Positions 1 through 64,000 of a DNA stretch of 64,000 nt are shown piece after piece. The position numbers were made by a program, and so were the translations under genes. Source of the stretch: an uncultured Gemmatimonadota bacterium (lineage in GTDB: Bacteria > Gemmatimonadota > Gemmatimonadetes > Gemmatimonadales > Gemmatimonadaceae); NCBI GenBank assembly GCA_902826615.1, contig CADEFN010000001.1, positions 682,001 through 746,000 on the forward strand, given 5' to 3'. The notes under the pieces are model-generated. The model did not search any database. It was given only the letters and a program-made list of their open reading frames with translations, and had not been told where the DNA came from. How positions within the stretch are numbered: position 1 is the first letter of the stretch; each line of letters begins with the position of its first letter.

Positions 1-1
1 C

Positions 2-886
2 AAGGGGGTGCGACTCCTCGGCTTTCGCCGTGAGCAGCGGCGCACCGTACCGACCGACGACAGGTTGCGGCTTTCGGTGCCGGCTCTCGAGGCGATGATT
101 CGTGACGACCGGGCGGCGGGGCGGCGTCCATTTTGTGTGGTGGCCAATGGCGGGACGACAAACACCGGAGCTGTAGACCCGCTGCACGAGATCGCGGATG
201 TGTGTGAGCGGGAGGGCCTCTGGATGCACATCGATGGTGCGTACGGCGCTGCTGCCGTGATTGTCGATCGTGGGCGAGAGGCGCTGCGCGGGATGGAACG
301 CGCCGACTCCATCACCCTCGACCCTCACAAGTGGCTCTTTCAGCCCTATGAAATCGGCTGTCTCCTGGTGCGCGATGCCCGCACGCTGCGTGCCGCGTTC
401 CGGCTCAATGATGATGACCACGCCGACTACCTCACCGACGTGGTCCGGCACATTTCGGACGAGGTGAACCTCTACGAGATGGGGCCGCAACTCACGCGCT
501 CGTTCAAGGCAGTCAAGCTCTGGCTCTCGCTGCGTGCCTTTGGGCTCTCCGAGTTCCGCCGCGCGGTTGATGTGGGCTTCGACATGGCCGATGAGGCGGA
601 GCGCTGTTTGCGCGAGGACAGCCGGTGGGAGATTGTGACACCGTCGCAGATGGGGGTGGTGACTTTCCGCTGGCGCGGGGACGGCTCGCTGTCCGATGCC
701 GAGCGCGATGCACGGACTCCGCACGTGGTGGACGCCATGCGTGAGGACGGGTACGCACTGATCATGTCGACGCAGCTCAAAGGGCGGCCAGCATTCCGCA
801 TTTGTGCAATCAACCCGGCCACCAACGCCCAGGAGATTCGTGAGGCCATTCGCCGGCTCGCGGGGTTCGCCGAGCGGCTTGGCTGA
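2..886 (+). CDS. Group II PLP-dependent decarboxylase, C-terminal part (5' end outside window)
   Basis: The reading frame is open from the window edge, so the N-terminal part of the protein lies to the left. What remains is the core and C-terminal part of a group II pyridoxal-phosphate amino-acid decarboxylase (the aromatic-L-amino-acid or glutamate decarboxylase superfamily). The cofactor lysine sits in DPHKW (lysine codon 329-331), and HIDGAYGAA upstream contains the aspartate that contacts the pyridine nitrogen. The substrate cannot be read from sequence: aromatic amino acids, glutamate and 2,4-diaminobutyrate are all possible in this family. The gene runs towards the TonB-plug gene and the two stop codons are about ten bases apart. 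A GTG at 8 would be a false start because the conserved frame continues upstream. Confidence 0.85.
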   Translation, partial: KGVRLLGFRREQRRTVPTDDRLRLSVPALEAMIRDDRAAGRRPFCVVANGGTTNTGAVDPLHEIADVCEREGLWMHIDGAYGAAAVIVDRGREALRGMERADSITLDPHKWLFQPYEIGCLLVRDARTLRAAFRLNDDDHADYLTDVVRHISDEVNLYEMGPQLTRSFKAVKLWLSLRAFGLSEFRRAVDVGFDMADEAERCLREDSRWEIVTPSQMGVVTFRWRGDGSLSDAERDARTPHVVDAMREDGYALIMSTQLKGRPAFRICAINPATNAQEIREAIRRLAGFAERLG

Positions 887-895
887 ACCCTCAGC

Positions 896-3412
896 CTACA
901 TGCCAACAACAAGCGAGAGTGCGAGGGACCGCATGCGGGGAAAGGGGTTCTGGGCCAGGCCGCGCTGCCCTACCGAACCCATCGAACGAGCGGATGCGTC
1001 ATATCCTTCGAGGGTGCTGAGGAGAAGCAGGTTGCGGCCCGCCAGCTCAACCCGGGTGCCATCGGGAATCCATCGCCCGGCCTTTCCGATGTTGCGCGAG
1101 AGCACGACTTCGCGCAGCACCGTGTATGAACCGTCCTGCAGGTAGTTCGCGCCTGGGCCATTCCGCCGCGCCAGTCCGCCGTCGGGGAGAGGGGACTGCA
1201 GCGAGCGATCACGAAGAATCTGCATGAAGTTCATCATGTCACCCCCATGCTCCCCGTCGATCTGTGTGGAGAGGGTCCAGCCGCGCCACGACACGCGATT
1301 TCGATTCGAGAAGACGTAGTCTGGTGCGAGGTCGCCGACCTTTTCCCCGGTATTGGCATCCCGAATGCTCGTGAAGGAGGCTCCGGCCTCCACAGCACGC
1401 CGGAGACTCTGGTCGCCAAAGGAGTAAGCGGTGGGGAAGAAGATGTTCCCGGCAAGAAACCGGGCGTAGGAGCGACCGGCCATGAACGATGCGCTCCACG
1501 GCACGCGGGCACTGCGCCGGGAGACAACCACAAGCTGTGCATCGATTCCACGATTCTGCAACCGCCCCGCTGCAATCGGAAAATTGGCGGAAGGAGGAAA
1601 GCTGGGTGAGGGCGGACCCGCCGAGTCTGAACGGCTTTGAAAAGCGTTCACGGACATGGTGACACGGTCGTGCGCGAGTTGTGCGACCAGCCCGCCTTCG
1701 ATATCGCGGCGCACCTCGCGCACGAAGCCTCGTCGAACAAAGGAGCCGATGAGAGACGGTCCCAGAACACTCTGAAGGTCGAGTGACGCACCTGAGGCTC
1801 GAGCGTGCAGCGCGCCCCAACCACCACGCAGCACACGCCACGATCCGGAGATCATGAATGCATGAAGCGGATCTGGGTCCTCTCCGACCCCTGAGGGTTC
1901 GTCGCGCCGAGCCGAGAGTGCAACAAGGGCACGCTCATCGGGTGCGGATGCCACGCTGCTGGCCCACCAACCGGACCACCCGCGCTTTGAGGAGTACGTC
2001 CGCTCCGCACGCGCCGGGTTACCGACGTACAGGGTGCGCTCTCCGTTCTCCTCCCAGCGTTGACTGGTATGTCCCGCTGCGAGGCCCACTGTGCCTCCAC
2101 GCAGCTGGCGCGAAGCATTGAGCCAGAGATCGCTGGTGCGTTCCTTGAAGTCCCTCTCAACATCGATGGCCCTCACATTCGGCTGCTGCAGCCCGAGCTC
2201 CGACAGCGACACGCCATCGCGTTGCGTCAGCCGGTGCAGTCCCCCGGTGGCATGGAACGCCACCTGACTCCGGCTTCCCTTCAGCAGATGGAGGTCAAGC
2301 CCTCCCTGGGTGACGTACTGCGTGGCACTACGTGGAGTGGGTACCCGCTCAGCAAGCGTGAGGGGATTCCCGGAAACGACCGTGGTGTCGGCGAAGAAGC
2401 CGGGCACGCCGCGCAGGTTCAGCCACGATGGAACCAACAGGGTGCCAAGCCGAAAGTCGATCGAAGGTCCGGTCCCATCCTGCAGCGGGTGATTGCCTTC
2501 GGTTTGCTGAATGAGCTGACTCGCCCGCATCTGCAGCCGGTCACCAGCGGTGTGCTCGACGAAGAGGCGCCCCGCACGAAAGTCGTCGCTGGTGCCGCGC
2601 ACCGGGAGTCCGGTGCTGCGGCTCACCAGACTCGCACTCCCTCGCGTGCCACCCCGGCCCGCACTGATGCGCGCCATGGTTTGGGCAGACGGGCGTACTC
2701 CACCAAAGACGAGGTCTTCTGTGTCGCAGAATCCATTGCACGAGTCCCATGAAGCCGCTCGCGCGGCCAGCGAGGGTGCCTGCACCCCACGGGCTTCCGC
2801 GGGCATTGTGGCGGCTTCGTCTCGCGTGAGACGTCGGGTTTCCAGCGTTTCTCCGATCATTGCGGCGCCGACGCGCTGGGATACACTGATATCGAATCCG
2901 AGGGCCGGGCGACGCGTCTCGATAACGATGGCACCTGCCGATGCACGTGTGCCGTACCTGGCCAGCGCACCCGCTCCGCGAATCACGATGACACGAGCAA
3001 TGTCAGCAAGGGGGAAGTCGGTGACACGCGTGAAATCGGCGTCGTTGTCAGAGGCGACGGCCGACTCGGCGGAAGCGTTGGTGGCAAGAGAGAACGAGAC
3101 GGGCACTCCATCCACGACCACCAGCGGGTTCACCCCCGTGTTGAGCGTCGAGCGACCGCGCAACACCACAGCCGGGGCGGCGCCGAACGCTCCCGATGAC
3201 GTCTGCCAGGTCATGCCGGGAACCCGGCCGAGCAAGGCCTCACCTAATGATGACGCACCGGACCGGCGCAATTCCTCTCCGCTGATCACCACGGCGTCGC
3301 TCCCGGCGAGCACACGGGAGGCATAGACGGTGTCGACGGTGAGGGGGAGCGACTGGCCCGCGCTCACCCGTGCCAGGCACAGCCCCATCACACCGAAGAC
3401 GCGAAGGTTCAC
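896..3412 (-). CDS. TonB-dependent receptor plug domain protein (downstream paralogue)
   Basis: 838-residue outer-membrane protein. A short hydrophobic N-terminus (MNLRVFGVMGLCLARVSAG) looks like a signal peptide. A TonB plug domain follows at about residues 35-170, with the typical stretch LGEALLGRVPGMTWQTSSG and a VVVDGVP element. The rest fits a beta-barrel and ends in the hydrophobic/aromatic pattern SLALSLVVGM expected of an outer-membrane barrel. The start is GTG and overlaps the stop of the upstream paralogue as GTGA, which implies translational coupling. There is no CarboxypepD_reg or STN domain in front of the plug and no SusD-like partner nearby, so a glycan-uptake role is not supported. 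The ligand is unknown. Confidence 0.85.
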   Translation of the reverse strand: MNLRVFGVMGLCLARVSAGQSLPLTVDTVYASRVLAGSDAVVISGEELRRSGASSLGEALLGRVPGMTWQTSSGAFGAAPAVVLRGRSTLNTGVNPLVVVDGVPVSFSLATNASAESAVASDNDADFTRVTDFPLADIARVIVIRGAGALARYGTRASAGAIVIETRRPALGFDISVSQRVGAAMIGETLETRRLTRDEAATMPAEARGVQAPSLAARAASWDSCNGFCDTEDLVFGGVRPSAQTMARISAGRGGTRGSASLVSRSTGLPVRGTSDDFRAGRLFVEHTAGDRLQMRASQLIQQTEGNHPLQDGTGPSIDFRLGTLLVPSWLNLRGVPGFFADTTVVSGNPLTLAERVPTPRSATQYVTQGGLDLHLLKGSRSQVAFHATGGLHRLTQRDGVSLSELGLQQPNVRAIDVERDFKERTSDLWLNASRQLRGGTVGLAAGHTSQRWEENGERTLYVGNPARAERTYSSKRGWSGWWASSVASAPDERALVALSARRDEPSGVGEDPDPLHAFMISGSWRVLRGGWGALHARASGASLDLQSVLGPSLIGSFVRRGFVREVRRDIEGGLVAQLAHDRVTMSVNAFQSRSDSAGPPSPSFPPSANFPIAAGRLQNRGIDAQLVVVSRRSARVPWSASFMAGRSYARFLAGNIFFPTAYSFGDQSLRRAVEAGASFTSIRDANTGEKVGDLAPDYVFSNRNRVSWRGWTLSTQIDGEHGGDMMNFMQILRDRSLQSPLPDGGLARRNGPGANYLQDGSYTVLREVVLSRNIGKAGRWIPDGTRVELAGRNLLLLSTLEGYDASARSMGSVGQRGLAQNPFPRMRSLALSLVVGM

Positions 3413-5931
3413 AAACCGAGCACCAATGACAGGGAAACAGTCCGGAGGCGCGGAAAGGCGTTGCGCGTGATGCCGCGCGTGGTCACCGGCCCGAAAGGAC
3501 GCGACGATGGATCGTAACCCTCGAGCGGGCTAAACACCAGCAGGTTGCGACCCGAGAGTTCGAGACGGCTGCCCGACGGTAGGGGTCCGCGCGATCCCCC
3601 AAGGTCACGTGACAGCACCACCTCCCGGAACGCCCAATAACGCCCGGACTGCGCGTACACCGGCGCCCCGGCCAGCGCGGAGTCGGCACGTGTCGCGCCG
3701 CCGTCGCGTAGCGGCGCGACGCGGGCCAGGTCTCGCGCATACTGCACGCTGTTCACGACCGTCCCGCCGAGCTCGCCATCGAGCTGTGCGGTCAGGCGCC
3801 AGCCGCCGTTTCGTATGTCAGTACTCTGCGAGAACACCAATGCTGGCAATGCATCTCCCAGATACACCGGGTCGGAATCGCGAATCTCCCAGATGGCGGT
3901 GGGGGAACGCCCTGGCGCGATGAATTGCCATGTGCCCGGCGCACCCGCGCTGTTTTGCAGAGGAGTGAATGGTGCAGTCCACAAAAAGCTGGCGCGCGAC
4001 ATGCCCGCGAGTGTCGTCAGCCGCCACCAACTGGATGCACGCTCGACGACGGAGAACTGCAGCCGGCCCTCGACCCCCCGATTCTGTAGCGTGCCGACGG
4101 CATCGAAGCGTGTGCCGGGTGGTGCACCCGACACGGGTTGTGCCGTCGCATTGGGGATGGTCTGCTGATACAACGTCACGGCCAGCTCTGTGCGGCCGTT
4201 CTGAAGTGCGAGGAGCAACCCGGACTCCAGATCGCGACGTTGTTCACGCCATGCACTCAACTCGCGGGCGGCTCCTGACAGCGCCTCCACATGGGACTCC
4301 ACCTGTCCCGCCGCGACGTGGAGTGCGAGGTATCCCGATGGTCTCGACACAAACCGCAAAGAGCCGGATGCCATCCAGGACAGCAGCCCCGGTTCCGACG
4401 CCGGCAGAGTCTGGGCGCGATCGCCTCGTGCACCCAGACGGATGCGTGCGCGCTCACGCCCGAGTCGCAGGTCTGACGCCGCCCACCAGCCACCGTGCTG
4501 GTATCGCCCCAGGGCGGACGACGCGATTTCGGACCCGCCTCCCCGCGTGAGATCGGACGCCCGCCGAGTCCACGCCTGGTGTGAGGCGCCGCCCGAGAGC
4601 AGCAGCCGGCTCTTCGCAATGTCCTGTCGGATGCTCATCCACCCCTCGGCGCTTTCCTCACGCAGGTCGGCAGCGATGTTGCGGAGGCCGAGGTTCCCAA
4701 ACGGTACAATGTCGACCGTGGTCAGGTCCACGCCGTCGCGCTGCGACAGTCGATGCAAGCCGGCAACGCCGTGCACCGACACCTCGCGGCGACTCGATCG
4801 CAGCAATGTCAGGTCGAGTGCACCCTGGGACACTAACTGCGACAGCTGCCGCGGTACCGGGACGCCGTTCACCAGGAAGACGGGGTTGGACCAAAGGAGT
4901 GACGTGTCCGTGAACGCTCCGGGCAAGCCATGCGGGTTGAGCCACGTGGGTACCGCGGCAACCCCAAACGTTCCGTTGGCACTGGGACCGGAGCCGTCCT
5001 GGAGTGGATGATTGCCGGAGGTGCGCTGAAACAGCTGTGATACGCGAATGCCGCCCCGCGAACCAAAGGTTTGCTGCAGGACCGCACGTCCGCCCGCCAT
5101 GTCGTCAGCCGAGCCGCGAACGGGGAGCGCCGTACGCCGACCCTGCATCGAGAGACCCAGTCGTGTGTGAGTGGTACCGGCCTCCAGCCGTGCCTGACTT
5201 TGCACCGAAACGCGACTGCCGCCGAACACCAGTGCCTCGTGATCGCAGTAGGCTCGGCACGATTGCCACGATGCCTCACGCGCGTCAGCCGTTTCGATGG
5301 GCGAGAAGGCCGGACCGAACGGCGGGCTGGCTATGGCTTCGTCGAGACCGAAGCGCCGGGCTTCGAGCTGTTCCCCGGGAGCAGCGGTGGAGACGCGTTG
5401 CTGCACCGCGAGATGGACACCACGTGACGGACGGCGTGTCTCGATCACGATCGCTCCGCTCATCGCACGCGGCCCATATCGCACGGCCGCGGCCGCGCCC
5501 CTGATCACCACCACACGTTCAACATCGGCAACAGGAAAGTCGGTGAGGCGTGTCCAGGTGGCTTCGACGGTGTTGCGGGCGCGAAGTGGGTCGCCGTTGA
5601 CGAGCGTCAGTGTCAGCGGCACACCGTCCACGAGCACCAGGGGATTGCTGGAGCCAAGCCAGGAGGAGAGTCCGCGCAGCTGTACACTCGGCAGTGCGCC
5701 AAAGGCACCAGATGACGTCTGGACTGTGAGCCCCGGGATCTTGCCCAGCAGTGCGTCACCTAACGAGTTGGCGCTGGCGCGACGTAACGCTGCCCCGTCG
5801 ACGACAAAGGTGTCGTCGTCGGTGACTTGCGAGGTGTCGGCGGTGGTGCGGACCACCTGTGCCGGAAGGCGGAAGGTCAGCGCCGATCCCAGGCAAACAC
5901 ACAGGGCGACGCATGCAGAACGAAACAACAT
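3409..5931 (-). CDS. TonB-dependent receptor plug domain protein (upstream paralogue)
   Basis: 840 residues from the chosen ATG at 5931. A longer frame exists, but its extra residues are arginine-rich and would bury the signal peptide MLFRSACVALCVCLGSAL. The plug domain contains SLGDALLGKIPGLTVQTSSG and LVLVDGVPLTL, nearly the same as in the downstream gene, so the two are tandem paralogues. The C-terminus LRTVSLSLVLGL has the outer-membrane barrel signature. It is the first gene of a two-gene unit: the next gene starts inside its stop codon. The 237 bases upstream, before the transketolase stop, must hold the promoter if the unit is not read through from there. The substrate is unknown. Confidence 0.85.
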   Translation of the reverse strand: MLFRSACVALCVCLGSALTFRLPAQVVRTTADTSQVTDDDTFVVDGAALRRASANSLGDALLGKIPGLTVQTSSGAFGALPSVQLRGLSSWLGSSNPLVLVDGVPLTLTLVNGDPLRARNTVEATWTRLTDFPVADVERVVVIRGAAAAVRYGPRAMSGAIVIETRRPSRGVHLAVQQRVSTAAPGEQLEARRFGLDEAIASPPFGPAFSPIETADAREASWQSCRAYCDHEALVFGGSRVSVQSQARLEAGTTHTRLGLSMQGRRTALPVRGSADDMAGGRAVLQQTFGSRGGIRVSQLFQRTSGNHPLQDGSGPSANGTFGVAAVPTWLNPHGLPGAFTDTSLLWSNPVFLVNGVPVPRQLSQLVSQGALDLTLLRSSRREVSVHGVAGLHRLSQRDGVDLTTVDIVPFGNLGLRNIAADLREESAEGWMSIRQDIAKSRLLLSGGASHQAWTRRASDLTRGGGSEIASSALGRYQHGGWWAASDLRLGRERARIRLGARGDRAQTLPASEPGLLSWMASGSLRFVSRPSGYLALHVAAGQVESHVEALSGAARELSAWREQRRDLESGLLLALQNGRTELAVTLYQQTIPNATAQPVSGAPPGTRFDAVGTLQNRGVEGRLQFSVVERASSWWRLTTLAGMSRASFLWTAPFTPLQNSAGAPGTWQFIAPGRSPTAIWEIRDSDPVYLGDALPALVFSQSTDIRNGGWRLTAQLDGELGGTVVNSVQYARDLARVAPLRDGGATRADSALAGAPVYAQSGRYWAFREVVLSRDLGGSRGPLPSGSRLELSGRNLLVFSPLEGYDPSSRPFGPVTTRGITRNAFPRLRTVSLSLVLGL

Positions 5932-6168
5932 GCGGGCAATATCGCCGATGCCGAGGATGTGGCAAAACCTTCCGCGGCATCTTGCATGAGTGCGTGAGGT
6001 GGGGCGCACAATGTCTGTGCGATGGCGCACCAAGCGAAGCTCAACAGGTCGAAATGCCCGCTACTGCGCGTGGGGCGACATCGGAGCGGGAATGCCCGTC
6101 GACGGGTCGCTGAAACACCACAGCCCCGGCAGATCGCCGAGGCTGTGAGTCGAGAAGCGCCTGCCGGA

Positions 6169-8193
6169 TCAGCCCAGATGTGCCCGCGCTGCTTCCACCA
6201 CACGCTCCGCCGTAATGCCGTACTCCTGGTACAGCCGTTCGAAGGGCGCGCTCGCACCAAACGTGTCGATGCCGATGACGGTGCCATTGTCCCCAACAAT
6301 CCGATGCCACGACATGGGATGCGCCGCCTCCACTGCCACACGCGGCACACCCGGCGGCAACACACTGTTCCGGTATTCCACCGGCTGTTGCAGGAACAAC
6401 TCGTGACTCGGCATGCTCACCACACGCGCCTTCACGCCGGAGTCGAGGAGTGTCTGCTGCGCCCTCATGGCGATGCCCACTTCTGACCCGCAGGCAAGCA
6501 GCACCACCTGGGGATTGTTGCACCCGCATGACGCCAGCAGGTATCCGCCGCGTGCCACCTCACTCGCCGCCCCGTTTCCGGAGCTGCGATCGAAGAGCGG
6601 GAGCTTCTGCCGTGTAAGTACCAGTGCGACCGGCCCGGTGGTATGCTGGAGGGCAAATCGCCACGCCTCGGCGGTTTCGTTGGCGTCGGCGGGACGCAGC
6701 ACCGTGAGATTGGGAATGCAGCGCAACGCCGTGAGATGTTCCACCGGCTGATGGGTAGGCCCATCTTCGCCCAGTCCGATGGAGTCGTGGGTGAAGACAT
6801 ACACCACACGCTGCTTCATCAGGGCCGCGAGACGAATGGCGGGGCGCATGTAATCGGCAAACACGAGAAAGGTGCCGCCGTAGGCGATCACGCCGCCATG
6901 CAGCTGCATGCCATTCATGATGGCACCCATGGCATGTTCGCGCACACCGAAGTGCACGTTGCGTCCGGCCGGTGTTTCCGCTGAGAAACGCGCGGAGTCC
7001 TTGAGCAGGGTGAGATTGGATCCGCTCAGGTCCGCCGACCCACCGATGAGTTCGGGTACCTTTGCCGCCAGGGCATTGAGCACAACACCCGACGCATTTC
7101 TCGACGCGATGTTGCCGTTCTCTGGTGTGAAGACGGGAATCGCCTGCTGCCAGCCGGCCGGCAGATTCCCCTGCATGCGACGCCCGAACTCCATGGCGTC
7201 GGCAGGGAAGGCTTTGGTGTAGGCGATGACCTGCTTGCGCCAGTCGTCGTGCGCCGCTGCCCCGCGGGCACACTGCCCGCGCCAGTGCGCGAGAGCCTCA
7301 TCGGGTACATGGAAGGGCTCGGGGTAGTGCCACCCATACGCCTGCTTGGTGAGTGCCACTTCGGCCGTGCCTAACGCTTCGCCATGTGCCTTGGCGCTGT
7401 CCTGCCGGTTGGGCGAGCCGTAGCCGATGTGAGTGCGGGTGATGATGAGGCTGGGCCGCGACGTATCGGCCCTTGCCGCAGCCACCGCCGCGTCAATCGC
7501 GCCGAGATCGTTTACGTCAGCGACATGCAGCACCTGCCAGCCGTAGCTCGCAAAACGCTGTGCCGCATCGTCACTCAGCGTCAGGTCCGTCGTCCCGTCA
7601 ATCGAAATGCGGTTGTCGTCGTAGAAGCCGATGAGTTTGCCAAGCTTGAAGTGCCCGGCAAACGACGCCGCCTCATGCGAGATGCCTTCCATGAGGCACC
7701 CGTCCCCGGCGATGAACCAGGTGTAGTGATCGACAATCGAATGTCCGTCGCGATTGAAGGTCGCGGCCAGATGGGCCTCGGCGGCGGCCATGCCCACGGC
7801 ATTCGCCAACCCCTGCCCCAAGGGGCCGGTGGTGGTTTCAACACCGGCGGTGTGTCCCCATTCCGGATGGCCCGGTGTTTTGCTCCCCCATTGCCTGAAG
7901 CGTTTGATCTCACTGAGCGGGAGATCGTAGCCGCTCATGTGCAGGGTGGCGTAGAGCAACATGCTGGCGTGCCCGTTGGAGAGCACAAAGCGGTCGCGAT
8001 TGGGCCACTGCGGATCAGCGGGATTGTGCCGCATGTGCCGCGTGTACAGCGCATAGGCCAGCGGAGCGAGCGCCATCGGCGCCCCGGGGTGCCCGCTTTC
8101 CGCTGCCTGAACGGCGTCCATGGCCAGCGTGCGGATCGTGTTGATACACAGCACGTCGAGCGACGTGGTCGTCGCGTCGGCGGAGAGGGTCAC
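6169..8193 (-). CDS. tkt: Transketolase
   Basis: Thiamine-diphosphate enzyme of the non-oxidative pentose phosphate pathway, transferring two-carbon units between ketoses and aldoses. With the GTG start at 8193 it has 674 residues, the normal family length. Motifs in order: [16 protein letters not shown] near the N-terminus, [14 protein letters not shown], the ThDP motif starting [13 protein letters not shown] and running to the asparagine of YDDNRIS, and GEDGPTHQP in the pyrimidine domain. A longer frame to 8439 exists, but the perfect AAAGGAG seven bases before the GTG decides the start. It stands alone, divergent from the M20 peptidase gene. Confidence 0.95.
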
Positions 8194-8200
8194 CGGAGTA

Positions 8201-8207
8201 CTCCTTT
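8201..8207 (-). promoter_or_regulatory. Ribosome binding site deciding the transketolase start
   Basis: On the minus strand this reads AAAGGAG, seven bases before the GTG at 8193. It is one of the strongest Shine-Dalgarno sequences in the window and supports a start well inside the longest open frame. Confidence 0.7.
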
Positions 8208-8342
8208 GGGGGGGCCGTGCAGGGAGCCGAAAGCTAGCGATTCGGGGGGTTGAGGTGGAGACTTCCCCAAGTCGCGCCAGCACACCGTGCCGCGTCGGCT
8301 CGGGCCTTCTGTCCGCAGGACCACAGCACCTTTCGCACACCA

Positions 8343-9776
8343 ATGTCTCGAAAACGATTGCGTTGGACCCGTTCAGCGTTCCTCCTGGTGGCTGCGGCGA
8401 TTTCGGCGACGAGTGCCGGCGCTCAGCGCGCCTCAGCACACCCCGATAGTGCCCATCGGGCGGTGTTCAAGGAGCTCATCGAGCTCAACACCTCTCCCGA
8501 TGGCGGGCAGGTGTCTGCGGCGTCGCGCGCGGTGGCTCGGCGCCTGAAAGCGGTCGGCTACGCGGCCGCCGACGTCCAGGTGGTCGGACCGAATGCCCAA
8601 TGCCTCAACCTGGTGGCCACGCTGCGTGGCAAGGACCGCAACGCCAAACCGGTCCTTCTCATGGCGCACCTCGATGTGGTGAATGCGCGCCGCGCCGACT
8701 GGGTGCACGATCCCTTCGTGTTGCGCGAGGGCGAAGGCTTCTTTTACGGTCGCGGGTCGCTGGACAACAAGGCCGGTGCATCGGTGATTGTGGCCAACAT
8801 GGTACAGTGGAAACGCGAGCGTTTTGTGCCGGTGAGCGACGTGATCATGGTGCTCACCTGCGACGAGGAAACCAGCGCCACGAACGGTATTCAGTGGCTG
8901 CTCAAGAATGTGCCACGACTCAAGACGGCAGCCTACGCGCTCAACACCGACGCCGGTGGTGTGACAGTCACTGAGGCCGGACGCCACATCTTCGAGCTGC
9001 AGGCAGCGGAAAAGACGTACGTGAGTTTCGAGCTCACGGCCTCCAATCCCGGTGGGCACTCGTCGGTGCCCCGGCCGGACAACGCCATCTATGCACTGGC
9101 TGCCGCGCTCGGGCGCGTCGCTGCCCATCGCTTCCCGGTGCAGTACAACGAGGTCACGCGCACCTCATATGCGCGTGGTGCTGACTTTGAGACGGGTCAG
9201 CTGGCCGACGACATGCGCGCGGCCGGTCGTGGTGAGACGAGTGGGCCCGCCATCGAGCGACTCCTTGCCTCGCCGTACCAGGGCGCGGGGCTGCACACCA
9301 CCTGCGTCGCGACGATGCTGCGCGGTGGTCATGCCGAGAATGCGTTGCCGCAGTCGGCCACCGCCACCGTCAATTGCCGCATGATGCCCGGAACGGATGC
9401 CGAGCAGGTGCGTCAAACGCTGATCGGCGCGGCCGCCGACACATCGATCGTCGTCAAGCTCATCTACCCACCCACACCGTCCGGCGCTTCGCCGCTCCTC
9501 CCCGAGGTGATGCGGGTGGTGGAGACATTGTCGGCCGAGACGTGGGCCGGGAGTGTGGTGGTCCCGGGAATGTCCAATGGCGCGACCGACGGACTCTACC
9601 TGCGGAATGTTGGTGTGCCAGTGCTGGGTGTGGCCGCGATCGCCATGTTACCGGCTGATGAACGCGCGCATGGTCTCGACGAAAAGGTGCCGGTCAAGTC
9701 GCTCTACCAGTCGAGAGTGTTCTGGGACAAAATGGTGAAGAACCTCATGTCTCCCCCTGCCAAGCCTGTCTCATGA
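8343..9776 (+). CDS. Secreted M20 family metallopeptidase
   Basis: 477 residues with a signal peptide (hydrophobic [15 protein letters not shown]). It belongs to the M20/M25/M40 zinc amino- or carboxypeptidases. Metal and catalytic motifs are present in order: MAHLDVV (zinc histidine and the following aspartate), YGRGSLDNK (bridging aspartate), CDEETSA (catalytic glutamate and zinc glutamate), NTDAGG, and a late AHGLDE (histidine ligand). The dimerisation domain lies between about residues 220 and 350. The chosen ATG starts directly in front of the signal peptide. The stop overlaps the next gene's start as ATGA, so this is the first gene of a three-gene unit. It probably breaks down exported or imported peptides in the periplasm. 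Confidence 0.9.
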
Positions 9777-10234
9777 AGCGGCGATTCCTGCTCCCGGTCC
9801 TCCTGACGACCGCCTGCACCCGTGGGGAGTCCCGCGTTCCTGCCACGCCTGAATCGCCCGCCACTCCGGCTGCACCGCTGGCATGGGCGTTCGATGCACC
9901 TGCCGTTTGGGGTGATCGCGTACGTCTCGAAGACGCCACCGAGGCCACGCGGCACCTCTCCGCCAGGGTGTTCAACTATCTCCCGCGCGACACCACCATC
10001 GCACCACAAGGCGTGCTCGGCATCGTCGTGTTTGATTCAGCGCAGTGGGCACGGGCACGCGCCGAAGAAGGGCCACCACCCGGTGATTCGCTGGCCAGTG
10101 TGAATGGCCAGGTGTTTGTGGCTTCACTTCCACAGTCCAATCCCTTCGCACCCGCCAGCGCCGACTTTCTCGCCTTCGACTCGCTGACGGTCACGCTCGA
10201 CGCGGTCCGCCGCACCTTTCGGGTGCTCCCATGA
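9773..10234 (+). CDS. Hypothetical lipoprotein
   Basis: 153 residues. The N-terminus [15 protein letters not shown] has the charge-hydrophobic-cysteine layout of a lipoprotein signal with the cysteine at residue 15, followed by a Pro/Ala/Thr-rich linker. No known domain was recognised in the remainder. It overlaps both neighbours by four bases (ATGA at each end), so it is translated together with the M20 peptidase and the methyltransferase-like membrane protein. That coupling is the only functional hint. Confidence 0.7.
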   Translation: MKRRFLLPVLLTTACTRGESRVPATPESPATPAAPLAWAFDAPAVWGDRVRLEDATEATRHLSARVFNYLPRDTTIAPQGVLGIVVFDSAQWARARAEEGPPPGDSLASVNGQVFVASLPQSNPFAPASADFLAFDSLTVTLDAVRRTFRVLP

Positions 10235-10710
10235 GCGAAGCGCCGCGACCACCGCGCGACCGCGCCGACATTGTCGCACTCCCTCCCCTGATATATCTGG
10301 GCGGCCTGGTCCTCGGCTTTGTGCTCGAATCGTGGATGCCGACAACCTTCGGGGCACGCCTCGTGTGGAGCGCGGCGGGGATCGTGGCGATTGCCGCGGG
10401 AGCCGCGTTGGGGGTGTGGGGTGATCTGTCGATGAAACGCGCCGGCACCAGCCCATTCCCCTGGAAGCCGACGCAGGTCATCGTCGACCGCGGTCCGTAC
10501 GCCTGGACACGGAATCCGTTGTACGTGGCGCAGGCACTCATGCATGCCGGAATTGCCGCGTTAGGCGACTCGTGGTGGGCCATGGGAGCGCTTCTCCCCG
10601 TGCTGATCATTGTGCGGTACGGCGTCATCGGGCCGGAGGAGGAGTACCTCACACGAAAGTTCGGGGCCCCGTACCTCGAATACCTCGTCCGGGTGCGTCG
10701 CTGGTTCTAA
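10231..10710 (+). CDS. Isoprenylcysteine carboxyl methyltransferase-like membrane protein
   Basis: 159 residues with about four hydrophobic segments. The C-terminal half carries the family pattern of bacterial ICMT/phospholipid methyltransferase-like proteins: VDRGPYAWTRNPLYVA, then GPEEEYLTRKFGAPYLEY, then VRRWF at the end. In this family the RNP region and the EE pair bind S-adenosylmethionine and substrate. The substrate of bacterial members is mostly unknown; a lipid or small membrane molecule is likely. It is the last gene of the ATGA-coupled trio. Its stop overlaps the convergent GMC gene by four bases. Confidence 0.8.
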   Translation: MSEAPRPPRDRADIVALPPLIYLGGLVLGFVLESWMPTTFGARLVWSAAGIVAIAAGAALGVWGDLSMKRAGTSPFPWKPTQVIVDRGPYAWTRNPLYVAQALMHAGIAALGDSWWAMGALLPVLIIVRYGVIGPEEEYLTRKFGAPYLEYLVRVRRWF

Positions 10711-12776
10711 CTGCGGGCAACAATCGCGTCGGCCACGAGGCTCGCGAGCGCCATCACGGTTTCTTGCGGGTTTACGCCCGGCGCGGTGGGCATGAGCGAC
10801 CCGTCCGCCACGAAGAGGCCGCGCTCTCCGAATCGCTCCCCATCGGGAGAGGTGCCGCTGATCCGCGGGTCGGTGCCCATGCGGCAGGTGCCATTCACAT
10901 GCGCCGACGAGATGGTGACATCGTTCGGTGCCCACGAGCGCGCCTTTAGTGACGCCAGCCCGGCCGACGACGTGATCGGTGGTTCATCACGATGCAGGGT
11001 GTGCACACGTTGCGCCCCGTTCTCGAGATGCAGCCGCGCCGCCGCCGCCACGGCCTGGCGCATGATCTGGCGATCCAAGGGGCCGAGGGTGTAGGAAATA
11101 CGTGTCCGTCCGCTGCCATCGACCCGGACAGAACCGTGGCTGGTCCGGCGGTCAGCGCCGTCACGCACGAGGGCAATGAAGGGTGCGGTGTGCGCGAGTG
11201 CCTGCATGGCCTCACGATGCCCTGCGCCAAAGCCGGGAATGGCGCTGGCAATCAGCCCCGGGCCGACGGCTGGTACTTCGAGCCAGAACCCGTAGTCGTT
11301 GGCGGCGCTGCGCGCGAACTCATCACACATCGCCGTAAGGGGAATGCCCGACAGCGGCTGCACCTCCTGTTCGTAGACCCCGAGGACCGCCGTGGTGGGA
11401 TGCAGGCGCAGAAAACGGCCCACACCACCTCCACCCATCCCCGACCGTGTGAGGAGCGCCGGCGTTTCGATCGCGCCCGCGGCAACTACGACGGTGCGCG
11501 CGTCTACAGTGACGGAGCCGATCACCTCTCCGGTGCGCTCGTCGCGCGTCACCGCGTGCACACGTTTCATTGGCGCAGCTCCCTGTCCCGTGTCGGCTTC
11601 GAGGCGCTCGATGCGCTCCACGCGGGTATCGGCCAGCAACCGTGCGCCGGCGGCAAAGGCTCGAGGCAGCCATGTCTCCAGCGCGGAGCGTTTGGCCCCG
11701 TAGCGGCAACCTAACGAGCAAGTGCCCGCGCGGACGCAGCCGCGCGCGTTCAGCCTGGCCGGCACGGCGTGCCAGCCCAGCTTGCGCGCGCCATCCAGGA
11801 GGAGGCGATTGCCGGGTGAGTGAGCCGCATCGGGGACCTCCTCCGTGTCCAGCGCTCGTTCGATCCGTTCGAACAGGGGTGCGAGCCGAGCACTGGTGAG
11901 ATCGCGCAGTCCGAAATGCTGCTGCCACTCGGTGAGGACGTGGTCTGGTGTACGCAACATCATCATCCAGTTGACGAGGGTGCCCCCACCCACGGCGGCC
12001 CCCTGCAGCAGACTCACTGACAAATCGGTGGTGGCGCGTGCCCCTCCATCCGCAAAAAGTCTCGGGAAGAGTGCGCCCTCATCTTCGGTGAGCTCATCAG
12101 GTGCGATGTATGGCCCTCCCTCAAGGATCAGCACCTCACGCCCTGCTTCGGCGAGTTGGGCAGCGGCCACCGAGCCGCCGGCGCCGCTCCCGATCACTAC
12201 CACGTCGGCCGAGAAACGAAAGGCTCCACGGAGGGTCGCGCCGCGGGTGATCACCCCTTCCAGCGAGCGCCCGCGCGGGCTCGGGGGTGGCGTGCTTCGC
12301 GTCCCGGTTGCCACCAGACCGTCGGTCGAGTCCGGTCCATCGAGCGGGCCTTCCCACGCATGCAGCGGCGCCCGCACATGCAATGGCGAGGGGACGTTGA
12401 TGTCCTTCAGTGCGACAGGTGTCGCGTACCAGGTCGCCATGACAAGACGCCGAATCGCCTGGTGTGCCGTGCGAGCGATTGGGATGCGTGAGCGCCCCCA
12501 GCGCGCAAACGACTCAGAGCGCCGCGCGAGGTCAAGCTGCGACCACTCGGTCCAGTGACCCCCGATGGCCAAACGCGCGACAGCATTGTTGAGCAGCGAC
12601 AACACCAGCGCGAGATCATTGCGGGTCTGCGGGGGCAAGCGCTCGAGGCGAGCACTGGTCAGCGCCCCGAGGTCACATTCGGGCGTGAGCTCACGAAACG
12701 CGTGCGGGACGACCACCTCGGCGAGCGCGTGGAGCGTGCGGCGCTGTGCGTCGGAAAGAGCGTCACTGCCGGGCAT
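10707..12776 (-). CDS. GMC family FAD-dependent oxidoreductase with extra N-terminal domain
   Basis: 689 residues. The glucose-methanol-choline fold starts only near residue 190, with the FAD-binding VVVIGSGAGGSVAAAQ and LILEGGPY. The C-terminus has HVNGTCRMG, containing the family's catalytic-region histidine, and DGSLMPTAPGVNPQ, the second FAD signature. The first 180 residues (starting MPGSDALSDAQRRTLHALAE) resemble the small helical subunit family of gluconate 2-dehydrogenase (subunit 3). The protein may therefore be a fusion of a large and a small subunit, seen in several bacterial GMC enzymes. No Tat signal is visible. The alcohol or sugar substrate is not predictable. Confidence 0.85.
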   Translation of the reverse strand: MPGSDALSDAQRRTLHALAEVVVPHAFRELTPECDLGALTSARLERLPPQTRNDLALVLSLLNNAVARLAIGGHWTEWSQLDLARRSESFARWGRSRIPIARTAHQAIRRLVMATWYATPVALKDINVPSPLHVRAPLHAWEGPLDGPDSTDGLVATGTRSTPPPSPRGRSLEGVITRGATLRGAFRFSADVVVIGSGAGGSVAAAQLAEAGREVLILEGGPYIAPDELTEDEGALFPRLFADGGARATTDLSVSLLQGAAVGGGTLVNWMMMLRTPDHVLTEWQQHFGLRDLTSARLAPLFERIERALDTEEVPDAAHSPGNRLLLDGARKLGWHAVPARLNARGCVRAGTCSLGCRYGAKRSALETWLPRAFAAGARLLADTRVERIERLEADTGQGAAPMKRVHAVTRDERTGEVIGSVTVDARTVVVAAGAIETPALLTRSGMGGGGVGRFLRLHPTTAVLGVYEQEVQPLSGIPLTAMCDEFARSAANDYGFWLEVPAVGPGLIASAIPGFGAGHREAMQALAHTAPFIALVRDGADRRTSHGSVRVDGSGRTRISYTLGPLDRQIMRQAVAAAARLHLENGAQRVHTLHRDEPPITSSAGLASLKARSWAPNDVTISSAHVNGTCRMGTDPRISGTSPDGERFGERGLFVADGSLMPTAPGVNPQETVMALASLVADAIVARS

Positions 12777-12961
12777 TGGAACCAGGGAAGGTGACCTCAG
12801 CAGTAGCAGTGTTCCTCAATGGGACGCGGAGCATCTCGCTCAGGCAGGGCGGACGGCGCGCAAAGGTTCACGGGACAAGACATCATCGCAACCCCCGAAT
12901 GGCGCGTGTGCAAGTTCTTCGGGGTGCGACGTCTCCACAGCTGAATTCACTGGAGAACCAT

Positions 12962-15250
12962 ATGTCGCGCTCAATGACTGCCCTGCTGCTCATTCTGTTT
13001 CCATTTGTAAGCTTCTCGCAAGGAAGGCTGGTCGGACGCCCGTGTCCGACTCCTCCTCCCGTGTGCCGACCAGATGCGCCATGCGCGCGATCGGTCGTGC
13101 CGACCTGTGGACCACAACTCGTTCGCTCTGCCAGTTCGGTCAAGGTGGCGCTCGCCGATCGTGTCCTGCGCTACGAAGTCACGGAGACCTTTGTCAATCG
13201 TGGTCCTGGTGTCGCGGAGGCTGACTACATCTTCCCGCTCCCGGTGGGCGCAGCATTCGAGGACCTCAAGCTCTCGATCAATGGCGAACTTGTCGCTGGC
13301 GAGACCATGAGCGCCGACAAGGCGCGTGGCATCTACGAGGAAATTGTCAGACGCCAGCGGGACCCCGCACTCGTGGAGTGGATGGGGAGCGGCATGTTGC
13401 GCACGCGCATTTTCCCCATCGCGCCGGGTGAGGAGAAGAAGGTCGTCGTGCGCTTCCAGAGTGTCGCGGTGCGTGAGGGAGATGCACTACGTGTCGACTA
13501 TCGCCGCGGATCCGATCCGAATGGGACCGGCGCCCCTGACCGCAGGCGTCCTTCTGTCATGCCGTCGAACGATGAAGGGGGTGACTGGACCACCTTCGCG
13601 CTCCTCTATCAGCGTGACGGGCAATTCGGCGAGCCCTATTCACCTACGCACACACTGCGCACCCGCGACGAGGGTCGTACACGCGCGGTCGAGGCGCGTG
13701 GCAGTGGTGCCGATGTCACCATCCTGCTTCCGATGCGGCGCGCGAATGCCGCAGCGATCAGTGTGCTCACCCACGCCCCAGCCGACGAACGCGGCTTTAC
13801 CCTGATCACGATTACCCCGCCCGCCGGCACACGCCGCACGCAGCCCCGCGACGTCACCTTTGTTGTGGACGTCTCCGGCTCCATGCGGGGCCGCAAGATC
13901 GAGCAGGCCAGGGAAGCGGGGCGCGCGCTCCTCGCCTCGCTGCGTGAGGAAGATCGTTTTCGCATCGTCGACTTCTCCACCGATGTCCGTGCCTTCCGCG
14001 ATGGCTTCACCCCCGCCACTCGGGAGAACATCCGCGAGGGACGCCGCTACATCGACAACCTGACCGCCGAAGGCTCCACCAATATCTCCGGGGCGCTCGA
14101 CGCCGCACTTGGCGTGCGCACTGATCGCGAACACCTCCCGCTTCTGGTCTTTGTCACCGACGGCGAACCCACCGTTGGAGAGCGCAACGCCGATCGCATT
14201 GCCGCCATGGCGGCACGCGCGCGGGGGGACACCCGCATCTTTTCGGTGGGAGTCAGCGCCGACGTGAATGCCACACTCATCGAACAGCTCGCAGTGGAAG
14301 GGCGTGGCACCGCCCACTTTGTGCGCAACGACGAGTCGGTGGAACGCACCGTGGCGCTCCTGGCATCGCGACTGACCACACCGGTGCTGACCAACGCTCG
14401 TGTGCAGGTTGACGGCGTCCGGCTGACGCAGATTCTCCCGGCCGGGCCGATCGATGTCTTTGCGGGGCAGGATGTGGTGGTGCTCGCCCGGTATGACGGG
14501 CAGGGTCGCGCGACGGTACGGCTGCAGGGTGAGTCGGTCGACGGCCCGGTCACCTGGACCACCGAAGCCCGCTTTGCCGACCGCGACCGCGCCAACCCCT
14601 TTGTTGCCCGGCTTTGGGCCGCGCAGCGCATCGGCTGGCTGGCGGCAGAAAAGCGCCGCAATGGTGGTGGCACCGAACTCGACGGCGAGATCCGCTCGTT
14701 AGGTGAGCGGTATGGCATTCCCACCGAGTTCTCGTCGTACCTGGTGGTGGAACCCGGGATGCAGGTGGCCGGCGCGGCGCAAGGCGGCCGTGCGGCCGAC
14801 GCCGCCTTGCCCCGCTCCAGGACCGACGCGTTATCGAGTGGCACTGGTGCATCGATGGTGCCCCAGGCGGCTGCGCCCGCTCCGGCAGCCAACGAAGCGC
14901 GCTTTGAGGCGGCGCGTGCGTCGGCCAAACAGCGCGAGATGAAATCGGCGTCCTCGCTCGACGAGGCCGAACGCGACAGCGGCCGCCGCCGTGTGGGCGA
15001 ACGGCTCTTTGCCCTCGCCAACGGGGTATGGACCGATACACGTTTCACCGCACAGCTCCGCACGGTGGCCGTGAAACCCTACTCACCAGCCTATTTCGCC
15101 CTCATGCAGCAGATCGATCAGCTGGGACCCGTCTTTGCCCTTGGCGATCGCGTGATCGTGGCGGGGCGCAAGGTGGCGATCGAGCTGGCACCCGCAGGCG
15201 TTGAGCGGCTCGACGACGCGGCCATCGCCGCACTGCGACGCGACTGGTAA
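12962..15250 (+). CDS. VIT and VWA domain protein, secreted
   Basis: 762 residues. The ATG at 12962 directly precedes a signal peptide (SMTALLLILFPFVSFS). A vault/inter-alpha-trypsin (VIT) domain spans about residues 55-180 (LADRVLRYEVTETFVNRG, FPLPVGAAFEDL), and a von Willebrand A domain follows at about 295-470. The VWA domain has an intact metal-ion-dependent adhesion site: DVSGSM, TDGEPTVGE and a conserved threonine region. The C-terminal third is Ala-rich with little recognisable structure. VIT-VWA proteins are envelope proteins of uncertain role, often encoded with ECF sigma factors, as here. The sigma gene starts five bases downstream. Confidence 0.88.
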   Translation: MSRSMTALLLILFPFVSFSQGRLVGRPCPTPPPVCRPDAPCARSVVPTCGPQLVRSASSVKVALADRVLRYEVTETFVNRGPGVAEADYIFPLPVGAAFEDLKLSINGELVAGETMSADKARGIYEEIVRRQRDPALVEWMGSGMLRTRIFPIAPGEEKKVVVRFQSVAVREGDALRVDYRRGSDPNGTGAPDRRRPSVMPSNDEGGDWTTFALLYQRDGQFGEPYSPTHTLRTRDEGRTRAVEARGSGADVTILLPMRRANAAAISVLTHAPADERGFTLITITPPAGTRRTQPRDVTFVVDVSGSMRGRKIEQAREAGRALLASLREEDRFRIVDFSTDVRAFRDGFTPATRENIREGRRYIDNLTAEGSTNISGALDAALGVRTDREHLPLLVFVTDGEPTVGERNADRIAAMAARARGDTRIFSVGVSADVNATLIEQLAVEGRGTAHFVRNDESVERTVALLASRLTTPVLTNARVQVDGVRLTQILPAGPIDVFAGQDVVVLARYDGQGRATVRLQGESVDGPVTWTTEARFADRDRANPFVARLWAAQRIGWLAAEKRRNGGGTELDGEIRSLGERYGIPTEFSSYLVVEPGMQVAGAAQGGRAADAALPRSRTDALSSGTGASMVPQAAAPAPAANEARFEAARASAKQREMKSASSLDEAERDSGRRRVGERLFALANGVWTDTRFTAQLRTVAVKPYSPAYFALMQQIDQLGPVFALGDRVIVAGRKVAIELAPAGVERLDDAAIAALRRDW

Positions 15251-15254
15251 CCCT

Positions 15255-15779
15255 GTGGACGACCGCGAGCTCGAACGGCTGTTTCACCTCTACCACGTGC
15301 CGCTGGTGCGTTATCTCACTCGGCGCCTGGGCGATCGCGACTGGGCAGAAGAGGTCGCGCAGGAAACCTTCCTGCGCGCCCTTCGCCAGGAGCGCCTGAC
15401 GAGCGAACGGTCATGGTTGTTTGCGGTGGCTACCAACCTGGTGCGCGACGAGGCCCGCAAGGACGAACGTCGCCGGCGGCACCTGCAGCTGCTGGCCGAA
15501 GAAGAGAAGGACCGTGTGGTGGAACCCGTGGTGCACGACGCCGATCGCGCGCGTGAACAGGCGCTGGCGCGACGCGCGGTGGATGCGCTGGCCGAGAAGG
15601 ACCGGCTGGCGCTCCTGATGAAGGAAGAAGGCCTGAGTTATCCCGAGATTGCCGAAGCCCTGAGCCTCTCGGTGGGTTCGATCGGTACAACCTTGAGCCG
15701 GGCCCGCAAACGCCTGGCTGAGACTTATGAAGCAATGCATGCCGAAGAGCGGCGTGCGGCGGGAGGTGACCATGCATAA
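15255..15779 (+). CDS. ECF-type RNA polymerase sigma factor
   Basis: 174 residues. Region 2 covers about residues 5-70 (LFHLYHVPLVRYL, WAEEVAQETFLRAL) and region 4 about residues 110-165 (LALLMKEEGLSYPEIAEALS, VGSIGTTLSRARKRL), the minimal layout of an extracytoplasmic-function sigma factor. The GTG at 15255 lies five bases after the VIT/VWA stop; an in-frame ATG at 15201 inside that gene is less likely. Its last codons overlap the anti-sigma gene by eight bases (ATGCATAA), so the regulator and its inhibitor are translationally linked. Confidence 0.9.
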   Translation: MDDRELERLFHLYHVPLVRYLTRRLGDRDWAEEVAQETFLRALRQERLTSERSWLFAVATNLVRDEARKDERRRRHLQLLAEEEKDRVVEPVVHDADRAREQALARRAVDALAEKDRLALLMKEEGLSYPEIAEALSLSVGSIGTTLSRARKRLAETYEAMHAEERRAAGGDHA

Positions 15780-16899
15780 CGACGAAGGAACCATTCACGC
15801 GTGGCTGGATGGCGAGCTGCCTCCCGCCGAGGCGGCGGCGCTCGAGGCCCATGTGGCCACGTGTGCCGAGTGCGCGGCGCTGGTGGCCGAGGCGCGGGGT
15901 GTCATCGCGGCGTCCAGTCGCATTCTGTCATCGCTCGATGATGTGCCCGGTGGGGTGATTCCGGTGTCACGCGATGTGCCGCCATCGCTCAAGATCGAAC
16001 GAGCAGCGGCACCGGCGGGGGCGCGGGCGCGTCGTACCTGGTGGCGCAACCCGCAGCTCGCCGCCGCAGCGACGGTGGTCGCCATGGCGTTAGGCACCTG
16101 GACCGTGATGCGACAGGAGCCGGAGGTTACGTCCGCCAGGGTGGCACTCGATGAGTCGGTGCCCGCTTCGGCGCCTCAGCTGATGGACAGTGGAGCACTC
16201 ACGGGTGCCGTCCCCAGCGCGTCCACGACGGAGGCCCCGAAGGCGCGTACCGCCCCGCCCGTCACGGCGCCGGTAGTGGCGTCAATACCTGAACCGCGCG
16301 CCGAGCTGGCTCGCTCGGCAAAGTCCGCAGAGCGTGAGAGTGCCAATGAGGTGACAACGACCGAGCGAAAGGCAGCGGACGCCATGGCGCAGGGCGCTGG
16401 TGCGGCCAAGGCTGCCCCCGCGCGCGCGAGTGCCGAGGCGGACGAGGCGCGGAGGAGTCGCACCCGTGCGGATATGGCCGCGAGCGCGGACAGCGCTCGC
16501 GTGCTTGGTGAGGTGCAGGCGCAGGTCGCGACACCGGCGGCTGCGCCTCCAGCTTCGGCGCGCCAGGCACCCAAAAGTGAGGCCGCGACACTGGGCGGCC
16601 GTGCGGCGCTGGCTGCACCCAGCATGAGATGTTTCGACGTGCGTCGGACAACTGAAGCCGAGCAACGTGGTGTGCCTGCCACGGTCCAGCTGGTGGAGAT
16701 GGCTGGTCCCGTGGTTCCCGGGCGAACGCTCAAAGTGGTGGTGTCGTCCGGTGGCGCCGGCTGGTTTTGGGAGCGTGCTGCCGACGGGGGAGTCCTGCTG
16801 CTGCGTGTCAGCGGCACCACCATCGAGTACGAGACCCGCATCACGGGTATTGGCGCCCAGGCGGCGGTGGGGACCGAACGCCCCTGTACTGGGATGTAA
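15772..16899 (+). CDS. Zinc-finger anti-sigma factor with long Ala-rich extracytoplasmic part
   Basis: 375 residues. The N-terminus has the anti-sigma zinc-finger (zf-HC2-like) pattern with HVATCAEC at about residues 25-32, which should bind the ECF factor encoded just upstream. One membrane segment follows at about residues 92-110 (LAAAATVVAMALGTW). The outer part is a long Ala/Thr/Glu-rich linker and then a compact C-terminal domain of unknown type. GGGAGGTG just before the ATG is a good ribosome site. It probably holds the sigma factor inactive until an envelope signal is sensed. The partner pairing is inferred from the overlap. Confidence 0.82.
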   Translation: MHNDEGTIHAWLDGELPPAEAAALEAHVATCAECAALVAEARGVIAASSRILSSLDDVPGGVIPVSRDVPPSLKIERAAAPAGARARRTWWRNPQLAAAATVVAMALGTWTVMRQEPEVTSARVALDESVPASAPQLMDSGALTGAVPSASTTEAPKARTAPPVTAPVVASIPEPRAELARSAKSAERESANEVTTTERKAADAMAQGAGAAKAAPARASAEADEARRSRTRADMAASADSARVLGEVQAQVATPAAAPPASARQAPKSEAATLGGRAALAAPSMRCFDVRRTTEAEQRGVPATVQLVEMAGPVVPGRTLKVVVSSGGAGWFWERAADGGVLLLRVSGTTIEYETRITGIGAQAAVGTERPCTGM

Positions 16900-16954
16900 C
16901 GCAACCGGCAAATGCACTGGCATGTGCGCGGCCGTTCGCATTTTGTTCACGCGT

Positions 16955-18475
16955 ATGCGCCGTGTCTTTGCCTGGGTCCCGATTTTCTTCGCTGCGACTG
17001 CGTGCTACCGCATCCGTCCCGGATTCGAGCCCGCACTCCATATGGTGTATGTCGATGAGGATGGCGGCATGCGAAAGGCGCACGATACCGCCGCTGTCCG
17101 TCTGACGGGCCGGTACACCGGCGAGGTCTTCGACGACTCCACGGCACGTCGCTCGGTTGGCGAGCTGATGACTCGGATCCGCGAAAGCGGCCGGGATACC
17201 ATCACGCTCTATTTCCATGGTGGCCTGGTGACGTACGGCCGCGCGCGCAAGGACGCCACTGCGCTTGGCTTTGCTCTGCAGAACGACGGGCACTTTCCCG
17301 TCTTTGTCGCCTGGGAATCGGGGTGGTTTCCCACCTTTGTCGATCATGTGAAAAGTGTGCGACAAGGGCAGGAGTGGGCCCCGGTCGCGGGGTGGTTGTC
17401 GGCACCCTTCATCATCACGGCCGACCTCGGGCGAGCGGTGGCGCGTGCACCGTTAGGCATTCTGCAGCAGGCGGCTGACTACTGCGCCACTTGGCGCGGC
17501 GCGCTCTCCGACAGCGTACGCCGGGCGCGGGGCGATCACACCTGCCGCACCTTCTCCGACGAGGTGCGGGCCCGCCGCCAGAATGTGCGGCGCGCACTCG
17601 ACCGCGAAGCCGCCGGTACGTCTACCGATTCTCTGCGCCTCACCCTTGGAGGGTACTACTCCCCGTTCTGGCGTACGGCGGGTCGTACCGTGTCAGCCTA
17701 CGCCACCGCACTACCCAAGGCCCTCGTCACCGGGCCGCTGATGGACGGATTCGGGGCCGGCACCTATGACAACATGCTGCGGCGCACCAAGACCATGTTC
17801 CGTCAGCACGGCGATATGGCGCGCCGCGCCGCGACGACCGGATATCGCAAGCCGACCGGCGCCACGAGTATCCTCATCGATTCGCTGGCCGCGGTGGTAG
17901 GGGCGTCGTGCGCAGGTGGCGACTGCCGGATCAAGCTCAACCTGGTGGGGCACTCGATGGGATCGATCATTGTCTCCCACATCCTGCGCGACTGGCCCGA
18001 CCTTCCAGTCCATCGCCTCTACTTCCTGGCCGCGGCCGCAACCGTCACCGAACTCGAGGCCTCGGTGGTGCCGTACCTGAGGGCACACCCGCACACCGCG
18101 TTCTACAACGGGATGCTGCATCCCCGGATCGAGGTCGGTGAAGCGCAGTGGCTCTCCCTCGATCTCGTCCCGCGCGGTTCACTCCTCGAGTGGATCGACG
18201 ATCATCTCACATCGCCGCATACTCCGCTCGATCGCACGTCGGGGAAGTGGGACAACATGGCAGCCATGGAGTACATCTTTCCGCCCGAAGTTCGGGCCAG
18301 AGTGCTCCTCAAGGGGTTCGGGTTTCGTGACCCCAGGGACCGCGACAACCCCTTCCGCTTCAACCAGCTGGATGGGCACGGGTCGTTTGACAACCCTGCA
18401 TTCGCCTGGTGGCGCGATGCGACCTGGTGTCTTTACATCGGCTCGGCCTGCGTGCCCGGGTCGCCGGGTCGCTGA
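16955..18475 (+). CDS. Lipoprotein with alpha/beta-hydrolase (serine esterase-like) fold
   Basis: 506 residues from ATG 16955. The N-terminus MRRVFAWVPIFFAATAC fits a lipoprotein signal with a cysteine at residue 17; an in-frame ATG at 16922 would add eleven residues and is also possible. A nucleophile elbow VGHSMGSI lies at about residue 335, after a LYFHGGL segment near residue 90 that can form the oxyanion side. The family was not recognised beyond this. The gene follows the sigma/anti-sigma pair with a short gap and may belong to the same unit. Its 3' end overlaps the convergent membrane-protein gene by 43 bases, an unusually long convergent overlap. Confidence 0.7.
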   Translation: MRRVFAWVPIFFAATACYRIRPGFEPALHMVYVDEDGGMRKAHDTAAVRLTGRYTGEVFDDSTARRSVGELMTRIRESGRDTITLYFHGGLVTYGRARKDATALGFALQNDGHFPVFVAWESGWFPTFVDHVKSVRQGQEWAPVAGWLSAPFIITADLGRAVARAPLGILQQAADYCATWRGALSDSVRRARGDHTCRTFSDEVRARRQNVRRALDREAAGTSTDSLRLTLGGYYSPFWRTAGRTVSAYATALPKALVTGPLMDGFGAGTYDNMLRRTKTMFRQHGDMARRAATTGYRKPTGATSILIDSLAAVVGASCAGGDCRIKLNLVGHSMGSIIVSHILRDWPDLPVHRLYFLAAAATVTELEASVVPYLRAHPHTAFYNGMLHPRIEVGEAQWLSLDLVPRGSLLEWIDDHLTSPHTPLDRTSGKWDNMAAMEYIFPPEVRARVLLKGFGFRDPRDRDNPFRFNQLDGHGSFDNPAFAWWRDATWCLYIGSACVPGSPGR

Positions 18476-19431
18476 CCGGGCACTGCGGATTTAGGGTTTT
18501 CGCCCGTCTTACGCAGTGCGCGCATGGCAGTACGCCCGGCGGCAATGGCCCCGATCACGATATAGATGTAGAACGAATACACGCGCCACCAGATGAGTGA
18601 CGCCGCCACCAGCCGCGCCGGGAGCACACCACCTAACGCTGCTTTGAAGGCAAACTCCACCAGCCCTCCACCGGCTGGCGCGGGTGCCACCGCTGCACCG
18701 TACAGCAGGGCCATCGGCCACAGCACCAGTTTTGAGAGTGGGGCTGACTCGCCGTAGGAATAGACGAGGATAGGCAGCGTCAGGAGTCGGGCGAGTACAT
18801 GCAGCACCGAGCAGATCAGTGCCGCCATCATCAACCCGCGATGTGCTCCCTTGAGCGAGCCGAGACTGTCTCGCAACTGGCGCAGCGCCAGCTGCACCTT
18901 GCGCCACACGCCGGCACTGATGCCGATCTTCTGCACCACCCATGGCGGCGGCCCACTCGCCCGACGCCGGGCCATGAGATACGCCACCGCACCAGTGCTG
19001 AGCACACCTAACGAATAAATCCCCACCGTGATCAGGAGTCCGCGCACCATCCCCGACTCGGCGCGCCACACGATACCGAAGCCGATGGCGATGAGGGCCA
19101 GCGAGATCATCTCGAGGAACAACTCGAGAAAGAGGATGAGCAGGATGTGCGCGACCGGGAGACCGGCTTCGCTCATCACCAGAAAGCGGGCCGGCTCGGC
19201 ACCCGAACGCGACGGCGTCACCGAGGCCGCGAAGTCGCCCCCGAGAATGGTGCGGGCCGCCACACCCATCGATGCGCGCACACCAATGGCACGTGCACTG
19301 AAGGTGATCTTCAGGACGCGGAAGAGAATCTCGATGCCAACGGCGCCGAGCAGCAGAAAATGTGTGGACCAGGGAAGCCCGAGTGGGGCCCCGCCAACGG
19401 GCCAGCTGTCAGCGATGACAAACACCGACAC
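18433..19431 (-). CDS. Flippase-like integral membrane protein (lysylphosphatidylglycerol synthase TM / UPF0104)
   Basis: At least 332 residues with seven or eight hydrophobic segments. The family signature PAPAGGGLVEFAF near residue 260 identifies the membrane domain shared by MprF-type flippases and UPF0104 proteins. There is no aminoacyl transfer domain, so it is a stand-alone flippase-like protein; the lipid substrate is unknown. The GTG at 19431 cuts into the first helix: the frame continues upstream as TPFRWFLTFLSFAVAIG, with a CTG at 19485 as possible start, so the true protein is probably about 18 residues longer. It lies downstream of the TonB receptor gene on the same strand. Confidence 0.8.
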   Translation of the reverse strand: MSVFVIADSWPVGGAPLGLPWSTHFLLLGAVGIEILFRVLKITFSARAIGVRASMGVAARTILGGDFAASVTPSRSGAEPARFLVMSEAGLPVAHILLILFLELFLEMISLALIAIGFGIVWRAESGMVRGLLITVGIYSLGVLSTGAVAYLMARRRASGPPPWVVQKIGISAGVWRKVQLALRQLRDSLGSLKGAHRGLMMAALICSVLHVLARLLTLPILVYSYGESAPLSKLVLWPMALLYGAAVAPAPAGGGLVEFAFKAALGGVLPARLVAASLIWWRVYSFYIYIVIGAIAAGRTAMRALRKTGENPKSAVPGQRPGDPGTQAEPM

Positions 19432-19574
19432 GCCAATCGCGACGGCGAATGACAGGAAGGTGAGGAACCAGCGAAAAGGCGTCAGAGGGGCGAGGGCGGA
19501 AGGATTGCCCGGGCAATATAGACGGAGCGGGCCTCTCCCCTACGGCTGCGGAAGCCGTCTGGTGCCGCCCGAGG

Positions 19575-21647
19575 TTAACGCAGGCTGAACATGACTCGCA
19601 GCGTGCGTCCCGGCTGGGGGAGACCGCACTGATCGTAGATGGCGACGTCTCCGGCGTTGTCGAGTGCCAGCAGGGCACGAATGGAGCCGAAGAGCCGGCT
19701 TCCCCTGAGCCCGAACGAACGCTCGATCGAGTAGTCCTGACGGGTGGCACCCTTCAGTTCGAGCTCACGCGTGGTATCGGGATTCAGGCAATACTGTACG
19801 CCGGTGTGCCGAGCAATGGCGGCTCCGCGAATGCCCCTGCCCAGCGGAATACCTAACTCCAATGTGCCACGACGTTCAGGATTGTTCTCGGGCCGACGCG
19901 ATACTTGCGACACCAGCGACTCGTCGACGATTTCGATGTTCTGGATGAGCGCGTCCGCCGACAGCGTGACCGCGCGAGCGGAGGGGCCAAAGCTCAGCCC
20001 CCCCAGGAGCTCGAGACCGGCACTCTCGATGCGATCGCGATTGACCCGCTTGAAGCGGCGGTCGGGGGCGGGCAGGGTGATCCGGACGATGGCGTCGTCC
20101 ATTTCATGCACAAATCCGATGACCTGCAGCGTGCCGCGTGCGCTGGCGCCCAGTGCACCATTGATGGTGGCACCGCTCTCGAATCCCACCAGGGTCTCCG
20201 GCTTGAGATCGGGATTCGGGAGAAACCGGTTGAGGGCGCCCGAGTAGAGCTCTCGCAGGGCCGGAAATCGCGACCGCGTGGTTCCGTTGGCATGCAGCCG
20301 AACCCCGGTCCGGAGCTGGTGGGACACCCCAAGTCGCCAGCCCCCGTTGTCAAAGGGCTCCTGCAATGCCCGCCCCCCCGTCTCGGGGGTCCTGGACTTG
20401 TCGAACACCACGCCACCGGCCAGGGTGGTGCGGCTGCCTAACGGCACTTCCACTTCCGACGCGGCACTCCATAACACCTGCCGATATTGCACCGACGCCA
20501 CCGGCGGCAGAGTTTCGGTATATCCCACAGAGGCGGTGGTGTACGACCCGCGCCACGTGGCCGCACCCAGGGAGTGGGTCGCCAGCAACCGTCCAGTCAC
20601 GGTTGTCTCTTCGCCTTCCTCGGAGGCCGTGACCGTCGAGAAGCTCCGGTTGCTGAACGTCTCGATCTTGAGGCGGCCACCATTGATGCCGGCGCCCAAC
20701 TCCAACGATCCGTAGCCAAATGGGGTGCGCACGCTGCCGGTGCTCGCACTGAAGGCCGCCATCGCGCGATTGCTGTAGGGATACCGCCACAAGCGCGGAC
20801 TGCGAATGTGTTCCTCGGGTGCGACACCGCGCTCGGCGCGAAAGCCGGAGAGGGTCAGCGCCATACGTCGCCCCGAGGGCCCCGCCCACCGCAGCGAGGC
20901 AAAGGCGTCTGTGTGATGGAGATCGGAGTTTGTGCGAAGGTCGTCGATCGCCGTGGTATCGCGTGTTCCCCCGGGCACCACAAATCCATCGCGCGCCCGG
21001 TTCGAGGCGCCGGCACTCAGCGACCACATTCCCCCTCCGTCACGAGCGATCCCCCAACCCCCACCCACCGACAACACCCGCGCTTGTGTCTGGTCGAGCC
21101 CCAGCCCGGCCCACACCCGACGACCGACCGGCTGCTGGCCCTGGGTGATCTCGACGGTGCCGCCAAGGGTATTCGGCCCGCCCAGCAGCGAACCCAGCCC
21201 CCGAACGATGGTCAGGTTGTCGTTGCCAGTGAGTGGGATAAGAGAGGGGTCAACCCGATGGTCCCAGCCGAGTGAAACGGGCACGCCGTTGTACATCACC
21301 GAGGCCTGGCGTGAGTCTGAGCCGCGGATGGAGATCTCCATCTCGCCTCGCGCATTCTGCCGAACCAGCACAAAGGGCGCCTCTCGGAGGGCCTGATCGA
21401 GCAGCGGAGCGGGGGACGAACGCAGTTGAGGCACGGCGATTACCACCGCAGCCGCAGCCCCGGTAGCGGAGACCGCTCGTTCCCGGGTCACAATGACCGG
21501 GGCCAGCGCACGCGCGGAATCGGGCCGCGTGGAATCAGGCTTGGTCGCCTGGGCCTGCAGTGTGATTGGGAGTGCCACCAACACGGCAACCGCCTTCGCG
21601 ACCCTGCGGAGTAGCCATCTGTTTTCCTCGTCCAGCAGGATGTGCAT
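19575..21647 (-). CDS. TonB-dependent receptor
   Basis: 690 residues from ATG 21647. A signal peptide (VAKAVAVLVALPITLQAQ) is followed by a short Pro/Asp linker and a TonB-box-like stretch (LAPVIVTRERA). The plug domain covers about residues 60-190 (ISIRGSDSRQASVMYNGVPV, NLTIVRGLGSLLGGPNTLGG), then the barrel, ending TLRVMFSLR. The layout with APVIVT before the plug is that of BtuB/CirA-type siderophore, vitamin or metal receptors rather than SusC. The substrate cannot be told. It is followed on the same strand by the flippase-like gene, and an ECF sigma gene diverges from it about 140 bases upstream, so co-regulation is possible. Confidence 0.88.
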   Translation of the reverse strand: MHILLDEENRWLLRRVAKAVAVLVALPITLQAQATKPDSTRPDSARALAPVIVTRERAVSATGAAAAVVIAVPQLRSSPAPLLDQALREAPFVLVRQNARGEMEISIRGSDSRQASVMYNGVPVSLGWDHRVDPSLIPLTGNDNLTIVRGLGSLLGGPNTLGGTVEITQGQQPVGRRVWAGLGLDQTQARVLSVGGGWGIARDGGGMWSLSAGASNRARDGFVVPGGTRDTTAIDDLRTNSDLHHTDAFASLRWAGPSGRRMALTLSGFRAERGVAPEEHIRSPRLWRYPYSNRAMAAFSASTGSVRTPFGYGSLELGAGINGGRLKIETFSNRSFSTVTASEEGEETTVTGRLLATHSLGAATWRGSYTTASVGYTETLPPVASVQYRQVLWSAASEVEVPLGSRTTLAGGVVFDKSRTPETGGRALQEPFDNGGWRLGVSHQLRTGVRLHANGTTRSRFPALRELYSGALNRFLPNPDLKPETLVGFESGATINGALGASARGTLQVIGFVHEMDDAIVRITLPAPDRRFKRVNRDRIESAGLELLGGLSFGPSARAVTLSADALIQNIEIVDESLVSQVSRRPENNPERRGTLELGIPLGRGIRGAAIARHTGVQYCLNPDTTRELELKGATRQDYSIERSFGLRGSRLFGSIRALLALDNAGDVAIYDQCGLPQPGRTLRVMFSLR

Positions 21648-21788
21648 TCCCAAAGTTACGAAGTGGCAACGATCCGGGCGACTTCCCGGCCGCCTCACGG
21701 GAGGCCACTTTGCCCCGTCCTGTAAACGGCAGGCCGGCGAGTGGCATCTCACCTGAGCATGCACTCCGCAGCCCTCCCTCTACTCCTG

Positions 21789-22352
21789 ATGGACGCGTCT
21801 CACCCAACTGCAGGCGCGAGCGAGCCGACGGTGCCCGACCTGGTCGCGCGCGCGCAGCGTGGCGATGTCGACGCCTTCGGGGTGCTGTACCGCCAGCATG
21901 AGAGCCGGGTGTTTGCCATCTGCCTCAGGCTCGCGGGCGACCGGCAACGCGCCCGCGAACTCATGCACGATGCCTTCGTGCGGGCGTGGGAACGTCTTGG
22001 CACGTACCGGGGAGACGCGGCCTTTGGCACCTGGCTGCATCGCCTCACCGTCAACGTGGTGCTCGAAGCGGCTCGGCGCGACCAGCGACGTACGGCCCGC
22101 GTCGAACTCGCCGAAGACGACGAATCCATGGTGGGTGTGCCGGCCAGCGGCGTCAGTGACCCGCTCACCCGTATGGCGCTGGAAGAGGCCATCGCCTCAC
22201 TCCCGCCTAACGCGCGGCTGGTTTTTGTCCTGCACGACGTCGAAGGCTTCGCGCACGACGAAATCGCGGCACAGATGGGTCTCGCGTCCGGCACCGTCCG
22301 CGCGCATCTCCATCGGGCACGGCAACTCCTCATGCAACGGCTCGCCCCATGA
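21789..22352 (+). CDS. ECF-type RNA polymerase sigma factor
   Basis: 187 residues from ATG 21789; ATGs at 21741 and 21759 are also in frame and no clear ribosome site separates them. Region 2 is at about residues 20-85 (RGDVDAFGVLYRQHESRVF, AFVRAWERLGTYRG) and region 4 at about 125-180 (LPPNARLVFVLHDVEGFAHDE, ASGTVRAHLHRARQ). The overlapping ATGA start of the next gene ties it to its anti-sigma factor. It diverges from the TonB receptor gene. Confidence 0.88.
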   Translation: MDASHPTAGASEPTVPDLVARAQRGDVDAFGVLYRQHESRVFAICLRLAGDRQRARELMHDAFVRAWERLGTYRGDAAFGTWLHRLTVNVVLEAARRDQRRTARVELAEDDESMVGVPASGVSDPLTRMALEEAIASLPPNARLVFVLHDVEGFAHDEIAAQMGLASGTVRAHLHRARQLLMQRLAP

Positions 22353-22984
22353 CCGAACATCTTGCCGCCAGCGTCCTCAACGATCTCCAGGACGATCTGC
22401 TCCCGCGAGACAAACGCCGCGATGCTGAGCAGCATCTCGAGCAGTGTGAGTCCTGCGCCGCACAACTGGCCAATCTGCGTGCCCTGCTGAGCGTGGCTCG
22501 CTCGCTCCCGGCCGAGCTTTCGGCACCCGCAGGGTCGTGGGACGAGGTCCGTGCACGCATCGCGCATCAACAGACACGCCCCCTTCGGCGTCGCTGGGCC
22601 ATTTCACCGAGTCTGGCGGCTGCTGCCGCACTCGCCCTCGTGGTGGCGTCGTCCACGGTCACGATGCTGGTCATGCGTCGACCAGAACCGATGACCGCAT
22701 CCCAGCCCGTGCTCCTGCCGGCCGCGTGGCAAGCCAGCGAGCAGGGATACCTCACCACGGTGGAGGGGCTCCTGCAGCAACTGCACGAACAACGTTCGCA
22801 GCTCGCACCCGCGACGGTTGCGACGGTCGAGCAGGCCCTCGCAACAATCGACGAAGCGATTGGCGAAGCCCGCGCCGCGCTGGCCCGTGATCCCGCCAAT
22901 GCAGCACTCACGGACCTGCTGGCATCCAACTATCGGCAGAAGGTCGAACTCCTTCGTCGTGCCACTCGGCTTTCGGCATCCTGA
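22349..22984 (+). CDS. Zinc-finger anti-sigma factor
   Basis: 211 residues. The N-terminal zf-HC2-like motif has HLEQCESC at about residues 29-36 and should contact the sigma factor just upstream. A single membrane helix lies at about residues 90-110 (AAAAALALVVASSTVTMLV). The extracytoplasmic C-terminal half is helical and rich in Gln, Ala and Glu, with coiled-coil character. The four-base overlap with the sigma gene implies matched production of regulator and inhibitor. Confidence 0.82.
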   Translation: MTEHLAASVLNDLQDDLLPRDKRRDAEQHLEQCESCAAQLANLRALLSVARSLPAELSAPAGSWDEVRARIAHQQTRPLRRRWAISPSLAAAAALALVVASSTVTMLVMRRPEPMTASQPVLLPAAWQASEQGYLTTVEGLLQQLHEQRSQLAPATVATVEQALATIDEAIGEARAALARDPANAALTDLLASNYRQKVELLRRATRLSAS

Positions 22985-22986
22985 TC

Positions 22987-23874
22987 ATGCGACCACTCAT
23001 GCAAGTGCTGGTTATGCTGTTCTGCGCCACCCCACTTCTGGCACAGCAGCGCATTGAAGTCCGGAGGGCGGCGACACGTGACGTCTACGTGCGGGTCAAC
23101 GGCGCGTACGCGCGGGTGAAGGTGACGGCGTGGTCGCGAGACTCGGTCGCGCTGGTGGCAGATCTCCCAACGGGCACACGTCTGGAGCCCGCAGTGCCAG
23201 GGCCCAAGGATCCACCGGCCAAGGGAATGAAGTTCTACATCGAGGGGCCCGAGGGTGGTGGCGCGGCAACGGGGAGTGTTGAGCTCTTTGTGCCTGCGGG
23301 CGCCACGGTGTGGACCAAGGCGGCCAACGCCCGCATGGAAGTGAACGGTGTGACGGGCGGACTCGACCTCAACCTGGTGGGCGGCAGCATTGTGGTCACC
23401 GGGAATCCGTCAAATCTCAATATCGAGTCGATGGACGGCACCGTGAGTGTGACCGGATCACCACAATGGATGCGCGTCAAAACGGCGTCCGGCGATGTCA
23501 CGCTCCGCGGCTCATCCCCCGACGCCGGCATTACAACGGTTGGCGGTGCGGTGTCCATCGCCGACGGCACCTTCGAGCGGTTGCGGATCGAGTCGATCAC
23601 GGGCGCTGTCACGTTCGCGGCACACATGGGTCGCGCCGGCAACCTCGTGGTAGACTCGCACAGTGGCACCATCGATCTGCAGCTGGACCAGAAGGCGTCC
23701 CTCGATCTCGACGCCACCACCATTGCTGGCACCATCCTCAACAACGTGAACGCGCGACGCCCGACGCCCGGGCGTGAAGGCAGGGGTGAAGAGCTGAGCC
23801 TCGGCCTTGGTATTGGCGATGCCCGCGTCACGTTGCGTTCCTTCAAGGGGAACATCCGGCTCAGTAGACGTTAG
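22987..23874 (+). CDS. Secreted DUF4097-like (adhesin-type beta-helix) protein
   Basis: 295 residues with a signal peptide ending at PLLAQQ. From about residue 100 on, the sequence is a run of short beta repeats of the type VNGVTGGLDLNLVGGSIVVT, GTVSVTGS, SGDVTLRGSS, GGAVSIADG and SGTIDLQL, typical of DUF4097/DUF4098 beta-roll domains. These domains often accompany ECF sigma/anti-sigma pairs; this gene starts two bases after the anti-sigma stop. The function of the family is unknown; an envelope-stress or surface role is an inference from context. The gene ends CGT TAG inside the recurring CGTTAGGC octamer. Confidence 0.8.
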   Translation: MRPLMQVLVMLFCATPLLAQQRIEVRRAATRDVYVRVNGAYARVKVTAWSRDSVALVADLPTGTRLEPAVPGPKDPPAKGMKFYIEGPEGGGAATGSVELFVPAGATVWTKAANARMEVNGVTGGLDLNLVGGSIVVTGNPSNLNIESMDGTVSVTGSPQWMRVKTASGDVTLRGSSPDAGITTVGGAVSIADGTFERLRIESITGAVTFAAHMGRAGNLVVDSHSGTIDLQLDQKASLDLDATTIAGTILNNVNARRPTPGREGRGEELSLGLGIGDARVTLRSFKGNIRLSRR

Positions 23875-23905
23875 GCAACGTTCCGTCACCTCAACCCATC
23901 CTGCC

Positions 23906-24388
23906 ATGAACCGACTTCTCATCGGGGCGCTTGCGGCCGCCCTTGCGATCCCGACCACCGCTGCCGTGACCATGGGTCCACCCTGGGTCTCCATCGAGTA
24001 TCCCGTCAATCCATACGATGCGACCACGCGCGACGCCTACCTCGTGGTGCATGCCTTTCATCACGGCACACCGACAAACTTCCCCGTGTCGGGCACCGCT
24101 GAGGGCATCGTCAACGGGCAGAGGCGTTCGCTGCCGCTCGAGTTCAAGGCGACCTCACGATCGGGTGTGTACGCCCTCAAGAAGCAGTGGCCCGCGGAGG
24201 GGGCGTGGACCCTGGTGATCGGCGTGGCGCAGGGACCCGAGGACCGGGTGTCGGCCATCGTGGATCTTTCGCCGGCCGGCGAGGTGGCGAAGGTCACGGT
24301 CCCCACGCGCAAGGAAGGACGCCACACACTGCCCGCGCCCGTACAGCTCGCCGAGGTGGAAGCGAGCTTGCGCGCACGAAGCCGATAA
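23906..24388 (+). CDS. Secreted protein of unknown function
   Basis: 160 residues with a clear signal peptide (MNRLLIGALAAALAIPTTAA). The mature part looks like a single beta-sandwich: WVSIEYPVNP, AYLVVHAFHHG, SGVYALKKQWPAEGAWTLVIG. The last of these recalls YtkA-like or FixH-like domains, but the match is too loose to name. It is the last gene after the sigma, anti-sigma and DUF4097-like genes, 31 bases downstream, and probably shares their transcript. A strong hairpin follows. Confidence 0.65.
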   Translation: MNRLLIGALAAALAIPTTAAVTMGPPWVSIEYPVNPYDATTRDAYLVVHAFHHGTPTNFPVSGTAEGIVNGQRRSLPLEFKATSRSGVYALKKQWPAEGAWTLVIGVAQGPEDRVSAIVDLSPAGEVAKVTVPTRKEGRHTLPAPVQLAEVEASLRARSR

Positions 24389-24413
24389 CGCGCGCTCTCA
24401 TCGGCATTGAGTC

Positions 24414-24444
24414 GCGGGTGCAGACTAGAATGGTCTGCACCCGC
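24414..24444. terminator. Strong hairpin between convergent genes
   Basis: Perfect 12-bp inverted repeat GCGGGTGCAGAC / GTCTGCACCCGC with a seven-base loop. It lies between two convergent genes that end at 24388 and 24488. No U-run follows on either side, so it is a hairpin that could stop transcripts from both directions, or a protective 3' end structure. Confidence 0.6.
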
Positions 24445-24487
24445 ATCGGCGGTTCCCTTCGGTGCTGATTGCGCGCGTCGTACCAGG

Positions 24488-27400
24488 CTAACGCTGGAGT
24501 GCCTTCAACGCGTCGCGCTCGCGCACCCAGTATGGCGTGGGGAAGGGCTTCGTCGAGGGCCAGATGCGGTTGAGCGTGGCCCCCTCGTACAACTCACCGG
24601 CTTTCATCACGTAGCGGATCGCAGTGGAGTTTCTGATGCTCTCGAGTGGGTTGGCATCGAGCACCACCAGGTCGGCCACCTTGCCTGCTTCGATCGACCC
24701 GAGGTCCTTGCCGTACCCGATCGACTCTGCGCCGAGAATGGTGGCAATGCGCAGGGCCTCATGGTTGGTCATGTCGCCGGACTGGAGCGCCCAGAGTTCC
24801 CAGTGCGCGCCAATGCCATCCTGCTGGCCATGCGACCCCAACCCGGCAATGCCGCCGGCCCGAACCACATCACGCACTCCGCGGGCGATGGCGGGAAAGT
24901 TGTAGTCCTCCTCCACGATCATCGGGCGGCGGCGGGCCTGTCGCGAGAGCAACTCGGCGGGTGTGAAGTAGGCGCTCTTGGGATCCTTGTCGAGGTCGGT
25001 GCGCGCGCGGTAGTAGGTGTCACCCGCGGGTGCGCCGTACGCCACCACCAGCGTTGAGGTGTACGCGATCTTCGAGTCCGCCAGCACCGTTACCACATCC
25101 TTGTAGAGTGGCACCTGACCAATGGAGTGCTCGAAGGCCGTGTAGCCGTCCATGGCCAACTGGATGTCGAGCTTGAAGTCGGCTGCGCCCTCGTTGGTGG
25201 CATTCACCTTCTCGGCGTGGGCGGCCTGCAGGATCCACTGCCGCTGGATGCGCCGCGGTTGCAGGTACTGCTTGAGGGAGTTGACGCCTTGCTGCTTGTA
25301 CCGCCGCACCACCTTGAGGGCGTCGTCGTACGAGCGCACCTGCACCTGGTTCGACGTCAGCGGTGGACCCGTGGCAAAGATGCGCGAGCCGACCATCTCT
25401 CCGGTTTCCACGAGCTCACCCCAGGCAATGTTCTGCCGGGAGCCCGAAGGGTTCCGTGTGGTGGTAACCCCAAACGCCAGGTTGCTGGCAATGCTCCATT
25501 CCTGTTCCGGCGCATTTTCACTCCCCGTCTTGGGGTGTGCATGTGCGTCCACCAAACCGGGAATGATCGTCTTCCCCGACACATCGATCACACGCGCCCC
25601 GGCGGGCGCGCGCACGGAACGCCCCACCTGGGCAATGCGCCCGTCGGTCACCAGCACGTCGCCGCGAGCGATGACCTCATCACCCTTCATGGTGACCAGG
25701 CGCGCGCCCCGCAGCACCACACTTCCACGGGCCACGGCGCGCGCGGCCTCCTGGGTGATGGTGGTGTGCGTGGGATTCCAGCGCGACGACTCGGCGTACC
25801 GCAGCACGGTGTCACGGCTGGCCCGGTAGTAGTGATTGGCAAAACTCCAGGCGATGTTGCGTCCTCCGTCGGCCCAGGTGGAGTAGTTGGCGCCCTCGGT
25901 CGTGAGACGTCGAACGGGCACCGATGGAGCGGCGAAGTTCACCGTGAGTCCCTCGGCGCCACCCTCGGTGAGGGGAAGCACATAGGCATCATCGCGTTCA
26001 ACGACAATGACGGCCTTTTCGTCAGGCGCCACGCGAATGAGCGGTAACCCGAAGTTGGCCTGGGTAGTGAGGCGCGCATGCTGGCGACGGTCGGTACCAT
26101 CGAGCCGCACCGAGGCGAGGGCTGTCGTTTGTGTGGCCTGGAAGCCCGGAGCGCCCGGCACAGGTTCCGCATAGTACACGCGCGTGGGCCCGGCACTCGC
26201 GGCCGTGACCAGCGCCGCCTGTTGTCCGGCGCGTGTGATCACCGATGGCTCGCCTCCGGCGGAACTCACCCAGCGCAGCTCCGCCAACGTGGCCACCGGG
26301 CCCTGGCCGAGCGCCGCACGTGTGGGTTGCGAGGTGTACACGATGCGGTCTCCCTCCGGCGACCACATGGGAGCGCTGATGGCGGCCGGCACACTCGTCA
26401 GGCGCTGTGGGGTCCCGGTGCCGTCCGCGCGCCCCTTCCATAGAAATCCACCGGCCGAGTCGGTCCACGATGCCCAGGCGATCCACTGCCCATCGGCGGA
26501 ATACGCCGGCGAGTGTTCACGACCCGAGGCGCTGGTCAGGCGACGCGGAGTGCCGGAGGTGGTCCCCTGCAGCTCCACCGTGTACACCTTGCCTAACGCC
26601 GAGTAGGCCAGCTGACGCGCCGTCGGCGACTCGGCGATCCCCTGGAGCTGGGTGACCGCCAGCGCACCGTCGCTGATGGACAAGGGGTGGAAGAGGCGTG
26701 TGCCCATTCCCACCTCGACGTCGGCGCTGAACGGGATGGTGCTCACCTGCTTTGTGGCGACGTCGACGCGCCTGATGTGCCCGCCCCCGGGGAAAATCAC
26801 CGCGCGCGAGTCTGGCGTGAAGGCAAACGAGGGCAGCACATCGTTAGGTGCATATCCCTCCTGGTCGTCGCGTTGCATCTCGGCCACCAGCCACTGGTCG
26901 TCGTTGGTGCGCAGGTCGCGCAGACGCAGCGCGGTGCGGGTGCCGGCGCGTGTGGCATACACCAGCCAGCGCCCGTCCGGCGACACCACCGGACGCAGCC
27001 CGCCGCCGGCCCCCGCGGTGATGGGCCGCTCCTGTCCCGTGGACCGGTCGAGGGCCACCACCTGGTAGGCGCCGAGGCTCTCACCCGAGTAACCGCCCGC
27101 ATGTGAGCCGAAGTAGACCGTGCGCCCATCGGGTGATACCGTGGCCCCGGTGTTGGTCGACTTCACGTTAGGCTTCGCCGGGTAGAGCTCCATGCCACTG
27201 CCACCATCCTTGTGGTACATCCAGAGCGGGACGTTCGTGAGATAGTTCTCGGCGGATGGGTACGGGCCAAAGCGACGGACGATCAGGTACTGCCCGTCCG
27301 GGGTCCACGCCGGGGACGACAGGGCATTGTCGACCTCGCGCGTAAGTCGGCGAGCCCCGGAGCCATCAGCATTCACCAGCCAGAGGTTGTCGCCGCCGTC

Positions 27401-27721
27401 GCGGTCGGTGATGAAGGCGATGCTCCGTCCGTCAGGCGACCAGCGTGGCATGCAGTCCCAGGCCATGCCACTCGTCAGGCGCGTGGCCTTGCCGCCGGCG
27501 ATGGGCAGGACGTAGAGGTCACCCAGCAGGTCGAAGACGATGGAACGCCCATCGGGCGAGACATCGAGGGACATCCACGTCCCTTCGTCGGTGGTGAACC
27601 TGAGGGTGCGTGCCGGCGCGATGGGGAGGGCAGAACCGGTATCGGCGCTGACCGGAGCCTGAGCACCGAGGGCGAAGGGCAACACGGCGAGGAGCACCGC
27701 GCGAGCAAGAAAGGAGCGCAT
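24488..27721 (-). CDS. TolB-like beta-propeller fused to an amidohydrolase
   Basis: 1077 residues with a signal peptide (ARAVLLAVLPFALGAQ). The first two thirds are WD40-like/PD40 propeller repeats of the TolB type, each with SPDGR (for example MSLDVSPDGRSIVFDLLGD and RWSPDGRSIAFITD). From about residue 690 an amidohydrolase of the imidazolonepropionase type begins: DGRIAQVGRSVR, then IIPGLVDAHAHP with the metal-binding HxH. GLGSHGQQDG and KVADLVVLDANP follow near the end. Such fusions are common in peptidase-rich soil bacteria and are thought to be secreted hydrolases; the substrate is unknown. It stands alone, convergent with the sigma-linked genes. Confidence 0.88.
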   Translation of the reverse strand: MRSFLARAVLLAVLPFALGAQAPVSADTGSALPIAPARTLRFTTDEGTWMSLDVSPDGRSIVFDLLGDLYVLPIAGGKATRLTSGMAWDCMPRWSPDGRSIAFITDRDGGDNLWLVNADGSGARRLTREVDNALSSPAWTPDGQYLIVRRFGPYPSAENYLTNVPLWMYHKDGGSGMELYPAKPNVKSTNTGATVSPDGRTVYFGSHAGGYSGESLGAYQVVALDRSTGQERPITAGAGGGLRPVVSPDGRWLVYATRAGTRTALRLRDLRTNDDQWLVAEMQRDDQEGYAPNDVLPSFAFTPDSRAVIFPGGGHIRRVDVATKQVSTIPFSADVEVGMGTRLFHPLSISDGALAVTQLQGIAESPTARQLAYSALGKVYTVELQGTTSGTPRRLTSASGREHSPAYSADGQWIAWASWTDSAGGFLWKGRADGTGTPQRLTSVPAAISAPMWSPEGDRIVYTSQPTRAALGQGPVATLAELRWVSSAGGEPSVITRAGQQAALVTAASAGPTRVYYAEPVPGAPGFQATQTTALASVRLDGTDRRQHARLTTQANFGLPLIRVAPDEKAVIVVERDDAYVLPLTEGGAEGLTVNFAAPSVPVRRLTTEGANYSTWADGGRNIAWSFANHYYRASRDTVLRYAESSRWNPTHTTITQEAARAVARGSVVLRGARLVTMKGDEVIARGDVLVTDGRIAQVGRSVRAPAGARVIDVSGKTIIPGLVDAHAHPKTGSENAPEQEWSIASNLAFGVTTTRNPSGSRQNIAWGELVETGEMVGSRIFATGPPLTSNQVQVRSYDDALKVVRRYKQQGVNSLKQYLQPRRIQRQWILQAAHAEKVNATNEGAADFKLDIQLAMDGYTAFEHSIGQVPLYKDVVTVLADSKIAYTSTLVVAYGAPAGDTYYRARTDLDKDPKSAYFTPAELLSRQARRRPMIVEEDYNFPAIARGVRDVVRAGGIAGLGSHGQQDGIGAHWELWALQSGDMTNHEALRIATILGAESIGYGKDLGSIEAGKVADLVVLDANPLESIRNSTAIRYVMKAGELYEGATLNRIWPSTKPFPTPYWVRERDALKALQR

Positions 27722-27967
27722 GGAAGGGGAGGTCGCGAGTTACGCGAACCTGTCCCTCGGCTCAGCAGGCGGCAAGACGGAGAAGACGGACGGGATACAG
27801 CTCCCGGGTGCGCCGGTCGCTCGATTTCTCGTGGTCCTCAACTCCATCCCTGCTGTGTTCGCGCATCGTCGCAGGTCAGCGGCGCGCGAGAAACCGCTGA
27901 TCTCACGGAGGGTTCTCGGCGAGTGTAGACTGCACGCCGGGTCTGCGCTCGCACCTCCGGAACAGCC

Positions 27968-28525
27968 ATGACAACCTTCAGAAGCCTTGCACGCGGCATC
28001 GTCTGCGCACTTGCTGTCATTCCATTTGCATCGGGTCGCGCCGAGGGTCAGCGCGGGTTCCCCGAGGCCTGGGCCGGCCAGTGGACGGGTACCCTGACGA
28101 CCTACGCACCACCGGACAGTGTACGCAACCGCGTGCCCGTCAGCCTCCTCATCGCACGCGAGCCCGCGGGGAACGCGTGGACCTGGCGCACGATTTTCAA
28201 TGCGGACTCCGTCCGTGGCCTGCGCGACTATCGCCTGCTGGTGCGCGATGTGTCGAAGGGATGGTATGCCACCGACGAACGCAACGGAGTGATCCTCGAG
28301 GACACCTTCATCGACGGTGTGCTCATCAGTGTCTTCCAGGTTGGTGAGCAGGTGCTGGAAAACCGCATGTCGTTGCGCGGTGACACGCTGACCCAGGACA
28401 TCATTTTCTGGAGCTCCAAACCGTCAGCAACAAGCAAGGGGAGTGGGGCCAATGCCGAAGGGGGCGTGCCCATCACCTCGCACCGCATTCAAGGCCGTCA
28501 GCTGATGAAGTTCACCAGACGCTGA
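27968..28525 (+). CDS. Secreted protein of unknown function
   Basis: 185 residues with a signal peptide (ARGIVCALAVIPFASGRA). The mature part contains WAGQWTGTLTTY near the start and several alternating beta-strand segments, fitting a small lipocalin-like or beta-barrel domain (WxGxWxG-type opening), but no family was recognised. It is a single gene diverging from the amidohydrolase fusion. A REP-like hairpin and a heptanucleotide tandem repeat lie directly downstream. Confidence 0.6.
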   Translation: MTTFRSLARGIVCALAVIPFASGRAEGQRGFPEAWAGQWTGTLTTYAPPDSVRNRVPVSLLIAREPAGNAWTWRTIFNADSVRGLRDYRLLVRDVSKGWYATDERNGVILEDTFIDGVLISVFQVGEQVLENRMSLRGDTLTQDIIFWSSKPSATSKGSGANAEGGVPITSHRIQGRQLMKFTRR

Positions 28526-28565
28526 GCTGTAGCACGCTATTCGTCGACGTATCATCCGCCGCAAA

Positions 28566-28592
28566 GACACTGGACCCTGACTTTCGTCAGGG
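28566..28592 (+). repeat. Single REP-like unit
   Basis: Foot GACACTGGA followed by the hairpin CCCTGACTTTCGTCAGGG (six-bp stem, CTTTCG loop). The same foot-plus-hairpin layout recurs at 59909-60180 and 62189-62258. It lies between the convergent ends of the secreted-protein gene and the TonB receptor gene. Confidence 0.8.
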
Positions 28593-28610
28593 CGCATCGC
28601 TACGCTCCGC

Positions 28611-28673
28611 GTCTGCCGTCTGTAGTCTGCCGTCTGCCGTCTGCCGTCTACCGTCTACCGTCTGCCATCTACC
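28611..28673. repeat. Heptanucleotide tandem repeat
   Basis: Nine consecutive 7-base units with consensus GTCTGCC and variants GTCTACC, GTCTGTA and ATCTACC. The array overlaps the stop codon of the STN TonB receptor gene (stop at 28669-28671). The unit length is not a multiple of three, so copy-number change would shift the gene's end only if it crossed the stop. Confidence 0.9.
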
Positions 28674-31176
28674 TCGCCACCCGCAACCCCACCGTCGCCG
28701 TACGCCCGGCACCGATCTGCAAGTTGTCCCGCTCGTTGCGCTGGATGTTGGTGAGGTTGTCCACACGCACATACCACTCGGCGAACCGTGACATGGTGTA
28801 GCTCGCGCCGACAAAAGGCCGCGTGAGTGAGGGATACTTGATCCAGTAGTCGCGCAGCAGAGGGCGTGTTGTCGCCGCACTCAGCTCACCGGTGTAGTAC
28901 GAGACCCAGTCGTAACCTGTCCAGCCGCCGATGTAGCTCACCCCCAGCGTGCCACGAATACGCCGTCGCTCACTGGAGAGCGAGAAGGTGCCTGACGATG
29001 TCGGGACTTCAGGAACACGGTCGCCGACACTCAGATCACCCGTGTAGGTGCTCGCCAATCCCCGGACACGGCTGTTGGTGCGCGAGTAGACCACGTCGGC
29101 GCGAACCACACCCGCCCGAGCGCTTCCCTCGAGTTCGATCCCGGTGTTGGCAATACGTCCCACATTCTGGTACTGAATGGTGCGCACCCGTTCACGCGGA
29201 TTGGTGACCACCTGCTGAATGAGTCCTTCGGCATTCTGCGAATAGGCCGTGAGCGACACATTCACCCGGTCGCCCAGATAGACCTCGATCCCCGCTTCCG
29301 TCCCCGACTGCACCTCGGGCTCGAGTTCGGGGTTCTCCAGCTGCCGGAAGCTCAGCGTGCGGATTGCCTGGCGCATCGAGGGCGCAGGGGGACGAATGCC
29401 CTTGCCATAGGCCGCACGCACTTTCACCGTCGCCTCGCCCGCATCCTGTGTGACCGCCAGCCCCAGCATCGGCGAGTAGGCCGTCTTCACATTCTGCCCG
29501 AAGTTGGAGTTCTTCTCCCCCCGAAGTCCGGCGCTGACAAAGACCGTGTTCGCGAGGTCGAGCTTGAGCTGCCCGAAGATCCCGCTGTTGTGCACGGTTT
29601 CGCTGTAGAGCGAGGTGAGACCGGTGCCATTGCCCACGAGTTGCGCCCGCAGGCCAAGCCGGTCGCGCAAGAAGGTCGAGCCTTCGGCGCCTAACGTGGC
29701 CGTGAGTGAGGCATCGGTGCCCGACACCACACGGGCCGCCATGCTGTAGCGGATGGATGACTTGCTCGCCGCTTCACGCGTGGCGCCCAGCAGCGCGTCG
29801 GCCACGGTTGCGGGCTCACGCTGGGGCGGGATGGCACCATTGTGACGATCGAGGCCGAGGACCAGCGTTTGACGCCACCAACTACTCGGCTGGAAATCAG
29901 CTGTGACGCCGTAGGTCTCGTTTGCGATTCGTTGCTCGGCAAGCAATGGGCGCACACTCGCGCGTGCGGCGTCAGTCACCTGGCTGAAGAGCGGGTTGTC
30001 GGGTGCCGTGAAGCGGATGTCTGCGTAGCGGAAGGTGGTCTCCAGTCGCAGTGGTCCGGCCAGGGTGCGACCTCCGCCAAACACCCCCCGTGAACCTGCC
30101 GAGCCGCCGGTGACAACGGGCCCGACATCTTCCCACGTTCCACCAATCCCCAGCGATGTTGTGCCGCCACCAGTAAAGGCCATCGCCGAGTGACGCTGCA
30201 TGGAGCTGGCGCTGGTGGTGTAGCGGCTTTCCTGACGGCCAATGGTCGCGGTGCCATCGAATTGCGGACGCCAGTTGGCCGACGGCGATCCCTTCCGGGT
30301 GACCACCTGCACCACCCCCGAGATCGCATCGGAGCCGTAGAGCGCCGATCCCTGCGGACCACGAATGACTTCGATCCGGTCGATGCTGTAGGGATCGATG
30401 GCAAAGAGGAGATAGGGACTCGCCAGCTCGACCCCATCCACGTACGTCTTGAGATAGTTGGACGAGAAGGAACTCGACCCTCGCACCGCCCCCACCTGCG
30501 CGAGGGGACCGGCAATCCCCAGATCCCACGACACAACACCGGGAATGCCGGTTCGAAACACCTGGCTCATGTTCGTGAGCCCGAGCTGTGTGAGTTGTCC
30601 CTGTGATCGCACGGTTACGGCGCTCGCCAGCCCGCGTTCGGCCGCTCCACTCACCGGTGTGCCCATCACCAGCACACGATCCATGATCTGCGGGCGCGTG
30701 GTGCGGAGGAGGGGGACGGCAATGGTTGGCACGCTGTCGGCACTCGCTGCGGTCGCGCGGGTCTTGGGCCAGGGCGACCGCACGACAATCACGTAGCCCG
30801 AGGGCGTCGAGACGATGTCGAGATCGGTGTCACGCAGTACTTCGCGAAAGGCGTCGCCTAACGCAATGCGATCGCGCGACATGGTGACCCGCACATCAGA
30901 CGGAATGAGGTCATTGGAATACGCCAGGCGCGCAGACCCGAGTGAGGCGACCACACGCAACGCTACCTCCACCGGCGCATCCTGCAGTCGCACCGAGATC
31001 AGCCGCAGCATCACGTCGGATGTGCGGGACGGGCGAGGCGCGATGCTGTCAGCGAGGGCGAGCTGCCGCGCTTGCGGGAGAGTCTGTGCCGCGGCGCTGG
31101 CGGGCACGGCCGCCAGGAAACTTCCCAGGAGGACCAGCGCGCGCGACACGATTCGCGCGCGTCGCGGGCTCCTCAC
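28669..31176 (-). CDS. TonB-dependent receptor with STN (signalling) domain
   Basis: 835 residues. After a signal peptide (VLLGSFLAAVPASAAAQ) comes a secretin/TonB short N-terminal (STN) domain at about residues 55-125 (RLQDAPVEVALRVVASLG, VLRDTDLDIVSTPSGYVIVV). The plug follows at about 160-290 (NYLKTYVDGVELASPYL, IDRIEVIRGPQGSALYGSDA), then the barrel. STN domains pass ligand binding to FecR-type anti-sigma factors; the next gene upstream encodes one and overlaps this start by four bases. The layout therefore fits FecA-like transducing receptors. The ligand (siderophore, haem or other) is not visible. The 3' end lies inside the heptanucleotide repeat. Confidence 0.9.
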   Translation of the reverse strand: MRSPRRARIVSRALVLLGSFLAAVPASAAAQTLPQARQLALADSIAPRPSRTSDVMLRLISVRLQDAPVEVALRVVASLGSARLAYSNDLIPSDVRVTMSRDRIALGDAFREVLRDTDLDIVSTPSGYVIVVRSPWPKTRATAASADSVPTIAVPLLRTTRPQIMDRVLVMGTPVSGAAERGLASAVTVRSQGQLTQLGLTNMSQVFRTGIPGVVSWDLGIAGPLAQVGAVRGSSSFSSNYLKTYVDGVELASPYLLFAIDPYSIDRIEVIRGPQGSALYGSDAISGVVQVVTRKGSPSANWRPQFDGTATIGRQESRYTTSASSMQRHSAMAFTGGGTTSLGIGGTWEDVGPVVTGGSAGSRGVFGGGRTLAGPLRLETTFRYADIRFTAPDNPLFSQVTDAARASVRPLLAEQRIANETYGVTADFQPSSWWRQTLVLGLDRHNGAIPPQREPATVADALLGATREAASKSSIRYSMAARVVSGTDASLTATLGAEGSTFLRDRLGLRAQLVGNGTGLTSLYSETVHNSGIFGQLKLDLANTVFVSAGLRGEKNSNFGQNVKTAYSPMLGLAVTQDAGEATVKVRAAYGKGIRPPAPSMRQAIRTLSFRQLENPELEPEVQSGTEAGIEVYLGDRVNVSLTAYSQNAEGLIQQVVTNPRERVRTIQYQNVGRIANTGIELEGSARAGVVRADVVYSRTNSRVRGLASTYTGDLSVGDRVPEVPTSSGTFSLSSERRRIRGTLGVSYIGGWTGYDWVSYYTGELSAATTRPLLRDYWIKYPSLTRPFVGASYTMSRFAEWYVRVDNLTNIQRNERDNLQIGAGRTATVGLRVAR

Positions 31177-32225
31177 GCACCGCTCCCGACCTGCACCGAA
31201 GATGAGGATGTCATCCCGGTCCGCACTGGCGCTTCGATGCTCACCGTCCGGCCTCGTCGCTCGAACTGCACTTCGATCATGGTCCCGAGCACTCTCAGCA
31301 TCTCATCGACGGGCTGGTTGGCAAAATCCACCGTGATCGGCCGGGACAGTAACGCCTCGTCCGTCACGCGAAACTCCAGGTCGTACCAGCGTTCAAGGTC
31401 GGGAATCGCATCGCGGAGTGCCGTGTTGCGGAACACCAGCGTGCCGCGCGCCCAGGCGCTATACGCCTCCACGTCTACTCCACGCGCCACGAGGGGATCC
31501 CCGCTCTCGTTCAGCACCACCATGTCACTGGCGCCGAGCACCACGGCGGTCGACGAATCGGCAAGCGCCCGGCGCACGCTCACGGCGCCTTCGCTCACCG
31601 AAACCCGCACTGGTTCGCTGGCAAATGCCCGCACCGTGAACTCGGTCCCCAGATCTTCGACCAGCGCGGACGCGGTATACACGCGGAACGGGTGTTTCTC
31701 GTCATGCCGAACCGAGAACAGGGCCTCACCCACCAACTCGACTTCGCGGGCACCTGTCCCGTAGCCATCCCTGGTGCGGATGGAGCTCGAGGCTGACAAG
31801 GTCACAGTCGACCCGTCGGGCAGCTCGAGGGTGGTCCGCTCGGTCGGCTTTGTCACCGCCACGACGGGCTCGTCGACCTCCGTCCTCGACACTCGCGACC
31901 AGATAACGCCACTGCCCGCGACAAACATGAGGACCGCTGCAGCCTTCAGTAAGCCGCCACTATTCTGCCACCAACGCTGCTCTCGCTTGAATTTCAGGAC
32001 TTTCGCGTCGCCAGCCGTCAAACGCGCTTGCAGGCGACTCCATGCGGCGTCGACGTCCACGGGGTGCGAGGCGCTGACGGCGGCCCAGTCTCCGCGGCTC
32101 TCCTCGAGCGCTTCGGTCAGATCGGCCGATTCGTCAAAAGTCCGACGCTCGGCCGCGTCCATCTCTCCGGCGAGACGTCGGGCTATACGGTCGAACTCGG
32201 TGTCGGATCGATCAGAAGGAATCAC
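31173..32225 (-). CDS. FecR-family anti-sigma regulator
   Basis: 350 residues. The N-terminal cytoplasmic helix bundle (DTEFDRIARRLAGEMDAAERR) contacts the sigma factor. A membrane helix is at about 92-108 (LLKAAAVLMFVAGSGVIW), and the periplasmic FecR domain at about 125-240 contains TLELPDGSTVTLSASSSI, VELVGEALFSV and DLGTEFTVRAF. A DUF4974-like C-terminal domain follows (AIPDLERWYDLEFRVTD, ITVDFANQPVDEML) and should dock on the STN domain of the receptor. The start is GTG 32225 and keeps the complete N-terminal helix. It diverges from its sigma gene. Confidence 0.9.
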   Translation of the reverse strand: MIPSDRSDTEFDRIARRLAGEMDAAERRTFDESADLTEALEESRGDWAAVSASHPVDVDAAWSRLQARLTAGDAKVLKFKREQRWWQNSGGLLKAAAVLMFVAGSGVIWSRVSRTEVDEPVVAVTKPTERTTLELPDGSTVTLSASSSIRTRDGYGTGAREVELVGEALFSVRHDEKHPFRVYTASALVEDLGTEFTVRAFASEPVRVSVSEGAVSVRRALADSSTAVVLGASDMVVLNESGDPLVARGVDVEAYSAWARGTLVFRNTALRDAIPDLERWYDLEFRVTDEALLSRPITVDFANQPVDEMLRVLGTMIEVQFERRGRTVSIEAPVRTGMTSSSSVQVGSGA

Positions 32226-32267
32226 GAATACAAGGATCGAGTGGTCTTCACTAATGGAGACACAAGT

Positions 32268-32981
32268 GTGGACGAGCCCCCTTACTCCGACTTTCGCGAC
32301 AATGTTAACCTCAGCTCAGCCTGCACGGCCGCAGCGACGAGTGACATTCCCGAACACCGGCACCCGGATCTGAACCACTCTCCTGACGGACCCGAGCGCA
32401 CTTTGGAAGACGTGCAGCAGAGCCGCACCGCTGATGCGGAGCTGCTCAGGCGTCTCCGTTTGGGCGACGAGCGCGCTCTCGAGGCCGTATTTCGTGCGCA
32501 CTATGCCCCGATGTGCGCGGTGGTGCGCCGGATTGTCTTTGCTCCAGATGTGGCCGAAGAGCTGGTCCAGGACGTCTTCTTCAGGTTCTGGAGCAAACGC
32601 AAGCAGATCGCCGAGATCGACGCGCTCAAGACCTATCTCATTCGCGCCGCTCGAAACACCGCGCTTAACCACTTGCGGCGTCAGAAGTTGGAGCAGGCGC
32701 ACGAGGAGCGCGAAGCTGCCCTCGGGGAGCCCTATACCATCGAGTCGGCCGACGAGGCCACCACCGCCGGCGAGCTCACCGAAGTGGTGAACGCGGCCGT
32801 CAGTAAACTCCCGCCCAGGTGCCGAGAGGTTTTCCTCATGAGCCGGGACGGTGGGCTGACCTATACCGAGATCGCCCGGGAGATGGGGATCTCCATCAAG
32901 ACCGTGGAGACCCAGATGGGGCGGGCGCTCAAGACGTTGCGTACTCTGCTGGCGGGTTACCGCGACCTGCCGCGTGAATGA
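32268..32981 (+). CDS. ECF sigma factor of the FecI/Bacteroidetes type
   Basis: Up to 237 residues. Region 2: LRLGDERALEAVFRAHYAPM, EELVQDVFFRFWSKRKQI. Region 4: LPPRCREVFLMSRDGGLTY, TEIAREMGISIKTVETQMGRAL. The GTG at 32268 has GGAG eight bases upstream, but the first 45 residues are unlike sigma factors and their DNA is less GC-rich, as expected of an intergenic region. TTG 32403 or GTG 32412, just before region 2, are real alternatives and would leave room for divergent promoters. It should be controlled by the FecR protein encoded on the other strand and drive the STN receptor unit. Confidence 0.88.
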   Translation: MDEPPYSDFRDNVNLSSACTAAATSDIPEHRHPDLNHSPDGPERTLEDVQQSRTADAELLRRLRLGDERALEAVFRAHYAPMCAVVRRIVFAPDVAEELVQDVFFRFWSKRKQIAEIDALKTYLIRAARNTALNHLRRQKLEQAHEEREAALGEPYTIESADEATTAGELTEVVNAAVSKLPPRCREVFLMSRDGGLTYTEIAREMGISIKTVETQMGRALKTLRTLLAGYRDLPRE

Positions 32982-33024
32982 GATGTCGGGTCCCTCGCCG
33001 GCTCCGCGTGTCAGACTGAATACG

Positions 33025-33852
33025 ATGAGTTCGATCCCCCGGGCGCTGGGCGCCCTCCTGCTGATTGCCGCGACCGCCTGCGTCGATGCGCCGACGGGTG
33101 ACGCGTCTGCGGCCACAGCCGACGATCCTCTCGCTCAGGCCTTCGACGAACTCGCGCGTCAGGCCACGGCGAGTGGCGACGCGGCGCGCGCCGAAGGCTT
33201 CACGTATGCGGCGATTGCGGCGCGAAACGGGGTGACCCCATCGCGTCTCGACGTCCTCAATGGATCCACGAGTGAGATCTATGAGGCGTTCGTCAACTCG
33301 GTCGACTGGCAGGTGGCCGGGGCATCGGTGACGGCGTTGCGGGTTCCCGCGCATCGGGTGCTCACCGCCTGGCGCCGAACGACAGACGGAGTCACGCGTG
33401 TGCTCACCTTCAGCACACCCAGCGACTCATCGGCAGTGGTCAACCCGGCCGGATTTTCCGTCACCACACCGGTCAGCGCGAACTTTGCCGGGGCCGCTGC
33501 GCTCTACCAGGAAACCACGACGGTGGGAACGTTAGGCAGCAGCGCCGTGAACGCGCCCGTCGTAGATGAGTTCTGGATCGGGACCGCGGGGTGGGTGAAG
33601 TTGCGCGAGTTGAGTGTCGGTGCGGCGTGCCCTCGTCAGGCGTCCTCCCGCGAGATCACCGGGGTCGCGTGCCGCAACGCGCGCTTTCAGGTGCGCATGG
33701 ATGTCACCATGCAGCGGCTCACTCGGCGTCCCTTTGATGTGATGGGCACCAGCCCCGCGCGCCGGTTCCGGTGGACCGCCGATCAGGCCCTGGCAGGCTA
33801 CAAACTCACATTTGCCTGCCAGGCCCTGAGTGCGTCGAAAGGGTGCGGATAA
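33025..33852 (+). CDS. Hypothetical lipoprotein
   Basis: 275 residues from ATG 33025, which sits directly before a lipoprotein signal (SSIPRALGALLLIAATAC, cysteine at residue 19). An in-frame ATG at 32974 would add 17 residues and hide the signal. The mature protein has an early helical part (LAQAFDELARQATASGDAARA) and a beta-rich remainder with four cysteines near the C-terminus. No family was recognised. It follows the ECF sigma gene by 43 bases and may be in its transcript. Confidence 0.65.
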   Translation: MSSIPRALGALLLIAATACVDAPTGDASAATADDPLAQAFDELARQATASGDAARAEGFTYAAIAARNGVTPSRLDVLNGSTSEIYEAFVNSVDWQVAGASVTALRVPAHRVLTAWRRTTDGVTRVLTFSTPSDSSAVVNPAGFSVTTPVSANFAGAAALYQETTTVGTLGSSAVNAPVVDEFWIGTAGWVKLRELSVGAACPRQASSREITGVACRNARFQVRMDVTMQRLTRRPFDVMGTSPARRFRWTADQALAGYKLTFACQALSASKGCG

Positions 33853-33872
33853 CGCGTTAGCGCGTCGGCGCC

Positions 33873-36452
33873 TTACTTCGGCTCCAGCACATTCTTGATT
33901 GCCGCACGCGCATCCTCGATGTGCGCACGCGTCGTGGCGTCACGAGCCCGGCCCAGCGCACTCGCCAGATCACGATCCAGTGAGCGCAGCTCGGCGCGGA
34001 AAATCGAGCGGATGTCGCTGGTTGCGCGGGCACCGGCAAACTGCGCCGCGAAACCCGGCGGGAGTCCCTGGGGCAGCTGCACCGGTGGCGGATTGATCTT
34101 CGCGGCTGCCGCCGAGAGGAACGACCGCTGCAGCTCGCGGCGATACGCGTCAGACACCGGGTTGGCATTGCGCAACTCGGCGAAGATGCCGTTGCGCACA
34201 TCGCTCACCATTTCGGCGAGGGAGTAGGCATCGGCCTTGTTGGGTGCCATCGCCTCGAACTCGATCAGCCGTTCCAGGCGCCGGTCGTTCATGAGCTGGC
34301 CGAGAATGCCCGACTGCGCCTGATTGATGCGACGCAGCGCTCCTTCGACCTCGATGCGCCGCAGGATCTCGGGCACCAGGAAGTAACTCGGCGTGGCAAA
34401 GGCGTTGTCGTTGAGGAACTTCACCGCGTCCTTCTGCCGAGCTTTGGAGAGCGGTGCATAACGAACCCCGGTCTGGCCGTCGTACTTCTCCTGGGCATCG
34501 GTGCCGCCAACCACCCAGGTGACGTGCCGCAACTCGGTGCCCCACTGTCCAATGAGACGGCCATACAGTTCGTTGAGGTCGTCAAAGTCCTCGCCCGGAC
34601 GTACCGCCGCCGGCATGAGCAATGGCACAATCTGCTTGATCGACTTGATCCCCCAGCCAGTGGCCTTCACCGGGTCACCGTCACCGACCGCCTCGCTGTG
34701 TGAGCTTTGGTCGGCACCGCGAGAGTCCTGCACGTCAAAGCGGAGCCAGGGGGTGGCGTCCTGCTCACGCGACCAGCGATCGAGGGTCGCCCATTCCTCG
34801 TCCGGCGTTTTGGCGTTGGGGATCGGCGTGTAGCCCCAGCGTGTCGTGTACTTGTCCCAGGGACCGATCCGCGGGATGAGGTCCTCGATCGGGATGTTGT
34901 CTTCGGCTTGTGCCGTGTAGTTGAAGCGCGAGTAGTCCATGATGGAGGGCGAGTGCCCCATCCGCGCGACCCAGCTGCGTGAGCGGACGGAATCCACCGG
35001 ATACGTGGAGCTGCCCTTCTGGTCGTGCTGATACCCGATGGTGTGCCCCACTTCGTGGGCGACGACAAACTCCACCAGACGTCCCATCAACTCGTTGGGG
35101 AAGGGCCACATCCGCGCGCGCGGATCCAGGTGCCCCACCTGGGTGAAGTACCATGTACGCTGCAGGTTCATGATGTTGTGGTACATGTAGATGTCCGACT
35201 CCAGGATCTCCCCGGTGCGCGGGTCGTTGATATTCGGGCCCGTGGCGTTTTCGATCGTTGACGGGAACCAGCGCACCACCGAGTACCGCGCGTCTTCGGG
35301 CGACCAGTCCGGATCGTTGGCCGGCGGGTCGGCGGCGACAATGCCGCGAATGAAGCCCGCTTCCTCAAAGGCCGGCTGCCAGGCCTCGATGCCCTTGCGC
35401 ACATAGGGCTTGAGCCAGTCGGGCGTGGCCGGGTCGACATAGTAGGTGATCGGCTTGACCGGTTCGGACTTTGCGGCGCTCGGGTCCTTCTTCTCCAGGC
35501 GCCAGCGCACGATGTACTGACGGTTCTGCGCCCGTTGTTCGGGGCGGCCGTAATCGATCTGGTTGAGCGAGAAGAAGCCGATGCGCTTGTCGGCGAGACG
35601 CGGCATCATCGGCTTTTCGGGGAGCTTGACCATGCTCCAGTGCAGCACTAACGACGACGAGCCAGACGCGGCTGGCTGGAACGGATTGGCCGCGGCGGCA
35701 GGCGCACCGGGCGCCGCTGGAATGGTCAGCAGGGCCTCGATCTCGACATTGGTCGGGAAGGACAAGGCCTTCTCGATGAAGGAACGCGTCGGATCAGGAT
35801 TGCCGCGGAACTGGTTGCCCGGGCCGATCTCCGGCGGCGGCGCGGTGTAGAGGCGTGTGACGTCGATGACTGCGGCGCTATCGGGGCCGTAGGCATCAAC
35901 GTTGAAGGCGGCAATGATCAGGTCGAGGTTCGACTGGCTGACCGCCTGCGCGATGGGGAGGTTCGGGTCGGCCACCGTCTCGAACGAGACATTGCGCAGC
36001 AGAATGCGGTTGTCGCGACGCTCCCACTTCACCACGCGACGCGGGCCAAGCTGCTGACCACCGTAGCCGGCGTTCACTGGCACGCGGGCACCGCGGACCA
36101 CGAGGAGCAGCTCCTTGTTCAGGGCCGCCTTCGGAATTTCAAAAAGCAGCCGGCTCCCGATGCGATGGACCTTGAAGAAGCCGTCTCGGCTCTTGGCGTT
36201 AGGTGTGACGACCCGGTTGTAGGGGCGTGGGGCTGGCTCGCCAGCGGCGGCAGCGCCCGGAATCCCCGCGGGCAATCCGGGTGGTCGCGCGGTATCCTGC
36301 CCGGCGGGCACACCAGGTTGCTCCCCCGCGTTGCGGGGCACATTGCCCGCGGTTGGTCGTGGTGAGGTGTTGGGTGCGGGCGCCGAGGTCGTGCGGCAGG
36401 CGCCGCCGAACGCAAGGAGCAGGACCAGCGAGGACAAGCGAAACCGGGTCAT
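33873..36452 (-). CDS. Secreted zinc-dependent metalloprotease (DUF5117/DUF5118 type)
   Basis: 859 residues. Lipoprotein-type signal (SLVLLLAFGGAC, cysteine at residue 19), then a Pro-rich linker. The DUF5118-like segment (SRDGFFKVHRIGSRLLFEIP) begins near residue 85 and the DUF5117 domain follows. The catalytic site HEVGHTIGYQHD, an HExxHxxGxxH metzincin-type motif, lies at about residue 470 with the following glycine-rich region, and a long helical C-terminal domain comes after. The protein is an exported protease of a family common in Bacteroidota and Gemmatimonadota. It is convergent with the preceding lipoprotein gene and divergent from the aminotransferase gene. Confidence 0.9.
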   Translation of the reverse strand: MTRFRLSSLVLLLAFGGACRTTSAPAPNTSPRPTAGNVPRNAGEQPGVPAGQDTARPPGLPAGIPGAAAAGEPAPRPYNRVVTPNAKSRDGFFKVHRIGSRLLFEIPKAALNKELLLVVRGARVPVNAGYGGQQLGPRRVVKWERRDNRILLRNVSFETVADPNLPIAQAVSQSNLDLIIAAFNVDAYGPDSAAVIDVTRLYTAPPPEIGPGNQFRGNPDPTRSFIEKALSFPTNVEIEALLTIPAAPGAPAAAANPFQPAASGSSSLVLHWSMVKLPEKPMMPRLADKRIGFFSLNQIDYGRPEQRAQNRQYIVRWRLEKKDPSAAKSEPVKPITYYVDPATPDWLKPYVRKGIEAWQPAFEEAGFIRGIVAADPPANDPDWSPEDARYSVVRWFPSTIENATGPNINDPRTGEILESDIYMYHNIMNLQRTWYFTQVGHLDPRARMWPFPNELMGRLVEFVVAHEVGHTIGYQHDQKGSSTYPVDSVRSRSWVARMGHSPSIMDYSRFNYTAQAEDNIPIEDLIPRIGPWDKYTTRWGYTPIPNAKTPDEEWATLDRWSREQDATPWLRFDVQDSRGADQSSHSEAVGDGDPVKATGWGIKSIKQIVPLLMPAAVRPGEDFDDLNELYGRLIGQWGTELRHVTWVVGGTDAQEKYDGQTGVRYAPLSKARQKDAVKFLNDNAFATPSYFLVPEILRRIEVEGALRRINQAQSGILGQLMNDRRLERLIEFEAMAPNKADAYSLAEMVSDVRNGIFAELRNANPVSDAYRRELQRSFLSAAAAKINPPPVQLPQGLPPGFAAQFAGARATSDIRSIFRAELRSLDRDLASALGRARDATTRAHIEDARAAIKNVLEPK

Positions 36453-36567
36453 TATGGCGTGGGCCGGAGTGTTGAGATCGCAGAATGTACGTCTGGCGTC
36501 GGGGTTCCGCTGGCGGGCCTCCCGGCGCAGAGTTGCACCGCGTCAGGGAACCCGACACTTTCGCCCC

Positions 36568-37899
36568 ATGTCCCGCGACTATCCCCGCATTCTCACGCCG
36601 CCCCCCGGGCCCCGCGCTCGCGCCATCGTCGATCGCGACCGCGAATGGAGCGCCCACTGCTACATCAAGGAGTATCCCCTCGCCATCGCGCGCGGTCAGG
36701 GCGTGATGGTGGAAGACGTCGACGGCAACCGCTATCTGGACTTCATGGCGGGTATTGCCGTGGCCTCAACGGGGTATGGCCATCCGGTGGTTGTCAAAGC
36801 CATTCAAGATGCGGCGGCCAACTTTCTGCACATCTGTGGTAGCGATTTCTACTACGAGGGCATGGCCGCGCTCTGCGAGAAACTCGCTGCCATTGCGCCT
36901 GGGCCCACGCGCAAACGGGTCTTTCTGACCAACTCCGGCACCGAAGCCACCGAGGGTGCCATCAAGCTGGCGCGGTATGCCACGCGACGGACGGCCATGG
37001 TGGCCTTCAAGGGCGCCTTTCATGGACGCTCGACCGGCGCGGTCAGCCTCACTTCGAGCAAGGCGCGCCAGCACGCCGGCTTTGGGCCCCTGCTGCCCGA
37101 TGTGCATCATGTCGACTATGCCTATCGGTATCGCTGCCGCCACTGCGCCCACAAATCGCAATGTTCGCTGGGTTGCGTCAGCTCCATCGAGGACGAGCTC
37201 TTCACTCGCCATCTCGATCCGCGCGACGTCGCCGCCATTTTCGTCGAGCCGGTGCAGGGTGAGGGCGGGTACATCGTGCCACCGCCGGGGTTCCTCACCG
37301 GGTTGCGTGAGCTCTGCGACCGGCATGGCATTCTGCTGGTGTTCGACGAGGTGCAAAGCGGCATTGGTCGCACCGGTCGCATGTTTGCCTGTGAACACGA
37401 AGGGGTGGAGCCCGACATCCTGCTCACGGCCAAGGGACTGGGCTCCGGCATGCCGATCGGGGCGATGATCGTGCGTGACAGCGTGGACAAATGGAAAAAT
37501 GGCGCGCACGGCTCAACCTTTGGTGGCAACCCCGTCTGTTGCGCCGCCGCCCTCGCGACCATCGATCTGGTGGAGCGTGAACTCATGGCAAACGCTTCGG
37601 TGCAGGGCGAACGCCTCCTGGCCGGTGCGCGCGAGCTCATGTCACGTCACGACTGCATCGGCGACGTGCGTGGCGTGGGCCTCATGGTGGGGCTCGAGTT
37701 TGTGCGCGACCGTGTGACGCGTGAACCCGCGGCCGAACTGGTGGACCGGATTGTCGACCGCGCCTTCCGGCAGGGGCTGCTCTTGTTAGGCGCGGGGAAA
37801 AGTGCGCTGCGTCTGGCGCCACCACTCGTCATTGACGCCGAAGACGTGGATCGCGGCCTCGCGATGCTGGACGCTTGTATTGCCGAGGAGTCGCAATAG
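36568..37899 (+). CDS. Class III PLP-dependent aminotransferase (acetylornithine/4-aminobutyrate type)
   Basis: 443 residues from ATG 36568. Fold-type I aminotransferase: FLTNSGTEATEGAIKLAR, AFKGAFHGRSTGAVSLT, FVEPVQGEGGYIVPP, VFDEVQSGIGRTG, and the cofactor lysine in LTAKGLGSGMPIGA. Residues of about 188-202 form a cysteine cluster (RCRHCAHKSQCSLGC, CxxC-x6-CxxxC), an insert found in a subgroup of these enzymes that includes archaeal members; it may hold a metal. The donor could be GABA, ornithine or another omega-amino acid, and the family name does not decide. A succinate-semialdehyde dehydrogenase is encoded 11 kb away. Confidence 0.88.
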   Translation: MSRDYPRILTPPPGPRARAIVDRDREWSAHCYIKEYPLAIARGQGVMVEDVDGNRYLDFMAGIAVASTGYGHPVVVKAIQDAAANFLHICGSDFYYEGMAALCEKLAAIAPGPTRKRVFLTNSGTEATEGAIKLARYATRRTAMVAFKGAFHGRSTGAVSLTSSKARQHAGFGPLLPDVHHVDYAYRYRCRHCAHKSQCSLGCVSSIEDELFTRHLDPRDVAAIFVEPVQGEGGYIVPPPGFLTGLRELCDRHGILLVFDEVQSGIGRTGRMFACEHEGVEPDILLTAKGLGSGMPIGAMIVRDSVDKWKNGAHGSTFGGNPVCCAAALATIDLVERELMANASVQGERLLAGARELMSRHDCIGDVRGVGLMVGLEFVRDRVTREPAAELVDRIVDRAFRQGLLLLGAGKSALRLAPPLVIDAEDVDRGLAMLDACIAEESQ

Positions 37900-37924
37900 T
37901 GGCTACCCTGTCGTCTGCCAGTCA

Positions 37925-38032
37925 TGCGCTTCGCGTGTCCGCCGTGCCTCGCGTTTCAGTCGTGCCTCGCGTGCCAGCCGTGCCTCGCGTGCTATCCGTG
38001 CCTCGCGTGCCAGCCGTGCCTCGCGTGCTTCC
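37925..38032. repeat. 18-bp tandem repeat, six units
   Basis: Six consecutive 18-base units, consensus CGTGCCTCGCGTGCCAGC; the first unit (37925-37942) is degenerate and the other five differ mainly in the last four bases. The array fills the space between the aminotransferase stop and the convergent esterase stop at 38037. Its unit is a multiple of three, but no gene is read through it. Confidence 0.9.
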
Positions 38033-38036
38033 GTAG

Positions 38037-38801
38037 TTAAAGCCCCATCTTCTCCAGATGAAACGGCAACATCTTGCGCCACCAGGGCCAGTCGTGCCGC
38101 ACATCATGCCCCCAGATGTCGAGCCAGTGCGGGATCTGTTTCTGCTCCAGGATCCCGGCCAAACGTCGTGATGCATCTGGTGCTTCGTAGGCGCCCTGAC
38201 CCGTTACGATCACAATCCGTGAGCTCCCCTGCAGCAACTCGAGCGCATGGCCGCTCATCCCCGGCAGGTACCAGGCCGGATTGTTGAAGAACACGTTGTC
38301 GTCCGAGTAGCCATCGAGATAACTCGGCGCCAGATCGTAGAAGCCGCTCATGGCGATCATCCCACCAAAGAGATCGGGACGTCGAAAGAGGGCGTTGGCG
38401 GCGTGGAAGGCCCCGAACGAGGCGCCCGTGGTCAGCGCGCGCGCGTGGCGGTCGCCAGATACATGTCTGATGTAGGGCACCACCTCTTCTTCGAGGTACG
38501 CCGAGTACATCGCCTGGCGCCGAGCCTGTTCGCGGACGGGGACGTGTTTGTCCATCCAGGCGTAGCTGTTGATGCTGTCGATGGAAAAGAGCCGCACTTT
38601 TCCCGACATGATGTGCGGCTCGATGGCCTTCACCAGGAAAAAGCGCTCGTTCTCCAGAAAGTCGGCGGCCGCGGTGGGAAAGAGCAGAATCGGGGTGCCG
38701 GCGTGGCCATAGGAAACGATCGGCATTTCCAGACCGAGCCGGGGGGATCGCCACCCGTCGATCACCTTGGGCATGGCGGGGTCGATGTATTGAATCGGCA
38801 T
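38037..38801 (-). CDS. Putative esterase-family alpha/beta hydrolase
   Basis: 254 residues from ATG 38801; the longer frame upstream has no conserved sequence. Segments: MPIVSYGHAGTPILLFPTAA near the start, and the nucleophile elbow TTGASFGAFHAANALFRRPD at about residue 120 (GxSxG as GASFG). The aspartate is probably in VTGQGAYEAPD, and the histidine in HDWPWWRKMLP near the C-terminus. This matches the esterase D/YbbA-like 'putative esterase' family. No signal peptide is visible, so it acts in the cytoplasm. The substrate is unknown. Confidence 0.82.
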   Translation of the reverse strand: MPIQYIDPAMPKVIDGWRSPRLGLEMPIVSYGHAGTPILLFPTAAADFLENERFFLVKAIEPHIMSGKVRLFSIDSINSYAWMDKHVPVREQARRQAMYSAYLEEEVVPYIRHVSGDRHARALTTGASFGAFHAANALFRRPDLFGGMIAMSGFYDLAPSYLDGYSDDNVFFNNPAWYLPGMSGHALELLQGSSRIVIVTGQGAYEAPDASRRLAGILEQKQIPHWLDIWGHDVRHDWPWWRKMLPFHLEKMGL

Positions 38802-38950
38802 AGTGATCAGCGTGAGTGAGTCTGCTGGATTGCTGGATCGGCACGCGGAAACTACCGGAGTCGAGCCCGGACGCCACCACACAGATGCGTGAGCCGCACC
38901 GGAATTGGCCCCACGGCTCCCGCCCAAACGGCCCTGTTTGATGCCTGGGA

Positions 38951-41617
38951 GTGGTGGCACTGTGCCACCCTACCTGCCTCTCGGGGACATCAGTGTTTCA
39001 TCTCGCCGCTGCAGCGCTCTGCGTTGCGAGCAGTGTTGCCGCCGGCCCTCGGCGCCCGCCTTCAAATGCACCTGCGCTTCCTGCCGAACGACCGTCTGCT
39101 CCAACGCGGGCGGCCACCTACGACATGCGTCACGTCGCCCTCGACCTGCGCGTTGACTGGACCGGCCGAGCGGTCGAAGGCACCGCCGCACTCACCCTTG
39201 TTCCACGCGCGTCCCTCGACACTATCGCGCTCGACGCGGCCTGGCTGGACATCAAGTCGGTCACCATGGCCGGTGGAACGGCCCTGACCTTCGTCGACGA
39301 CAAAAGCGACCGCGATGGCGCACTGCGCGTCGCACTCCCGCGATCCGCCGCGCCGGGCACCCCCCTGACCCTCCAGATCAGCTATCGCACCACCTGGGTC
39401 AATCACGCCGACCCGGCCAATCTCGGTGGGAGCAATGGCAAAGGGCTGCGCTTCTTTAGCCCAACCACCACCGAGCCCATCAAACGTCGCCAGCTCTGGT
39501 CCATCGGTGAACCCACGGGCAACCGCTACTGGTACCCGGGCCACGACACCCCCGACGACCTCATCACCTCGGAGGTGCGGGTGACCGTTGCGGCACCACT
39601 CACGGTTGTATCGAACGGACGTCTGGTCGGCACCAGGCCTAACGCCGACGGCACACGCACCTGGCACTGGCGGCAGAACCGGCCGCACGCCAACCATCTT
39701 ACCACGCTGACCATTGGCGAATACCGCACCATCACGCACGTCGCGAGCGGGGTCACGCTGCAGAGTGTTGGTTATCCCGACGAATACGAGGCGGTCAAGG
39801 CGAGTGTGGTCCGGCTGCCGCGCATGATGGAGTTCTTCACTCGGCAGACGGGCGTGCCCTTTCCGGGACAGACCTACTCGCAAGTGTTTGTGCAGGACCT
39901 TCCCTGGGGCATTCGCGGCAGTGGGGCCAGCACCCTCACCGAGAACATGATCGATGACTACCGCACCCACGAGGATTGGCGCTACCTGTGGGACGGGCTC
40001 GAAGCCGAAGCACTCGCCTCGCAATGGTTTGGTGGTGTTGTGTCCATTCGCGAGTGGAGGCATGCGTGGCTGAGCCGCGCCTTTGCGCACTACTTTGACG
40101 CCCTTTTCAGCGAATACATCAATGGTCGCGATGAGGCGCTACTGTGGAACCTGACCGGTGACCGCAACGCGTACCTGGCGGACTGGAACAGCGGGACGCG
40201 ACAGGCAACGGTGCCCCAAGCCGTGGACAGCGGCGGCATCTGGGCGGCCAGCACCGCGCCCTACAATCGGGGAGCATTGGTGTTGCACATGCTGCGGAAA
40301 GAGGTGGGGGATTCTGCCTGGTGGCGCGGGATTCGCCGCTTTCTCCGACGTCATGCCGGCTCAACGGTCACCACCGAAGATTTCCAGCGCGCCATGGAAG
40401 ATGCCAGCGGGCGACCACTTGGATGGTTCTTTGATCAATGGGTGTACGGCATCGGTCATCCGGTGTTCGAGGTCACCACCGAGTACGACGGTGAGCACAA
40501 GACGCTGACGCTGAAGGTGCTCCAGACTCAGACGCGAGACAGCACCTGGGAGCCCACGAGCCGAGCGTACTTCGAGGGCGCCATGGAGATTGCCATCGAC
40601 AATCGTGTCGAGCGCATTCGCCTCGCGCCTCGGCGAGAAAATGTGTTCACCTATCGCACCAATGCGCCGCCACGACTTGTCGCCTTTGATCGGGGGGGCA
40701 CATGGATCAAGGAGGTGCGTTTTACCAAACCGGTGAGTGCCTGGGTGCACCAGTCGCGTGCGGACGTCGACGCCACCGGGCGTCAGAACGCGGTGCGAGA
40801 ACTTGCCGCCATCGCGCGAGACACCGCGGCAACCACTACGGACCGGCAAGAGGCGACCAAAGGCCTGCACCAGGTGATCCGCCACGATGGCTTCTGGCGC
40901 GTACGGTACTCAGCCCTGTTGCAGCTGCAATCCCTCGTCACGCCTGCAAACCCCGCCACGCCCGCGCCGCTCGACACCGAAACACGTGACCTCCTCCTCC
41001 ACGTGATCAAGACCGAGCGCTCATGGGTTCGCTCGGCGGCGTTCAGCACACTCGGTCTCACCCGCGACCCTGCGCATGCCGAGTTGTACATCGCAGCCCT
41101 CGCCGACTCCAGCCATCCCGTCAACTACACCGCCGCCATCGCACTGGGCAAAAGTGGAAGTCCCGCCGCCTTCGAGGCGCTCACCGCATACATGAAGCTT
41201 CCCTCGTGGAAGGGCGAGAACGTCATTTGCGCCATGGCCGGGCTCAAGGAGCTCGGCGACAAACGTGGTGCAGCGATTGCGCTCGCGGTGTTCAGCGACA
41301 CGACGACATCGCGATGGTTCCTCGCGACCTCACGCTGGGATTTCCGGATGGCGGCGGCGGAAGTGCTGGTGGCGCTCGGGGCAGGGGAGCAAGCATGGCC
41401 CACCCTTGAACGCCGGTATCGGCGATCCCTCGAGGAAGGGGATACCAACGACATCTTCTCCAACGTGCTCCTCATGGCCATTCTGGGCGATCGCCGTGCC
41501 GCGCCCATCTTTGGCGAACTCCGGGAACGCTACAAGTCCGATGCCGGTGCCCTCTCTGCCTTGTCCGGGTATGAAGCGCAGTGGAAAGAAGGACAAGCGG
41601 TCATGTCACACCGGTGA
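38951..41617 (+). CDS. M1 aminopeptidase homologue lacking the zinc site (probable pseudoenzyme)
   Basis: 888 residues, with a signal-like N-terminus (LAAAALCVASSVAAG) after an uncertain GTG start. The M1 scaffold is clear: beta domain, a QLWSIGEPTGNRYWYPGHD segment, SQWFGGVV in place of the canonical HQWFGN, and C-terminal HEAT-like helices. But HELAH is replaced by E353-A-L-A-S357 and the third zinc ligand, 23 residues after the first position, is R376 in SRAFA instead of E in NEGFA. GAMEN is also replaced by a longer GASTLTEN. All zinc ligands and the catalytic glutamate are gone while the fold and spacing are intact. It may bind peptides or act as a scaffold. The frame is undisturbed, so this is not simple decay. 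Confidence 0.82.
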   Translation: MVALCHPTCLSGTSVFHLAAAALCVASSVAAGPRRPPSNAPALPAERPSAPTRAATYDMRHVALDLRVDWTGRAVEGTAALTLVPRASLDTIALDAAWLDIKSVTMAGGTALTFVDDKSDRDGALRVALPRSAAPGTPLTLQISYRTTWVNHADPANLGGSNGKGLRFFSPTTTEPIKRRQLWSIGEPTGNRYWYPGHDTPDDLITSEVRVTVAAPLTVVSNGRLVGTRPNADGTRTWHWRQNRPHANHLTTLTIGEYRTITHVASGVTLQSVGYPDEYEAVKASVVRLPRMMEFFTRQTGVPFPGQTYSQVFVQDLPWGIRGSGASTLTENMIDDYRTHEDWRYLWDGLEAEALASQWFGGVVSIREWRHAWLSRAFAHYFDALFSEYINGRDEALLWNLTGDRNAYLADWNSGTRQATVPQAVDSGGIWAASTAPYNRGALVLHMLRKEVGDSAWWRGIRRFLRRHAGSTVTTEDFQRAMEDASGRPLGWFFDQWVYGIGHPVFEVTTEYDGEHKTLTLKVLQTQTRDSTWEPTSRAYFEGAMEIAIDNRVERIRLAPRRENVFTYRTNAPPRLVAFDRGGTWIKEVRFTKPVSAWVHQSRADVDATGRQNAVRELAAIARDTAATTTDRQEATKGLHQVIRHDGFWRVRYSALLQLQSLVTPANPATPAPLDTETRDLLLHVIKTERSWVRSAAFSTLGLTRDPAHAELYIAALADSSHPVNYTAAIALGKSGSPAAFEALTAYMKLPSWKGENVICAMAGLKELGDKRGAAIALAVFSDTTTSRWFLATSRWDFRMAAAEVLVALGAGEQAWPTLERRYRRSLEEGDTNDIFSNVLLMAILGDRRAAPIFGELRERYKSDAGALSALSGYEAQWKEGQAVMSHR

Positions 41618-42028
41618 GATGGCCTCGATGCGAATGTTCTGGGCGCCTTCCCATAACACACGACGTCCCAGCTCGGTCAGCTGATCGAGGCCGCTGGTGA
41701 GTGTGAGGAAGTGGTTGCCGGCCAGCTGCCCCACTTTGGACGAAAAGATGCAGCTGCCGTAAGGGAACAGAATCTCCGTTTCGCTCGCGCCGGCCGGGTG
41801 GAGCAGGAGATCGCCGCGCGAGGGGTGACTCGTGGCGTTTTCGGTGCCCACCCCAAGACTCATCTCCCCCAGCGGGACCCAGGCCGCTTCGCCGCTCCAG
41901 CGCGCCTGAATGAGTTTGCTCTCGAAGGGGAGGAGGGAGCGAAAGGCGGCGCAGGTCTGTGGTGCTGCGCGCTCCTCGAGCCGGCCGGTGAACTCGAGGT
42001 CGCCAACTATGATATGGACGTCAGTCAT
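41606..42028 (-). CDS. DUF3830-like (cyclophilin-fold) protein
   Basis: 140 residues from ATG 42028. The opening VHIIVGDLEFTGRLEERAAP and AAFRSLLPFESKLIQARWSG, then ENATSHPSRGDLLLHP and SETEILFPYGSCIFSSKVG, match my recollection of the DUF3830 family, proteins of cyclophilin-like fold without known function. It is cytoplasmic and overlaps the convergent M1-like gene by 12 bases. It diverges from the P1 peptidase gene with a 110-base gap. Confidence 0.6.
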   Translation of the reverse strand: MTDVHIIVGDLEFTGRLEERAAPQTCAAFRSLLPFESKLIQARWSGEAAWVPLGEMSLGVGTENATSHPSRGDLLLHPAGASETEILFPYGSCIFSSKVGQLAGNHFLTLTSGLDQLTELGRRVLWEGAQNIRIEAISPV

Positions 42029-42138
42029 TCCGGGTTCGTGGAGGAGTGACCCGAGTATCGCACACTGCGCTTGATGCGGCCAGATAGCCAACCCGGCGCA
42101 CCCGCCCCATTGTTGAGCGCACTCGCGTCCTCAATTCC

Positions 42139-43296
42139 ATGTGCACTCGCCGTCCCGTCTTCCCCACGCCAACGGGGAGCTCCCTCTCCGCCACTTTCCT
42201 CCTCCTCGCCCTCGTGTCCGCGACGGCGCTGCAGGCACAACCGCGCGCGCGTGAGCTCGGCATTCCCTTCACGGGTGTCACCGGCCCACTCAACGCCATC
42301 ACCGATGTGCCGGGCGTGGAGGTGGGTCATCGCACACTCATTCGCGGGTCGGGCAAGTCGAGTGTGCGCACCGGAGTGACGGCGGTGCTGCCGAAGGGCA
42401 AGCGCTGGGCGCCCGTCTTTGCCGGATGGTTTGCCGGCAACGGATTTGGCGAGATGACCGGCGCCCCGTGGGTGGTAGAGGGCGGCACGTTAGGCGGTCC
42501 GGTGATGATCACTGGCACCTACTCGGTTGGCGTGGTGCGCGACGCGGTGAACCGCTGGTTCGCGGAGGTGGTGCGGCAGGACATTCCGTGGCACCAGCCC
42601 GTGGTCGGTGAGACGAGTGATGCGTTTCTCAATGATGCCGCGGGCCAGCATGTCACCAGCGCCGACGCCTTCGCCGCGCTCAACGACGCACGACCGGGTG
42701 CGGTGACCGAAGGGAGTGTGGGTGGAGGCACAGGCATGGTGGCCCACGGCTTCAAGGGCGGCATCGGCACCTCGAGCCGCCGGGTGACCGGGGGCTACAC
42801 GTTAGGCGTGCTGGTTCAGGCCAACTATGGAGTGAGAGAGCAGCTTACGATCGCCGGGGTGCCCGTTGGCCGAGAACTGCGTGGCGCGGAACGGGAGCGG
42901 GGCGCGCAGCCACCGGCCGATCGCGACGGCTCCATCATCGTCGTCGTGGCCACAGACGCACCCCTTCTCCCGCACCAGCTCGAGCGCATCGCACGGCGTG
43001 TGCCGATGGGAATTGCCCGGCTTGGCGGATCAGCCTCCAATGGGTCGGGGGACATCTTCATCGCCTTCTCGACCGCCAACCCGGGGGCAGGAGCTTCCAC
43101 CGGAGTCACCCCCCTCGAATGGCTCCCCAACGGCGACCTGAATCCCCTTTTCCAGGCAACGGTCGAGGCGACGGAGGAGGCAATCGTGAACGCCTTGGTG
43201 GCGGGCCGGGATATGGATGGCGCGAACGGCCGGGTCTTCGGGCTTCCACTGGCTCAAGTCCAGGAGCTGCTCAAGAGGTACGGCAGAGGCTCCTGA
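42139..43296 (+). CDS. P1 family (DmpA/BapA-like) aminopeptidase, secreted
   Basis: 385 residues with a signal peptide (LSATFLLLALVSATALQAQ). Family pattern: ITDVPGVEVGHRTLIRG, GEMTGAPWVVEGGTLGGPVM, SVGGGTGMVAHGFKGGIG. The autocleavage site is DRDGSIIVVVATDAPLLPHQ, in which the serine after glycine becomes the N-terminal nucleophile of the small subunit. Such N-terminal-nucleophile enzymes cleave D- or beta-amino-acid-containing or ordinary short peptides; specificity is not predictable. It fits the many exported peptidases in this window. Confidence 0.88.
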   Translation: MCTRRPVFPTPTGSSLSATFLLLALVSATALQAQPRARELGIPFTGVTGPLNAITDVPGVEVGHRTLIRGSGKSSVRTGVTAVLPKGKRWAPVFAGWFAGNGFGEMTGAPWVVEGGTLGGPVMITGTYSVGVVRDAVNRWFAEVVRQDIPWHQPVVGETSDAFLNDAAGQHVTSADAFAALNDARPGAVTEGSVGGGTGMVAHGFKGGIGTSSRRVTGGYTLGVLVQANYGVREQLTIAGVPVGRELRGAERERGAQPPADRDGSIIVVVATDAPLLPHQLERIARRVPMGIARLGGSASNGSGDIFIAFSTANPGAGASTGVTPLEWLPNGDLNPLFQATVEATEEAIVNALVAGRDMDGANGRVFGLPLAQVQELLKRYGRGS

Positions 43297-43332
43297 CTGC
43301 CGAGTTGACGGGTGTGGAGCCGTCGCCCGGAT

Positions 43333-43350
43333 GTCGTCCCGAAGGGCGAC
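43333..43350. terminator. Possible hairpin between convergent genes
   Basis: GTCGTCCC / GGGCGAC with a GAA loop and one bulged T, between the P1 peptidase stop (43296) and the convergent stop at 43374. There is no U-run, so terminator activity is uncertain. Confidence 0.35.
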
Positions 43351-43373
43351 CCAACCGCAAGAACGCCCGACGG

Positions 43374-44294
43374 TTACTTCGGGGTGATCACAAAATCCAC
43401 CAGCACCCCGCTCACAAAACTCGTCGATACCTTCATTCCATCCTTTGTGTACGAGCGCTTCATCACAGTGACCGAGCCCTCCTTCTGCTCCCCCGCCGTA
43501 TCGGCTGGACCGAGCAGGTCCTCCACTTCCTTGACCGACAAACCCTTCTTCATCTGAGCGAGGCCGCCGGCGCCACCGGGCGCCGTCGCGTTGGTGGACG
43601 GCGGCACCACCGCCTGTGCGGTCGCCACCTTCGAGCCCGACGCCGAAAAGTCGACGTACTGCGCCAGGGTCGTCATGAGCCCTTCGGGGGTGAGGGCTGC
43701 CACGGGGATCCCCTCCTTGTACCGGATGTTGAAGCGGCTCCCACTCTGTTCCCGTTTGGCCCGCAGATTCACTTCCAGCGCCGCATTCGCCTGCGCCGCC
43801 TCGGCCCGCGCCTTGTCGTTCTCCCGTTCGCGGGCGGAGCGCACATTGTTCAGTTCCCGCTCCAGCTCCTTCCGGCGTGTAGGGCCTGGCGCCTCCTTGA
43901 TCTGCTTCTTGAGGTCCTTCTCGCGCGTCGACTCGCTCTCCACGTCGGCCGACACGCGGCTGGTGCCCGCGAAATCACCAAACGTGCCGAAGCCGCCGCC
44001 ACCGAGCTGAAACTCGATGTGCGAGTCCTTCTTCACGACAACCTTCGTGATCATCACCTGGTCGCCGATCTTGAGCGACGTCCCGTCTTCCTTGATCCGG
44101 TCTGCCACCTGTCGCCAGTTCACCTGCGTCTGCTGCTCGGGAAAGACATCGATGCCGCGGCTGGTGCCGGGCATGGCCACCTTGACCGAGACCAGCTTGC
44201 CTTCGAAAGCCGCTCGCAGCGCTGCTTCGTTCTGGGCGGCAATGGGTACAGCAATCGTGGCAGACGCCACGCAAAGGATGATCAGGGAGCGCAT
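43374..44294 (-). CDS. Secreted protein with central coiled coil, unknown function
   Basis: 306 residues with a signal peptide (MRSLIILCVASATIAVPIAAQ). The first 100 residues look like a compact beta domain (VSVKVAMPGTSRGIDVFP, GDQVMITKVVVKKDSHIEFQL). Residues of about 125-190 are Lys/Glu/Arg/Ala-rich (KKQIKEAPGPTRRKELEREL) and likely a coiled coil. The last 70 residues contain KKGLSVKEVEDLLGPAD, similar to the SmpA/OmlA-type 'helix, LGxPxx' modules. No family name is certain. It is a single gene, convergent with the P1 peptidase gene. Confidence 0.6.
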   Translation of the reverse strand: MRSLIILCVASATIAVPIAAQNEAALRAAFEGKLVSVKVAMPGTSRGIDVFPEQQTQVNWRQVADRIKEDGTSLKIGDQVMITKVVVKKDSHIEFQLGGGGFGTFGDFAGTSRVSADVESESTREKDLKKQIKEAPGPTRRKELERELNNVRSARERENDKARAEAAQANAALEVNLRAKREQSGSRFNIRYKEGIPVAALTPEGLMTTLAQYVDFSASGSKVATAQAVVPPSTNATAPGGAGGLAQMKKGLSVKEVEDLLGPADTAGEQKEGSVTVMKRSYTKDGMKVSTSFVSGVLVDFVITPK

Positions 44295-44403
44295 GGGGTT
44301 CTCGTGACTCGGGTCCTGTGGGCCGGGAGATGAGTGTACCTGCAGCCGAACGTATATGACGTTCGTGAATTCTCACCCATCTCACAACAGGTCAATCCAC
44401 CCA

Positions 44404-45951
44404 TCAGGGCGACGCCACGCACTGCAGCGCCTTGAGCGCAGGGGCTGCTCTCTCCACGGCGCGTTCCGCCCTTGCATGCCCCAGATTCCAGGCTCGGCGA
44501 TCACGAACGGAGGTCGGGTATTGCCCCAGAAGCGAGGTGGCAGCCTGGCACCATCCGTTCTCGCTTGTATCGGCGTCGCCGAGTACGCGCACGAGGGCGG
44601 GCACGGCGTCGGCGCTCAGCCAGGCGTGATACGATGCGTCAAAGGCGGCTCCACCCGCAGCCCTTGCTGCGTTCCCCCGAACAATCAGCTCTCCGGGATT
44701 CGCCAGGTTGAGGCCCAGCAGCAGGAGCCAGGCGCCGCGCAGGGTGAGCCCCGCAAAACGGTCGCGTTGCCCGCGCAGAATGGTCCACGCGAACGCGGCC
44801 AGGGCCATGGCAATCCATGCCATCCCGACCAGGGCGTGCACGCGATCGCTGGAGAAACCGAAGGAGTCGATGTAGAGCCGCATGCGGACCACCGCCGACA
44901 CGAGTACGAGGGTCACCATGCCGATCAGCACCTGGGCCATGGCTCGCCGGCGCGGTGTGGCCGCGAGTGATTCCTCAGGCGAGAGCCAGTCGAGCGCCAG
45001 GAGCACCCCCACCACGATGGCGCTGACACCAACAAGCACAAAGAAGCCCGATCGGGCATACTCGGCCAGGGAGACTCCGGCCACCGATTGGACGTATGCC
45101 TGGCCACCAAAGAGAATCCGTACCTGCACGGCGAGGAAGAGCCCAAACACGAGCAGCATCCCGGCGAGTACGGACGTGGTGTCCAGCGAGCCTAACGATA
45201 TTCTTCGCCCGGTGGATCGGCGGACGTCGCGGGTGCTCACGTGCAGCCAGCCCAGCACGGGCCACCCGAACAGGAACACAAATACGGCCCGCTGAACGAT
45301 GGTTTTCGGCTCGAGGTCGGTGAAGGACGCGAGCATCTTTCCGAAGACGGCGTCACCCATGGCCAGCAGCACCGCAAATGACGCCGCCACGACGAGCATG
45401 AGTGTCAGTGCGCGCCCCAGGGAACTCGCCAGCACGAGGTATCGCCTTCGTCCCGCCATGACCAGACTCGCGTCGGTCCGCAGAAAGCCGACCCCACCGC
45501 CGAACACCCGTGGAATCAGACCAAGCGCCGGCCGCACCACGTCGCCCACCGCCAGCCGCCCGATGCTTGCCGGAGCCGCCGAGGTTGACCAGAGCGCCGC
45601 GACGCCGAGCGATACCAGCGTGGCGACAATGTTCTCGAGTGTCAGCAGTCCGTCGTCACGAATGGACACTGCGAGGGCGAAGCATGTCGCAGCGAGCAGC
45701 GGCTCGAGCTGAGCCAGAGGGAGGGATCCACGCCGAAGGCGTGTCAGCTGGACGACCCCCCCGACGAGGAGGAGGAGGTACAGCGTCACGTTGAGCCCAA
45801 GCCCGTGGGCCCGGAAAAGGGCATCGCCCAGAAGCCCTCCCGCGAGCCCGAATACGAGGATCCGAGCGGCTCGGCTCTGCCGGAAGGCGAGGTCGGGCGT
45901 GGGCGGGGGGTCGATCTCCAGAACGAGGTCAGGGGAGGCGGCGGCAGTCAT
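44404..45951 (-). CDS. DUF4173-like polytopic membrane protein
   Basis: 515 residues from ATG 45951; the longer frame adds 15 non-conserved residues. About ten hydrophobic segments follow a short acidic N-terminus. A segment SPEESLAATPRRRAMAQV, then RMRLYIDSFGFSSDRVHALVGM and LNLANPGELIVRGN near the C-terminus match what I recall of the DUF4173 family, whose function is unknown. It is in the inner membrane. No nearby gene suggests a role. Confidence 0.68.
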   Translation of the reverse strand: MTAAASPDLVLEIDPPPTPDLAFRQSRAARILVFGLAGGLLGDALFRAHGLGLNVTLYLLLLVGGVVQLTRLRRGSLPLAQLEPLLAATCFALAVSIRDDGLLTLENIVATLVSLGVAALWSTSAAPASIGRLAVGDVVRPALGLIPRVFGGGVGFLRTDASLVMAGRRRYLVLASSLGRALTLMLVVAASFAVLLAMGDAVFGKMLASFTDLEPKTIVQRAVFVFLFGWPVLGWLHVSTRDVRRSTGRRISLGSLDTTSVLAGMLLVFGLFLAVQVRILFGGQAYVQSVAGVSLAEYARSGFFVLVGVSAIVVGVLLALDWLSPEESLAATPRRRAMAQVLIGMVTLVLVSAVVRMRLYIDSFGFSSDRVHALVGMAWIAMALAAFAWTILRGQRDRFAGLTLRGAWLLLLGLNLANPGELIVRGNAARAAGGAAFDASYHAWLSADAVPALVRVLGDADTSENGWCQAATSLLGQYPTSVRDRRAWNLGHARAERAVERAAPALKALQCVASP

Positions 45952-46130
45952 CGAGGCTCCAAGTGCTTTGAGACGCAAAGTACACTGCCAAGCCACATCC
46001 GCGCCAGTCGCTCACGCGAGTCCGGCTGATCTACGAGCCATCGGTGTGGTCACTCAGCCACCGATCGGCCATTCTGTCCAAACAGGCGCGCCGCCCGACG
46101 TCCCCAGCGTACGCCCCACCGCGGCTGCGC

Positions 46131-46643
46131 CTAACGCGGATCCTCCTGACAGACCGCGGCCTTGGGATCCGTGAGGCAGCGTCGCGGCCAGGTGGCCAGC
46201 TGCAGGCCGTAGAGCGATTCGTCGAGGCCACTGCGGCACGCCGCATCACCAAACTTCCGCCCTATCGTGGGCGCGAGCGATTTCCCGGCTGGGAAGGCGC
46301 AGACGCCTTCAATCGCGGCGTTCGCATCGCGGCTGTCATGTGCCACGGCGATGCTCAGGGCACCATCCGCAAAGTACAAGGTCGCGAGTCTGCGGAATGC
46401 CTCCCCGTCAACTATCCACAGCATTCGGCATCCCGTGTAGCGTTCGCTGATGGCGTCGTTCCTCGGAAAGACCATCAGGAAGCCTCCCGGTGTGGCCGCA
46501 ATCCCCGCCGCCGCCGGTGGTACACTCACGGAACAGTTAGGCGCACCCGCTGGCAGATAGTCACCGACAGCCTGTGCACGCACCGACGTCGCCCCAGCAA
46601 CACTCGTGACACCACACACGACGAGACTTCTCAGCAATTTCAT
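46131..46643 (-). CDS. Secreted protein of unknown function
   Basis: 170 residues with a signal peptide (LLRSLVVCGVTSVAGATSVRAQ). The mature part has six cysteines spread over its length (NCSVS, GCRML, VCAFP, ACRSG, RCLTD, VCQED), suggesting disulfide bonds in the periplasm. No family was recognised. The gene ends CGT TAG within a CGTTAGGC octamer. It lies 31 bases downstream of the glutaminyl-tRNA synthetase gene on the same strand. Confidence 0.6.
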   Translation of the reverse strand: MKLLRSLVVCGVTSVAGATSVRAQAVGDYLPAGAPNCSVSVPPAAAGIAATPGGFLMVFPRNDAISERYTGCRMLWIVDGEAFRRLATLYFADGALSIAVAHDSRDANAAIEGVCAFPAGKSLAPTIGRKFGDAACRSGLDESLYGLQLATWPRRCLTDPKAAVCQEDPR

Positions 46644-46674
46644 GCGGTCCTCGAGTGGGTGGAAGGCGCGAGGA

Positions 46675-48378
<1,704 letters not shown>

Positions 48379-48519
48379 GAGATGCGCGGTGTGGTCCGGG
48401 GACGGGACCTCAACTTACCCGGCCCTGCGGCTGTGGCGTAGGGGCACTGTCGGGTCCGCAACACGACCCCCTTGGCCGGGGGTTCCTGCGGGCACGAGAA
48501 CCGGCGCTAGAATTGAAGG

Positions 48520-49986
48520 ATGACCGCCATCGCTCCTGCTCCATCCCGCGCCACGCTGCCATCCCTCGGGCCCGGCCTTGCCCTCATCGGCGACTCGTGG
48601 CAGGCACTCCCCGGCACCTTTCCCGTCCACGACGCCACCACCGGTGAACCGGTCGCCGAGGTGTCAAACTGTCGAGAGCAAGAGGCGCGACTGGCCGCCG
48701 ATCATGCCGTGGCCGCCTTTGCCGTCTGGCGGGCCACCAGTGCCTGGGAAAGGAGCGCGATCCTGCGGCGGTGGTTCGATCGCATCGTGGCCCACGAAGG
48801 CGAACTGGCCCACCTCATGGCGCGGGAGATGGGGAAGCCGGTCACCGAAGGCCGGGGGGAAGTGAAGTATGCCGCCGGATTTGTGGAGTTCTACGCGGAG
48901 GAGGCCAAACGGCTCGGCGGGGAAACGGTGCCGAGTCAGTTTCCCGGCAAGCGACTCCTGGTCAATCACAAGCCGGTCGGGCCGGTGTACGCCATTACCC
49001 CGTGGAATTTCCCGGCCGCGATGGTCACCCGGAAAGTCGCGCCCGCGCTCGCCGCGGGCTGCACCGTGATTCTCAAACCGGCCGAAGCAACTCCACTCAC
49101 CGCCCTGCGGCTCGCCGAGTTGTGGCTGGAGGCGGGAGGTCCGGCGGGCACGTTGCAGGTGCTTCCCTGTGCTGATCCGGTGCCGGTGTCGCGAGTGCTC
49201 ATTGCCGATCCCCGTATCCGCAAGCTCACCTTCACCGGAAGTACCGAGGTAGGGATGCGGCTGTACGCCCAGGCTGCCACCACCATGAAACGGCTCTCGC
49301 TCGAACTGGGCGGGCACGCCCCCTTCATTATATGCGCCGATGCCGACATCGACGCGGCCGTGACGCAGGTGGCCGCCTCGAAGTTCCGCAACGCGGGGCA
49401 GACCTGCGTCTGCGCCAACCGCATCTATGTCCACGAGAGCCGCTGTGAGGAGTTTGTTGAGCGTTTTGCCACGACCGTACGCGCACTGCGGGTGGGCGAT
49501 CCCCTCGATCCCTCCACACAGATCGGTCCCCTCGTGAACAGTGAAGGGCTCGACAAGGTGATCGATCATGTCCGCGATGCCCGCGCGGGTGGCGCCGAGG
49601 TGGTGGTGGGTGGCGGTGTGATCTCGGGCAACTATTTCGAGCCCACGCTGCTCACCGGAACACGCACCGGCATGAAGATCATGGACGAAGAGACCTTTGG
49701 TCCGGTGGCGCCCGTCATGTCATTCACAAGCGACGACGAGGCGCTCCGCCTGGCGAACGCTGTTCCGGTTGGACTGGCTGCGTACGTGTGGACCCGCGAC
49801 TTGGGGCGAGCCTTCCGGATGTCGGAAGCACTGGAGTACGGCATTGTCGGAGTTAACGATGGACTGCCGGCTACGCCACAGGCGCCATTCGGGGGCGTGA
49901 AGAACTCCGGGATCGGGCGCGAGGGAGGGCGCTGGGGCATCGAGGAGTACCTCGATGTGCAGTACATCTCCATTCAACTGCCCTGA
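48520..49986 (+). CDS. gabD: Succinate-semialdehyde dehydrogenase (NAD(P)-dependent aldehyde dehydrogenase)
   Basis: 488 residues, the usual GabD length. Motifs: PWNFPAAMVTRKVAPALAAG (cofactor binding), KLTFTGSTEVG, the catalytic glutamate in LELGGHAPFII, the catalytic cysteine in NAGQTCVCANRIYV, and EETFGPVAPV. The cysteine pair TCVC is typical of GabD-type succinate-semialdehyde dehydrogenases. It would finish GABA degradation to succinate; the class III aminotransferase at 36568 could be the preceding step, which is inference. It diverges from glnS with a 141-base gap. Confidence 0.85.
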   Translation: MTAIAPAPSRATLPSLGPGLALIGDSWQALPGTFPVHDATTGEPVAEVSNCREQEARLAADHAVAAFAVWRATSAWERSAILRRWFDRIVAHEGELAHLMAREMGKPVTEGRGEVKYAAGFVEFYAEEAKRLGGETVPSQFPGKRLLVNHKPVGPVYAITPWNFPAAMVTRKVAPALAAGCTVILKPAEATPLTALRLAELWLEAGGPAGTLQVLPCADPVPVSRVLIADPRIRKLTFTGSTEVGMRLYAQAATTMKRLSLELGGHAPFIICADADIDAAVTQVAASKFRNAGQTCVCANRIYVHESRCEEFVERFATTVRALRVGDPLDPSTQIGPLVNSEGLDKVIDHVRDARAGGAEVVVGGGVISGNYFEPTLLTGTRTGMKIMDEETFGPVAPVMSFTSDDEALRLANAVPVGLAAYVWTRDLGRAFRMSEALEYGIVGVNDGLPATPQAPFGGVKNSGIGREGGRWGIEEYLDVQYISIQLP

Positions 49987-50074
49987 GCGGTACTGCGTCG
50001 GCGTCACTTTCATGCGAGCCTCGAGGTCGGCGCGACGATCTTGCACTTTCGTGGGCTGTCACTACTCTGCCCGC

Positions 50075-50956
50075 ATGCACATTCTCCTTCTCCTGCTACT
50101 ACTCCCGTGGGGGCTCCACGCACAGGCGCGAGCATCCGCCCCGCTCGCGGTGACCCGCAATTGCAGCATGTGTGCGACGTGGAATCTTCCGCACGCTCCC
50201 GTCACGTTGCATGGCAACACACACTATGTCGGCACCAACGGTCTGTCGGCCATCCTCATCACGTCGCCGGCCGGGCACATTCTCATCGACGGCGCGCTGC
50301 GAGAATCGGCGCCACTGATCGCAGCGAGTATCCGCGGGCTCGGCTTTCGTCTTGAAGATGTCAAGCTGATACTGAATACTCACGTGCACTACGACCATGC
50401 CGGCGGTATCGGTTTGCTGCAGCGCGCCACTGGAGCAAGGGTGGCGGCGCTCGGGCCAGCGGCTCGTGTGCTGCGAAGCGGCGTGGTTGGTCGCGACGAC
50501 CCGCAGTTCGAGATCGCCTCGCCCATCGATCCTGTCGCGCGCGTCCGCGAGATCAAGGATCGCGACACGCTACAGGTAGGAAACATCACGGTGACCGCCC
50601 ATCGCACGGCGGGGCACACACCTGGCGGCACGACGTGGACGTGGCAATCATGCGATTCGGCGGGGTGCCGAGACATGGTGTATGCCGACAGCCAAACACC
50701 GGTCTCCTCGGACAACTACCGATTTACCGGAACGATGGCGGTGCGCGATTTTCAGGAGGGACAGGCTCGCATTGAGTCGTTGTCCTGCGACATCCTCATG
50801 ACGCCGCATCCCGAGGCTTCCGGTCTCTTCGAACGCGTTGCCGCGATGGCCACCAACCCCGGCGCGCTGGTGGACCGGGAGGCGTGCAAGCGGTACGCGG
50901 CGGCCGGACGTGAACGCCTGGCCGCGCGCCTGGCGGCGGAAGTGGCGAAGCGATAG
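50075..50956 (+). CDS. Subclass B3-like metallo-beta-lactamase
   Basis: 293 residues from ATG 50075, with a signal peptide (MHILLLLLLLPWGLHAQ). Metallo-beta-lactamase fold with the zinc ligands of subclass B3: HxHxDH in NTHVHYDHAGG at about residues 102-107, a second histidine in TAGHTPGGTTWTW, and a late histidine in MTPHPEASGLF. No B1-type zinc cysteine is at the expected place. GTNGLSAILITSPAGHILIDG is the usual opening of B3 enzymes. The ligands for two zinc ions are present, so hydrolysis of beta-lactams is plausible but unproven. It follows gabD by 88 bases on the same strand. Confidence 0.85.
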   Translation: MHILLLLLLLPWGLHAQARASAPLAVTRNCSMCATWNLPHAPVTLHGNTHYVGTNGLSAILITSPAGHILIDGALRESAPLIAASIRGLGFRLEDVKLILNTHVHYDHAGGIGLLQRATGARVAALGPAARVLRSGVVGRDDPQFEIASPIDPVARVREIKDRDTLQVGNITVTAHRTAGHTPGGTTWTWQSCDSAGCRDMVYADSQTPVSSDNYRFTGTMAVRDFQEGQARIESLSCDILMTPHPEASGLFERVAAMATNPGALVDREACKRYAAAGRERLAARLAAEVAKR

Positions 50957-51562
50957 GCGGAGTCCACGCTCTCAGCGTGACACATGGCGTCTGGTTACTG
51001 GCTGCGCCTCCTGTCTGGTGCGCTGTTTGTGGCGTGCGCGGGGTGTGCGACCATGCCGCGCGGCCATTGACGGCGTGAGCGGTGCGACGGTCCGGAAGCG
51101 AGCTATCGTTTTCCGGTTCTCACGCCGGCGTCAAAACGTGGGGAGCCGAGCACATCCCAGTGGGAGCGCAGGGGGCGGTCTGCGTACGGACGAGTTGCCG
51201 TTGCCGATGTGGGTCGGGCTGGTCGCTGCGACCGAGTGTGTGTGGGACCCTGCGCGTCCGTCCCGGGGCTGACAGCAGACGGCGAACGGACCGGCACCGG
51301 CGGCGTATGCGCTCTTGGTTTGCCGGATTCCGAGCCCGCCGTACCTCTAGCTGGACTCGACGACCTCCTGGCCAGTCCAGCATTTTACCGCCTTACAGGC
51401 AAGCCGGGCCGTACCCTGTGCCTGCGGAACACATGGCGGTCCGTCTCAAATTCCACGAGATTCTGTCTGCACACCCGGTTTGGGAATTCGCACGGGAGTC
51501 GGTTCCAGCCGTCATGGAAGACAGCAAGCGCGTGACTCGATCCACACACTGAGAGGCTCCCA
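50957..51562. other. Gene-poor stretch with probable gene remnants
   Basis: About 600 bases with no convincing full gene. The only structured element is a short lipoprotein-signal frame at 50984-51070. The longer open frames here (up to 156 codons) give arginine- and serine-rich proteins without recognisable motifs. No terminator or RNA was recognised. The sequence is somewhat less GC-rich than its left flank and marks the start of the accessory-looking region. Confidence 0.5.
50984..51070 (+). pseudogene. Remnant of a lipoprotein gene (signal peptide only)
   Basis: A 28-codon frame beginning MASGYWLRLLSGALFVAC, with a hydrophobic core and a lipobox-like AGC at residues 19-21, stopping seven codons later. 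It looks like the signal peptide of a lipoprotein whose body has been lost. A genuine tiny lipoprotein is an alternative. Confidence 0.35.
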
Positions 51563-52768
51563 ATGGGACGCATCTGTCTGCAGGCCACTTTCGCACCAAT
51601 ACTGTTTTGCCCCGCGTTGGCAACGGCTCAAGTGCCTAACGCCACCGTCCGTGACAGTGCCGGCGTTCGGATCGTCTCATTCAGCAGCTCGGTGGCCGCG
51701 GTCCAGTTCGAGTTGCGACATACCGGCGTGGACCTCGGGACGGAAGACGGTTCAGAGCTCGTGCGCGTCTCCGCCGTGCGGCGACTACCCAACGGCAAGG
51801 TACTTGTGGCCGATGCGGGAAGGCGTCACCTGCTCCGCTTCGGAGCGGACGGAAAATTCGAGAAGGTGATCGGGCGCGACGGCCAGGGGCCAGGAGAGTT
51901 CGAGCGTCTGGGCTGGATGGGACGCCACAGTCGCGATTTGGTCGGCGCGTACGATTTTGGCCAGGCACGCTACTCAGTCTTTGCCGACAGCGGATTCATT
52001 CGCCAGATCCGGTTTGCGTCGTCACCGGATGTTCGGTTTGTCGAGATCCAGCCGCTGGGTGTTCTTCCCAACGGGGCGATCATCGTCACCGGTGGTGCGG
52101 CCCAGGGGCTCGCAGCCGAGGGCCCAGAGAGGCAGTTTCGCCTGGCATCTCCAGTAGTCCAGTTCGGAGCCGACGGAGCGCCCAGGAGGGTGATAGGTCG
52201 CTACCCGGGCATGGAAGTCGAGGTGACGATGGTGAAGAACGGCCCTGCCGCGGGCAAGTTTGCCAACGACGCTCCCCTGTTCGGCCGCAACTCCGCATTA
52301 GGTATGTCGGAGGGGCACATCGTCGTGGTCGATAACGAACGTTTCCGGTTTGACGTAGTCGACACCACGGGACGCCTGATCCGCAGTGTGCGACGCAGTG
52401 TTGCGAATCAAACGATTTCACCGGCGCACAAGCAGGCGTACATCAACGACCGGGTGAACGCCGCACGGCCGCAATTCCGCGAGATGCTGCGCGCAGACCT
52501 TGCAAGCAAGCGGCACGCCCCGACCTTTCCTGCACTCGAGGCCCGCCTGGTCATCGATGCAGCAGATCGAATCTGGCTTGGAGAATACCGGCGCCCGGGC
52601 GATCGGGAGCAGACGTGGTGGATATTCACAGTCGACGGTCGCATGGTGGGGCGTGTGAGTGTTCCCATAAACCTAACGATAATGGACGCCGGTCCTGACT
52701 GGGTTCTGGGGACATGGCGCGATCAAGACGATGTCTTGACCGTCCGGCTTTTTGATCTTCGAGGATGA
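51563..52768 (+). CDS. Six-bladed beta-propeller (NHL-like) secreted protein
   Basis: 401 residues with a signal-like N-terminus (ATFAPILFCPALATAQ). The sequence DGSELVRVSAVRRLPNGKVLVADAG, RHLLRFGADGKFEKVIGRDGQGPGEFERLG is the six-bladed propeller pattern (IGRxGxGPGEF) common in soil bacteria, and repeats continue to the C-terminus (DGRMVGRVSVP). These propellers are exported and thought to bind ligands; no enzymatic residues are known. GAGAGG lies upstream of the ATG. It sits in the accessory-looking region next to gene remnants. Confidence 0.78.
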   Translation: MGRICLQATFAPILFCPALATAQVPNATVRDSAGVRIVSFSSSVAAVQFELRHTGVDLGTEDGSELVRVSAVRRLPNGKVLVADAGRRHLLRFGADGKFEKVIGRDGQGPGEFERLGWMGRHSRDLVGAYDFGQARYSVFADSGFIRQIRFASSPDVRFVEIQPLGVLPNGAIIVTGGAAQGLAAEGPERQFRLASPVVQFGADGAPRRVIGRYPGMEVEVTMVKNGPAAGKFANDAPLFGRNSALGMSEGHIVVVDNERFRFDVVDTTGRLIRSVRRSVANQTISPAHKQAYINDRVNAARPQFREMLRADLASKRHAPTFPALEARLVIDAADRIWLGEYRRPGDREQTWWIFTVDGRMVGRVSVPINLTIMDAGPDWVLGTWRDQDDVLTVRLFDLRG

Positions 52769-52926
52769 GTCGTGCCAAACGCAATCCACGCTTGAAGGCG
52801 GCGGCCGAGCAGATCGTCTTGACGCCGTTCTGAGCCCGCCCTAGCGTTGCAGTCTCGGATCCAGCTGACACGTTCGCGGTCTCCCTGCCTGCGAACAGGT
52901 ACACAACGAAACCGGTCGACCACACA

Positions 52927-53223
52927 ATGGGTATCTGCTGCGGCTTCGTCAGACTCAGCGACCGAAACATCGACGCGATGATCCGGCACCCTCATCTCGT
53001 GTATTCGTTCCTCGGGTTCGAAGCGGAGCCGCCGCGGGCGACGGGCGGGTTGCTCGCACGCCTGATCGGAAGGACGTCCTCACCACCACCGCCCGCCGAA
53101 ACGGAGTCGTTGCCCGGTCCCAGAGAGGACGATGACGCAAACGACGTCGACAAGGCCTGGCAGGCAATTCAGTCCCTCCCATCGGCGGCTGCGGGAGATG
53201 AAGGACGACACTCTTCGTCATGA
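52927..53223 (+). pseudogene. Truncated DUF1877 (YfbM-like) gene
   Basis: 98 residues. The opening MGICCGFVRLSDRNIDAMI and the later DVDKAWQAIQSL are the two recognisable parts of DUF1877 proteins, which are usually about 160 residues long and continue LLTG after the DKAW-A-I motif. Here the similarity stops right after this motif and the frame runs into SSS at the start of the next gene. The 3' half is missing, probably replaced at a recombination junction near 53190. It overlaps the PIG-L gene by four bases. Confidence 0.6.
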
Positions 53224-55832
53224 GACTCGGCCTCAAGCGTGCCACGTTGCTTCTGGCTGGTGCATCTGCGCTCGACGCGCAGGAGTGGCGCACGACCGCA
53301 GCGCATCTGACCACGACGGCACGCGTGCTGTTGGTCGGCGCACGGCCAGACGACGAAGACAACGCGCTCATTGCCTGGCTCTCCCGCGGACGGCACCTGG
53401 ATGTCGCGGTCCTGTCGGTGACTCGAGGCGAGGGGAGTGACAACGTGGCAGGTGGAGAACGTGAGGCTCCACTGGCGGTGGTACGCACTGCAGAAGCCGT
53501 CGCCGAGCGTGAGCGGGACGGCGCGCGTCAGTTCTTTACGAGGGCTTACGACCCGGGTGTCGTGGAGTCGGACTCGATGGTCGCGGCGCAGTGGCCGGGC
53601 GATGCCGTGCTCCTTGACATGGTGAGTGTGATTCGGGGTTTCCGGCCGCATGTCGTCATCTCGTTGGTCTCGGCATCCGACTCCAGCGACGCTGTACGGC
53701 GCCACGTGGCCCGGCTTGTGACGAGGGCGGTTGCGGCGGCCTCAGACACCGGACGCGCACCCGCCAGTACGACCGCGCGACTGCCCGCGTGGCGCCCTGG
53801 ACGCCTTCTCGCGCTGGACTCGTCAGGCACGGTGCGCATCGACGTCGGAGAGTTTGACCGGACGAGCGGGCGCAGCTTCGCCGAAATCGGTGCTGACATC
53901 CGCCGGCTGCAGCGCACGCAGCCTCTGCCGCGCCGCCCGACTCTCGGACCACAGTGGCGGATGCTGCGGATCATCGACGCATCGTCCGCGGAAGATCAGA
54001 CACTCTTTGCGGGCCTCGACACCAGCCTCGTGCGGCTCGATGTGCCGATGCCTGCCGAAGCACGCGCACAGTACGACACGCTGCTCGTGGAGCTTGGAGC
54101 GGTTTCGGGTGGAGCGGCGACGGCTGACGCCGACGAGATGGCGACCCGCTTCGCCCGCGTGGCGCGTCGCACGGCAGAGGTGCGGGTGCCGCTCGGCTGT
54201 CGTGACGAGTCTACTGTTCCGACATGTGCTGGTGGACTGGGCGACCTCTCCGTGACGCTTGGGACCATTCGTGAGCGTGCGACCCGCGCGATGCTCGATG
54301 CCGCCGGTGTCGTCATCGAGGGTACGGTCGGACGGCAGTTCGTGGCGCTTGGAGACTCCGTTCCGGTCACGCTGTCGGCATATAACGGTGGCGCCAAGCC
54401 GGTGGTGATGCGCCGCCTCGCCGTAGCGATGCCTAACGGTCTGGCCTATCTTCTGCGTGATACGGCACTCACGCTCCTGCCGGACAGCATCACGCGACAC
54501 TCGAGACACGTCATCCTGCTTCGGCCTACGATGCACTGGTGGCAGATCAACGGGATGATCGATGGAACGCTGCTGCATGCCTGGCGCGCCTCACCCGGTT
54601 CGACGGCAATTCCGCAGCACCTGATGGGTGAGGACCGGATCATCTCGTACGCAGCTGAGGCTACCGTCTCGGTCGGCGGCGTCGATGTGCCGGTCATCGT
54701 GCGTCCACTCGTCCACGGATCGGCGGTTGTACCACGAGGTGATGTGCGTCGTCCGCTCATTGTGTTGCCGCCGACGTCGGTGCTCATGGAGCGATTCTCC
54801 GAGTATGTGCGTGCCGGGCCGATGGCTCGTGTCTTTCGCGTGCAGGTTTCGTCGGCGCGTTCGGCGACCGACACGATCGAGGTCTCGCTTAACCTGCCGC
54901 CCGGGTTGCGCACCGATACCGCAAGCCGGCGCGTGGTTGTCGAGCCGTTGAGCGCTCGCAGCGTATTTTTTCGTGTGTGGGGCGCGCTTCCAGTGGGAGC
55001 CCATCGGTTGTCGGCAGCTGGCCAGGCCGCGTCGGCGCTGCGTGTGGATACGACCTCGGGTACTGCTCGTCGGGCCCCTGTGGGGGAAATCCTGAGCGGG
55101 GCCGTGCTTCGCGAGTATCCCCACATCCCCACGCAGAAATTCGTGCGATTCGCGGAGGAGCGGCTCGAGGTCGTGGACCTGCGTGTGCCACCCAGACTGA
55201 ACGTGGCCTATGTGCGTGGGAGCGAAGACCTGCGAGCCGCGATGCTGCAGCTCGATCTGCGTGCACAAGTGTTTGAAGCTTCGTTGCTGCCTGCGATCGA
55301 CCTTCGCAGTTTCTCGGCAGTGCTTCTTGGTATCGGCTCACTTGCAGTGGACGGGGCAGCTGGGGCGATCCCGGCGCTTCGCCGATTTGTCGAAGCCGGT
55401 GGAACGCTGGTGCTGTTGTCGTCAGGCACCGACGACGGCGCGGCCGAGCTGCTCCCGTTTCCGGTGCATCGTGAGGGGCAGGGACGGCGCATCGCGGACG
55501 TCGGTGCACCAATACGCATCGTCGACCGCACCAGTGCGATGCTTGGCCCGAACCACCTGAGCGATAGCGACTTCGCAGGGTGGGTGGGTGACCGAGCGCG
55601 TGGGGTTCCGGAGCGAGTCGACGCGCGTTACGGTCGGCCGTTTGCTGTGCGTGCGAGTCGAACGAGCGAGACTGACGCAACGGTGCTGATCGGGCGACTG
55701 GGTCGCGGGACGGTGGTGTACACGACACTGAACCTGGCTGCCCAGCTGGAGGCATCACACCCCGGGGCCGCGCGCCTGCTGGTGAACATGCTTTCGGCGC
55801 AGGCGTCGACGAGATCATCTATGCGCCGTTAG
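53220..55832 (+). CDS. PIG-L-type deacetylase homologue with altered metal motif
   Basis: 870 residues, secreted-type N-terminus (MRLGLKRATLLLAGASALDA). The first 200 residues follow the PIG-L/LmbE family: VLSVTRGEGSDN, RDGARQFFTRAYDPGV, FRPHVVISL. But the diagnostic AHPDDE is ARPDDE, with R42 where the zinc histidine should be, and the downstream GHGxH region reads SSDAVRRHV, keeping only one histidine (H162). Catalysis is therefore doubtful. A long C-terminal part of beta-sandwich character ends in a class I glutamine amidotransferase-like segment (AIPALRRFVEAGGTLVLLSSG), as in known large PIG-L proteins. The stop lies in a CGTTAGGC octamer. Confidence 0.78.
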   Translation: MRLGLKRATLLLAGASALDAQEWRTTAAHLTTTARVLLVGARPDDEDNALIAWLSRGRHLDVAVLSVTRGEGSDNVAGGEREAPLAVVRTAEAVAERERDGARQFFTRAYDPGVVESDSMVAAQWPGDAVLLDMVSVIRGFRPHVVISLVSASDSSDAVRRHVARLVTRAVAAASDTGRAPASTTARLPAWRPGRLLALDSSGTVRIDVGEFDRTSGRSFAEIGADIRRLQRTQPLPRRPTLGPQWRMLRIIDASSAEDQTLFAGLDTSLVRLDVPMPAEARAQYDTLLVELGAVSGGAATADADEMATRFARVARRTAEVRVPLGCRDESTVPTCAGGLGDLSVTLGTIRERATRAMLDAAGVVIEGTVGRQFVALGDSVPVTLSAYNGGAKPVVMRRLAVAMPNGLAYLLRDTALTLLPDSITRHSRHVILLRPTMHWWQINGMIDGTLLHAWRASPGSTAIPQHLMGEDRIISYAAEATVSVGGVDVPVIVRPLVHGSAVVPRGDVRRPLIVLPPTSVLMERFSEYVRAGPMARVFRVQVSSARSATDTIEVSLNLPPGLRTDTASRRVVVEPLSARSVFFRVWGALPVGAHRLSAAGQAASALRVDTTSGTARRAPVGEILSGAVLREYPHIPTQKFVRFAEERLEVVDLRVPPRLNVAYVRGSEDLRAAMLQLDLRAQVFEASLLPAIDLRSFSAVLLGIGSLAVDGAAGAIPALRRFVEAGGTLVLLSSGTDDGAAELLPFPVHREGQGRRIADVGAPIRIVDRTSAMLGPNHLSDSDFAGWVGDRARGVPERVDARYGRPFAVRASRTSETDATVLIGRLGRGTVVYTTLNLAAQLEASHPGAARLLVNMLSAQASTRSSMRR

Positions 55833-55856
55833 GCAACAGCGCCGCAATGGGTGTCG

Positions 55857-55880
55857 GGGCGGGGGCGGGCCCGGGAGGGA
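55857..55880 (+). other. Potential G-quadruplex sequence
   Basis: Five G-tracts of three to five bases in 24 bases, separated by C, C, CCC and A. It lies 25 bases after the PIG-L stop in a non-coding stretch (55833-56060), so it could act at the 3' end of that transcript. Confidence 0.5.
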
Positions 55881-56060
55881 ACAGGGCTGCAGTGGGGCGG
55901 GCGGATCTACGGAATGCCGAGGGGTTTGGCGCGCGGGGCTCGTGGATGCGGGGGCCGGGAATGGCGCGGAGAAGTGTGGAACCTCGATGCTGCATGGGGG
56001 TGGTGACTTGGCGGACTACGAAGCACATTTGAGAGTTAGGCAACTCACAACCACTGCCGT

Positions 56061-56570
56061 ATGGACGTAGATCGACCGACGATCCTAATCCGGCTCGCCC
56101 GAGAGATTGCGGCTGATACACCAGACTTCCAAGCGGTGAAAGGTGCCGGCGCTGGCGACCACGCGACGAGTGCGTTCATGCGCGCTCTTCGGCAGCGCGC
56201 GATCGTCGCTTTCGGCCGAGACTACAGCGAGCCCAGGCTCTGCGGAGAAACCGCGTTTGCGGCCGACTTCTATTTTCCTGAGGACGCTACGATTGTGGAA
56301 GTCGCGCTAGGACTCCCGAACCCAGCGAGCGAGTTCGAGGAAGACATTCTCAAGGCTTTTATGTCAAGGGAGTCAGGGCATGACGTTCGGCGACTCATCT
56401 TTATTTCACGAGCTGGCGCGGAAAGAAAGTGCAGTCAACCTGGACGCACGGCGATTCGCGAGTGGGCTCGATCCAAGCACGCGCTCGCAATCGAGATTCA
56501 TGAACTACCGGGCGATCCACGTAAGCGCGTAAGGCGCGCGCGGGTGCGCCAGTTACCTAACAACGCATGA
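56061..56570 (+). CDS. Unknown protein, possibly PD-(D/E)xK nuclease fold
   Basis: 169 residues, no signal peptide. No family was recognised. The stretch AADFYFPEDATIVEVALG (about residues 73-90), followed by a helix with EEDILKAFM and a strand RRLIFISRAGAE, resembles the core of restriction-type folds (D, then E-x-alanine in place of E-x-K). Assignment is inference. GTTAGGC lies 20 bases before the ATG and ACCTAAC overlaps its last codons, an arrangement seen in integron cassettes. Codon use is less GC-biased than in neighbouring core genes. Confidence 0.6.
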   Translation: MDVDRPTILIRLAREIAADTPDFQAVKGAGAGDHATSAFMRALRQRAIVAFGRDYSEPRLCGETAFAADFYFPEDATIVEVALGLPNPASEFEEDILKAFMSRESGHDVRRLIFISRAGAERKCSQPGRTAIREWARSKHALAIEIHELPGDPRKRVRRARVRQLPNNA

Positions 56571-56805
56571 AGCAGACACCGCGGACCCTGACCGTACGCG
56601 CTGCAACTGTGCTGTGGCCTCGCACCGGAGCCGGGTGGCGAGTGGTCCATGAGCAGTCATTCTAGTCTCTCGCCCCACCGCGCTTACAACACGTTGTTGC
56701 CGGCAAACGCAGTTGACTACGGATGGCGCACGCTGCGTGCACTCTTTGCTGATAGCGTTGGCGTCAGGGCATAAAACGTTAGGTGTTGACACGACCGAGA
56801 ACACC

Positions 56806-57531
56806 ATGATTGATGGAGAACCCTCGAAATCAGCCATCGATAGACTCGGTGAGGCGCTGTGCGATGCGCCCTACGAGGCGACGTCACTCCGGCGCCTGGA
56901 CGCTCATCGGCGTTCATTCGAGCCGGCTTATGCCTTCGTTGTCAGCGTCCTTCGTGAGCCGCTCGGATTGTCGCCGACTGGGCGCCCAGCGAAGTCGACG
57001 CCGTCCATCATCGACAAGCTTCGGCGCGAGACGACACGCCTGAGTCAAATGCAGGACATCGCCGGATGTCGTGTCGTCGTGGCCGACGCAATAGCGCAGG
57101 ATCAGGTGGTTGGCGCAATTGTGCACGCCTTCGATCGCTCCACCGTCGTGGACCGGCGAAAGATGCCAAGCCACGGGTACCGGGCGGTACACATAATAGC
57201 TTTCGTAGATAGTCGGCCGGTGGAAATCCAGGTCCGGACCGAACTGCAGCACGCTTGGGCAGAGCTCTCGGAGAAGCTGTCCGACCGATTCGGGCCATCT
57301 ATCAAGTATGGCGATGGCACTGATGGTATCCTCAAGCCCCTGCGCGCGTGGTCAGAGCAGGTTGGGGCGATCGAGGACCTTGAGCGGGACATCCTGGCCA
57401 ACACGGTGTATCATTCGACGACCGGAGGCCCCGAAGCGACGGACTCGCAGGAGGACCTTTTGGCCGCCCTCCGGAGTGCGAAGCGGAACATGCGCGCTGC
57501 GCTGGACGATCTGACTCGAAGCCTTTCCTGA
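56806..57531 (+). CDS. RelA/SpoT-domain alarmone synthetase-like protein (small alarmone synthetase)
   Basis: 241 residues from ATG 56806. The synthetase domain spans about residues 55-175: K63-S...K71 in AKSTPSIIDKLRRET, catalytic D84 in MQDIAGCRVVV, the G-loop SHGYRAVHI (Y125), and E140 in VEIQVRTELQHAWAE. All hallmark residues for pyrophosphate transfer are present, and no hydrolase or regulatory (TGS/ACT) domains are. It could make (p)ppGpp, or modify other targets as toxic small alarmone synthetases do. It starts 23 bases after a CGTTAGGT octamer. A small gene follows seven bases downstream and may encode a partner or antitoxin; that is inference. Confidence 0.85.
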   Translation: MIDGEPSKSAIDRLGEALCDAPYEATSLRRLDAHRRSFEPAYAFVVSVLREPLGLSPTGRPAKSTPSIIDKLRRETTRLSQMQDIAGCRVVVADAIAQDQVVGAIVHAFDRSTVVDRRKMPSHGYRAVHIIAFVDSRPVEIQVRTELQHAWAELSEKLSDRFGPSIKYGDGTDGILKPLRAWSEQVGAIEDLERDILANTVYHSTTGGPEATDSQEDLLAALRSAKRNMRAALDDLTRSLS

Positions 57532-57537
57532 ACCAGC

Positions 57538-57801
57538 ATGCTATTCCTAATTCAGTATGACAGATCGCGAGGGCAGATTGTGTCCCTCGTCGAATTCGCC
57601 GAGAGCGACCGCGAAAAGGCGAGTCAGGAGCGCTTGACCCTGGAGCTCGCCCTCGGGGACCACTTGGCACGGCAAGAGGTTGTACTCTTGGAGGCCGATT
57701 CCGAAGAAGCGCTGCGCCGAACGCACCGCAGGTTCTTCGAAGAATGGATGGCGCTGATGGAGACGCCAGCGCAAGGAGCTCCGATAGTTGACGAACGGTG
57801 A
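57538..57801 (+). CDS. Small partner protein of the alarmone synthetase, unknown function
   Basis: 87 residues. It begins MLFLIQYDRSRGQIVSLVEF, a beta-hairpin, followed by charged helices (SDREKASQERLTLELALG and SEEALRRTHRRFFEEWMALM). No family was recognised. It lies seven bases after the alarmone synthetase stop and is almost surely co-transcribed. Small size, acidic/charged composition and position fit an antitoxin or a regulator of the enzyme, but nothing in the sequence proves it. A strong hairpin follows its stop. Confidence 0.65.
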   Translation: MLFLIQYDRSRGQIVSLVEFAESDREKASQERLTLELALGDHLARQEVVLLEADSEEALRRTHRRFFEEWMALMETPAQGAPIVDER

Positions 57802-57808
57802 TGTAGCA

Positions 57809-57844
57809 GACCAACAACGCGCAGCCGTAAACGGGTTGTTGGTC
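57809..57844 (+). terminator. Hairpin after the alarmone synthetase pair
   Basis: Ten-bp inverted repeat GACCAACAAC / GTTGTTGGTC with a 16-base interior that can form a small CCG-TAAA-CGG stem, leaving a six-base bulge on one side. It starts eight bases after the 87-residue gene. It may stop transcription or be part of a recombination site; the bulged shape recalls attC folding. Confidence 0.45.
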
Positions 57845-57888
57845 GGTAATTGTTCAGACGGCCCGACTTGAGCACGGGACGTTAGGCA

Positions 57889-59067
57889 TCAGGGCGCCCG
57901 CAGCGCCGTGAGTAGTCGCTGCCCCGGCCGGCCGGTGACCTCATGGCCAAGCCGCTCCTGCTCCGCGCGGATCGCCACGCGTGTGGCTGGCGTGAGCATC
58001 GCATCGGCCTGGCCGATGCTGTGCCCTCGAGCGATGAGGATCCGCTGCAGCTCCCGACGTTCGGCGCGGGAAAGCCCGGGATCGTCCGTAGGCCAGGGAG
58101 TGGCAAACGAGCCGCTGCCGCGCAGCCGGTCCGAGAGATGTGCGATGGCGAGCGCATAACTTTCGGCCGCGTTATAGCGGAAGATCGCTTCGTAGTTGCG
58201 GGTCACAAGAAAGGCCGGACCCGACCGTCCCGCCGGAAGATGCAAGCCGGCCATCAGCGCGTTGGGTGTATCGCGCTGCACCAGGGGAGTGCCATCGACG
58301 CGTGTGAGCCCGCGTGTCTGCCACGTACCTAACGACGCCAGGGTCCGCCGGCCGCGCGCCGGGAGCGCGAGCCCCGCGGGAAGCCGCACTTCGAGTCCCC
58401 ACGGCACTCCCGACTGCCAGCCAGCCTTCTTGAGGTAGTTGGCGGCCGATGCCAGCGCGTCGCCGGTGTTGTCGATCAGGTCGCGCCGCCCGTCGCCATC
58501 AAAATCGACCGCAATCCATTCGAAGGTGCCAGGCATGAACTGCGTCTGCCCGAAGGCCCCGGCCCACGAGCCCAGAAAGCGCGCGGCCGGAAAGTCCCCG
58601 GCCTGCAAAATGCGAAGGGCGGCGAGGAACTCACCCCGAAAGTACGCCTGACGCCGTCCGTGGCACGCCAGCGTCGCGAGGGAGGGAATGATGGCGAAGC
58701 TGCCTTGGCCACGCCCGAAGTTGCTTTCGATGCCCCACACGGCTGCCACCACATGCCGATCCACGCCAAACCGTGCCTCGATCTTCTCAAAGGTCTGGCG
58801 GAGCGCAGTGAGGCGTTGCTGTCCATCGTTGACACGTTCCTGATCTGCCATCACCGCCACATAGTCCCAGATGGGCAGCTTGAACTCAGGTTGCCCCGTG
58901 AGCGACTCGAGAACGCGCTGATCGACCACGAGGTTGCGTGTGTGAGCATCCCACGTGGCGGCGGTGATGCGGCGCGCCTGACGAGTGGCGCGGATGGAGG
59001 CGAGGCAGCGGTCGAGGGGCTGGTCCGTTGCGGCGACCGCCAGTGCGACACTCAGGGCAATCAGCAT
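57889..59067 (-). CDS. MltB-family lytic murein transglycosylase
   Basis: 392 residues from ATG 59067, whose A is shared with the upstream stop (TGATG). A signal peptide (LIALSVALAVAATDQ) precedes an SLT-type MltB domain with the catalytic glutamate in AVWGIESNFGRGQGSF, then GSWAGAFGQTQFMPGTF and FDGDGRRDLIDNTGDALAS. A peptidoglycan-binding domain forms the C-terminus (LSRAERRELQRILIARGH). The enzyme cleaves glycan strands in the periplasm, giving 1,6-anhydromuropeptides. It is co-transcribed with the alpha/beta hydrolase gene. Confidence 0.9.
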   Translation of the reverse strand: MLIALSVALAVAATDQPLDRCLASIRATRQARRITAATWDAHTRNLVVDQRVLESLTGQPEFKLPIWDYVAVMADQERVNDGQQRLTALRQTFEKIEARFGVDRHVVAAVWGIESNFGRGQGSFAIIPSLATLACHGRRQAYFRGEFLAALRILQAGDFPAARFLGSWAGAFGQTQFMPGTFEWIAVDFDGDGRRDLIDNTGDALASAANYLKKAGWQSGVPWGLEVRLPAGLALPARGRRTLASLGTWQTRGLTRVDGTPLVQRDTPNALMAGLHLPAGRSGPAFLVTRNYEAIFRYNAAESYALAIAHLSDRLRGSGSFATPWPTDDPGLSRAERRELQRILIARGHSIGQADAMLTPATRVAIRAEQERLGHEVTGRPGQRLLTALRAP

Positions 59068-59879
59068 CACTTCGCGGATTCGAGGACGGGACTGCCGGAC
59101 ATCGCGATGCACCAGGCGACGATCCGACCAACGATCTCCGGGCCGTTCGGCTCTTCGAAGATGGCATGACCGCTCCCGGGATACTCGTGTATGGTCGCGC
59201 CGAGTCGATGGGCCGTGGACCGCATCTGGGACGGGGGAACCAGCAGATCGCTATCGCCAAAGACGGCCAGCAGCGGACAACGGATGTCGTCGCGCCTCAC
59301 CCGGATTTTCCCGAGCACCATGTCGCGGAACGCAACGCCCGAATCAGGGACAAACGTCGACAGAATGCCGTCGTGTTTCGCGGGAGCGACGTTACGCAGC
59401 GTGATGCGGCGCAATGCCTCCAGTGGAGGCTGGAGGGTGCTGCCCATCAGTACTCGCGGTAACAACCGAAGGAAGGTGGGCGCGGAGGGGAGAGTCATGC
59501 GCACGGGCGCCGTGGGAGCAGCCGCGATGAGCACGCCGGCTCGGCAGCCCCCCATCGACACCACCTTGGTCGTGATAAGTCCCCCCATGCTGTGTCCCAC
59601 CACGATGGGTGTTCCGCCGATGAGGCCAATCATCGCGCGAACGTCGCTCACGTAGTCCATGATCGAAGCGCCACGGATGCGGTCGGCGTCGCGTGCGGTG
59701 TGGCCGCGCAACGCCAGCGCGCAGACCGGGAACCCGGCGCCGGAGAAGGCGCGCAGCAGGGTGAGCTGCTGCGCCGGGCAGCTGAAGGCCCCATGAACGA
59801 GCACGACAGGCGGCATGCTCGCGTCGCCTGGGGCGTGCAGCCCTTCGAATGGGCCGAGGGTGATGGGCGTGGGCTCCAT
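59067..59879 (-). CDS. Alpha/beta hydrolase
   Basis: 270 residues, cytoplasmic. Serine hydrolase with PPVVLVHGAFSCPAQQ (oxyanion HG), nucleophile elbow VVGHSMGGLITT, acid in VFGDSDLLVPPSQM and histidine in YPGSGHAIFEEPNGPE. A complete catalytic triad is visible. The family contains lipases, esterases and lysophospholipases; the substrate is unknown. It is the first gene of a two-gene unit with the lytic transglycosylase (TGATG overlap). Confidence 0.85.
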   Translation of the reverse strand: MEPTPITLGPFEGLHAPGDASMPPVVLVHGAFSCPAQQLTLLRAFSGAGFPVCALALRGHTARDADRIRGASIMDYVSDVRAMIGLIGGTPIVVGHSMGGLITTKVVSMGGCRAGVLIAAAPTAPVRMTLPSAPTFLRLLPRVLMGSTLQPPLEALRRITLRNVAPAKHDGILSTFVPDSGVAFRDMVLGKIRVRRDDIRCPLLAVFGDSDLLVPPSQMRSTAHRLGATIHEYPGSGHAIFEEPNGPEIVGRIVAWCIAMSGSPVLESAK

Positions 59880-59908
59880 GGAGGGGAAAGGTAGCAGCGC
59901 GCCGATCG

Positions 59909-60180
59909 TTCCCCGGACTTGATCCGGGGTCCAGCGTCTTGGCGCGCTGCGGACGACACTGGGCCCTGACTTTCGTCAGGGAGCCACGTTCCCCGGACTT
60001 GATCCGGGGTCCAGCGTCTTGGCGCGCTGCGGACGACACTGGGCCCTGACTTTCGTCAGGGAGCCACGTTCCCCGGACTTGATCCGGGGTCCAGCGTCTT
60101 GGCGCACTGCGGACGACACTGGGCCCTGACTTTCGTCAGGGAGCCACGTTCCCGGACTGGATCCGGGGTCCAGCGTCTTG
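59909..60180. repeat. REP-like palindrome array, 80-bp tandem units
   Basis: Three full 80-bp units (from 59909, 59989 and 60069) and a partial fourth from 60149. Each unit holds two hairpins in opposite orientation: CCCCGGACTTGATCCGGGG with the foot TCCAGCGTC (complement GACGCTGGA), and foot GACACTGGG with CCCTGACTTTCGTCAGGG. That gives seven foot-plus-hairpin units in total; the last has point changes. The units are almost identical, so the expansion is recent. The array lies between the alpha/beta hydrolase start and the GIY-YIG gene's stop, six bases away. Confidence 0.92.
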
Positions 60181-60185
60181 CGGAT

Positions 60186-60479
60186 CTAGAACGTGGGCGT
60201 CTCCGTGCTCAGGTCGCGCCAGTAAGGGTTGTGCGTCTCGATCAACTCGAGCTTCCAGCGACGATGCCAGTTCTTAAGCCGTCGCTCGCGCGTGCGCGCC
60301 TCCAGCAGACTCTCAAACACTTCGACATGCACGCACCGGAAGGTATGGTAGCGCGATGAGAACGACTTTACCGCGGCGCTCCGATGTTGTTCGAGGCGCG
60401 GTACGAGCTGAGTCGTCACCCCGATGTATAGCGTGCCGTTGCGCTTGCTGGCGAAGATGTAGACGTAGGCCTGCGACAT
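60186..60479 (-). CDS. GIY-YIG nuclease (UPF0213/YhbQ-like), adjacent to REP-like array
   Basis: 97 residues from ATG 60479; an in-frame GTG at 60488 would add three. Single GIY-YIG domain: YVYIFASKRNGTLYIGVT carries the two tyrosine motifs, then the catalytic arginine in LVPRLEQHR, the metal-binding glutamate in EARTRERRLKNW, and the C-terminal KLELIETHNPYWRDL typical of this subfamily. The key residues are intact. Its 3' end lies six bases from a REP-like array whose other copies lie at 28566 and 62189. In the REP/RAYT systems a single-strand transposase sits among REPs; here a different nuclease does. The function of the subfamily in cells is not established. Confidence 0.88.
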   Translation of the reverse strand: MSQAYVYIFASKRNGTLYIGVTTQLVPRLEQHRSAAVKSFSSRYHTFRCVHVEVFESLLEARTRERRLKNWHRRWKLELIETHNPYWRDLSTETPTF

Positions 60480-60620
60480 GCCGGCCACGATACCCTGCGT
60501 CAGCCCTGATCACCGTACCACAATATTTCCGATCGTGCCAATTCCTTGCGAGGGCACTGCCGGGGACCTTGCAGCACCACGGTTCAGAGGGCACGATGGA
60601 GTGTCCTCTTCCCGACAGCC

Positions 60621-62141
60621 ATGAACACGCGCGTCCTCGCCATCGCCCTCACGTTGGTCGCATCACCCCTTGCCGCCCAGGAGGTCAACACCGGGGCGAT
60701 CCTTCGCGAACTCGACACGTACATCCCCAAGGCGCTCGCAGAGTGGCGCGGCGCGGGTGTGGCGGTCGGCATCGTCAAGAACGATTCGCTCATCTACGCC
60801 AAGGGGTTCGGCGTGCGCGAGGTTGGCAAGGCCGATGCTGTTGACGATCGCACCGTCTTTGCGATCGGCTCGAACACCAAGTTCTTCACCGCCGTTGCCG
60901 CGGGCATGCTGGCCGACGATGGCAAACTCTCGCTGGACGACAAGATCACGAAGTTCATCCCGTCCTTCTCACTCCACGACCCCTGGGTCACGCGCGAGTT
61001 CACCTTCCGCGACGCGATGTCACATCGCAGCGGGCTTGGCCGGCGCGGCGACCCACTTTGGTACGGGACACCATACTCCCGCGAAGAAATCATCAGGCGT
61101 GTGCGCTACCTCAATTCGACCTCATCCTTCCGGACCGAGTACGGCTATCAGAACATCATGTTCCTGACGGCAGGTCAGGCGCTGGGCGCCGCCGCCGGGA
61201 TGACGTGGGATGAGGTCATCACCCGACGCATTTTTCAGCCGTTAGGCATGACGGCGTCCGGTACGAGCGTCAAGACCCTTCGTGGTGCGTCCAACGTCGC
61301 CACGCCACACTCTCTCGTACGCGGCGCCCCGCGCGCCACACCCATCCCCTGGCGCGATATCGACAATGTGGCGCCCGCCGGATCGATCAACTCCAACGTG
61401 CAGGACATGGCGCGCTGGATGCGCATGATTGTCAACGATGGTCGCTGGAATGGCACGGTCCTGCTCAAGCCCCGCACCCTGGCCGACATCACCGGCCCGC
61501 ACAGCATCCCAACGCGTATCGTGAGTGACACGCTCCAGCCGTCGCGGCACTTCTCGCTCTACGCGCTGGGCATCGGCATTGGAGACCTGCTCGGCGTAAA
61601 GGTGCTGCAGCACACGGGTGGAATCGACGGCATGCTGTCCTACGTGGCCATGGTGCCCGAGCGGAAACTCGGCATCGTGGTCCTGACGAACGTCAGCGGA
61701 CACAATGCCCTCTACGCCGCTCTCGGCTCGCGGATCCTCAATGACATGCTCGGCGGTCAGCGCCGTGACTGGAGCGCGCTCGCCCTGGCAGAAACCGACA
61801 AGGGCGAACAAGCCGCCGCCGCAGCCGCGAGCGCTCGCATGGCGGCGCGCGTCCCGAACACGCAACCGTCACGTCCCCTTGCCGAGTACGCCGGCACCTA
61901 CCGTCACGAGATGTATGGCGATGTGATGGTGACACTCGAGGGCAACACGTTGCGTGTGCGGTATCCCGATGCCATCGATCTACGGCTCGCCCATTTCCAC
62001 TTCGACACCTTCCACGCGCCGGGCAGTGGGCTCTCCGACGGCGAGACCAACTGGGTGCGATTCGAACTCGACGCAGCAGGGAAGGTGAGCACGATTGCCA
62101 TGGAAGGGCTGGCGGAGTTTGCCAGGGTCAAGTCACCCTGA
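60621..62141 (+). CDS. Serine beta-lactamase/class C-like hydrolase with DUF3471-like C-terminus
   Basis: 506 residues from ATG 60621 with a signal peptide (RVLAIALTLVASPLAAQ). Penicillin-binding-protein fold: SxxK in GSNTKFFTAVAAGML, YxN in YGYQNIMFLTAGQALG, and HTGGIDGMLSYVAM as the third motif (HTGG in place of KTG). The C-terminal lobe of about residues 420-506 (RPLAEYAGTYRHEMYGDVMV) fits DUF3471. Such proteins are esterases, peptidases or carboxypeptidases rather than resistance enzymes. It probably acts in the periplasm. Confidence 0.85.
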   Translation: MNTRVLAIALTLVASPLAAQEVNTGAILRELDTYIPKALAEWRGAGVAVGIVKNDSLIYAKGFGVREVGKADAVDDRTVFAIGSNTKFFTAVAAGMLADDGKLSLDDKITKFIPSFSLHDPWVTREFTFRDAMSHRSGLGRRGDPLWYGTPYSREEIIRRVRYLNSTSSFRTEYGYQNIMFLTAGQALGAAAGMTWDEVITRRIFQPLGMTASGTSVKTLRGASNVATPHSLVRGAPRATPIPWRDIDNVAPAGSINSNVQDMARWMRMIVNDGRWNGTVLLKPRTLADITGPHSIPTRIVSDTLQPSRHFSLYALGIGIGDLLGVKVLQHTGGIDGMLSYVAMVPERKLGIVVLTNVSGHNALYAALGSRILNDMLGGQRRDWSALALAETDKGEQAAAAAASARMAARVPNTQPSRPLAEYAGTYRHEMYGDVMVTLEGNTLRVRYPDAIDLRLAHFHFDTFHAPGSGLSDGETNWVRFELDAAGKVSTIAMEGLAEFARVKSP

Positions 62142-62188
62142 GCGCGCAGCACCCCGGACAGGCAAGCTCCGACCTCCGCGCGCCTGAC

Positions 62189-62258
62189 GACACTGGGCCC
62201 TGACTTTCGTCAGGGAACGTTGCGCCACGCTCCCCGGCGAAAGCCGGGGCCCAGTGTC
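62189..62258. repeat. Inverted pair of REP-like units
   Basis: Two foot-plus-hairpin units face each other: GACACTGGG with CCCTGACTTTCGTCAGGG (62198-62215), and, on the opposite strand, the same foot with a hairpin reading CCCCGGCGAAAGCCGGGG on the plus strand (62232-62249). The outer 12-bp arms are perfect inverted repeats. Both hairpins have the loop CTTTCG in unit orientation but different stems, so the stems co-vary. The pair fills the space between two convergent genes. Confidence 0.9.
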
Positions 62259-62266
62259 CTGGGCGC

Positions 62267-64000
62267 CTAACGTTTTCCCCGCAGATGCCGGTCGAAGAAC
62301 GCTGCGGCCCGTTTGGACTGGTCAAAGCGGCTGATCTCCGTTTCCACCACGTGCGGCTCCATGGGGTAGTACATCACCTCGAAGTCCTTCTCCAGTTCGA
62401 GCAGCCGCTGCACCAGGCGAGCCGTGTCCTGGAAATGCACGTTGTCGTCCACCAGCCCGTGCTCTATCAGCAGTTTGTCTCGCAACCCTTCGGCAAAGTA
62501 GATGGGGCTCGACCGGCGATAGGCCAGCGTGTCGATCTGTGGCAGGCCGAGGATGCGGGTGGTCCACTCGTCGGAGTAGTGGGCCCAGTCGGTGACCGGC
62601 GCGCGTGACACGCCGGCGGCGAAGACACCGGGATAGCGGAACTGCGACATCAGCGTCATGAATCCGCCATACGAGACGCCATACATCCCGATGCGGGTGG
62701 AGTCGACTCCTGCGTTCCGCACCAGCCACTTGGCCGCCGCGACGGCACCATCCACGTCCTTGGCCCCCATGGCACCGGCAATGTCGGTGCGGTAGTCGCG
62801 CCCGAAGCCGGCACTCCCTCGGTAGTCGAAGTCGAGCACCGTGTACCCTTGCTCGAGGAAGTAATGCAGCAGCCCCAGATGCCCACTCCACCCATACACC
62901 GACCAGCCCAGATGGGCAAACTGCCGGTAGCCGCCGCCATGCACGTGGATGAGCGCGGCCCGTTCCTTGTTGGGGCTGGCGGGCCGGTAGAGTGCCGCAT
63001 ACACCGGGCGCCCATCGGGATGCGTGATCGAGACGATCTGCGGCGTGGCAAGACGTCGTGCGCGCAGTTCGTCGGTGCCGCTTTCGGTGACACGATGCTC
63101 CGCGGCCCCGTCTCGCACCTCGCGCACGTACAGGTCGGGGAGTGTGGACGCGCTGCTTCGGATGATCGCCACGCGGCTCCCATCGGGTGACAACACGCCG
63201 GCGTTGCGTCCTCCGCTGGTGGTCACACGCGAGAGTGCTCCACCACCAGCGGGCATGGTGTACAAATGATCCTCAGCAGCGTTGTCGCGGCTGGTCTGGA
63301 GGAGCCACGACGATCGGTCACGCGAGAGCGCTGCGCCGCGGACCTCCCAGGCCCCGCTCGTCACCGGTGCCAGCGTGCCCTCACGCGTGAGACGCATCAG
63401 GTGACTCCAGCCGCTGCGTTCCGACGCAAACACCAGGCTGCCGTCGGGGAGCCACTGCAACAACGAGGGATCGGTGTAGTTCACCTGGATCGGCGGGCCA
63501 CCGAGCCAGGCATCATCGTGGTCGTGTGCGAGGACGCGAAGGGTTGGTTGCGTGTCCAACGCCAGCTCAGCCAGCCAGAGGTCCTTTACATGCTCCCCCA
63601 CATACTGCACCACCGCACGCGAACCATCCGGACTCCAGAACGGTCCATGTGGCACCGTCGCCTGCGACCCCGCCTCTTTCAGGTCCACCCATTGCACGGC
63701 CACACTGTCTGCCGCGATCGTGGCGTTTGCACGAATCACTCCAAGCCTCAAGCGATCGCGTGGCTCACCGGCCTTGCCTCGTGCGGTGAGTGGCCGCGCG
63801 TACCCCGAGCCATCGGTGTAGTCCATGTACTGCGTGCTCTGCCGGTTTGTGGCGATAGTGCGCAGACGGAAGGTCAGCCACACGCCGTCAGGTGAGAGCT
63901 GGATGTTCTCGACCCGTGTTCCGGGTGCCGCCGGGATGGCCACTGGCCGGCCGACCGCCTGACGAGCGAGTGCGGCGCGTTCCGCCGACATGCGGATCCG
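62267..64000 (-). CDS. S9 family prolyl oligopeptidase/dipeptidyl peptidase (5' end outside window)
   Basis: At least 574 residues; the frame is open to the window edge, and S9 enzymes of this type are usually longer with a signal peptide, so the N-terminus lies to the right. A beta-propeller comes first (NIQLSPDGVWLTFRL, FWSPDGSRAVVQY, VTSGAWEVRGAALSRDRSSW). A C-terminal alpha/beta hydrolase has the nucleophile in GMYGVSYGGFMTLM, an aspartate in LVDDNVHFQD and a histidine in YPMEPHVVE. It is probably an exported peptidase cleaving short peptides. The gene ends CGT TAG within the octamer CGTTAGGC, after the inverted REP-like pair. Confidence 0.9.
   Translation of the reverse strand, partial: RIRMSAERAALARQAVGRPVAIPAAPGTRVENIQLSPDGVWLTFRLRTIATNRQSTQYMDYTDGSGYARPLTARGKAGEPRDRLRLGVIRANATIAADSVAVQWVDLKEAGSQATVPHGPFWSPDGSRAVVQYVGEHVKDLWLAELALDTQPTLRVLAHDHDDAWLGGPPIQVNYTDPSLLQWLPDGSLVFASERSGWSHLMRLTREGTLAPVTSGAWEVRGAALSRDRSSWLLQTSRDNAAEDHLYTMPAGGGALSRVTTSGGRNAGVLSPDGSRVAIIRSSASTLPDLYVREVRDGAAEHRVTESGTDELRARRLATPQIVSITHPDGRPVYAALYRPASPNKERAALIHVHGGGYRQFAHLGWSVYGWSGHLGLLHYFLEQGYTVLDFDYRGSAGFGRDYRTDIAGAMGAKDVDGAVAAAKWLVRNAGVDSTRIGMYGVSYGGFMTLMSQFRYPGVFAAGVSRAPVTDWAHYSDEWTTRILGLPQIDTLAYRRSSPIYFAEGLRDKLLIEHGLVDDNVHFQDTARLVQRLLELEKDFEVMYYPMEPHVVETEISRFDQSKRAAAFFDRHLRGKR

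Follow-up and report, generated by a model that had tools for sequence, protein, structure and literature searches.

Does a small nuclease gene that adjoins an array of palindromes belong with those palindromes, and if so, in what kind of system? The question was raised by a first-pass annotation of the window (the whole 64,000-nucleotide stretch of DNA analysed here), which described seven foot-plus-hairpin units ending near the stop codon of an intact, compact GIY-YIG gene. It likened the layout to that of REP/RAYT systems and suggested a distinct, nuclease-driven repeat system. We therefore characterized the gene and its units, and compared them with homologous loci in other bacteria.

The nuclease gene and its repeat units

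The gene (60186-60479, minus strand) encodes a stand-alone GIY-YIG nuclease of 97 aa (PF01541, E = 1.4e-15). It starts with an ATG at 60479, with an alternative GTG at 60488, and its stop codon occupies 60186-60188. No other compact stand-alone GIY-YIG gene was found in the 5.9-Mb assembly, as the other two GIY-YIG matches lie inside frames of 634 and 406 aa. Residues Y7, Y18, G20, R28, H32, E65 and N84 were kept in an alignment of 19 homologues; these positions match the GIY-YIG active site of the superfamily. An AF2 model based on four sequences was of moderate confidence (pLDDT 81.6), and the solved folds nearest to it were UPF0213 protein BH0048 (PDB 1zg2) and Slx1. The nuclease has its fold in common with Slx1 and with UPF0213 proteins (1zg2, 1ywl), and the latter are of a similar size class, but sequence similarity to either is remote (phmmer 2.1e-05 at best). 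A phage homologue was searched for and none was found.

The array (59907-60180) consists of an 80-bp dimer of two inverted units in 3.4 tandem copies (Tandem Repeats Finder, 98% match), and repeat and foot matches resolve it into seven units. Every unit combines a conserved foot of the pattern GACRCTGGR with a hairpin. Minus-strand feet accompany the hairpin CCCCGGA-CTTGA-TCCGGGG: unit 1 (59909-59938) has the foot GACGCTGGA and the stem CCCCGGA/TCCGGGG, units 3 (59989-60018) and 5 (60069-60098) are copies of it, and unit 7 (60149-60177), a copy with slight changes, adjoins the nuclease stop codon. These alternate with plus-strand units, namely unit 2 (59955-59982), with the foot GACACTGGG and the hairpin CCCTGAC-TTTC-GTCAGGG, and its copies, units 4 (60035-60062) and 6 (60115-60142). 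As first described, the array ends close to the gene: the gap to the stop codon is 5-8 bases, depending on whether the foot end (60177) or the repeat margin (60180) is used. Units flank the gene on its 3' side only. Because the 80-bp dimer is repeated 3.4 times at 98% match, the array is best explained by one or two insertions followed by tandem duplication, and the same structure rules out seven independent unit insertions.

Exactly 10 copies of the foot GACRCTGGRCCC lie in the window, in four minus and three plus units within 59927-60177 and at 28566, 62189 and 62247, which bears out the earlier observation that further units, at 28566 and 62189, lie apart from the gene. The first of these is a single plus-strand unit (28566-28593) with the foot GACACTGGA and the hairpin CCCTGAC-TTTC-GTCAGGG. 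The other two feet belong to an inverted pair (62189-62258) in which the feet point outward and which contains a third hairpin, CCCCGGC-TTTC-GCCGGGG, at 62229-62258. As single-stranded DNA, this pair was predicted to fold into one long imperfect hairpin (-26.8 kcal/mol, z -5.7). Short tandem heptamer-like repeats (CCGTCTGCCGTCTACCGTCT) were also noted at 28620-28675, directly downstream of the unit at 28566.

Across the 5.9-Mb genome we counted 33 exact feet, compared with 2 matches to a reversed control pattern. A sizeable minority of the foot matches lacked a clean short hairpin, some having an enlarged loop, so that we estimate the true units at approximately 20-30. Inverted pairs were found at genome coordinates 110394/110454, 696761/696818 and 744189/744247, and single units were equally common. 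At three loci (L010 near 1526, L031 near 1501 and L033 near 1501) the usual foot goes with a hairpin that has an enlarged loop of ~20-25 nt (GCGGTCGCT..CGCTCCCTTG); such units may be composite or contain a nested insertion.

Within the genus, two genomes with the gene had 33 and 17 feet, versus 0 and 1 in two genomes without it. The 17 feet, in congener G298, are not evidence of cognate pairing because the gene of that genome is flanked on both sides by a different unit, TGTC-ACCCCGGCGTAGGCCGGGG-CCCA. Congener G299 had 45 feet, and the nuclease gene was undetected in this fragmented draft. One of its contigs (C858; L138, 869-1058) carries a head-to-tail array of the window's foot with the CCCCGGC-TTTC-GCCGGGG stem at a spacing of ~37 bp.

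Recurrence of the pairing in other genomes

For 52 homologous loci, drawn from the window's phylum and from alpha-, beta- and gammaproteobacteria, the 330-bp flanks were set against control positions taken from other parts of the stretches that contain the loci. The two flanks had an identical repeat of 14 nt or more, in the same or the opposite orientation, at 36 of the 52 loci but at only 132 of 9652 control positions (1.4%); the p-value of this test overstates the evidence because the loci are interrelated and control positions overlap, and it is the difference in rate that counts. GIY-YIG genes of this family thus lie closer to repeat units than random positions do. The window locus is not among the 36, since its units sit on one side only. 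A scan of contigs with the single nuclease protein as query yielded only three loci.

The flank repeat varies in sequence by lineage. Many genomes of the window's phylum carry (C/T)GTC-A(T/C)CCTGAGCG...GAAGGAT, while the repeat at Neisseria, Photobacterium and Aeromonas loci is CGTC-ATTCCCGCG...CGGGAAT. Other CGTC-tagged stems accompany the gene in Shinella, Rhizobium CIAT894, Azospirillum, Novosphingobium and Sphingobium, and two rhizobial loci have CTC-tagged stems. Palindromes, mostly tagged CGTC or GACG, were present near the gene at all 10 plasmid-collection loci examined. Together with the Azospirillum and Sphingobium loci, these confirmed the suggestion, offered with the original description, of similar pairings in other GC-rich bacteria. 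The pairing of nuclease and repeat is genuine and recurs across phyla.

Gene and repeat also co-occurred at the level of whole genomes. Nuclease homologues were detected in 37 of 298 genomes of the phylum, and GTCAYCCTGAGCG was present at 10 or more copies in 19 of these 37 genomes versus 4 of the 261 without the gene (Fisher 2.6e-16, uncorrected for shared ancestry). Two of the four gene-less exceptions carry a weaker homologue.

Closely related strains differed in whether the gene and its palindromes were present. Azospirillum lipoferum 4B has, between sufB and sufC, a cassette of ~0.5 kb in which the gene is bordered by two palindromes on each side; in three relatives with flanks 95-97% identical, the gene and such palindromes are absent from this site. 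On plasmid AZO_p3 (L067, 2855-3471), the cassette breaks an operon for iron-sulfur assembly at the junction of sufB and sufC. In Sphingobium TomMM7A and TomTYG46, the interval between fnrL and a response regulator holds a cassette made up of a palindrome, the nuclease gene and an inverted palindrome. At the same site TomTYG64 has a single palindrome tagged on both ends, CGTCACCCCGGGTCAAGCCCGGGGTGACG, which matches exactly the product predicted if the two flanking palindromes were fused at their shared arms; in TomTYG74 this palindrome is slightly changed, and TomTYG72 and TomTYG65 have neither palindrome nor cassette. The double-tagged CGTC palindromes of TomTYG74 (L154) and TomTYG64 (L155) occupy columns 80-115 of alignment A5. 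Such a palindrome could be either the scar of a loss or the target before a gain. Read from these aligned sites, the comparisons show that gene and repeats come and go together in relatives carrying other homologues. At the window locus, the corresponding congener genes are only 72-84% identical and the site is not preserved, which leaves no empty site to compare.

Probable kinship with Ssn and with CGTC-tagged REPs

The nuclease is 53-54% identical, over 88-91% of the protein, to a gene of Neisseria gonorrhoeae located among dRS3-type palindromes, which we take to be ssn. Neisseria Ssn is reported (Chenal et al., Nature Communications 2025) to be a site-specific GIY-YIG nuclease that cuts single-stranded DNA at the NTS repeat, and reportedly has thousands of homologues paired with sequences of their own. 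The window's gene resembles this family in being small and stand-alone with intact catalytic residues, in its homology to the Neisseria enzyme (the identity given above and a shared 96/90 clade), and in having a cognate repeat both beside it and dispersed in the genome. The enzymes are alike in size (~100 aa), and in both systems many repeat copies lie away from the gene; in contrast to Ssn/NTS, the window's units have a different hairpin and tag, are low in copy number in the genome (~20-30 units) and belong to a host of another phylum. We regard the assignment to Ssn as a lead. PLSDB lists a Neisseria gonorrhoeae replicon, NZ_CP119140.1 (L064), as a plasmid; a length of 2.17 Mb suggests a mislabelled chromosome.

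In the protein tree, the nuclease paired with that of G090, a genome of the host's own family (96/92), and both fell inside a proteobacteria-dominated clade (96/90). This placement suggests that the gene was acquired by lateral transfer, in a tree of which many forks are unresolved because it has only 89 columns. Repeat type clustered on the tree, with 21 changes versus 27.5 when shuffled (0 of 200 shuffles as low, all groups taken together), a clustering to which host relatedness contributes.

CGTC-tagged REPs consist of a tag, a stem of 8-9 bp, a loop of 4-5 nt and a CCA tail, are arranged mainly as inverted dimers, and include Neisseria dRS3 (PMC3733652). Di Nocera et al. (2013) reported that they "apparently lack a dedicated transposase" (PMC3733652). 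Written in the same orientation, the window's unit is CGTT-[hairpin]-CCAGYGTC. It has in common with these REPs a short stem-loop, inverted pairs (though no more often than singles) and the CCA tail, which is present as TCCAGCGTC or CCCAGTGTC in all units used, and its loop is of 4 or 5 nt. It differs from them in the tag directly before the stem, which is CGTT or CGCT rather than CGTC, TGTC or CCTC (the unit of congener G298 has TGTC), in a 7-bp stem whose first pair is C-G and which lacks the leading A-T pair, and in a longer tail, CCAGYGTC. An identical stem-loop, CCCCGGACTTGATCCGGGG, is a canonical CGTC unit in Sphingomonadaceae plasmids. The window's unit resembles the CGTC REP superfamily and probably derives from it, though it lies outside the strict tag definition. 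Homologues in Neisseria, Azospirillum, Sphingobium, Shinella and Aeromonas are located among CGTC-tagged REPs. Whereas the window's units have a gene neighbour, the 2013 survey of CGTC REPs reported none and left open which enzyme handles them (PMC3733652); in the comparative data, these repeats are linked to a single family of nucleases, both in Pseudomonadota and in the phylum of the window.

The layout noted at the outset is indeed that of REP/RAYT systems, in which one enzyme gene (a Y1 transposase) lies beside palindromes (GTAG REPs) and more palindromes are dispersed. Here, however, the enzyme is a GIY-YIG nuclease, and the 99%-complete host assembly had no match to the Y1 (RAYT-type) transposase family PF01797, while control genomes did. 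The palindrome-flanked Y1 HUH transposase gene that defines a RAYT or REPtron is thus absent from the host, and a RAYT-driven origin of the units is ruled out. The proposal of a distinct nuclease-driven system held in part: the pairing is real and separate from RAYTs, but its distinctness is weakened by the identity to the Neisseria gene among dRS3-type palindromes. If that gene is Ssn with its NTS, the general nuclease-repeat pairing would already be published, which is probably the case. A limited search of the literature on GIY-YIG enzymes together with REPs, Ssn or NTS turned up no relevant work.

Explanations for the pairing

On sequence comparison, we think it rather probable that the gene product is a small GIY-YIG endonuclease of the Ssn type whose cognate sites are the palindromes, the latter being a divergent branch of the CGTC-tagged REPs. 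The nuclease would recognize the hairpin, folded in single-stranded DNA, together with its tag and tail, whether on the lagging strand or during transformation or repair, and would nick beside it. Nicking may modulate recombination or DNA uptake at the repeat sites, and units, or the gene between two units, might occasionally be copied or lost; the local array would later have been enlarged by ordinary tandem duplication of the 80-bp dimer. The host genome encodes a ComEC homologue, which is compatible with a role in DNA uptake and gives it no support. Counted against an Ssn-type enzyme were the one-sided units of the window, the CGTT/CGCT tag in place of CGTC, the 16 of 52 homologous loci that lacked a shared flank repeat, and the repeat-rich genomes G241, G272 and G299, in which the gene was undetected. 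Should cleavage of the Ssn type hold, every pair of gene and repeat would be a candidate sequence-specific cutter of single-stranded DNA with a predicted target.

RAYTs are thought to disperse GTAG REPs, and a GIY-YIG nuclease might act in the same manner, nicking palindromes so that repair or replication copies the intervening DNA and spreads both the REP units and its own REP-flanked gene. The sufB-sufC cassette missing from the Azospirillum relatives, the Sphingobium site with one double-tagged palindrome in two plasmids and nothing in two others, the unit copies away from the gene and the absence of a RAYT all favour such a mobile REPtron. Co-mobility does not, however, prove that the enzyme is the driver: homologous recombination or slippage between palindromes would produce identical alleles, target-site duplications were not observed, and the array at the window locus grew through tandem duplication. 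We consider active dispersal by the nuclease possible but doubtful. The broader proposal, that CGTC-type REPs have their missing dedicated enzymes in the GIY-YIG nucleases and that these drive a second kind of REPtron, independent of RAYTs, across phyla, gaining and losing REP-flanked cassettes with the double-tagged palindrome as scar or target, is put forward tentatively and seems to us unlikely on balance. Mobility could be tested directly at the polymorphic Sphingobium and Azospirillum sites, using harmless laboratory strains.

REPs are frequent insertion sites in many genomes, and CGTC-type REPs could have been generic hot spots at which a general repair-type GIY-YIG gene was captured without specific recognition; the fold kinship with structure-specific enzymes such as Slx1 agrees with this. 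The dependence of repeat abundance on the gene in 298 genomes (19/37 vs 4/261) and the clustering of repeat type on the protein tree (21 vs 27.5 changes), even with the contribution of host relatedness, speak against a passive neighbour and make capture improbable. That a common small gene simply happens to adjoin a repeat array is hardly credible. The host has a single such locus, but there 5-8 bases separate the one stand-alone GIY-YIG gene of a 5.9-Mb genome from the biggest cluster of a low-copy repeat, and unrelated bacteria show the same pattern. Chance proximity is ruled out by the comparative tests, that is, flank repeats and co-occurrence in the phylum.

Elsewhere in the window, 56713-57801 encodes a stand-alone RelA/SpoT-domain protein (PF04607, 3.1e-15), followed after 7 bp by an 87-aa ORF with no Pfam match; the two are possibly a small alarmone synthetase and its partner gene.
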